From: Bacteroidia bacterium
Lineage (GTDB): Bacteria > Bacteroidota > Bacteroidia > NS11-12g > UBA955
Direction of reading: 5' to 3'
Assembly (NCBI GenBank): GCA_023268875.1
Contig: JALRKL010000088.1
Location: 1 to 40,151 of the forward strand
DNA length: 40,151 nt
Numbering within the stretch: position 1 is the stretch's first letter; the number at the start of each line of letters is the position of its first letter. The notes beneath the pieces are model-generated. The model searched no databases. It saw nothing but the letters and a program-made list of their open reading frames with translations, and was not told the origin of the DNA. The translations under genes and the position numbers were made by a program. Of this stretch, positions 1 to 40,151 are shown piece after piece.

Positions 1-96
1 GTGCCGTTTTATGAAAAATTCGGATTTAAAACCCAGGGCCCTCAATTTGAAGAGGCCGGAATATGGCATTACAAGATGGTTTACGACGCAAAATAA
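1..96 (+). CDS. GNAT-family acetyltransferase, C-terminal fragment (5' truncated by window edge)
   Basis: Frame 1 is open from base 1 to TAA at 94-96: VPFYEKFGFKTQGPQFEEAGIWHYKMVYDAK; PFYEKFGF is a typical GNAT motif B ending. Confidence 0.7.
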   Translation: MPFYEKFGFKTQGPQFEEAGIWHYKMVYDAK

Positions 97-211
97 ACAC
101 TTTCAATACGCTCCAACATTTCTTATCTAGTATTGTAAAAACAATAATCGATTGAACTTGTTCCAGCGGCAAGTAAATGGACAATTTTGGTAATAGTTAT
201 GTGTATAAAAT

Positions 212-1459
212 TTAAGGATTTTTAACCGCTATCCTTAAATCGGTGTAAAAACGCATTAACTCTTCATTGTTTTTAACGGCACTGTGATTTTCTAAACAAT
301 ATGCATGTCCAAGTTTGGCCATTTCAATAGCTCTTTTTCGGTTCCCTATTAAATCAATAAGTGCATTAGCAAAATCATTTGCATCGTTGTGGATGGCGAT
401 AATTCCGTCTTCCTTTTTTATAGGAAGCCCTTGAACGGCTATTTCAGTTGCTACACACGGTATACCCAAAGAAAGGGCTTCAATCAGTTTCATCCGAATA
501 CCGCTTCCTGCTAACAACGGAACCACGGCAATTCCATGATTGCGCATAAAATCAGAAGCATCGGCCACTTCGCCATGGTTGTAAACCCCGGTTTGAAAAA
601 ACATTTTCGCATGTTCATTAATACCTTTTCCAGCCACGTGAAATATTAAATTTGGGTGAGCCGCTTTTACCAGCGGCCATACTTTCGATAAAAACCATTG
701 AACCGCTTGCACATTTGCATCCCACTCCATGGATCCAATATGAAATATAGCATCTGGTTGTATTTTCACCTCTACTTTCAGCGAAGTTTTAACACTAGGT
801 AGATACAAATGCACCCTTTTTGCTCCGTGTTTAGTAAAGAAATCACAGTCTTTTTGGGAAATTCCTACAACAGCATCTACGGATTTAATTAATCGCAATT
901 CTTCCTTCTTTAATCGCAGGCTCTGTAATTTTAGGTATAGTTTCTTGAAATAATTTGTACTGTTTACCGCTAAACGCATCCAGATTTCGTGCTCTACGTT
1001 GTGCGCGCGATATACAGTTGGAGTTTTAAACGGTTCGGAACTGTGTATGGAGGCAGTTAATAATTCGCCGCTATAAAAAACTTCCCGACTTAACAAAGGA
1101 TAGGAATAAACTCCTTCTATTTGTATTAAATCAAATTTTCGTTCTTGGATTAAAGCCGTTAGTTTCGCCGATACCTCTACATTGTAGTAACGTTCGAGAA
1201 AATAGCTTCCCCCCGTAAATAAATTTTTCAATGCCGCCCACGGTTTTACCGAGGCATCTAACGGCTCGGTAATTACCTCACAAAATGCCAATTTCGACGC
1301 TATAGTTTCGGGCGTAACAAAATGTTTTTGGGTGTTGAAACTAAAAAAAGTTATTTTATTTCCCGCAAGACTTAGCGATTCAAGTAAACGATAGGTGGCA
1401 AGTGCTCCACCATCGTGAAGAGGCCAAGGTACTCTATTTCCAACTACAAGTATATTCAT
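212..1459 (-). CDS. Glycosyltransferase, GT4-like (group 1)
   Basis: 415 aa ORF; C-terminal GSGIRMKLIEALSLGIPCVATEIAVQGLP is a GT-B nucleotide-sugar binding motif; N-term MNILVVGNRVPWPLHDGGALATYRLLESL. Confidence 0.85.
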   Translation of the reverse strand: MNILVVGNRVPWPLHDGGALATYRLLESLSLAGNKITFFSFNTQKHFVTPETIASKLAFCEVITEPLDASVKPWAALKNLFTGGSYFLERYYNVEVSAKLTALIQERKFDLIQIEGVYSYPLLSREVFYSGELLTASIHSSEPFKTPTVYRAHNVEHEIWMRLAVNSTNYFKKLYLKLQSLRLKKEELRLIKSVDAVVGISQKDCDFFTKHGAKRVHLYLPSVKTSLKVEVKIQPDAIFHIGSMEWDANVQAVQWFLSKVWPLVKAAHPNLIFHVAGKGINEHAKMFFQTGVYNHGEVADASDFMRNHGIAVVPLLAGSGIRMKLIEALSLGIPCVATEIAVQGLPIKKEDGIIAIHNDANDFANALIDLIGNRKRAIEMAKLGHAYCLENHSAVKNNEELMRFYTDLRIAVKNP

Positions 1460-2886
1460 GAATTGGTTGAAATAGGCGCTTTAAATCGTTTGCGCCGAGG
1501 TTCCCAAAGATTGCGATCGGAAAGGGCTTTTCGGGTAATAAAAACAGCAACACTGAGTAGCAAAACACTGCTCATCCACATACCAAACCAAACAGGAACG
1601 ATGAGCCCCTTACCCATTTTTTCACCGGTTAGGTTTAATGCGTAAAAAAGCACAAACAGCAACACACTGATAACCAATGGCAGGCCAATACCCCCTTTTT
1701 TTATGATAGCTCCCAAGGGCGCAGAAATGAGAAATAAAATCATCAATAAAAACGAGAAGGCGAATTTTTTGTGCCATTCACTCTTATATAACGCAACATC
1801 TTTCCATTCGTAATCTTGTGACGAGGCGTAACCGTCTAAAGTACCTTTAATTCCTTTCGCTGTTGAAACGGCCAAATTTCTCATACTCGCTCGTTTGCTC
1901 GAATCGAAATTATTATATAAATCGGGGTCTATTAATGGAATGATATTCTCAATCGGACGGACGGTAGTGTTTTGACTTGGAAATAGTTTTGGATAATGTA
2001 TTAAGCGACTCAGATAGCGTTCGTTATCAGCGTAATGTTTTTCCATTCGAATTTGGAAGGTATCAATTTCAAGTTGGAGCTGCCTTAAGTTTAACAAACG
2101 GTAATCGGTTGCTAAGTGATCTCTATTCGCAAAATTGAAATCCAAACTCGATAAATCAACCACCATCTGTTGTTTTTCAAAATACATTTTATTGAATGGC
2201 AGGGTTTTTCGATAATTCTCGGCCGATGTCATTTCTTCGTATCTAACTCCATCGAATAGTGTAAAATTAAGGGTCCGTTTATCGCCAGACAATTTCATGG
2301 TTCCGTCCTTTGCTCGGATCACGTTTAAACGCTTGCTATTGTCTTTTTTATACTCGTATATAAGCACATCATGCACGGTTTCATTGTCTTCCTCTTTTTT
2401 CCCAACAGAAATCGCCACCCCTTCAATTTGTTGGTAGAACTGACCCGGTTCGATGTTAAAAGCTGGCTTTTTTGACCTTACCTCCATAAGCATGGCTTTC
2501 CCCTCTAAATTGGCTTTTGGAATGACATAATTCAAGAATAAAAAGTTCATTACAACCAAGCCACACATAAATAGGAAAACCGGCCTTAGAATGCGAATTA
2601 ATGAAATTCCATTTGCCTTCATAGAAACCAATTCGAAACTTTCGGATAGATTTCCAAAGGTCATTAATCCGGCAACCATCACGGTCATGGGCAATGCCAT
2701 TGGAACTAAATCGGCTAAGGACAATCCGATTAACTTTAAAAGTACCAATGTGGGAATTCCTTTACCGACTAATTCGTCGATATATTTCCATAAAAACTGC
2801 ATCAAAAAGAGGAACAAACTCAACAGGAACGTAACAGCAAATAGCCGAACATACATGCGGAGAATGAGCACATCGATGCGTTTCAC
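1456..2886 (-). CDS. LptF/LptG (YjgP/YjgQ) family LPS-export permease
   Basis: 476 aa; N-term MKRIDVLILRMYVRLFAVTF, multiple TM segments, LSESFELVSMKANGISLIRILRP and C-terminal permease TM block; 4-nt ATGA overlap with downstream glycosyltransferase. Confidence 0.88.
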   Translation of the reverse strand: MKRIDVLILRMYVRLFAVTFLLSLFLFLMQFLWKYIDELVGKGIPTLVLLKLIGLSLADLVPMALPMTVMVAGLMTFGNLSESFELVSMKANGISLIRILRPVFLFMCGLVVMNFLFLNYVIPKANLEGKAMLMEVRSKKPAFNIEPGQFYQQIEGVAISVGKKEEDNETVHDVLIYEYKKDNSKRLNVIRAKDGTMKLSGDKRTLNFTLFDGVRYEEMTSAENYRKTLPFNKMYFEKQQMVVDLSSLDFNFANRDHLATDYRLLNLRQLQLEIDTFQIRMEKHYADNERYLSRLIHYPKLFPSQNTTVRPIENIIPLIDPDLYNNFDSSKRASMRNLAVSTAKGIKGTLDGYASSQDYEWKDVALYKSEWHKKFAFSFLLMILFLISAPLGAIIKKGGIGLPLVISVLLFVLFYALNLTGEKMGKGLIVPVWFGMWMSSVLLLSVAVFITRKALSDRNLWEPRRKRFKAPISTNS

Positions 2887-2928
2887 AGCGCAAAGGTAGG
2901 ATAAATTACACGAAGCTAGTTTGCAATA

Positions 2929-3963
2929 TTAGTCTTCGAGAAAGACAAAATTAGAGGGGATGATTCCAGTAAAAAACGAGTGTTTTATTGAGTCAGCTCC
3001 GGCATTCATCACAACCACACGGCCCCTACTGATGTAATCGTAGGCGTCGGATATGTAAATATCTCCACTCTTGGGGTGAACCGACAAACCATACCCAGTA
3101 GTGTACGGCACCACGGAAACAAAAACAGATTTAGAGGGGTCTCGCAAATCACAGCATTGCAAATTACCAGACAATAATAACCACATTGAATCACGTGTTT
3201 GCGACAAACACATGCGATTTAAATTATTTTTCGGGGGAAATTCAACACGTTCGGTAACCTTAAAATCAGAATTCAGGCAAGTCAAACTCGATGAATCGCC
3301 ATCACTTGCACCGACCCACAGTCGATTTTGTGCATCGACCGATAAATATTGGGTTCCTCTAGGCGTTGGAATTAATTTAGCTTGACTCAAATCTGGATCG
3401 TATACCCAAACATAACCATCGTAAACAGCGGAAACTATTCGACCGTTAAACAATGTTATATTTTCTGTCCAGCCGGAGAATGTACCTGACGGCTCAGGTA
3501 AAACCTCGAGGGTCTCTGTTTCAAAACTAAGGGTATCCAAAACCGTTATCGCATTATTTTCCAGGTCGCTGATGTATAATTTCCCCTTGTAAGAAGTTGC
3601 GTATCTCGGTGATTTTCCAACCTCAAACTGATGTTTTACCTTCAGGGTATTGGGATCGACACCAATTATGATACCGCTGTTATTTACAATCAACCATAAG
3701 GTATTGCCATATATCAATCCCGATTGCAATACATCCCCTATAGGTCTTTTATTTACTTCTTCAAAGGCTTTTGGCCAAAGTGCGTTTGAATCGGGATTAT
3801 AAATATCCAACTGAGCATTATTCCACATGAAATTACCTTCACATAAAACAGCTACTCGTGAATTCTTCGAAGAAATTATGGCATTCCCCGAACCCGAAGG
3901 TTCCTTAATACAGGATCCTAAAACCAATGATAAACAAACCAATGAGATAACAAATGTTCTCAT
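2929..3963 (-). CDS. Surface lipoprotein, YncE/DUF5074-like beta-propeller, probable BtuG-type cobalamin-binding protein
   Basis: Lipobox VLGSC; repeated propeller-blade motifs (KLYISDLENNAITVLD, GLSVHPKSGDIYISDAYDYISRGRVVVMN); downstream of a cobalamin riboswitch and TonB receptor. Confidence 0.75.
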   Translation of the reverse strand: MRTFVISLVCLSLVLGSCIKEPSGSGNAIISSKNSRVAVLCEGNFMWNNAQLDIYNPDSNALWPKAFEEVNKRPIGDVLQSGLIYGNTLWLIVNNSGIIIGVDPNTLKVKHQFEVGKSPRYATSYKGKLYISDLENNAITVLDTLSFETETLEVLPEPSGTFSGWTENITLFNGRIVSAVYDGYVWVYDPDLSQAKLIPTPRGTQYLSVDAQNRLWVGASDGDSSSLTCLNSDFKVTERVEFPPKNNLNRMCLSQTRDSMWLLLSGNLQCCDLRDPSKSVFVSVVPYTTGYGLSVHPKSGDIYISDAYDYISRGRVVVMNAGADSIKHSFFTGIIPSNFVFLED

Positions 3964-3968
3964 TTCCC

Positions 3969-4961
3969 TTATTGTTTAATAAACGTGGCAGTTGCAATAT
4001 TACCGTCGTTAAGATATGCACGGATCCAATATAACCCAGGGGGAATGGACGTCACATTTATATTTCCGTTAAAGAGATCGAATCTGCTAACGGTCGTACC
4101 GCGATAATCGCAAATTTCTAATGAACTTATTTTTGCATATTCCGCAACTCGAAGATAATTGGAGGTCGGATTGGGGTAAACCTTGAGTGAAATCGGTTTA
4201 ATTCTTTGGGTTGCTCCTGGGTGCGCTACGAATATTCTATCAAGTGCGAAATACAGCGGTGTATTGATCCCAAAGTCTCCCACATCAGAACTTTGCAATT
4301 CAAAATCAATCGAATCTGTTTGTGTGCTGAGTGCTACCCATTGCCAAGTGTCTAATAAAAAATGTTTGGTTGAATCAGCTGAACGAAAATCTGCAAGTAT
4401 CACTTGGTGCGTTTTTTGTAATTCGCCGTTTAGGTACAAATGAATATTCAAGATAAAACTGTCCTTATCGGCCGCATTAAACTTTTTGGCAAAATTATCA
4501 CCGAAGGCCATGCTGTTGTATGCAAAGGTGGTATTCGTAATGTAGAACCCATCTACATACTGATCTACCGGATTTGGATTGATCAAGGTAGCGTTTTGAG
4601 TTCCAATAGCATATACTTCTCCTCCTTCTTCCGCACCGGCACCTGCTTTTGCGGCGTAAAGGTGCTTGCTAAAATCACTCGGTTCCAAATTGGTAAGATT
4701 TTTCCTTGAAAATGCCCATTGGTTTTTCCAATAGCCTCCCCAAGACGTATCCCAACCAATATTCATTTGGAGTTTCGCCTGAAACAAACTGTCAGGCGAT
4801 TCGTATTGAGTTAGCCCATTAGAACCGTTCCAAACTTCCCCCGTGGGAATTACAGACTTTAACTCTTCAAAACCAATTTGTTCTACGAGTGCTGTTTGTG
4901 ATTTTAAAGTGCTAAAGGAAACAAATATCCCGAGCAAAACTAATACTGCATTTTTCATTTT
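3969..4961 (-). CDS. DUF4465-like secreted protein with T9SS type A C-terminal sorting domain
   Basis: Signal peptide MKNAVLVLLGIFVSFSTLKSQ (internal Met of ORF 3969..4994); C-term LKVYPNPTSNYLRV...PPGLYWIRAYLNDGNIATATFIKQ is a T9SS type A sorting domain; operonic with B12 cassette. Confidence 0.72.
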   Translation of the reverse strand, partial: KMKNAVLVLLGIFVSFSTLKSQTALVEQIGFEELKSVIPTGEVWNGSNGLTQYESPDSLFQAKLQMNIGWDTSWGGYWKNQWAFSRKNLTNLEPSDFSKHLYAAKAGAGAEEGGEVYAIGTQNATLINPNPVDQYVDGFYITNTTFAYNSMAFGDNFAKKFNAADKDSFILNIHLYLNGELQKTHQVILADFRSADSTKHFLLDTWQWVALSTQTDSIDFELQSSDVGDFGINTPLYFALDRIFVAHPGATQRIKPISLKVYPNPTSNYLRVAEYAKISSLEICDYRGTTVSRFDLFNGNINVTSIPPGLYWIRAYLNDGNIATATFIKQ

Positions 4962-5064
4962 ATATTTTAGATTTAATGGTTTGAATGATTTCATGTTATT
5001 TGTTCTTTATTGGGTCTGGTTATGAGGTAGGCATTAGAAACATAATGAATTGGGGTTACAAACA

Positions 5065-6924
5065 TCACATAATGATATTCAGCTTTAGATAGATATTACG
5101 CGGAGGCATGGGTCTACCGGGCATATTTTGATATTGCACATTTAGAATGTTATGTGCGCCGAAATTCCATTGTGAATGACCATTCTTGAGCAATCCCCAA
5201 ATTGATGATTTGAAGGAGGATTCCAATGAAAATAATTGATAAAATGGCAAAATACTAGAATTGTCTGTGGTTGTGTAGCGATTCCCAACTTTTTGCCAAA
5301 TTACACTTAGGTTTACCCTTTTCAAAGCAACACTTAACTGGGTAGTGCTCATTATATCCGGAACGAAAATCTGATGTAGAAAATCTGATTCTTTCTTAAC
5401 CCGAACAGCCGACCTTACCCATTCAAAATGTTCCTTCAGTTGCAAAGAAAAGGCCCCTATTTTTTTAGATAATTGGGTAAAAAATTGCACTCCGGTATAC
5501 CGTCCAAAATACAAATTTTGTGCGGCCCAAAAGGCTCCTTGGGGAAGCCAAATAATGGGATTATTCAATTCGCGATAAAAAGGGGTTAATTCGGCTTTTA
5601 AATCCAAACCCGGCATTATCGTTGGATGCCAAACAAGCCCAACTTCGGTTCCCCATCCGATTTCCGGAGTTAAATTATTTCTTTGGGAAACCTGCCAATA
5701 CAAATCGTTTAAGGTTGGTCGGCGAAAACTCCTGTGAATATCTGTTTTGAAACTTAAACCGTTAAATAATGCCGTATGGGTACCGATGCCACCCGTGAGA
5801 ACTTGCTCTTTAAACTCGTATCGAGCATTTACAAGATAGGCTGTTTTGCCCAAATCCCCTTTCCAAGCAGAAAAAATTGCAGGAAGTATTCGTTGTTTCG
5901 TAGTTTCATAAAATCCAGATTTGCCTTCTTGAATTTGATAATCGAGGCCCAAAAGCGCTCTTCCCCATTGGGTTTGCTTGTATACCTCAGTTTGAAGAAA
6001 CCACATATTGGCAATAGAGGTATCGCCGGAATTTTCTGTTTCAGAATAAACCAGACGATCTGAAGTAAAACCTGCTTTCTGTGTAAAATGAAACCTTTTT
6101 TGGTGGTAATCGTACTGAACTAAATTTCGGGATTGTAAATCTGATTGTCTTCCTAGATCCTGGTTAGAGCCATATAAAAATCCCAAGCCCCGGTCTACCC
6201 TCCCTAATTCGGAGATGATCTTAAACTGGTGATTGTTTAGCCCATGCGCGGCAACCAATCGAATATTTTGAAGGTTTAAGTGGCTATTGAATGAAGTTCG
6301 ATTGACTTGTTTTATCGGATCAAAAAAATCAAAAACATTGGCTCTATCCATCCAAGAACTCGTCAAGTTGAAATAGTTGCGATTATTCCCCTTACCAATT
6401 TGAAACCCCGATTGAAAATTACCCAAGGAATTGGCTTCCGCATTTAAACGTATTCTCAAGGGAGAATTGAAGTGTATTTGATTGTTCAAAACAACGGTTC
6501 CTCCGACGCTTCCAGATCCGTACATGGCCGAATTTCCTCCCTCGATCAATATCATTTCATCCATCCCGAATGTAGAAACACCGTTAAAATCCATCATGCC
6601 GAGCATAGGATGATTGATGGGCAATCCATTCCAAAGAACTTGAGTTTGAGTAGCGTCTGCGCCTCGTTTAGAAATCGTAGCAGAACCCGATACTCCATAT
6701 TCCTTGAAAAATTGAGCCGCCTCCTGCATGTTTTGTGATAGCAGTCCAAAACCGGTTCCCGGGTGTAATTTCAATTCTCGACGACCGATATTCGCAAATT
6801 CGATACGCTCCGCTCTGATACGCACCGTATCAACCATTGGAACGGGTCGATTATCAGGCTCCCAACTTGTGGAGTCTCCCAATGATGCCAAGCAGGCGGC
6901 GATATGTACTACATAATGCAGCAT
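5065..6924 (-). CDS. btuB: TonB-dependent outer-membrane receptor, probable cobalamin (BtuB-like) transporter
   Basis: 619 aa; plug-domain segments (GADATQTQVLWNGLPINHPMLGMMDFNGVS; IEGGNSAMYGSGSVGGTVVLNN), aromatic-rich beta-barrel C-term; directly downstream of cobalamin riboswitch. Confidence 0.82.
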   Translation of the reverse strand: MLHYVVHIAACLASLGDSTSWEPDNRPVPMVDTVRIRAERIEFANIGRRELKLHPGTGFGLLSQNMQEAAQFFKEYGVSGSATISKRGADATQTQVLWNGLPINHPMLGMMDFNGVSTFGMDEMILIEGGNSAMYGSGSVGGTVVLNNQIHFNSPLRIRLNAEANSLGNFQSGFQIGKGNNRNYFNLTSSWMDRANVFDFFDPIKQVNRTSFNSHLNLQNIRLVAAHGLNNHQFKIISELGRVDRGLGFLYGSNQDLGRQSDLQSRNLVQYDYHQKRFHFTQKAGFTSDRLVYSETENSGDTSIANMWFLQTEVYKQTQWGRALLGLDYQIQEGKSGFYETTKQRILPAIFSAWKGDLGKTAYLVNARYEFKEQVLTGGIGTHTALFNGLSFKTDIHRSFRRPTLNDLYWQVSQRNNLTPEIGWGTEVGLVWHPTIMPGLDLKAELTPFYRELNNPIIWLPQGAFWAAQNLYFGRYTGVQFFTQLSKKIGAFSLQLKEHFEWVRSAVRVKKESDFLHQIFVPDIMSTTQLSVALKRVNLSVIWQKVGNRYTTTDNSSILPFYQLFSLESSFKSSIWGLLKNGHSQWNFGAHNILNVQYQNMPGRPMPPRNIYLKLNIIM

Positions 6925-7029
6925 AAGTTACCTAACTCGGAAATAAATAGCATGGTATAGCCAGACAAATACGGTCTGATAGAACCTACTACCTCGCTTT
7001 TATTCCCGAAAGCGGATTGATATAGTGAG

Positions 7030-7215
7030 ATTGGCAGGTCTTCTGACTTCCTCACCGAAGGCGCCTTCCCGTTTTCACAGTGGCATAAAGGCCTAAGGTA
7101 ATTCTCCAATTGGAGATGAGGTTACAGCTGCGGGTACAGTCACGGTTTTTCACCGTAGTTCCCTTTTCATTTCAAAAACATCTTGCCCGATGCTATTGAA
7201 AACCAAAACTCGATG
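7030..7215 (-). ncRNA. Cobalamin riboswitch upstream of btuB-like operon
   Basis: Reverse complement carries B12-element conserved blocks in order: GGTGAAAAACCGTGACTGTACCCGCAGCTGTAA ... GCCACTGTG ... CGGGAAGGCGCC ... GAAGTCAGAAGACCTGCC. Confidence 0.95.
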
Positions 7216-7223
7216 CAAACATA
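7216..7223 (-). promoter_or_regulatory. Bacteroidota -7 element (TATGTTTG) for riboswitch/btuB transcript
   Basis: TAnnTTTG match on minus strand immediately before the riboswitch 5' end; no good -33 TTG at 19-21 nt. Confidence 0.45.
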
Positions 7224-7336
7224 CGCCGTTTGTTTATTTCTTTACCTAGTTCTTTTCCACACGATTGGTCGAAGCAATATCAGATACATCGATAGTTTGT
7301 CCACAGAAAAGCCAAACCTTGATTACCTTTGTTATT

Positions 7337-8773
7337 ATGCTACGACACGCAGTATGGTTCTTGCTATTCGGTTTCATTGGATCGTCACAAGCACAAAATG
7401 TTCGTAAAATGGACCTTTCGGCTTGTATTGATTTGGCTCTAGAAGTAAACATCGATGTTTTGTTAAGTCAGTTAAATCAAGAACAAAGCCAAATCGATTA
7501 TCAACAAGCTCTTTGGAATTTGGGTCCTGAGGTAAGCTTTTCAGGAGGTCAGTTTTACCAAAGTGGTAGAAGTATTGATCGGTTTACCAATCAATTTGTT
7601 CAAGAGACCGTTGGTAATAGTTCAGTACAGCTTTCCAGCAGTTGGGTGGTTTATGCAGGGGGAAGTTTAAGAAAATCGGTTTTACGATCCAAAAAACAAG
7701 TTAAAGCTAGTGCCTTAGACTACCAACAATCAAAACAAAATATAGCCTTGAGTGTTGCTCTGGCCTATTTACAGTGCCTTCAAACGAAAGAGTTGGTTAA
7801 AGCCAATGAAAGTAACGAAGCCTCGTTACAACAAGATCAAAAAAGAATTGAAAAACTGGTTCAAATCGGAAGCGCCAACGAAGGATTACTTCTTTCTTCA
7901 AAAGCGCAATTAGCACAAGCCAGAGCTCAAAAGGTGCAGGTTGAAACACAACATCAAAGTGCCTTGTTGAACCTTAAAAATTTGCTCCGCATTCCAATTA
8001 GCGCCCCATTTGAGATTGAATACAGCATTGCGCCTGCCCCGGAGTACACGGTTTATCCCGCAAGTTTGAATGAACTCATAGATAGTGCACTCGCCAATAG
8101 GGCAGATTATCAAGCGGCTCAATATAAAGTAGAAGCCGCGGCATTATCAATGGGAATCGCAAAGTCCCAACTTTTACCCGTTCTTTCAGTTGGAGGAAAT
8201 TTAAGTTCTATATATTCAGACAAAGCGTTAAACGTCACAGGTTATCAAATCACCGGCTCACAGCCCATTGGAATCGTGCAAGGCACGAACGAAATTGTTG
8301 AGGCTCCAACCTTTACCTACCAAACCCAAACCATTGATTTTTCAAGGCAAATGCGCGATAATTTCGGTCAAAGTTTTGGAGCCAATTTATCGGTTCCTAT
8401 ATTTGGTAAATTCAGAGCTCAGAACGGTCTAAAATCGGCTAAAATAGCTTTTACCCAACAAGAATTAAATGCCATTCGCATTCGTCAAAATGCCATTGTA
8501 GAAGTTACCAATGCCTATCAAAGTTTCTCGAATGCGGCCATGCAATATCAAGCTCAAAGAGAAAATTATGATGCACAGAAACGGAATTTGGAATTCGTTC
8601 AAAAAAGATTCGAAAACGGTCAATCAAACTATTTTGAATTACAATTGGCCAAAAATCAAGAGTTAATGGCTTTCCAAAATTTCCTAACAAATAAATATGA
8701 AGCCGCCCTGCGAAATCTTATTTTAGACGTTATGTATCGAGGAAATCTTCAACTGTTAAAGCAAGTCCCCTAA
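7337..8773 (+). CDS. TolC-family outer-membrane efflux protein
   Basis: Signal peptide MLRHAVWFLLFGFIGSSQAQ; two coiled-coil helical repeats (QQALWNLGPEVSFSGGQFYQSGRS..., ANAYQSFSNAAMQYQAQRENYDAQKRNLEFVQKRFENGQSNYFELQLAKNQEL); start chosen at internal ATG of ORF 7265..8773. Confidence 0.9.
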   Translation: MLRHAVWFLLFGFIGSSQAQNVRKMDLSACIDLALEVNIDVLLSQLNQEQSQIDYQQALWNLGPEVSFSGGQFYQSGRSIDRFTNQFVQETVGNSSVQLSSSWVVYAGGSLRKSVLRSKKQVKASALDYQQSKQNIALSVALAYLQCLQTKELVKANESNEASLQQDQKRIEKLVQIGSANEGLLLSSKAQLAQARAQKVQVETQHQSALLNLKNLLRIPISAPFEIEYSIAPAPEYTVYPASLNELIDSALANRADYQAAQYKVEAAALSMGIAKSQLLPVLSVGGNLSSIYSDKALNVTGYQITGSQPIGIVQGTNEIVEAPTFTYQTQTIDFSRQMRDNFGQSFGANLSVPIFGKFRAQNGLKSAKIAFTQQELNAIRIRQNAIVEVTNAYQSFSNAAMQYQAQRENYDAQKRNLEFVQKRFENGQSNYFELQLAKNQELMAFQNFLTNKYEAALRNLILDVMYRGNLQLLKQVP

Positions 8774-8783
8774 GTCCATAGAA

Positions 8784-10046
8784 ATGAAGAAGAAACATAT
8801 AATCGTAGTATCACTAATTGCCGTTGTCGTATTAATAGTATTGGCCTCTATTTTCAAGGGTGGCAAAAAAGACATAGAGGTAGTTACTCAAAAAGTTGGC
8901 CGGAAAAATATTACCGAAATTGTAACGGTTACGGGAAAAATACAACCCAAACGTGAGGTAAAAATAAGTCCAGACGTTAGTGGGGAAATCACAGAAATGT
9001 ATGTATCTGAGGGAGACTCGGTTCAAAAAGGCCAGTTATTGTTGACTGTTAACCCGGAGATTTACATTACCACAGTGAATCAGCTGAAGGCCAATTTGGA
9101 TAATGCCAAAGCAAGCTTGGCTTCGGCTGAAGCACAAGAGATACGTGCTAAAAACAACTTCAACTTAGGCAAGGATTTATTCAAACGGCAGGAACAACTA
9201 TACAAAGAGAATGTAATTAGTTTACAAGAATTCGAAAATGCCAAAATGCAATTTCAACAACAGCAAACTGAGGTTGTGGTTGCTGAGAAGACGCGGATGT
9301 CTGCCGTATTCAATGTGAAAAGTTTAGAAGCCCGATTAGAGGAAGGTCAAAAAACATTGGGTAGAACCCGTATAACCGCCCCTCAGAGTGGAATTGTTAC
9401 CCAATTGAACAGCGAAAAGGGAGAACGTGTTGTGGGTACCGCTCAAATGGCGGGAACAGAAATTATGCGAATTAGCAACCTCAATGAAATGGAAGTAGAG
9501 GTTCAAATCAATGAAAACGATATTGTACGCGTACATCTAAACGACGAAGCAGATATCCGAGTAGATGCTTACCCAGAACGTATCTTCAAAGGTATCGTTA
9601 CTGAAATTGCTAATTCCGCCAAATTCAATGTGGCGCAAAACATGAACGAACAAGTTACTAATTATACAGTTAAGGTATTAATTTTAGAAGAAAGTTATCG
9701 TGATTTGATTTCCCAAAATAGGCCACAACCCTTTCTACCCGGTATGACCGCCTCAGCCGATATCAAAACCGAAATTCGCAATAATGTGCTATCGGTTCCA
9801 ATTGCGGCCGTAACATCTAGAAATCCTAAAAAATCAGAAACAAGCAGCCTACAAAACTCCACCTGGGTATTTGTTTACAATTCGGGCAAAGCGAAAGCCG
9901 TTGAGATAAAAACAGGCATACAAGACATCGATTATTTCGAAGTAATATCGGGATTAAAGGAAGGCGACGAAATCGTAACTGAGCCAGGTATGGCGATAGC
10001 TAAAACCTTAATTGACGGTTCGGGAATCAAAAAACAAGAGAATTAG
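8784..10046 (+). CDS. HlyD/MacA-type periplasmic adaptor subunit
   Basis: 420 aa, N-terminal TM, biotinyl-lipoyl halves (GKIQPKREVKISPDVSGEITEMYVSEGDSVQKGQLLLTV / RTRITAPQSGIVTQLNSEKGERVVG) around a coiled coil. Confidence 0.92.
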   Translation: MKKKHIIVVSLIAVVVLIVLASIFKGGKKDIEVVTQKVGRKNITEIVTVTGKIQPKREVKISPDVSGEITEMYVSEGDSVQKGQLLLTVNPEIYITTVNQLKANLDNAKASLASAEAQEIRAKNNFNLGKDLFKRQEQLYKENVISLQEFENAKMQFQQQQTEVVVAEKTRMSAVFNVKSLEARLEEGQKTLGRTRITAPQSGIVTQLNSEKGERVVGTAQMAGTEIMRISNLNEMEVEVQINENDIVRVHLNDEADIRVDAYPERIFKGIVTEIANSAKFNVAQNMNEQVTNYTVKVLILEESYRDLISQNRPQPFLPGMTASADIKTEIRNNVLSVPIAAVTSRNPKKSETSSLQNSTWVFVYNSGKAKAVEIKTGIQDIDYFEVISGLKEGDEIVTEPGMAIAKTLIDGSGIKKQEN

Positions 10047-10231
10047 CCACCAAAATATTTGGAGTTTTTCTGTTTAGATTCTTTCTCTTTTTTGTGATAC
10101 TGTTTCAGAAAAAAATAAACCGCTGTAAAAACGATCACGGATATAATTATTTCGTAGATAAATACTTCGCCCTTGAATGCATTCAAAGAGGCTTCGGTTG
10201 TATCAGAATTCATGATACAAAATAACAACAA
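10043..10231 (-). CDS. Hypothetical small single-TM protein
   Basis: 62 aa ORF with one TM (IYEIIISVIVFTAVYFFLKQY) and Lys/Glu-rich tail; its stop overlaps the stop of the HlyD gene (TTAG). Confidence 0.5.
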   Translation of the reverse strand: MLLFCIMNSDTTEASLNAFKGEVFIYEIIISVIVFTAVYFFLKQYHKKEKESKQKNSKYFGG

Positions 10232-10272
10232 AAACTCAGTATTTCGCCCAATTTATGTGTAAATTGCGGTAT

Positions 10273-11640
10273 ATGTCAAGTAAGAGTTATATAGAATCCA
10301 ACCGAGAGCGTTTTTTAGACGAATTATTCCAGTTATTGCGTATTCCAAGCATTAGCGCAGATTCTGCTTATGCTGCGGATGTGCGTAAATGTGCAGAAAC
10401 CGTTGCTGAATTTCTGACAGAAGCAGGTGCAGATAATGTAGTACTTGAAGAAACGGCGGGGTATCCAATCGTTTACGGAGAAAAAATCATCAATCCCGAG
10501 CTTCCTACCGTTTTGGTGTATGGGCATTACGATGTACAACCAAGCGTCCCTAACGAACTTTGGAACACGCCTCCATTTGAACCAACTATAAAAGACGGCA
10601 AAATATACGCGCGTGGTGCTTGCGATGATAAAGGTCAAATGTTTATGCATGTTAAAGCCTTTGAATCTATGATGCAAACCCAAGAGTTAGCTTGTAATGT
10701 CAAATTTATGATTGAAGGAGAAGAGGAAGTGGGTAGCAATAACCTAGGAACCTATTGTAAATCAAACAAGGACAAACTAAAGGCGGATGTAATTCTAATT
10801 TCCGATACTTCAATGTTGGCCAATGATTTGCCGAGTATTGACGTTGGACTTCGTGGATTAAGTTACGTAGAAGTAGAAGTTACGGGTCCAAATATCGATT
10901 TACACAGCGGCGTTTACGGCGGTGCTGTAGCCAATCCGATAAATGTGTTGTGTGAAATGATAGCCCAAATGAAAGACGATAAAAACCATATTACAATTCC
11001 CGGTTTTTATGATGATGTAGTGATCGTTTCTGATTCCGATCGCGCGGCCATGGCCCAGACCCCGTTTGATTTAGATGCGTATAAAAAGCATCTAGATATT
11101 GAAGATGTTATGGGAGAAGAAGGTTATTCGACAATTGAAAGAACCGGCATAAGACCAACCTTAGATGTAAACGGCATCTGGGGAGGATATATCGGAGAAG
11201 GGGCTAAAACAGTATTACCCTCAAAAGCCTATGCTAAGATTTCCATGCGTCTTGTACCCAATCAATCCTCCGAGAAAATCACCAAAATCTTTACTGAATA
11301 CTTCGAATCTATAGCTCCCAAGGGAGTTCGCGTTAAGGTTACCCCACATCATGGTGGTGAGCCCGTGGTAACGCCTACCGATAGCGTACCATTCAAAGCA
11401 GCTGCTGCCGCTATGAAAGACACATTCGGTAAAGAACCAATTCCAACACGCGGCGGAGGAAGTATTCCTATTGTTGCCCTATTTGAAAAGGAATTAGAGA
11501 CAAAAACGGTTTTGATGGGATTTGGTTTGGATAGCGATGCCATACACTCCCCCAATGAGCATTACGGTGTATTCAACTATTTCCGTGGTATTGAGACCAT
11601 ACCAAGATTCTTCCACCATTTCGCGGAAATGAATAAATAA
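10273..11640 (+). CDS. M20-family dipeptidase/peptidase
   Basis: VLVYGHYDVQP, ARGACDDKGQ, MIEGEEEVGS, GGGSIPIV metallopeptidase motifs; start taken at internal ATG (MSSKSYIES) of ORF 10255..11640. Confidence 0.92.
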   Translation: MSSKSYIESNRERFLDELFQLLRIPSISADSAYAADVRKCAETVAEFLTEAGADNVVLEETAGYPIVYGEKIINPELPTVLVYGHYDVQPSVPNELWNTPPFEPTIKDGKIYARGACDDKGQMFMHVKAFESMMQTQELACNVKFMIEGEEEVGSNNLGTYCKSNKDKLKADVILISDTSMLANDLPSIDVGLRGLSYVEVEVTGPNIDLHSGVYGGAVANPINVLCEMIAQMKDDKNHITIPGFYDDVVIVSDSDRAAMAQTPFDLDAYKKHLDIEDVMGEEGYSTIERTGIRPTLDVNGIWGGYIGEGAKTVLPSKAYAKISMRLVPNQSSEKITKIFTEYFESIAPKGVRVKVTPHHGGEPVVTPTDSVPFKAAAAAMKDTFGKEPIPTRGGGSIPIVALFEKELETKTVLMGFGLDSDAIHSPNEHYGVFNYFRGIETIPRFFHHFAEMNK

Positions 11641-11643
11641 TCT

Positions 11644-13866
11644 ATGGCGCTGCTCGACGGTGAAGTTTACGAAGCATATCGGAACGAATTATTAAACAAG
11701 TACCGTTTACTTCTCAGAACCCTGAGTGGTAAGGTTTCAAAAGATAAAATTAAGTTGGTTCGAGAAGCGTTTGATTACGCCGCTCGGGCCCATGAAGGAA
11801 CCGTAAGAAAAAGCGGCGAACCTTACATTTTCCACCCCTTGGCGGTAGCACAAATCGCTGCCGCCGAATTAGGATTAGGAGCTACCTCTGTCATTTGTGC
11901 GCTACTACACGATGTTGTGGAGGATACGGAAATTACCCTTGAGGATATAGAGCGAAAATTCGGATTAAAAGTAGCAAATATCATTGGTGGACTCACCAAG
12001 ATATCGGTAGTTTTTGAGACCGTCGACAACGACGCTAGCATACAAGCAGAAAACTTCAAAAAAATGCTTCTCACGTTGGGAGAAGACCTTAGGGTAATAC
12101 TGATAAAATTATGCGACCGGCTGCATAATATGCGCACCCTCGGATCGGTTCCTGAAAAAACAAAACTGAAGATCGCATCCGAAACCATGTTTATCTATGC
12201 ACCACTCGCGCATCGATTGGGTTTAAACGCGGTAAAAATCGAAATGGAGGATTTGGCTTTAAAGTATACAGATGCCATCGCCTATCGTTCCATTTCAGAT
12301 AAAATAAGCGAAACGAAACAGTCGCGACAGAGATACATAAGAGAGTTCATCGAACCTTTAAACGATGAATTAGAAAAATCCGGACTGAATATAGCAGAAA
12401 TCAAAGGCAGACCCAAAAGTATTTACAGTATTCACCGTAAAATGATTACCCAAGATATTCCCTTTGAGGAAGTCTATGATGCCTTCGCTATTCGAGTAAT
12501 TCTAGATACAGAAATACAAAATGAAAAGTCTGATTGCTGGCGTGTTTACAGTATTATTACCGATAAATACAGACCTCATCAAGGCAGATTGAGAGATTGG
12601 CTCAGTCGTCCTAAAAATAACGGTTACTCTGCGTTGCATACTACGGTTCTAGGTCCAAAAGGTCGCTGGGTTGAAATACAAATTCGGTCAAAACGTATGG
12701 ATGCCATTGCTGAGCGTGGTTTAGCGGCTCATTGGCGCTATAAAGCTCAAAAAGGCGAGAACTCGATTACGCCCCAAGACGATGCATTTGAGAATTGGTT
12801 AAATGCCGTAAAAGAAACACTCGAAAACAACGATTTAACCGCGATGGATCTGGTTAATGAGTTTAAATACTCTTTGCTAGGAGAAGAGATTTACGTATTC
12901 ACTCCAAAAGGAGAAGTGAAATCAATGCCCGTTGGATCGGTAGCGTTGGATTTTGGATTTGCCATTCATACAGAAGTAGGACTCACTACCATTGGCGCAA
13001 AAGTCAATAATAAATTAGTCCCAATTGGACATGAGCTAAAAAATGGTGACATCGTAGAAATTTTAACTACACAAAAATATCGGGCTGGTGTTCAGTGGTT
13101 GGATGTGGTTAAAACAGGTCGCGCACGAACAAAAATCAGAGAGTTTTTACGGGATGAAAAAACGAAATTAGCCGGTAGAGGAAAAACCATCATGGAACGT
13201 ATGTTTCAAAAACATGAGGTAACATTTACAGACCGCAATATACAGTTACTCTATAAGCACTATCAATATCAAAGCGCAAGCGAATTTTTCCATGCCGTTG
13301 CTACTGGCAAAATCGGAATGACTAGGGAAGTTTTATTTGATATTCTCTTTAATAAGGAGAACACCGCAGAAATCCCTACAAAAAAAGAACGCAAAAAAAG
13401 CGCTGGACAAATTATATTTGGTGAAGATTATGAAATGCCCTATTCGCTGGCACAATGTTGCAATCCTTTACCAGGTGAACCTATTTTTGGTTTCGTAACC
13501 GTAGGCGATGGAGTAAGAATACATAGAACCACATGTCCGAATGCCTCTAAATTAATGAGTCAATATGGCTATCGCATCATACCTGCTAGCTGGCAGGCGG
13601 GATATAATAATGCATTTGATGCTCAAATATCAGTGCGAGGCATAGACGATGTTGGAATTGTTAGCCGCATTACCGACATCATATCAAAGGATTTACAAGT
13701 AAATATGAAAAGCATCAATATTCGTGCTAATTCAGATGGTACTTTCGGTGGAGAAATAGAAGTGATGGTTAATAATTCTGAAGATTTAAAAGAATTGGTA
13801 ACTCGAATCAAAAGCACCCATAAATATATTGAGGTTGAGCGAATAGAATCACTCAACCTCAATTAA
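11644..13866 (+). CDS. RelA/SpoT-family bifunctional (p)ppGpp synthetase/hydrolase
   Basis: 740 aa; HD domain (LLHDVVEDTEITLEDIERKFG), synthetase domain (KGRPKSIYSIHRKM, NGYSALHTTVLGP), TGS (EIYVFTPKGEVKSMPVGSVALDFGFAIHTEVG) and C-terminal ACT domain. Confidence 0.95.
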   Translation: MALLDGEVYEAYRNELLNKYRLLLRTLSGKVSKDKIKLVREAFDYAARAHEGTVRKSGEPYIFHPLAVAQIAAAELGLGATSVICALLHDVVEDTEITLEDIERKFGLKVANIIGGLTKISVVFETVDNDASIQAENFKKMLLTLGEDLRVILIKLCDRLHNMRTLGSVPEKTKLKIASETMFIYAPLAHRLGLNAVKIEMEDLALKYTDAIAYRSISDKISETKQSRQRYIREFIEPLNDELEKSGLNIAEIKGRPKSIYSIHRKMITQDIPFEEVYDAFAIRVILDTEIQNEKSDCWRVYSIITDKYRPHQGRLRDWLSRPKNNGYSALHTTVLGPKGRWVEIQIRSKRMDAIAERGLAAHWRYKAQKGENSITPQDDAFENWLNAVKETLENNDLTAMDLVNEFKYSLLGEEIYVFTPKGEVKSMPVGSVALDFGFAIHTEVGLTTIGAKVNNKLVPIGHELKNGDIVEILTTQKYRAGVQWLDVVKTGRARTKIREFLRDEKTKLAGRGKTIMERMFQKHEVTFTDRNIQLLYKHYQYQSASEFFHAVATGKIGMTREVLFDILFNKENTAEIPTKKERKKSAGQIIFGEDYEMPYSLAQCCNPLPGEPIFGFVTVGDGVRIHRTTCPNASKLMSQYGYRIIPASWQAGYNNAFDAQISVRGIDDVGIVSRITDIISKDLQVNMKSINIRANSDGTFGGEIEVMVNNSEDLKELVTRIKSTHKYIEVERIESLNLN

Positions 13867-13885
13867 AAGAGGAAAATTAATCTAA

Positions 13886-14767
13886 TTAAGCACCCTCTAG
13901 TGCAGCAACACCACCCACGATTTCAGAGATCTCACGAGTAATAGCCGCTTGACGGGCTTGGTTGTATGCCAAACGCAAGGCACCAAGTAGTTCTCCAGCG
14001 TTTTCTGTAGCTTTATCCATCGCCACCATTCTCGCTCCATGTTCTGACGCTAGTGAATCTAACATTGCGCGATACACTTGCGTTTTTAATGATCTAGGAA
14101 TAAGATCCTCAAGTATGGCTACCTTAGAAGGCTCAAATAAGTAATCACTCGAAACCTGTTTAGATTGCTCCGTTTTAGATGCAATCGGCAATACTGTCTC
14201 ATTGGAGAGTATTTGGGTTGCCGCATTCTTGAATTGGTTGTAAACAACCTCAATTTTATCGATGCTACCTGATTTAAAACGATTAATTAAGGAATTAGTA
14301 AAATCAAAAGCCTTATCAGAATTCAAATCAATTAAAAGATTTTGATATTCCGTGTTTACCGCATAGCCCAATCGCTTTAGGGTTTCTCCAGCTTTCTTTC
14401 CAATGCAGAGGATTTCTACATTACCTGATTTTACCAAATCTTTGTATTCATTTTCTAACAATTGACGTGTGCGCTTAGCCACATTCGCATTGAATGCACC
14501 ACACAAGCCGCGATCACTAGATATAACTACTAAGCAAACTTTCTTGATTTCGCGTTCATCAAAATATACTGCCAAACGATCGTCATCTGCACTTTCTTGA
14601 AGATTCGACATGATGCCTTGTAACTTCAGCGCATAGGGACGCATACGCACGATTGCGTCACTCGCCTTTCTCAATTTTGTAGCACTTACCAACTTCATAG
14701 CTTTGGTAATTTGCTGCGTACTGATGGTTGACGATATACGAGCGCGTATTTCCTTTTGATTTGACAT
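13886..14767 (-). CDS. atpG: F1Fo ATP synthase gamma subunit
   Basis: RISSTISTQQITKAMKLVSATKLRKA and C-term LRLAYNQARQAAITREISEIVGGVAAL. Confidence 0.97.
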   Translation of the reverse strand: MSNQKEIRARISSTISTQQITKAMKLVSATKLRKASDAIVRMRPYALKLQGIMSNLQESADDDRLAVYFDEREIKKVCLVVISSDRGLCGAFNANVAKRTRQLLENEYKDLVKSGNVEILCIGKKAGETLKRLGYAVNTEYQNLLIDLNSDKAFDFTNSLINRFKSGSIDKIEVVYNQFKNAATQILSNETVLPIASKTEQSKQVSSDYLFEPSKVAILEDLIPRSLKTQVYRAMLDSLASEHGARMVAMDKATENAGELLGALRLAYNQARQAAITREISEIVGGVAALEGA

Positions 14768-14777
14768 TATTTAGAGA

Positions 14778-16358
14778 TTAAGCGGTATAGTTCTTAGAAA
14801 TTTCTTCTCCAGCAGCTTCCAAAACGCTCATCACATTTTCATCAATTTTACCTGATTTCAATGTATTTAATACGTCTTTGTGTTTCTGGTCGAGATAGGA
14901 AACAAAAGCTTCTTCAAATTCACGAACCTTGTTTACTGGGATGTTTCTAAGTTTATTCTTAGTTCCCAAGTAAATCATCGCAATTTGATTCTCAACAGTC
15001 TGAGGCGAGAACTGTGCTTGCTTCAACATTTCTACGTTGCGCGCACCTTTCTCCAATACAGATTTAGTTGCTGCATCAAGATCCGATCCGAATTTGGCAA
15101 AGGCTTCTAACTCTCTATATTGAGCCTGATCGAGTTTAAGCGTACCCGCTACTTTCTTCATAGACTTAATCTGGGCATTACCTCCCACACGTGATACCGA
15201 AATACCCACGTTGATAGCAGGACGAACCCCTGAGTTAAATAAGTTTGATTCCAAGAAAATCTGACCATCGGTGATAGAAATCACGTTGGTAGGAATATAA
15301 GCCGATACGTCACCTGCTTGTGTTTCAATAATAGGCAATGCGGTAAGTGATCCACCTCCTTTTACCTTACCTGCTAATGAAGGAGGTAAATCGTTCATTT
15401 TGGAAGTAATTTCATCGTTAGAATTCAACTTACATGCACGTTCCAAAATACGGCTGTGCAAGTAGAATACATCACCTGGATATGCTTCACGTCCTGGAGG
15501 ACGACGTAACAACAAAGAAACCTCACGATACGCTACTGCTTGCTTCGACAAATCGTCATAAACAACCAATGCAGGCAACCCTAAATCGCGGAAATACTCA
15601 CCGATCGCACAACCCGACATAGGCGAGAAAAACTGCAATGGAGCGGGAGCAGATGCAGGTGCAGAAACAACCACGGTGTAAGCCATAGCACCGTTTTCTT
15701 CCAACGATTTTACTACTTGCTTAACGGTTGATTCTTTCTGACCGCAGGCAACATATATACAATAGACAGGATTTCCTGCTTCGTAGAATTCTTTTTGATT
15801 GATGATGGTATCGATTGCAATCGCAGTTTTACCTGTCTGACGGTCGCCAATGATTAGCTCACGCTGACCTCTTCCGATTGGAATCATAGCGTCAATTGCC
15901 TTGATACCCGTTTGAAGCGGTTCGGTTACAGGTTCACGAAACAACACACCAGGAGCTTTACGCTCAAGTGGCATTTCGTAAAGATCGCCTTCAATAGGAC
16001 CTTTACCATCGATAGGCTCACCCAATGCGTTTACCACACGGCCTAGCATACCATGACCCACCTTAAGACTAGCGATTTTGTTTGTGCGTTTAACTTTATC
16101 TCCTTCTTTGATATCGGTACTGCTACCCATCAAAACCGCACCCACATTATCTTCTTCAAGGTTCAATACTACAGCGCGAACGCCATTTTCGAACTCTACG
16201 AGTTCACCACTTTGAACTCCGAAAAGTCCGTAAATACGGGCAATACCATCTCCAACTTGAAGTACGGTACCTACCTCTTCTAAACTAGCAGCACTGCTGA
16301 AACCAGCGATCTGGTCTTTCAATATGCTGGATACTTCGTCTGGCCTAATGTGTGACAT
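14778..16358 (-). CDS. atpA: F1Fo ATP synthase alpha subunit
   Basis: 526 aa; [17 protein letters not shown]-loop; [43 protein letters not shown]. Confidence 0.98.
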
Positions 16359-16364
16359 AATTTT

Positions 16365-16904
16365 TTATGCGATTTGAAGTTCTTTTTTTATTTTTTTCAA
16401 TTGTGTTGATACGGTATTATCAAAGATACGACCGTTAAATTCTATGGTAACCCCTCCTAAAATAGCGGGATCTACACGTGTAATGATTTTTACTGTATTG
16501 GCTTGAGTATGTTTTTTTACGTATGCCTCGATATCCGCAACTGTTGTTTTGGATAACTCAACCGCACTTTCCACTTCCACCAAAACAATTTTTTGAGCGT
16601 TATTGTATAATTTCATAAAGCTTTCACCCATAGCCGGAATGTAAGCTTCACGTTTCTTGTCTACCATAAGCGCATACAAACCTTTTGTCAAAGCGTGATG
16701 CTTCGCAAAAATATTGTCTAACGCCTTTTTCTTGGCAGCCATCTTATACATAGGACTTTGTATGAACAACATGAACTCGCGGCTTTCCTGAGAAAGTACG
16801 ATAAGCTCCTCAACATTGTCTTTAACCACATCCAATAGGTTTTCTTCTTGAGCTTTATCAAAAAGAGCTTTGGAATAACGGGCAGCAATACGTTGTTCAG
16901 ACAT
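16365..16904 (-). CDS. atpH: F1Fo ATP synthase delta subunit
   Basis: AARYSKALFDKAQEE N-term; C-term ILGGVTIEFNGRIFDNTVSTQLKKIKKEL. Confidence 0.96.
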   Translation of the reverse strand: MSEQRIAARYSKALFDKAQEENLLDVVKDNVEELIVLSQESREFMLFIQSPMYKMAAKKKALDNIFAKHHALTKGLYALMVDKKREAYIPAMGESFMKLYNNAQKIVLVEVESAVELSKTTVADIEAYVKKHTQANTVKIITRVDPAILGGVTIEFNGRIFDNTVSTQLKKIKKELQIA

Positions 16905-16907
16905 GGT

Positions 16908-17411
16908 TTATGCTTGTGCTTTTTGGGTTAATTCATTTAAGTGATGTGAAATCAATTTCTGCTGTGCCTCATTGTTTGCAAGAGTATCTGCTAACAACTT
17001 TTCTGCAATTTGAACCGAAAAGGATGCAATTTCCTTTTTCAACTCATCCATAGCAGCTGACTTTTGCTTATTGATTTCGTCGCTGGCACGAGACATGATT
17101 TTCTTAGCCTCATCCTCAGCAACCGACTTAGCGTCGCCTACAATTTTCTCTTTCATTTCGCGCGCTTCTTTTAACATAGCATCGCGCTCTTGACGGGCTT
17201 GAGCGAGCAATTGTTCGTTCTCACCTTGTAATTTAGCCATCTCGTTACGCGCTTGTTCAGCTTGCGACAAAGATTGGTTGATACTGTCTTCACGGTCTTT
17301 GATAGAACCTAAAATTGGTCCCCAAGCAAATTTCTTCAGAATGAATAATAGGATACTGAAAGTTACCAGCATCCAAAATACCAAACCTATAGCAGGAGTT
17401 ACTAATTGCAT
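16908..17411 (-). CDS. atpF: F1Fo ATP synthase b subunit
   Basis: N-terminal TM LVFWMLVTFSILLFILKKFAWGPIL followed by long charged helix. Confidence 0.96.
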   Translation of the reverse strand: MQLVTPAIGLVFWMLVTFSILLFILKKFAWGPILGSIKDREDSINQSLSQAEQARNEMAKLQGENEQLLAQARQERDAMLKEAREMKEKIVGDAKSVAEDEAKKIMSRASDEINKQKSAAMDELKKEIASFSVQIAEKLLADTLANNEAQQKLISHHLNELTQKAQA

Positions 17412-17425
17412 TTTTTCGTTTTTTT

Positions 17426-17453
17426 AAAACGGGGGCCAAGGGTTTGGCCCCCG
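17426..17453 (-). terminator. Terminator-like intercistronic hairpin between atpE and atpF
   Basis: Minus strand: CGGGGGCCAA-ACCC-TTGGCCCCCG followed by TTTT; 10-bp perfect stem, 8 GC pairs, 4-nt loop. Confidence 0.75.
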
Positions 17454-17462
17454 AGGGAGTTC

Positions 17463-17741
<279 letters not shown>

Positions 17742-17756
17742 TTAGATTTAGTTTGA

Positions 17757-18908
17757 TTAATGATGTTCTTCAACGGCCATCCCTATGTAAATAGAGGATA
17801 ACAAGGTAAATACAAAAGCCTGAAGGAAAGCTACTAGCAATTCCAACAAACTCATAAACAAGGTAAATGCCACACTCAAAGGACTAACAGCATAACCCAA
17901 ACCCGGATTCATATTACCGAATATGAAAATCAAGCTAAAGAACCCAAGTATGATAATATGTCCAGCAGTGATGTTTGCAAACAAACGCAGCATCAACACG
18001 AAAGGCTTCAGGATTACACCCAAAATTTCAATTGGAATAATGATGATGTACATCCAAACGGGTACATCTGGCATGAAAATATGCTTCCAGTAATATTTGT
18101 TTCCACTTAGCGTTACTGTGATGAACACAACTAACGCCAAAACCATCGTGATTGAGATGTTTCCTGTAACGTTTGCGCCTCCAGGAAAAACTGGAATCAA
18201 ACCAAATAAATTCAAGGTGAAGATAAAGAAGAATATGCTTAGTAATAAATGCATGTATCTGTCAGCGCGCTTGCCAATAGTAGGACGTGCGATGTCATCA
18301 CGCAAAAATAAAATTAATGGTTCTATAAGGTTGTATATGCCTTTCGGTGCCTTACCGGTGTTTTTGGCGTAATGTCTGGCCATTTTCACCACAAGTACCA
18401 TTAAGAATATTGATCCGATTAACATGGCAACTACGTTTTTAGTAAGACTAAAATCATAAATGGCAGCCGTGTTAGATTCATCTTCCCAAGCAATTACACC
18501 TTCGTGGTTCAACTTAAATCCTTCATAAGCCGCATGACCGTGATGAAAATTGAAAGAAGAAAATATACTTACACCATTCTCTTCGGTATACAGTATAACA
18601 GGTAACGGAATAGAAACGGAGTGATCTCCTTCTCCCCACAGATGCCAATCGTGCGCATCTGCGATATGTTCCATAATCATTTTACCTGGATCGAAACCCT
18701 CTTTTTCATCATGCATGTCATGTGCTTGGCCATGCCCATGCTCGGAAGACTCAGAACCCGAGGTTACATGTGATTCAGACGCATCGTGCGTTGTTTCAAT
18801 TGATGTTGCGACAACGTTTTGGCTAAAAAACAGCGAGAAAATCAGGGTAAAGAACAATTTCCCAAACCTCACACTCACATTACAACATTGATTATCAGAC
18901 ATTTGCAT
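17757..18908 (-). CDS. atpB: F1Fo ATP synthase a subunit with N-terminal signal peptide and His-rich extension
   Basis: C-terminal a-subunit core (LRLFANITAGHIIILGFF; LLELLVAFLQAFVFTLLSSIYIGMAVEEHH); N-term FGKLFFTLIFSLFFSQNVVATS then His/Asp-rich region. Confidence 0.96.
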   Translation of the reverse strand: MQMSDNQCCNVSVRFGKLFFTLIFSLFFSQNVVATSIETTHDASESHVTSGSESSEHGHGQAHDMHDEKEGFDPGKMIMEHIADAHDWHLWGEGDHSVSIPLPVILYTEENGVSIFSSFNFHHGHAAYEGFKLNHEGVIAWEDESNTAAIYDFSLTKNVVAMLIGSIFLMVLVVKMARHYAKNTGKAPKGIYNLIEPLILFLRDDIARPTIGKRADRYMHLLLSIFFFIFTLNLFGLIPVFPGGANVTGNISITMVLALVVFITVTLSGNKYYWKHIFMPDVPVWMYIIIIPIEILGVILKPFVLMLRLFANITAGHIIILGFFSLIFIFGNMNPGLGYAVSPLSVAFTLFMSLLELLVAFLQAFVFTLLSSIYIGMAVEEHH

Positions 18909-18918
18909 ACCTATTGGG

Positions 18919-19293
18919 TTATTCCGTTTCGGGGCGCAAGTTAGTACGCATTTCTAAAATATCAAAGAAAAGAAAGAAAAGAAAAGTCAGTCCGTAAACG
19001 GCGACAAAAGTCAATTCGATCGGCTTCATATTAAACAGGCTTATAGCCAAAAAGATAAGCACTAAAAAAAGTCGCACCATCGACCCTATCATCAATCTGC
19101 GAATACGTTTGTTTTCGGAAATTTGAACATCGTGATGGGTGAAATATTGAACGATATTAAACAACAGGGCTATGTAGACAATTCCGATATAAGAAACCGG
19201 CATCATTCGCAAACCCATTACCTGAGAACCAACACCTACACTGATTAATAGGATTGAAACCAAAACCGCAGATTTTATGATATATGCCTTCAT
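18919..19293 (-). CDS. Small 4-TM membrane protein in atp operon, AtpI-like position
   Basis: 124 aa, four hydrophobic segments, located immediately before atpB as AtpI/'ATP synthase subunit I' usually is. Confidence 0.55.
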   Translation of the reverse strand: MKAYIIKSAVLVSILLISVGVGSQVMGLRMMPVSYIGIVYIALLFNIVQYFTHHDVQISENKRIRRLMIGSMVRLFLVLIFLAISLFNMKPIELTFVAVYGLTFLFFLFFDILEMRTNLRPETE

Positions 19294-19296
19294 TTC

Positions 19297-19557
19297 TTAT
19301 TTTAGGGATTTGAAAACCCGGTAAAAGGCGATGCCCATACCTGCAAACACCCCTGCTAATGTGCCAATCGGAAATTTAGTCTGGGTCCTTTGATCTATCC
19401 ACCTGCCAATAAACGTTCCCAAAAGAATGGTCACCATCATTTGAAGTGCCATTCCTGTGTAAGACAAAAAACTGCGATTACGATCTGTCGGTGTTTTCTT
19501 CACTTCTTCCAAGATTATTGGATTTGCCCATTCTGCAAGATCCATTAAACGAACCAC
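19297..19557 (-). CDS. AtpZ/AtpI-family protein
   Basis: SYTGMALQMMVTILLGTFIGRWIDQRTQTKFPIGTLAGVFAGMGIAFYRVFKSLK matches the AtpZ/AtpI two-TM pattern; true start may be GTG at 19503. Confidence 0.8.
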   Translation of the reverse strand: MVRLMDLAEWANPIILEEVKKTPTDRNRSFLSYTGMALQMMVTILLGTFIGRWIDQRTQTKFPIGTLAGVFAGMGIAFYRVFKSLK

Positions 19558-19882
19558 CTTGTTCTATAATTATTTGCCGTGTTTGTATATCCCCGTCAAC
19601 TGCAGATGTTCCGTGTAAGACGGTTGTTTCATCGGATACAATATTTCCTTTTACGGTCCCTGAGATGCTCACATTCACCGCCGATATATCGCCGTGTACA
19701 CTTCCTGTTTCACCGATTACCAACTTTTGCCCCACTTCCATGTTGCCTTTTACTGTACCGTCAATACGAATATCTCCGCTACACTGAATGTTACCCGTGA
19801 TTACCGTTCCAGCACCAATAAGATTTAACAGCGCTTGAGGCGCCAATGAACTTTTATTTTTTGATTTTCCGCTTCCCAACAT
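19478..19882 (-). CDS. Bactofilin (polymer-forming cytoskeletal protein)
   Basis: LIGAGTVITGNIQCSGDIRIDGTVKGNMEVGQKLVIGETGSVHGDISAVNVSISGTVKGNIVSDETTVLHGTSAVDGDIQTRQIIIEQGGSFNGSCRM: canonical bactofilin beta-helix. Confidence 0.93.
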   Translation of the reverse strand: MLGSGKSKNKSSLAPQALLNLIGAGTVITGNIQCSGDIRIDGTVKGNMEVGQKLVIGETGSVHGDISAVNVSISGTVKGNIVSDETTVLHGTSAVDGDIQTRQIIIEQGGSFNGSCRMGKSNNLGRSEENTDRS

Positions 19883-19963
19883 TGCACGTGAATAAGAAAT
19901 AATGCTGCAAATATACTTATAACAATCTAGTTAATAACGACCCATCCCAAATCGCGTTTTAAC

Positions 19964-20332
19964 TTACTGCATTCTAACAGAAGTTGAATCGTACGGTTTT
20001 TCATTTTCAGATAACAAATCGTTTAAAACCTTCGATTTTTGATTTCGTATTTCTATTTGTTTCTTCAGATCCGATAGTTCTTGATTCAACCATAGCAACT
20101 CTTGTTTATCGCTGCTGCTTAATCCGTTTGGTAATACGTTGCGCAAGGGCGTGAAAGCATAAAGGAAATAGGAGATCAAAGCTACCACCAAAAACAAAAC
20201 TGAAAAAATACTGAGCGTATTCAATAAATTGATTTTTACCGAAGCTATTTCTGCAAAAGATTCGTCGTTCATTAAAACAAGACGGTGTTTATTCCGAAGT
20301 TTAGAGATAATTTTGTTGCGATTCGGCTTCAT
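19964..20332 (-). CDS. Membrane protein resembling only the N-terminal anchor of Bacteroidota M23 peptidases (no peptidase domain)
   Basis: 122 aa: KLRNKHRLVLMNDESFAEIASVKINLLNTLSIFSVLFLVVALISYFLYAFTPLRNVLPNGLSSSDKQELLWLNQELSDLKKQIEIRNQK; cytosolic segment + TM + short coiled coil. Confidence 0.65.
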   Translation of the reverse strand: MKPNRNKIISKLRNKHRLVLMNDESFAEIASVKINLLNTLSIFSVLFLVVALISYFLYAFTPLRNVLPNGLSSSDKQELLWLNQELSDLKKQIEIRNQKSKVLNDLLSENEKPYDSTSVRMQ

Positions 20333-20397
20333 GTAAGAAATCGTTTAACGAATTGTCAAATATTTCTTCAAAAATACCGTTTTTACCACATAAATCT

Positions 20398-23058
20398 ATG
20401 AGATTTGCGTTTATCAGAGCGCTACGCCCGACATATATATATTTTGGCTTCCTATGGGTAGTACTCTTCTCATCGTGCGGGAACGAATCTTCTTGGACTT
20501 ACAAAGCTTGGCATAATACCCTCGCCCATTATAACATATATTTTAATGGAGAACAAAAGTGGTTGGAAACTCAACAAACTGTTCGAGAGGCCTATAAAGA
20601 TGACTTTCGTAAACCCATCAATTTATTCAATTACGGAACTCTAGAATCCTTACAAGGAAATTTAGGTGCCATGGATGAAGTTGTAAAGAAAGCGAGCACG
20701 ATGATCGACAAGCACCCTAAAAGCAAATGGGTTGATGACGCTTATTTGTTGACAGGCAAAGCTTATTTATTTAAGGGAGATGCAATCGCGGCCGTAAATA
20801 TTTTCGACTTCGTTGCCAATCAGTACAAAGACCCGAATATCTTGTTTCAATCCAAACTTTGGACCGTTAGGGCACTTTTATTACAAGGTAAAATTATCGA
20901 TGCAGAAGCTATGGCTTCAAACATTCTGAAAAATCCCAAATTGCCCAAAGAACTTTTACACGTAGCACAATTTACCCTTGGAGCCATCTACCACCAACAA
21001 AAAAAGTATCAACAATCTGCCGAGCTTCTGCAAAAGGCATTACCTCGCTTAACCAATCGAATGGATTGTTACAGAACGTATTTTGCTTTAGGTCAAGCCT
21101 ACCAAAAAACAGGAGATTTTGTAAAAGCAGAAAAAGCCTATGCTAAGGTTCCGAGGTTCAATCCTCCATATGAATTGACATTCAATTCTCAAATAGAACA
21201 GGTGAGCATATTATCTGCCCAACAACGCGATTTTACTAAAGCAAACAAAATATTAAACCGCATGCTCAAAGACGATAAAAACCTTGAGTACAAAGGTCAA
21301 ATATATTTTCGAATGGCCCTCAACGAGCTCGATGCCGGCAATACAGAAAAAGCCATTGAAACTTTAAAAGTATCGGTACAAGAATCATTAGGGGATAAAA
21401 ATCAAAAAACCAGTTCTTACTTAAAAATTGGCGATATCTACTACCAAAAAAAAGCGTATCTACAAGCAGGAATGTATTACGACTCGGCTAACCGTGTTTT
21501 GGATGAAACCCATCCCGATTTTGAAAGTATCTTAGCTAAAAATCAAATTGTTACCGATTTGTTGGAACATTTAGTTCGGATATCTCAGAACGACTCATTA
21601 ATTCGCTTGGTTCGAGATGAAGAATTTTTAAAGGACAAAATCAAAGAAGCAAAGAAAAAAGAAAAAGAGCAACAAGAAAGGGAAAAAGCGCTAGCGGAAA
21701 TGGCCAAAAATAGAACGATGCCCAATTTCCCTTCGAACCCCGGTATGCCCATGAATCCGAACCTCGGAGGTGGGGGTGGATCTGGAAGTTCGTTCCCTTT
21801 TTACAACATTGTTACCAGAAAAAACGGAATTGCTGAATTCAGCCGTGCGTATGGGGATAGACCGAATGTCGATTTCTGGAAGTATCGCAGCAAAATGCAA
21901 TCTTTGAACAATCCCACTCCGAAAGATAGCGATAATACTAAGGAAGGCGAGCAGGATACATCTACGGATAATAAAGCCCAAAAAATCAGTGAAAAGCTGA
22001 AGAATATCGCTAAAGAAGATCGTAAATATTACGAGAATCTGCCCTTTGATAGCGAAGAACAAAAAAAACTTCTTCAAGAAATTGAAATTTCGCTATTTGA
22101 ATCTGCAGGGATATATGCCAACAAATTAAACGAGATTGAAACCGCCCAGAACCAATACACCACGCTTATCAATCGATTTTATAACTCGGCATATGTTCCT
22201 CAGACGTATTACGAGTTAATAAAATTGCACCGAATAGAAAATCAGCCATCTTTAGCCCGACTGTATACCGATACCTTAAAAACCCGCTTTCCAGAGAGTA
22301 TATACCTCAAGATGATTGAAAATCCTGAAGCCGTAAATACCATAAAAAATCCCGAGGCCGAGAGCAATCAAATTATACAGAATAAATACGACTCGATGTT
22401 ATTAGCATTTCAAGACCAACGATATTCCGATGCTATTGACATAAAATTAGAAACCGACAAATCGTATTCAGGAAATAGTTTACAACCGCGTTTCGATTTT
22501 GTTTATGGATTGTGCTTAATAAAAAGCGACTCTCTTAAAGCCACTGAAATTTTCAAACAAATTGGTCTTGATTATCCAAATACCGACGTTAGCAGAAGAT
22601 CAAAGAGTATTTTGGCCTCATTAGAAAAACGAAACGTTTCGGTATTGCCGGATTCCCTTAGAAACGCCTTAGAAAATTCGCAATCCTTTAAATTGCCTGC
22701 GTCGGATGAGAAATTAGACGCCGTGATCATAATCCCCAAATCCGCTAACGTAAACATGGCAAAAGCTCTTATTAGTGATTTAAATAAAAAAGAATTTTCT
22801 TTTGATAAATTGGTAATGGGCAGACATATCCCGCTGGGGGATTCTTATTTGATTTTGGTAGAAAACTTCACTTCAGCGGATAAAACACGCTTTTACGCTC
22901 GTTACTTATCTCAACAAACAGATTTATTCAATAGCAGGGGTATTTTCAAATACGAAACCGTTACTATTTCGACCGATAACCTTCAATTACTTGTAAAAAC
23001 TGAACAAATTGAAGAGTACACAAAGTGGCATAAATTAAAATATGCCGACTTGGATTGA
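20398..23058 (+). CDS. porW: PorW/SprE-family T9SS-associated TPR lipoprotein
   Basis: Lipobox FSSCGNESSWTYKAWHNTLAHYNIYFNGEQKW; TPR arrays; start at internal ATG (MRFAFIRALRP) of ORF 20353..23058. Confidence 0.85.
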   Translation: MRFAFIRALRPTYIYFGFLWVVLFSSCGNESSWTYKAWHNTLAHYNIYFNGEQKWLETQQTVREAYKDDFRKPINLFNYGTLESLQGNLGAMDEVVKKASTMIDKHPKSKWVDDAYLLTGKAYLFKGDAIAAVNIFDFVANQYKDPNILFQSKLWTVRALLLQGKIIDAEAMASNILKNPKLPKELLHVAQFTLGAIYHQQKKYQQSAELLQKALPRLTNRMDCYRTYFALGQAYQKTGDFVKAEKAYAKVPRFNPPYELTFNSQIEQVSILSAQQRDFTKANKILNRMLKDDKNLEYKGQIYFRMALNELDAGNTEKAIETLKVSVQESLGDKNQKTSSYLKIGDIYYQKKAYLQAGMYYDSANRVLDETHPDFESILAKNQIVTDLLEHLVRISQNDSLIRLVRDEEFLKDKIKEAKKKEKEQQEREKALAEMAKNRTMPNFPSNPGMPMNPNLGGGGGSGSSFPFYNIVTRKNGIAEFSRAYGDRPNVDFWKYRSKMQSLNNPTPKDSDNTKEGEQDTSTDNKAQKISEKLKNIAKEDRKYYENLPFDSEEQKKLLQEIEISLFESAGIYANKLNEIETAQNQYTTLINRFYNSAYVPQTYYELIKLHRIENQPSLARLYTDTLKTRFPESIYLKMIENPEAVNTIKNPEAESNQIIQNKYDSMLLAFQDQRYSDAIDIKLETDKSYSGNSLQPRFDFVYGLCLIKSDSLKATEIFKQIGLDYPNTDVSRRSKSILASLEKRNVSVLPDSLRNALENSQSFKLPASDEKLDAVIIIPKSANVNMAKALISDLNKKEFSFDKLVMGRHIPLGDSYLILVENFTSADKTRFYARYLSQQTDLFNSRGIFKYETVTISTDNLQLLVKTEQIEEYTKWHKLKYADLD

Positions 23059-23205
23059 TGTATTTCCGAATAAACTGGAGCGATTCTAAACAAACGCCAA
23101 AAACTTGGCTTGGATCGTTTAAATATCCGTTTGGAATTCCCTTGTCGAAGCGATTTAATAGAGAATCTAAAATACCCTATATTTGAACAGTAAACCGCGA
23201 AATTG

Positions 23206-25419
23206 ATGAAGTTCTACCCAAAACTCTGGCTTTCCTTCTTTGGTGCTATCTTGTTGGCATTTTTATTCTTTTTTGGCGTATCACTCGGACTTTTAGGAGA
23301 GATGCCTGAAATCGAGGATTTAGAAAATCCGAAAAATGCACTAAGCTCGGAAATTATTGGAAGCGATGGAGTTGTGATCGGTAAATTCTTTTTGGAAAAT
23401 CGAACCAATATCACTTTTGAAGAAATAAGTCCATATGCCGTTAATGCCTTAATAGCAACAGAGGATATTCGCTTTTATCAACATTCAGGAATCGACTTCC
23501 GCGGAACTGTTCGTGCATTTGCGAGTTTGGGAAGCGACGGCGGTGCGAGTACTATTACGCAGCAATTATCCAAAAACCTGTTCAGTAGATTTGAACGTCC
23601 TAGGGGTAAATTTGGTCGATTAATTCAAAAATTAAAGGAATGGGTAATTGCCGTAGAATTGGAAAAACGGTATACCAAAAAGGAAATAATCGTAATGTAC
23701 CTGAATACGGTTCCATTCTCGGGAATTTCATTTGGACTAGATGCAGCATCAAAGGAGTTTTTCAACAAACGGCCTATTGAACTCGACGCCAATGAAGCAG
23801 CTACCTTAATTGGCATGCTAAAGGCCAATTGGAAATACAATCCCAAATATAATACCGAAAAATCCTGGGGCCGCCGTAATGTAGTGCTTTCCCAAATGGC
23901 GAAGTATAACTATTTAAGCCAAGATTCTTTCCAAATGTTGAAAGACCTACCCATACAACTGCGATATCGTTCTGCCTCGAGTTTAGGAATGGCTCCTTAT
24001 TTTAAAACTCATTTGGGCAACCAACTTAAAGATTGGTGTAAAGAACGGGGTTATAATCTATACCGAAGCGGCCTTAAAATTTATACGACTATAGATTCTA
24101 AAATGCAGATGGCCGCTGAAGAAGCCGTTACAAAACACCTGAGTGTATTTCAACCCCAGTTTGTTAAAGCATGGGGAAAAGACCTACCCTGGAGATATAT
24201 TTCGAATCGTACGGTTATTCCTAATTTTATTGAGGATGCTTTGCGTAAAACACCACGATATATTAATATGAGAAAGGAATTCGGTTACGGGCACGATAAA
24301 TGTATTGAGGAATTGAAAAAGCCGGTTAAGATGACCATTTTCAGCTGGAAGGGCGACATTGATACGCTAATGAGTCCCTACGATAGTATGGCCTATATCA
24401 AAAAGGTACTACATGCTGGATTTATCGCTGTCGATCCAAGCAACGGTTATGTAAAGGCATGGGTCGGTGGGATCAATCATCAACATTTTAAGTACGACCA
24501 CGTTAACAGAAGAGCCAAACGCCAAGTGGGTTCTACTTTTAAACCCTTGATTTATGCAACCGCCATCGATATCAATAAGTTTACGCCGTGCACAGAATTC
24601 CCCCGAGAAAGAACGGTGTTTATTTCTGGAGGAAAAGAATGGTCACCCAAAAACTTTGACGGAAAAGAAGGAGGGATATGGCCCATTTGGAAAGGCTTAG
24701 CCCTTTCGGATAACTTAATTACGGCACAAATCATGAAATCGTTGGGCGAAAACGGACCCGATTTGGTCGTTCAATTTGCGGAACGCGTTGGAATTGACAA
24801 AGATCAAGTTCCGCGTGTGCCGTCTATCAGTTTAGGCACAGTAGAGCTATCGCCGTTTGAAATGGCTTCCGCTTACAGCGCGTTTGTAAATAAAGGATTA
24901 TGGATTGAGCCAACATACATAACCAGAATAGAAGACAAAGATGGCAATGTGATCGAGGAATTTGAAACCCCAAAACACGATCAGGTTTTAGATGCTGAAA
25001 AAGCCTATACCATGTTGCAATTATTAAAACGTGTGGTAGACAGAGGAACCGCCTTTGGCATGAAAGGGCGTTATGAAATTGAAGGAGACATCGGAGGAAA
25101 AACCGGAACAACTCAAGGTGCAGCCGATGGTTGGTTTATGGGTGTAACGAATGATTTAGTTTGTGCTACATGGGTAGGTGCCGATGACCCCACTGTAAGG
25201 GTAAGATACTCTAGCATGGGACAAGGAAGTAAAATGGCGATGCCTATTTTCGGTGAGTTTATGAAAACACTTCAGCACGATAAACGCATTAAATACATAG
25301 CCAAACCCTTTGAAGCTCCCGAGGGCATGGACCTTTCCCTACTCTTTGATTGTAAGCGACAAAACAAACCCAAAGCCCAAATTGGAGGCGATTTGAACGT
25401 TAGTGGATTGGGCGACTAA
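23206..25419 (+). CDS. Penicillin-binding protein 1A (GT51 transglycosylase/transpeptidase)
   Basis: [44 protein letters not shown] (GT51); [17 protein letters not shown] and [17 protein letters not shown] (transpeptidase SxxK and KTGTT). Confidence 0.95.
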
Positions 25420-25434
25420 TTTTTTATCTAATCA

Positions 25435-25465
25435 TTGCAGATGTGCGAAAATTGTATTATTTTTG
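25435..25465 (+). promoter_or_regulatory. Bacteroidota-type promoter for rpmE2 (TTG-N20-TATTTTTG)
   Basis: TTG at 25435-25437 and TAnnTTTG match at 25458-25465, 20-nt spacer, 25 nt before ATG. Confidence 0.7.
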
Positions 25466-25490
25466 CAGTCCTTTTAATAAGAAATCATTT

Positions 25491-25739
25491 ATGAAACCCG
25501 AAATACATCCAGGAAGTTACCGTAAAGTGGTATTTAAAGACATGAGTTGCGACTTTGCATTTTTAACCCAAAGTTGTGTTGATACCAAGGAAACCATCCA
25601 GTGGGAAGATGGCAATGAATATCCCTTATACAAATTGGAAATTTCTTCAGCCTCTCACCCATTCTACACCGGTAAACAAAACCTTATCGACACTGCCGGT
25701 CGTATCGATAAGTTCCGTAAGCGTTACGCGAAAAAATAA
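25491..25739 (+). CDS. rpmE2: 50S ribosomal protein L31 type B
   Basis: [82 protein letters not shown]; lacks CxxC of zinc L31. Confidence 0.97.
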
Positions 25740-25764
25740 TAAAATCCTATTAGGATTATATATG

Positions 25765-25794
25765 AGGTGCTTGTTTTCGCAAGCACCTTTTTTA
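25765..25794 (+). terminator. Rho-independent terminator after rpmE2
   Basis: AGGTGCTTG-TTTTCG-CAAGCACCT followed by a T-run; 9-bp perfect stem. Confidence 0.9.
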
Positions 25795-25862
25795 TTTGCC
25801 TTTTTTTGCGGCTTTTGTCTCTCGCTGATTTACCTAAAATAAAATAGTCCTAAATTCGCATC

Positions 25863-27026
25863 ATGCAAATAGGCTTTTCTGAGGAAATAAACGACAGGGG
25901 ACTCTTCCCACTAACGGCGACCCGACCATCAGCTGCTCTGCGAGTTGGAATCTTGAGCATTTCCGAGAAATGGGCCTTGCATTTAGGCGCTACAAAAGTA
26001 GGGTTTCAAACGCGCCCGTATTTGCAAAAACGATTCCCCGAAACAAAAGCAGACTTAAACATCAATGGTCAATTACTTCCTAATCCAGAACTGTTGCTTG
26101 CGATTCGAAATTTACCCGAACACGGCGCGCTAATTTCATCCGATAATACCTGTTTGGCCTTTAAAGGCGATAAATCAATAGAAGTATTATATGAAGGGCC
26201 AATTAAATTGATCAAACGCCCATTTCATGTTTTTAAATACAACGGAGTTGAGATCAAAAATGATTTCGAGCTAATCACCTCAAATCGCAAGAGTGTCCCA
26301 CTATCAAAAACCAATACTGTAATCGGCTCCCATAATATATTCTTGGAGGAAGGCGCCCAAGTTGAATGTTGTATTTTCAACACAAGCTCGGGTCCAATAT
26401 ACATAGGCAAAAACGCTCAGGTTATGGAGGGCAGTATTATAAGAGGGCCTTTCTCAATGGGAGAAGGTTCAAATATAAAGATGGGCAGTAAAATATATGG
26501 CGATACCACTCTGGGACCTTATTGCAATGTAGGTGGAGAAGTCAACAATGTGGTTTTTCAAGGTTACAGCAATAAAGGCCACGATGGCTTTCTTGGGAAT
26601 GCTGTATTGGGAGAATGGTGTAATATTGGCGCAGACACCAATGCATCTAATCTGAAAAACACCTACGACGAGGTAAAAGTTTGGAATTACGCGAGCAATC
26701 GTTTTGAAAAGAGTGGGGAGCAATTTTGTGGGCTGATTATGGGAGATCATAGTAAATGCGGCATTAATACCATGTTTAATACCGGCACTGTAGTTGGAGT
26801 GGGATCCAATATTTTTGGATCTGGCTTCCCCAGGCAGTTTGTGCCAGACTTCTCTTGGGGAGGAGCCTCGGGGTTTGTAACTCACAAACTTTTACAAATG
26901 GAAAAAACCGCCCAACTTATGATGCAACGACGTAAGCGCGATTATGACTTAGAAGAACAAGAAATAATTCGCTCGGTTTTTGAGGAAAGTCAGGAATATC
27001 GAAGCTGGGAACGGGAGTCCGAATAA
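25863..27026 (+). CDS. GlmU-like putative sugar-nucleotidyltransferase with left-handed beta-helix domain
   Basis: NDRGLFPLTATRPSAALRVGILSISEKW (degenerate nucleotidyltransferase signature) and hexapeptide repeats (FSMGEGSNIKMGSKIYGDTTLGPYCNVGGEVNNVVFQGYSNKGHDGFLGNAVLGEWCNIGADTNASN). Confidence 0.88.
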   Translation: MQIGFSEEINDRGLFPLTATRPSAALRVGILSISEKWALHLGATKVGFQTRPYLQKRFPETKADLNINGQLLPNPELLLAIRNLPEHGALISSDNTCLAFKGDKSIEVLYEGPIKLIKRPFHVFKYNGVEIKNDFELITSNRKSVPLSKTNTVIGSHNIFLEEGAQVECCIFNTSSGPIYIGKNAQVMEGSIIRGPFSMGEGSNIKMGSKIYGDTTLGPYCNVGGEVNNVVFQGYSNKGHDGFLGNAVLGEWCNIGADTNASNLKNTYDEVKVWNYASNRFEKSGEQFCGLIMGDHSKCGINTMFNTGTVVGVGSNIFGSGFPRQFVPDFSWGGASGFVTHKLLQMEKTAQLMMQRRKRDYDLEEQEIIRSVFEESQEYRSWERESE

Positions 27027-27036
27027 AAACAATCCT

Positions 27037-27675
27037 CTAAAGATCTATTAATTCGATTTGATTTCGCTGCAAGCTCAACAAATCGCGTTGTTCCATTTTC
27101 TTTAAGAGTCGCGATATCACTTCTCTCGAGGTATTTAAATCATTGGCGATGCTTTGGTGAGAAATATGTAACACCTTGGACTTGGCTTTTTGGGATTCTT
27201 TCTTTAGATAAAATTCCAATCTTTCATCCATACCTCTAAAGGCTATACTATCTAAAACTTCAAGTACTTCTTCAAATCTATTTCTATAGGTATTGATTAC
27301 AAACTCCTGCCAGCTGCGGTATTCTCGAACCCATTGATTAACCTTTTCCATTGGAATCAACATTACCTCTGAATCTTCTACGGCAACCCCCATAACTTGA
27401 CTTTGCTCTTGATGTCGCAGACACGACATAGACATAGCGCATGCTTGGCCACTCTGCAGGTAATATAAAAAGAACTCGCCACCCTCATCACCCTCACGAT
27501 ATATTTTTATTGCGCCACGCAAAACCACCATAGCCGAAGTCAAATGTTGTCCTGTTCTTACCAATACATCTCCCGAATGAACCTCCTTTACTTCGGCGTT
27601 TTCACTGATTTGTTCCAACAGTTCTGTTTCAATTTCAGGGAACTTTAATCTTAAATGTTCAGGGGCAATTTTCAT
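27037..27675 (-). CDS. Crp/Fnr-family transcriptional regulator
   Basis: cNMP-binding fold (EVHSGDVLVRTGQHLTSAMVVLRGAIKIYREGDEGGEFFLYYLQSGQACAMSM) and C-terminal HTH (ISHQSIANDLNTSREVISRLLKKMEQRDLL). Confidence 0.93.
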   Translation of the reverse strand: MKIAPEHLRLKFPEIETELLEQISENAEVKEVHSGDVLVRTGQHLTSAMVVLRGAIKIYREGDEGGEFFLYYLQSGQACAMSMSCLRHQEQSQVMGVAVEDSEVMLIPMEKVNQWVREYRSWQEFVINTYRNRFEEVLEVLDSIAFRGMDERLEFYLKKESQKAKSKVLHISHQSIANDLNTSREVISRLLKKMEQRDLLSLQRNQIELIDL

Positions 27676-27866
27676 GTAAGCGAATATCGTAATTTTTCAA
27701 CCTCTTAGTTACATGTTTTGGTATAATTATCAATTTAAGTCATACGTTTATTGTAATTTTTGACTTTTTAGAATAGTAAAGAGTAATATATCAGCACTGA
27801 CAAATCATAATTAATAAAATGTTATTCTAATAAATCGTAAATTCGAGAATTAATTCAACCAATTTT

Positions 27867-29939
27867 ATGAAATTCCTTCGAATTCTAGTTCTATTGATGT
27901 TAGTTTACGTAGTTGCATGTAAAAAAAACGACGTCAACCCCAGCAAATTCAAAAACACTAAAATCAGTCCAGAGATTCTAACTCCTTTGGCAAATGCGAA
28001 AATTATTGCAGCAGATTTACTAAAACAGGATAGTATTATCCAATACGATCCAGACGGATTGATAAGAATTACATTTAAACAAGATTCGGTCTTTAATTTG
28101 GATGCCGATGAAATTTTCAAAGATCTCAGATTAGGAAAAAGTTCAACTAAATTCAGTATTGGGGCTCTCAATATAATTGGCAATGAAAATAAATCAAACA
28201 TTAGTTTAGATGACATTACCGTTGAAGCGTCATTGGATGATAGAAATTATTTAACCAGTTCAAATGGTAAAAAAAATATATTTAAAGCATTAAATAGTAA
28301 GAAAACGGATATAACTAATCTTGATAAAGATAAAGATTTCGAATTCCTGAAGATATCTAATGGTCATCTTTTATTTAGTGTGTACAACGGATACCCAACT
28401 GAACTAACTAATTTGCAAATTTCAATATTCGATAGCGCAACTCAAACCAACCCAGTCTTACTGGGAACTGTTAAATTTGTAAATATCCTTCCTAAAAGTT
28501 CCGCCTTCGACAGTATTGATATTAGCGGCAGAGTTTTAAGTAATTCATTGGGTTTCAATGTGCCTTCTGTAAACTTGGCTCAAAGCGCTGATTCGGTGTT
28601 CATTAATATGGAGGATAATTTAGAAATAACCACTACATTTTCGAACCTCACCTGTATTGGAGGAAAAGCAGTTTTGCCTGCACAGAAAATTGAGACTAAG
28701 AACTTAAGTATTGATCTGTCTAATCCAAATTTAGCGGCCAAACTAAAAAATATTGAGTTCAACGATGCTTTATTGCCCATTAATACAACATCTACTCTCA
28801 ATAGCAACATAATAATCGATTTAAGTTTACCTGACGCAACAAAAAACAATAATCCAATAAATTCTTTGAGAATAAACGCCACAAAGACAACAACTAAATC
28901 TAATTTAGACTTAAGCGGTACACAAATTCATTTGGGCTATGATCCAGAAAAGGAATACAATATGTTGAGAATTAGTGTATCGACAGATATTCAGTCGAGT
29001 ATTGGATTAGTTGAATTTGACTCTTCAGATTACATCGAATTTGAGTTTGATGCACAACCTGCGACATTTGAATATTTGGATGGCTATTTAGGACAAGATA
29101 CATTTGACATAACCATCGATAATTTAGACATTAGTCAACTCGCGGAATTAGGTCGTGGTATCAAGATGAACGATCCTAAAATGAAGATTTATTTAAAGAA
29201 TTCAGTTGGTATTCCTATTTTGGTGGAGCTAGATATTTTATCAAAGGATGCCAATGGAAATGAACTTTCTATGAATGTTCAGGATATGAATTTCCCCTTT
29301 CCTACCATCTCAGAGAGAGGAACGATCAAATCTGAAACATTTGAAATTAACAAGTCTAATTCAGCGATTGTAGAGTGTTTGGGTATGCCAGCGGTTTTAT
29401 TCGATATTAAAGGACGAGCAATTATGAATCCAGATGGATTCATAGGTTTTACAAACCATATAACTCGTAATAGTGCTATTGATCTAGGTTTTGATACGGA
29501 TATTCCGATGATCTTTTCCGCACAAAATTTTATTTACGTAGATACTCTAGATCAAGGAAAGTCTCTTCAAGGATTGGCAGATTTTGATTTGTTAGAACTG
29601 AAAATCAAAACTAAAAATGGATTCCCACTAGGAGGTACATTGGATCTGATATTCACCGATTCCTCTTATAAAGTAATTGACTCCCTAACCGAGGTAACCC
29701 TCATACAATCGGCGATTGTTGATAAAGATGGTAAAATCACAGAAACCTCGGAAAACATGAGTACTTTCTTAATGCCAGGAGCGATGTTAGATAAACTCGA
29801 CGCTCGTAAATGTCAATACATTTTCATTCGAACTAACTTCAACTCCTACGATAATGGAAATGTGCCAGTAAGTATTTACACGAGTTGTGCATTAGATATT
29901 TCATTGGCATTCAGAGCTATTTACACCACCGAGCTATAA
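27867..29939 (+). CDS. Large hypothetical surface/periplasmic lipoprotein
   Basis: 690 aa; signal + lipobox MKFLRILVLLMLVYVVACKK; Asn/Ser/Asp-rich beta-strand repeats; 10 nt upstream of DUF5723-like gene. Confidence 0.75.
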   Translation: MKFLRILVLLMLVYVVACKKNDVNPSKFKNTKISPEILTPLANAKIIAADLLKQDSIIQYDPDGLIRITFKQDSVFNLDADEIFKDLRLGKSSTKFSIGALNIIGNENKSNISLDDITVEASLDDRNYLTSSNGKKNIFKALNSKKTDITNLDKDKDFEFLKISNGHLLFSVYNGYPTELTNLQISIFDSATQTNPVLLGTVKFVNILPKSSAFDSIDISGRVLSNSLGFNVPSVNLAQSADSVFINMEDNLEITTTFSNLTCIGGKAVLPAQKIETKNLSIDLSNPNLAAKLKNIEFNDALLPINTTSTLNSNIIIDLSLPDATKNNNPINSLRINATKTTTKSNLDLSGTQIHLGYDPEKEYNMLRISVSTDIQSSIGLVEFDSSDYIEFEFDAQPATFEYLDGYLGQDTFDITIDNLDISQLAELGRGIKMNDPKMKIYLKNSVGIPILVELDILSKDANGNELSMNVQDMNFPFPTISERGTIKSETFEINKSNSAIVECLGMPAVLFDIKGRAIMNPDGFIGFTNHITRNSAIDLGFDTDIPMIFSAQNFIYVDTLDQGKSLQGLADFDLLELKIKTKNGFPLGGTLDLIFTDSSYKVIDSLTEVTLIQSAIVDKDGKITETSENMSTFLMPGAMLDKLDARKCQYIFIRTNFNSYDNGNVPVSIYTSCALDISLAFRAIYTTEL

Positions 29940-29949
29940 TAAGATCCAA

Positions 29950-31779
29950 ATGAAAAAAATCAGTTTATTTATAACCGTGGCTTTAAGCGCTATGGGAGGA
30001 ATACAAGCTCAAGCATTTTACGAATTCAACAATCGTCACCTTTCCCAATCACATTTGTGGAATCCGGGTTTCATGCCCCAGTATAAAGCGACACTTTCGG
30101 TCGGACAAACCTATTTTGGAGCCAATTTAGTTGGGACTACACTCAATGGTTTATTTGGAAGCACCGAAACACCATTGCAAACCGTTACGCGCTTGATTGG
30201 AGAAGATGAGAAACAACTAGGAGTGGATTTGTACCAGCAAACAGATGTTTTTCATTTCGGCTTTAGAAGCAAAAAATCATATTTCTCCATAAATAGCACT
30301 CTTGTTAATGAAGCAGCCATACGCGTTCCTAAAGATCTTTTGGGATTAGCATTTATAGGAAATGGTGCCTTTATTGAAAAGGACGCCGATATTGACTTTT
30401 CAGGGAATCAAATACGCTCCTACCTTAAGAATACATTCAGTTATGGAAGATTTATCACGAATGAACTTTCTCTAGGCATGAATGCTTCTCTCATTAACGG
30501 AATTAGCGACCTCAATCTCGAACAAGCCAGATTTGGAATCGGAACCGATACGGGTACCGCCTCAATTTATTCTTTAAATTTAAACGGTGCTATTAAAGGT
30601 CGCGCTTCACTTCTGGGTGTAGATGTTCAAGATGCACTTAACGATTCAACATACGATGCCAATCAAACTGTTATGGATCAATTAAATCAAATTTCAATGG
30701 GAACGAATCAAGGATATGCATTAGGATTCGGTGCCGTTTATAGATTTAACGAAAAATTTCGGGTTTCCGGCTCTATTCAGAATCTTGGGAACATACTTTG
30801 GAATTTAGGTGCCCAAGAAATTATCATGAATGAATCTAAATGGATTTGGAATGGCCTGGATACAAATCAAATTAATAATTTGAATGACGATATTGCTCAA
30901 CAACTGCAAGATACCTTCCTCAATAAATTTGATGTAACTGGAGCACAAATAAGTTCATACACCACACAACTTAAACCGCGCTACACTATTGGTGCCGAAT
31001 TCCTTCTATTTCCAAGAACCCATATCCAAGCATTTGGAGGATATGGCTTTGGTATTAATGGAGATAAAACCTTTGTGAGTTCAACTATCCATCAGGAATT
31101 GGGTGAATGGATCGATTTAAGATTAGGCTATTCGTTATACGATATATCTAACCCAGTGCACCGTATCAGCTTGGGATTAAGCTTAAATCTAGGTCCAATA
31201 CAAGTATTTGGATCGGTGAATGATGTGTTGGGGATAATTAACTATGGCTCGGCAAGCGCCACATCGGGTATGATAGGTTTAAATATCAATATCGGCAAGC
31301 GTAATGATCGTGACTACGATGAAGTTCCAGATAAAAAAGATAGTTGTTACAAAATTTTTGGAGTAATTAGCAATAATGGCTGTCCTTATGGATTCTTGGG
31401 TGGATCTATGTCCAATGACGAAAATGAAGACGTTCTACCAGATGAAGTAGAATCCGAAATTTCAACCCCGGAAAGAGAAACTACTCCTGAAGAAATTCAA
31501 ATTCAAGAGGTAATTGAATTTCTTTCTGATGAAAAAGCCGAGTCACTTGCCGTTTTGACAGAAATTTCGAATCTTCCTGATTCAACAAATATCGTAATTG
31601 ATTCGGCCCAAACATTACCTTTACAAGATTCAACCAATAAATTGAATATGGATAGCGCTCAAATTATGGAAACTGTTCCTGCTATGCCCAGTTCAGAATC
31701 AACACCCAAAGAATCCAAAACTAAATCAAAGGGTAAGGCAATTAAAAATGACGAGCTAGAAGAACTCATGAAGCGCTAA
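29950..31779 (+). CDS. DUF5723-like outer-membrane beta-barrel with TSP3-like motif and acidic/low-complexity C-terminal tail
   Basis: Signal MKKISLFITVALSAMGGIQAQ; AFYEFNNRHLSQSHLWNPGFMPQYKATLSVGQTYFG; barrel strands; DRDYDEVPDKKDSC TSP3-like motif then Glu/Ser/Thr-rich tail. Confidence 0.75.
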   Translation: MKKISLFITVALSAMGGIQAQAFYEFNNRHLSQSHLWNPGFMPQYKATLSVGQTYFGANLVGTTLNGLFGSTETPLQTVTRLIGEDEKQLGVDLYQQTDVFHFGFRSKKSYFSINSTLVNEAAIRVPKDLLGLAFIGNGAFIEKDADIDFSGNQIRSYLKNTFSYGRFITNELSLGMNASLINGISDLNLEQARFGIGTDTGTASIYSLNLNGAIKGRASLLGVDVQDALNDSTYDANQTVMDQLNQISMGTNQGYALGFGAVYRFNEKFRVSGSIQNLGNILWNLGAQEIIMNESKWIWNGLDTNQINNLNDDIAQQLQDTFLNKFDVTGAQISSYTTQLKPRYTIGAEFLLFPRTHIQAFGGYGFGINGDKTFVSSTIHQELGEWIDLRLGYSLYDISNPVHRISLGLSLNLGPIQVFGSVNDVLGIINYGSASATSGMIGLNINIGKRNDRDYDEVPDKKDSCYKIFGVISNNGCPYGFLGGSMSNDENEDVLPDEVESEISTPERETTPEEIQIQEVIEFLSDEKAESLAVLTEISNLPDSTNIVIDSAQTLPLQDSTNKLNMDSAQIMETVPAMPSSESTPKESKTKSKGKAIKNDELEELMKR

Positions 31780-31791
31780 TTAGCGCTTCAT
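31768..31791. repeat. Perfect 24-nt palindrome at convergent gene junction
   Basis: ATGAAGCGCTAATTAGCGCTTCAT; contains stop codons of both convergent genes. Confidence 0.95.
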
Positions 31792-32835
31792 CAAATTAGC
31801 TCCTAAGGTTGGGATAATTATACCGGAATCTCGCGTTTCCGCTTTTATCCGTTCTAGTTCACGTTGCGGCTTTCCTATGGGTTCATCACTCAAATCGAAT
31901 GTGCCATAATGCATCGGGATGAAGTATTTTGCCTTCAAGTCTTTAAAAGCTTTATATGACTTGCTCGGACTAGAATGATTGTCTTCCATGAACCATTCAG
32001 GTTCATAGGCGCCAATTCCTAAAATCGCATAATCGATTTGGGGAAATAATTTAGCGATGTCCTTGTAATGAGAGCCATAGCCAGAATCCCCTCCAAAATA
32101 AATCGTGATACCGTCAATTTTCAGTATAAACGAACCCCATAATCGTTGATTTGTATCGGTTAATCCTCTTTTTGACCAATGTCTCGTAGGCAGAAAATAA
32201 AGTTCAAAACCTTCAGTTTTATACTGTTGATACCATCCCGCTTCTTGTCCTTTAGCCCCTTTGAGAAACTTTTCTAAAATTGGGCTCATATTTAATCCCG
32301 AAAAGAACCGAATCTCTGGATTGTATTTAACCATTTTTCGTAAACTCGCTTTATCGCAGTGATCGCGATGATCGTGCGACATAAGAACAAAATTGATAGC
32401 TGGCATATCAGAAGGCTCGATGGGCAGCTTCGACCAACGCTTTATAACCGAGGCCTTTTTAAATACAGGGTCAGTTATAAAGTGTATACCCTTAACCCTA
32501 ATAATAAAGGTAGCATGCCCCAACCAATAAATCCCGTCCTCTTTTCCTTCTTTTAATGAAGTCAAATCTTCTGAAATGGGCAAACGAAACGTATCTTGTT
32601 TTTTCTCTTGTTCGTAGGGATTCTTTTTACTTTTCCAACGCCATACATCGGAGAAATCCTTAGACATCGGAAATTCGTGATTTTGATACATTTTTTTATG
32701 CACGGGATTTCCTGTCCATTTGAGCAGGGTGTCCACTCCTTTAACAAAAGGAATATCGGGATTGAATGACGGTAGTTTTTTGGACATTTCGCAAGAACTT
32801 AGAAAACAAAAAATTGCAATTATCGCATTACGCAT
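31780..32835 (-). CDS. MBL-fold metallohydrolase lipoprotein (UlaG/NAPE-PLD-like)
   Basis: Lipobox FCFLSSCEMSKK; WLGHATFIIRVKGIHFITDPVF, SHDHRDHCD, FGGDSGYG, PMHYGTF metal-binding motifs; start at internal ATG of ORF 31780..32862. Confidence 0.88.
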   Translation of the reverse strand: MRNAIIAIFCFLSSCEMSKKLPSFNPDIPFVKGVDTLLKWTGNPVHKKMYQNHEFPMSKDFSDVWRWKSKKNPYEQEKKQDTFRLPISEDLTSLKEGKEDGIYWLGHATFIIRVKGIHFITDPVFKKASVIKRWSKLPIEPSDMPAINFVLMSHDHRDHCDKASLRKMVKYNPEIRFFSGLNMSPILEKFLKGAKGQEAGWYQQYKTEGFELYFLPTRHWSKRGLTDTNQRLWGSFILKIDGITIYFGGDSGYGSHYKDIAKLFPQIDYAILGIGAYEPEWFMEDNHSSPSKSYKAFKDLKAKYFIPMHYGTFDLSDEPIGKPQRELERIKAETRDSGIIIPTLGANLMKR

Positions 32836-35800
32836 GTGCTTCGGCATTAGGTTTGAGGGCATTTTTCCATTCGTTCAGCTCGTAAAGCCCCTGAAATACG
32901 TCCGTAACTCCTCTAACCTCTACTATGAATGCTTTATCCGTTTGCTTGGCATTATATTTATTTGGATTTTGCGCCAACATACCTATCAAAAAGCTGAATG
33001 CTTCGGATTGATATACAGCCGCATTTGAATCTCCCGGGAAAAAACAACGCATTTTAGACGGAGTAAGGGCCACTTTTTCCAATCCGAGTTCCTTAGCCGC
33101 CCATTTTAATCGAATCGAATCAACCAAAGCCAGCACCTCCTTGGGTGGTTTTCCAAAACGGTCTTTCAACTCCGATAAAAAGTCACGCAATCCTAATTCA
33201 GTTTTTACATTCGACAATTCACTATATAAACTGATACGCTCGGATGTTTGGGTCACATATTCCGAAGGAATTAATATTTCATAATAGGTATCAATCTGGC
33301 AATCTCGGCTCTCAATACTCTCATTTGCATCCTCAAATAGATTTGTAAACTCCTCTTTTTTCAACTCTTGTAACGCTTCATCCAAAATTTTGTGATACAT
33401 GTCAAAACCCATATCGGCAATAAATCCACTTTGTTCAGCCCCTAACAAATTTCCGGCTCCTCGAATATCAAGGTCGCGCATTGCCACCTGAAATCCACTA
33501 CCCAATTCAGAATACTCTTCTAAAGTTCGCAACCTTTTACGAGAATCTTCCGGCAAGCCTGATATAGGCGGACTCAATAAATAACAAAACGCTTTTGTAT
33601 TGCTCCTACCCACACGTCCGCGCATTTGATGCAAATCAGAAAGCCCAAACATGTGCGCATTATTGATAATAATGGTATTGGCATTGGGTATATCCAAGCC
33701 GCTTTCAATTATACTCGTAGCAACCAACACATCGTACTCTCCCTCAATAAAGCGAACCATTACATCTTCCAGTTTATGCCCTTCCATTTGACCGTGTGCC
33801 ACACAAACGCGCGCTTCGGGCACTTCCCGCTCAATCATTGCCGCTAAATCGTAGATATCCTTAATACGGGTATGCACCACAAAGGCTTGTCCCCCGCGAT
33901 TAATTTCGTCGGTAATCGCCTTTTGGATGGTCTCCTTGTTAAAAACCGCCAATTCCGTATGTACCGGCTGTCTATTAGGCGGAGGTGTATTGATAATACT
34001 TAAATCGCGCGCTCCCATTAAACTAAAATGTAATGTACGCGGTATTGGAGTCGCCGTTAAGGTAAGCGTGTCTACATTTACCCGGATGCTCTTCAGTTTT
34101 TCTTTCGCCCCTACTCCGAATTTTTGCTCTTCATCGATTATTAAAAGACCTAAATCTTTGAATTTTATATCCTTTCCAATCAACCTATGCGTACCGATAA
34201 TAATATCAACTTCCCCACTTTGCAATTTGCGAATCGTTTCTTTTTGATCCTTAGCAGACTTGAACCGGTTCAAATATTCTACATTTACGGGGAAGCCTTG
34301 GTAACGCTTCCGAAAGCTTCGATAATGTTGCTGAGCTAAGATCGTTGTAGGAACTAAAACGGCCACTTGTTTAGAATCGCAAACTGCTTTAAACGCTGCA
34401 CGCATGGCTACTTCCGTTTTCCCAAATCCAACATCACCGCAAACCAAACGGTCCATAGGTTGCTCATTTTCCATATCTTTCTTCACCGCATCAATTGCCT
34501 TGCCTTGGTCGGGTGTATCTTCATAAAAAAAAGATGCTTCCAGCTCCATTTGCAAGTAATTATCCGCAGAAAATGCAAAACCTTTTTCCTTTTTTCGCTG
34601 CGCATACAATTGAATCAACTCACGGGCAATATCTTTAACCTTCTTTTTAGTGGTCCTCTTTTGCTTTTCCCAAGCCCCCGAACCTAGTTTATGCAGCGTT
34701 GGCTTGGTTCCATCTTTGCCACTGTATTTGCTTACTTTATGAAGGCTATTAACCGATACATAAAGCAAATCATTATCCCTATATACAATTCTTAACGCCT
34801 CTTGCTTTACCCCATTAACATCCATGGTTTCCAAACCGGCAAATTTGCCAATGCCATGATCGATATGGGTTATAAAATCACCCGGTTTTAAATTTCGTAA
34901 CTCTCTTAAAGAAATAGAGGTACTGCCAGATTGACTGTCGCGGGATTTAGGCTTATAATATTTATCAAAAAGCTGATGCTCCGTAATACACGCGAGTTTG
35001 CTTTCGTGGTCGACAAATCCGCTCGCCAAACCTACATATACAGGCGAAAACAATTCGTCCATTTGCTGTTCCTTCAATAGAACTTGAAGACGTTCAATTT
35101 GACGGTTATTATCGCTAAATACCAAGGTTTTGTACCCTTTTTGTTTATACTCTTGCAGCCACTGTTGCAACAGCTCCATATTGCGTTTAAAGATGGGCTG
35201 CGGTTCTTGTTCAAACGCTACCGTATCGTGAGGAGCATCCGGTTTATCGCCACCCAATTGAATTTTCTTAAACGGATTTGACATTTCCTGAAATTCTTTT
35301 GGGGTTAACCAAACTTCATTGGGATGCCTTCCATCAAATTCCCCTGAGTCTAACTTAGTCTGATGATAATTCTGTAATGCAAACTCCCACATTTTCACCA
35401 AGTCGGTGAACTGAAGTTCGGGTTCGATCCAATACAACAGGGTATCAGATTCAAAATAATTAAGGATAGGCGTACGTTTTATTTGCTGCTCTCGAAGTTT
35501 AGGAACCAAACTGAAGTGGGCCATTTCCTTAATTGACAATTGAGTATTTACATCAAAAGCCCGAATATTATCGATTATATCTCCATCTAATTCTAATCTA
35601 AACGGATATTCATGAGCAAATGAGAACAAATCCAGGATTCCGCCCCTGATACTAAATTGACCCGGCTCCATCACAAAATCCTCCCGCTCAAATCCATTGT
35701 CGTAAAGAAACTCGGTTAGAAAATCAATATCCAGGTTTTGACCTTTACTGATCTCAAAGGTATTACTCTCCAAATCTGATTTTTCTACTACATGTTCTGC

Positions 35801-36178
35801 CAATGCGCTGCCGTAGGTGACCACAATCCGCCGCGGATTTTTACGCAATCCATTTAGCGTTTCTATCCGTTCCTGCACATGCATTGCATGCTCCCGATCG
35901 GAACGATACGCTTTCACAAAAGAATCTGGAAGAAAATAAATAGATTGCCCGGGAAGTAAATTCTCGAGATCTGACTTGATATATTGCGCTTCTACTTTAT
36001 TTGGTGCAACTACGAGTATGGGACGTTGATTTTTGGCATAAGTCGTTGCCATCAACAGTGACCTACCAGAACCAAAAAGTCCTTTGGTAAAGATCCATTT
36101 ATTTCCCGTAAGATGTCCTAAAAAATCTTGTGTCGCCTCAAACTGAGATTGATGCGACAATATATCTCGAGTATTCAT
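32828..36178 (-). CDS. mfd: Transcription-repair coupling factor Mfd
   Basis: 1116 aa; GDVGFGKTEVAMRAAFKA, DEEQKFGVGAKEKLK, TATPIPRTL, RGRVGRS; RNAP-interaction domain GDFITHIDHGIGKFAGLETMDVNG. Confidence 0.97.
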   Translation of the reverse strand: MNTRDILSHQSQFEATQDFLGHLTGNKWIFTKGLFGSGRSLLMATTYAKNQRPILVVAPNKVEAQYIKSDLENLLPGQSIYFLPDSFVKAYRSDREHAMHVQERIETLNGLRKNPRRIVVTYGSALAEHVVEKSDLESNTFEISKGQNLDIDFLTEFLYDNGFEREDFVMEPGQFSIRGGILDLFSFAHEYPFRLELDGDIIDNIRAFDVNTQLSIKEMAHFSLVPKLREQQIKRTPILNYFESDTLLYWIEPELQFTDLVKMWEFALQNYHQTKLDSGEFDGRHPNEVWLTPKEFQEMSNPFKKIQLGGDKPDAPHDTVAFEQEPQPIFKRNMELLQQWLQEYKQKGYKTLVFSDNNRQIERLQVLLKEQQMDELFSPVYVGLASGFVDHESKLACITEHQLFDKYYKPKSRDSQSGSTSISLRELRNLKPGDFITHIDHGIGKFAGLETMDVNGVKQEALRIVYRDNDLLYVSVNSLHKVSKYSGKDGTKPTLHKLGSGAWEKQKRTTKKKVKDIARELIQLYAQRKKEKGFAFSADNYLQMELEASFFYEDTPDQGKAIDAVKKDMENEQPMDRLVCGDVGFGKTEVAMRAAFKAVCDSKQVAVLVPTTILAQQHYRSFRKRYQGFPVNVEYLNRFKSAKDQKETIRKLQSGEVDIIIGTHRLIGKDIKFKDLGLLIIDEEQKFGVGAKEKLKSIRVNVDTLTLTATPIPRTLHFSLMGARDLSIINTPPPNRQPVHTELAVFNKETIQKAITDEINRGGQAFVVHTRIKDIYDLAAMIEREVPEARVCVAHGQMEGHKLEDVMVRFIEGEYDVLVATSIIESGLDIPNANTIIINNAHMFGLSDLHQMRGRVGRSNTKAFCYLLSPPISGLPEDSRKRLRTLEEYSELGSGFQVAMRDLDIRGAGNLLGAEQSGFIADMGFDMYHKILDEALQELKKEEFTNLFEDANESIESRDCQIDTYYEILIPSEYVTQTSERISLYSELSNVKTELGLRDFLSELKDRFGKPPKEVLALVDSIRLKWAAKELGLEKVALTPSKMRCFFPGDSNAAVYQSEAFSFLIGMLAQNPNKYNAKQTDKAFIVEVRGVTDVFQGLYELNEWKNALKPNAEAHA

Positions 36179-36223
36179 AAACCGCTCCGCTAGTAAGGAA
36201 ACCCTTAATAGCCCAAAAGAGTT

Positions 36224-37180
36224 TTAGTTTTTACGAGAAATTGCCCTTTCGGCTGCAGCCGTGATATCAGAATGATCCAAACCATACTTCACCAATAATT
36301 GATCGGGAGTACCGCTTTCACCAAACGAATCGTTCACAGCAACCATTTCTAACGGAGTTGGCAACTTGCGCGCAAGCAATTGAGCAATAGAATCACCCAT
36401 ACCACCATTCATTTGATGCTCCTCAGCAGTAACTACACATCCCGTTTTCTTGGCCGAATTGATAACTGCCTCTACATCTAGTGGCTTAATGGTGTGGATA
36501 TTGATGATTTCTGCCGAAATGCCTTTTTCCGCCAGTTGTTGACCGGCTTGAATTGCTTTCCATACTAAATGGCCGGTAGCAAAAATACTCACATCGGTAC
36601 CTTCGTTTAACATTAAGGCTTTTCCAATTTCAAACGGCGTATCTTCACTAATAAATACTGGCCATTTGGGTCTACCAAAACGCAAGTACACAGGGCCGAA
36701 ATATTTCGCAATTGCAATAGTGGCTGCCTTAGTTTGATTGTAATCACATGGGTTTATCACCACCATACCAGGCAACATTTTCATTAAGCCTATATCTTCC
36801 AGTATCTGATGTGTAGCCCCATCTTCACCCAGGGTTAGTCCGGCATGCGAAGCACAAATTTTAACATTGGCATGGCTGTAAGCAATACTTTGCCGTATTT
36901 GATCGTATACACGTCCTGTTGAAAAATTAGCAAACGTTCCTGTAAAAGGAATCTTTCCAGCCAAGGCCATACCAGCGGCAACGCCCATCATGTTCGCTTC
37001 CATAATTCCCGCCTGAAAAAAGCGATCAGGAAATTCGTCTTTAAACAAATTCATCACGAGCGAACCCGTTAAGTCGGCACACATGGCCACTACACGGGGA
37101 TCTTGTTTTCCGATTTCTAACAAACCGGCGCCAAAGCCGCTACGCGTGTCTTTGTTGTCCAATATTTCAAAAGATTTCAT
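36224..37180 (-). CDS. Transketolase, C-terminal subunit (pyrimidine/C-terminal domains)
   Basis: 318 aa; DPRVVAMCADLTGS, FPDRFFQAGIMEANMMGVAAGMALAG, THQILEDIGLMKMLPGMVVINPCD. Confidence 0.93.
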   Translation of the reverse strand: MKSFEILDNKDTRSGFGAGLLEIGKQDPRVVAMCADLTGSLVMNLFKDEFPDRFFQAGIMEANMMGVAAGMALAGKIPFTGTFANFSTGRVYDQIRQSIAYSHANVKICASHAGLTLGEDGATHQILEDIGLMKMLPGMVVINPCDYNQTKAATIAIAKYFGPVYLRFGRPKWPVFISEDTPFEIGKALMLNEGTDVSIFATGHLVWKAIQAGQQLAEKGISAEIINIHTIKPLDVEAVINSAKKTGCVVTAEEHQMNGGMGDSIAQLLARKLPTPLEMVAVNDSFGESGTPDQLLVKYGLDHSDITAAAERAISRKN

Positions 37181-37185
37181 AGAGT

Positions 37186-38559
37186 TTATAATGCAATCGT
37201 TGTGTTTATTCCACTGGAAATAGTAAAAGGCATTTTCTTGGTGTAAAGGGTTCTCGTTTCACTTTTCAAACGGTAAACTACCGAATAATTACCCGGCTGC
37301 ATGATAATTTCATGCCTACCAGCCGTAGATGGGATATCCTTTACCCAGATCATTTTACCGTCAACTTCTTGAAAAATAGAGCCCGATAAGTCCCTTCCGG
37401 TTTTCAAGGATAACATTCCTGGGGAAGGAATTTCGATAATACGAGTCTTATTTTGTGAAATTGTGAGGTTGTTAAAGCGTAATCGCGGAGTACTTAATAT
37501 TTCGATATCGTAGGAACCCGTGAGATACTTCTGCTTGGTATTAAACACTTGGTGGTGCACGGTTTCCATGTTGCCTTTGCGCCTCACAATAGCATGAAGC
37601 TCTTTGTAATTTGTTATCCCGCCTATCTTCAAATGCAAATCACCTCGTGGTGTTGAGGCGGCCAATGTGTTATGCCTTCCCGGTATGACTTCGAAGTTGT
37701 TTTTCTCAACTGGGGGAAGTGTGTGAACGACCATATCGTAACGTCGCAATGGGTCTAAATAAAGGGTATCTGGAATTCCTTTCCCATTCATCGTATGAAC
37801 AACATGTTCGACCAAACTGCCATTGTCCGAATCGTACAAACTCAGAGGCACATCCGTTTCTGTGGGTCTTCCTTGATCGTCTAAAAGATTAATCTGTACC
37901 GAGGTATTGTTCAAGACTTGTTTAACAATAACACCGATTATTTTATTAAACTGGTCTATCCCTTCCGCATTATAGTAGGTGCCTGCACATGAATAATTCT
38001 TTCTAAAAGACTCGGCATCGGTGCCCATTCCCACAATAAACGGCCTTAAAATGATTCCTTTTTTCTGTAGTAAAGTACTTACCTCACAAGGATCACCAGG
38101 ACATTCCTCAACACCATCCGTTATTATAATGATTACGTTTCTCGCGGTTTTATCTTGGGGGAAATCGCTTTCCGTTGCCAACAACGATTGCGTAATCGAC
38201 GTATAACCCAAGGGCTTTAATCCGCGTAAGGTTTGTCTAAATTGCTTATGATTAAAAGCGGAAAACGGAACTTCTAGTTTTGTATCGTTACAGTCTCTAA
38301 GAGAATTGGGTTTGTTATGTCCAAAAACCCGTAAACCAATTTCGACATCCTGCACTTGGCGTAATGAATCGGCCATATTGGATAGCAGCGTAACGGCAAC
38401 TGCCCAACGATTCACATCTTCCATTTCGGCCAACATACTTCCACTAGCGTCCAATAGGAAAAGTATGCGCGTTTTTCTACCTTCAAAGGCATTAATTATT
38501 TGGGCTTGTGTGAACTGACTTCCCCAAATAAAAATGAATAAAAACGCTATTTTCCTCAT
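37186..38559 (-). CDS. Secreted VWA-domain protein
   Basis: Signal MRKIAFLFIFIWGSQFTQAQ; MIDAS RILFLLDASGSM and NVIIIITDGVEECPGDPCE; C-terminal beta-rich region. Confidence 0.9.
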   Translation of the reverse strand: MRKIAFLFIFIWGSQFTQAQIINAFEGRKTRILFLLDASGSMLAEMEDVNRWAVAVTLLSNMADSLRQVQDVEIGLRVFGHNKPNSLRDCNDTKLEVPFSAFNHKQFRQTLRGLKPLGYTSITQSLLATESDFPQDKTARNVIIIITDGVEECPGDPCEVSTLLQKKGIILRPFIVGMGTDAESFRKNYSCAGTYYNAEGIDQFNKIIGVIVKQVLNNTSVQINLLDDQGRPTETDVPLSLYDSDNGSLVEHVVHTMNGKGIPDTLYLDPLRRYDMVVHTLPPVEKNNFEVIPGRHNTLAASTPRGDLHLKIGGITNYKELHAIVRRKGNMETVHHQVFNTKQKYLTGSYDIEILSTPRLRFNNLTISQNKTRIIEIPSPGMLSLKTGRDLSGSIFQEVDGKMIWVKDIPSTAGRHEIIMQPGNYSVVYRLKSETRTLYTKKMPFTISSGINTTIAL

Positions 38560-38571
38560 AGTCGTTGACTT

Positions 38572-39420
38572 TTAGTAATCGCCAAATTGTGTTTCGGGCA
38601 ATTGTGCTAAGGCTTTGGCCAACTGATCGTCGTTTGGAGCTTTGCCATGCCAAGCATGCGTACCCATCATAAAGTCTACGCCCTGACCCATTTCTGTTTT
38701 CATGATAATTACCACGGGCTTCCCACATCCCAAATGGTTTTGAGCTTGTGGCAAAATACGATGAATCTCGTCCCAATTATTTCCGTCCATTTCGATGGTC
38801 AACCAACCAAAAGCGCGGAACTTAGAAACCAACTCCGTAATTCCCATCACTTCCTCCGTGCTGCCGTCTATTTGCTGTTGGTTGAAGTCAACAGCCACCA
38901 AAATATTATCTAATTTATTGTGAGCGGCGAACATAACCGCTTCCCATATTTGACCTTCTTGCAATTCGCCATCTCCGGTTAGTGCCCATACAGTGCTCGA
39001 ATCGTTATCCAACTTTTTCTGCATGGCAAACCCCAACGCTACACTCAAACCTTGCCCAAGCGAACCTGTTGCAACACGAACTCCCGGAAGTCCTTCATGC
39101 GTCGTAGGATGCCCTTGCAAACGTGTATTTAACTTCCTAAAAGTTGCTAATTCATCTTTTGGGAAATAACCAGAACGTGCCAAAACACTGTAAAATACTG
39201 GAGAAATATGGCCATTACTCATAACAAATACGTCTTCCCCATTTCCGTGACCGGTGAAGTTTGAGGGATCGTGTTTCATGTAATGAAAATACAAAGCCGT
39301 AAGGTAATCGGCGCAACCCAAAGAACCTCCAGGGTGACCGCTGCTAACGGCATGTACCATACGTAAAATGTCGCGACGCACTTGACGTGCAATTTCGGGT
39401 AGTAAGTTTATGTCAGCCAT
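38572..39420 (-). CDS. Transketolase, N-terminal (TPP-binding) subunit
   Basis: 282 aa; SSGHPGGSLGCADYLTALYFHYM, GSLGQGLSVALGFAMQKK, ALTGDGELQEGQIWEA. Confidence 0.94.
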   Translation of the reverse strand: MADINLLPEIARQVRRDILRMVHAVSSGHPGGSLGCADYLTALYFHYMKHDPSNFTGHGNGEDVFVMSNGHISPVFYSVLARSGYFPKDELATFRKLNTRLQGHPTTHEGLPGVRVATGSLGQGLSVALGFAMQKKLDNDSSTVWALTGDGELQEGQIWEAVMFAAHNKLDNILVAVDFNQQQIDGSTEEVMGITELVSKFRAFGWLTIEMDGNNWDEIHRILPQAQNHLGCGKPVVIIMKTEMGQGVDFMMGTHAWHGKAPNDDQLAKALAQLPETQFGDY

Positions 39421-39451
39421 AAAGGGGCAAAGTTAAGGGTTTCGTTTTTAA

Positions 39452-40151
39452 TTAAACGATTTTTACGCCACCAAAATTGCCCGAACTCATCCATAAGGAT
39501 ACAACATTTTCATTTCCATTTTTTACCCGTAATTGCCAATCCTTCAGAGCCGCCGTTAAATCTATTGGATCGCTAAACAAGCGTACACTCCCTAAGCGGC
39601 TTTGCATTTCTTGAAAACTTGGGATGGGCATCCGCTTTAATTCAAAAACGTGGGGATCGTATAGAACCCATGCCTCATCTGCAGAATCAAATAAGCCTTT
39701 ATAGCCTTCCATGAATTCTGGTTGAAGGCTTGAATAAGTATGTAGTTCAAAAACAGATAAAAAGTACCGATTGGGAAATTGTTCGCGAACGGCGTTGACC
39801 GTTGCTGCAGCTTTAGAGGGCGCATGGGCAAAATCGCGAAATACAATTTCTTTGTCCCCCTCCGCAATGCACTCCAAACGCTTTGAAGTGCCCGGAAAAT
39901 CCGATAAATGCGACCAAGCCACTGCACGTTTTATGCCTAACTGTACAGCCAATTCCACCACACCACAAGCATTTTCAATATTGTGTTTTCCGAAAAATGG
40001 CAGCTGCTGCCGTTCTTTGGTATCCCAAAACAAAAGCGTACCAGAACCATTGGATTCGAAGCGAGGTGCGGAATAGGCTATCGCATTTTTATGCGTACGG
40101 CAAAGTTCACTAAGGCTTTCATCGCCATCATAGTAAACGCAAGTATCTTGA
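39452..40151 (-). CDS. Mur ligase family protein (Mpl-like peptidoglycan ligase), 5' end beyond window
   Basis: Frame stays open upstream of the listed TTG start at 40033 to window edge (QDTCVYYDGDESLSELCRTHKNAIAYSAPRFESNGSGTLLFWDT...); GKHNIENACGVVELA and FRDFAHAPSKAAATVNAVREQFP are Mur ligase central/C-terminal motifs. Confidence 0.85.
   Translation of the reverse strand, partial: QDTCVYYDGDESLSELCRTHKNAIAYSAPRFESNGSGTLLFWDTKERQQLPFFGKHNIENACGVVELAVQLGIKRAVAWSHLSDFPGTSKRLECIAEGDKEIVFRDFAHAPSKAAATVNAVREQFPNRYFLSVFELHTYSSLQPEFMEGYKGLFDSADEAWVLYDPHVFELKRMPIPSFQEMQSRLGSVRLFSDPIDLTAALKDWQLRVKNGNENVVSLWMSSGNFGGVKIV

Follow-up and report, generated by a model that had tools for sequence, protein, structure and literature searches.

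We found that a 122-aa protein encoded next to a bactofilin gene in a Bacteroidia bacterium is best explained, on sequence comparison, as a domain-loss derivative of an LmdC-type M23 peptidase of the kind associated with bactofilins. The short anchor is a variant of the known bactofilin-M23 module, and peptidase-less anchors of this kind did not turn up in the open-licence literature searched. Bactofilin and M23 peptidase are treated together as a single enzymatic morphogenetic module; the repeated natural removal of the enzyme with the anchor kept sets positioning apart from hydrolysis, and this separation is directly testable.

The short anchor and its locus

The window, which is the whole 40,151-nt stretch of DNA that was analysed, belongs to a 2.14-Mb draft genome that is ~97% complete. 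The 122-aa open reading frame (19964..20332, minus strand) starts with ATG, contains RNKHRLVLMNDESFAEIASVKI...FTPLRNVLP and encodes an LmdC-like N-terminal third, consisting of a cytosolic motif, a transmembrane (TM) helix and a coiled coil. Downstream on the same strand is the gene for a 134-aa bactofilin (19478..19882, minus strand; PF04519, E 4.9e-28; N-terminus MLGSGKSKNKSS), which is the only bactofilin copy in the genome. The preliminary description had placed a bactofilin about 81 bp from the 122-aa gene, and both the family and a gap of exactly 81 bp were confirmed. It had also stated that the protein stops after a short coiled coil and lacks a peptidase domain, which agrees with the absence of any PF01551 match in the protein and of any M23 domain in the locus when searched with Pfam, NCBIfam and PF01551. 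None of the Pfam and NCBIfam models covers the 122-aa protein, and since the short anchors tested match no family in these collections, surveys that require an M23 domain beside a bactofilin miss short-anchor loci.

An assembly error or frameshift that conceals a downstream M23 frame in the contig can practically be discounted as an explanation. Split genes do exist in family f55, where the full-length anchor-M23 genes of G606 (locus L195) and G566 (L196) are broken into two frames with the M23 frame directly downstream, and these two were left out of the short forms for that reason; however, the 81-bp gap in the window holds no M23 coding sequence, and independent assemblies agree.

The anchor and bactofilin genes head an ATP synthase operon (13886-20332, minus strand) that continues with atpZ, a gene for a 124-aa protein, and atpB, E, F, H, A and G. 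The AtpZ/AtpI-like ATP synthase assembly protein (19297..19557, minus strand; PF09527, E 1.4e-16) has an uncertain start codon, and the 124-aa membrane protein encoded between AtpZ and AtpB (18919..19293, minus strand) has no family match and is conserved across the window's family. The Helicobacter pylori bactofilin adaptor Csd5 reportedly interacts with ATP synthase (PMC9507126), which could be either a parallel to the operon in the window or a coincidence. On the other side, divergent from the anchor, lies the gene for PorW/SprE, a periplasmic lipoprotein of the type IX secretion system (T9SS) (20398..23058, plus strand; NF052312, E 3.7e-145). The order divergent PorW, anchor, bactofilin, AtpZ and atpB is common to the short forms and many long forms.

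The conserved cytosolic motif (residues 11-35, KLRNKHRLVLMNDESFAEIASVKIN; 20228..20302, minus strand) is the proposed counterpart of the bactofilin-binding beta-hairpin of LmdC. It is followed by a single TM helix (residues 36-60; 20153..20227, minus strand), which AF2 modelled as a helix with block pLDDT of 82-90, and by a periplasmic coiled coil (residues 73-107; 20012..20116, minus strand), also a helix in AF2 with block pLDDT mostly 80-88, before a short tail, DSTSVR, of which DSTS is conserved in the window's family. AF2 modelled the full-length ortholog L150 with a hairpin of strands 17-21 and 28-33 in the cytosolic tail, a TM helix spanning 36-60 and a coil helix spanning 73-107; residues 117-160, modelled with very low confidence, precede the M23 domain. 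The positions of the TM helix and coil are thus identical in the two models, which indicates that the short protein corresponds to a long form cut just past the coiled coil, and the short anchor ends where the disordered linker of the long M23 proteins begins. The hairpin region of the short protein was modelled as a low-confidence helix, with no hairpin built.

When the unmodified 122-aa protein was compared with 57 related genomes by phmmer, short relatives were found in its own genus and in many sister genera, and the sister family yielded full-length M23 proteins with E-values down to 8.5e-14. In the long matches (~275-320 aa), the N-terminal 110-120 residues align with the window anchor and the rest runs into the M23 domain. 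Alignment of a profile built from 22 short forms with one built from 18 full-length Bacteroidota forms by hhalign gave a probability of 99.9 and an E-value of 4.1e-32 over 118 columns, and the resemblance to Bacteroidota M23 peptidases first noticed in the N-terminus therefore stands against the possibility of no relation. The full-length M23 proteins that occupy this slot in relatives (e.g., L150 and L062) share ~31% identity with the window anchor and are its orthologs by position and sequence; these proteins extend via a disordered linker into PF01551, whereas the window anchor does not. An identity as a divisome coiled-coil protein (FtsB, FtsL or DivIC) was rejected, since no such Pfam or NCBIfam match was obtained and the homology found is to M23 anchors. 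A search for solved structures of relatives returned chance coiled-coil matches only.

By description, the anchor resembles LmdC of Hyphomonas neptunium and Rhodospirillum rubrum (PMC10945521), which has a cytosolic hairpin motif, a single TM helix, a periplasmic coil and a bactofilin-adjacent gene. The cytosolic motif, the TM helix with the coil and the bactofilin adjacency of LmdC-type proteins are all found in the window; in contrast, the M23 domain with HxxxD and HxH is found in neither the protein nor the locus. LmdC, which H. neptunium cannot do without, has a catalytic M23 domain, whereas the window anchor ends before M23.

Spread, repeated origin and selection

An intact short form is present in ~60 distinct genomes. 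The short forms of the window's family make up one clade on the PorW tree (SH-aLRT 100), which spans many genera and independent metagenome assemblies, with titles that include pond and Lake Baikal. A survey of the class (395 genomes), family f12 (64) and family f55 (151) added short forms in f12 (genera g31, g92, g105, g120, g150, g210 and g212), in f40 (G133) and in f55 (G271, G120 and G508), and the fetched loci of these contained no M23 frame. In two of the f55 short forms (L188 and L197), part of the linker is kept (KKDSILRKEVEEEE in L197) and the stop lies just before the M23 domain; the end point thus varies slightly from one independent loss to another.

The short state requires at least 7 changes on the PorW tree, 6 of which are forced by strongly supported branches; the f55 cases are absent from this tree because PorW is not adjacent to the anchor in them. 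For the 15 f12 short forms, a single clade was rejected in a careful tree (p-AU 2e-74), and this test and the PorW tree together reject one origin for all short forms. In a tree of the M23 domains, those of core f12 grouped together, with weak support (61), and those of f1 grouped together with a support of 96. Because each of these sets of domains groups together, loss is favored over regain, and re-acquisition of M23 from outside in f12 is not favored, although some of the changes between short and long forms could be regains.

The short anchor is under purifying selection, which is strongest in the cytosolic motif. The dN/dS among short forms was 0.016-0.14 where dS was measurable, with many pairs near saturation. 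In the comparison of the window with G008, its nearest relative, the anchor was better conserved than its neighbors, with a dN of 0.066 versus 0.195 for the bactofilin and 0.149 for PorW. Residues 11-35 form the most conserved long segment, with the lowest column entropy in short and long forms alike: the mean was 0.62 bits in the short forms of the family versus 1.4-1.75 elsewhere in the protein, and 1.15 in the long forms versus 2.0-2.7 for the TM helix, coil and tails. Only the stretch of ten residues after the TM helix, TPLREYIPGY, equals residues 11-35 in conservation, and it does so in the long and f12 forms.

These results bear on whether the short gene is a functionless, decaying remnant, which we regard as highly improbable. 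One member would fit decay: in G016 (L059, 2920-3171) the short anchor has lost its coiled coil through an internal deletion with a frameshift, and the out-of-frame remainder still reads ...LNKILEGNEAAFDSTSVRQNK; however, dN/dS is far below 1 in many pairs, and the gene is intact in all of the distinct genomes counted above, including one clade across many genera. A truncation confined to one strain would likewise not account for a short form that purifying selection has conserved, in an unchanged gene order, across a large clade and that arose repeatedly elsewhere.

Besides deletion, the enzyme has been altered in place. In G015, G025/G033 and G296, the PF01551 fold is recognisable but other residues stand in place of HxxxD and HxH, and judging from these sequences the proteins are pseudo-enzymes on the same anchor. 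Four full-length anchors (L063, L071, L072 and L190) have an M23 domain without metal-binding and catalytic residues, and L134, with HVH, was counted as intact M23. H. pylori Csd2 is an inactive M23 homolog, so that catalysis was lost in a bactofilin-linked shape complex there as it was here. Csd2 keeps an inactive M23 fold, as do the proteins of G015, G025/G033 and G296, whereas the window protein has no such fold.

Other M23 genes and the loss of the enzyme

Three M23 genes are present in the genome, none of them within the window: a 321-aa coiled-coil protein, a 241-aa secreted protein beside ribF/gldA and an EnvC-like protein of 432 aa. A genome search for a detached M23 domain had been proposed at the outset, and its candidate, the 241-aa gene, did not prove to be derived from the lost domain. 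Orthologs of this ribF-adjacent gene occur in both long- and short-anchor genomes, which marks it as an older, separate gene, and a detached copy was thus rejected. In the nearest relative (G008, L171, 2114-2836), an in-frame TGA divides the M23 gene next to ribF into frames of 115 and 125 aa, which points to either a pseudogene or an assembly error.

It is unlikely that the anchor's coil recruits one of these other M23 proteins in trans and so restores a split bactofilin-peptidase complex. Such recruitment would be consistent with the persistence of all three genes, with the retained coiled coil and with H. pylori Csd7, which stabilises the hydrolase Csd1 and makes weak contact with the bactofilin (PMC9507126). 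However, the ribF-linked M23 is not particular to short-anchor genomes, the coil is among the least conserved segments of the anchor, and in the loci examined no replacement or detached M23 was adjacent to a short anchor, with the exception of genus g14, in which the bactofilin is near the ribF-M23. Moreover, genomes with a short anchor have fewer M23 genes (mostly 3-5) than their long-anchor relatives (mostly 5-9).

Two other changes that might be tied to the enzyme loss were rejected. Disappearance of the MreB elongasome cannot have been its cause, as MreB was found in 49 of the 49 short and long genomes tested. Loss of the membrane-targeting N-terminus of the bactofilin along with the short forms was also set aside, as the classes show no clear difference by eye.

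Proposed role of the anchor

The anchor is likely to do work independently of the enzyme, since the enzyme half was lost many times and the front half is under strong selection. By analogy, we give somewhat better than an even chance to the reading in which the peptidase-free LmdC-type anchor tethers or positions the bactofilin and its coil docks envelope proteins, with the hydrolase dispensable in these lineages. The cytosolic motif would bind the bactofilin encoded next door, the TM helix would let the anchor tether and position the bactofilin polymer at the inner membrane, and the periplasmic coiled coil may take over from the lost enzyme by docking other envelope proteins, such as PorW or enzymes of the wall. 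Positioning would then be the conserved job of the module, and the attached hydrolase would be dispensable in the short-form lineages.

This tether or adaptor role is suggested by precedents from LmdC, PbpC and Csd5. The N-terminal cytosolic region of LmdC binds bactofilin with a KD of about 15 uM in H. neptunium, and R. rubrum LmdC(1-80), which is the tail and TM helix without the peptidase, co-localises with BacA in an lmdC deletion; mutations in the LmdC hairpin abolished its inner-curve enrichment and reduced that of BacA (PMC10945521). The window anchor is a natural counterpart of this engineered LmdC(1-80) plus the coiled coil. Clients of BacA contribute to its membrane association, and the overproduced client PbpC is able to replace the BacA membrane-targeting sequence (PMC12448750). 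In H. pylori, Csd5 is a non-enzymatic transmembrane protein that binds the bactofilin CcmA through its cytosolic N-terminus and directs CcmA to the envelope (PMC9507126). By description, Csd5 is like the window anchor in being a non-enzymatic TM protein at a bactofilin; in contrast, Csd5 binds peptidoglycan through a periplasmic SH3 domain, whereas the window anchor has a coiled coil only, with no Pfam match to a Csd5-type SH3 domain and an AF2 model that ends past the coil.

Several observations speak against this role. AF2 built no hairpin in the short protein, the bactofilin persists in 10 of the 20 class members sampled that had no detected anchor, and some lineages keep the anchor by PorW with the bactofilin elsewhere in the genome, so that the bactofilin may not be the only or main partner. 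A broader reading, which we advance tentatively, is that the core function of the module in Bacteroidota is non-enzymatic: a bitopic anchor would organise the bactofilin, and perhaps PorW or ATP synthase, with an optional peptidase that was repeatedly deleted or inactivated.

PorW is an outer-membrane lipoprotein that reaches into the periplasm. It is decidedly unlikely that the anchor mainly serves the T9SS, placing or spacing T9SS parts with PorW, and that the lost M23 domain once opened the peptidoglycan for their insertion. PorW is divergent from and adjacent to the anchor or M23 gene in 117/140 distinct Bacteroidota loci, and this adjacency is kept where the bactofilin has moved, as in some of the 117 loci in which it lies beyond PorW or elsewhere in the genome. 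However, of 20 sampled genomes in which no anchor was detected, 17 had PorW above the family cut-off, which indicates that PorW does not need the anchor; the anchor is far from PorW in f55; the published PorW interactome text names no peptidoglycan-peptidase partner (PMC8754138); and the adjacency may merely reflect an old operon architecture. In genus g14 (L155 and L156), the bactofilin and the start of the ATP synthase operon have shifted near the ribF-M23 and the short anchor stayed beside porW. The adjacency of anchor or M23 genes to porW even where no bactofilin is nearby may reflect an unreported connection of the bactofilin-M23 module with the T9SS.
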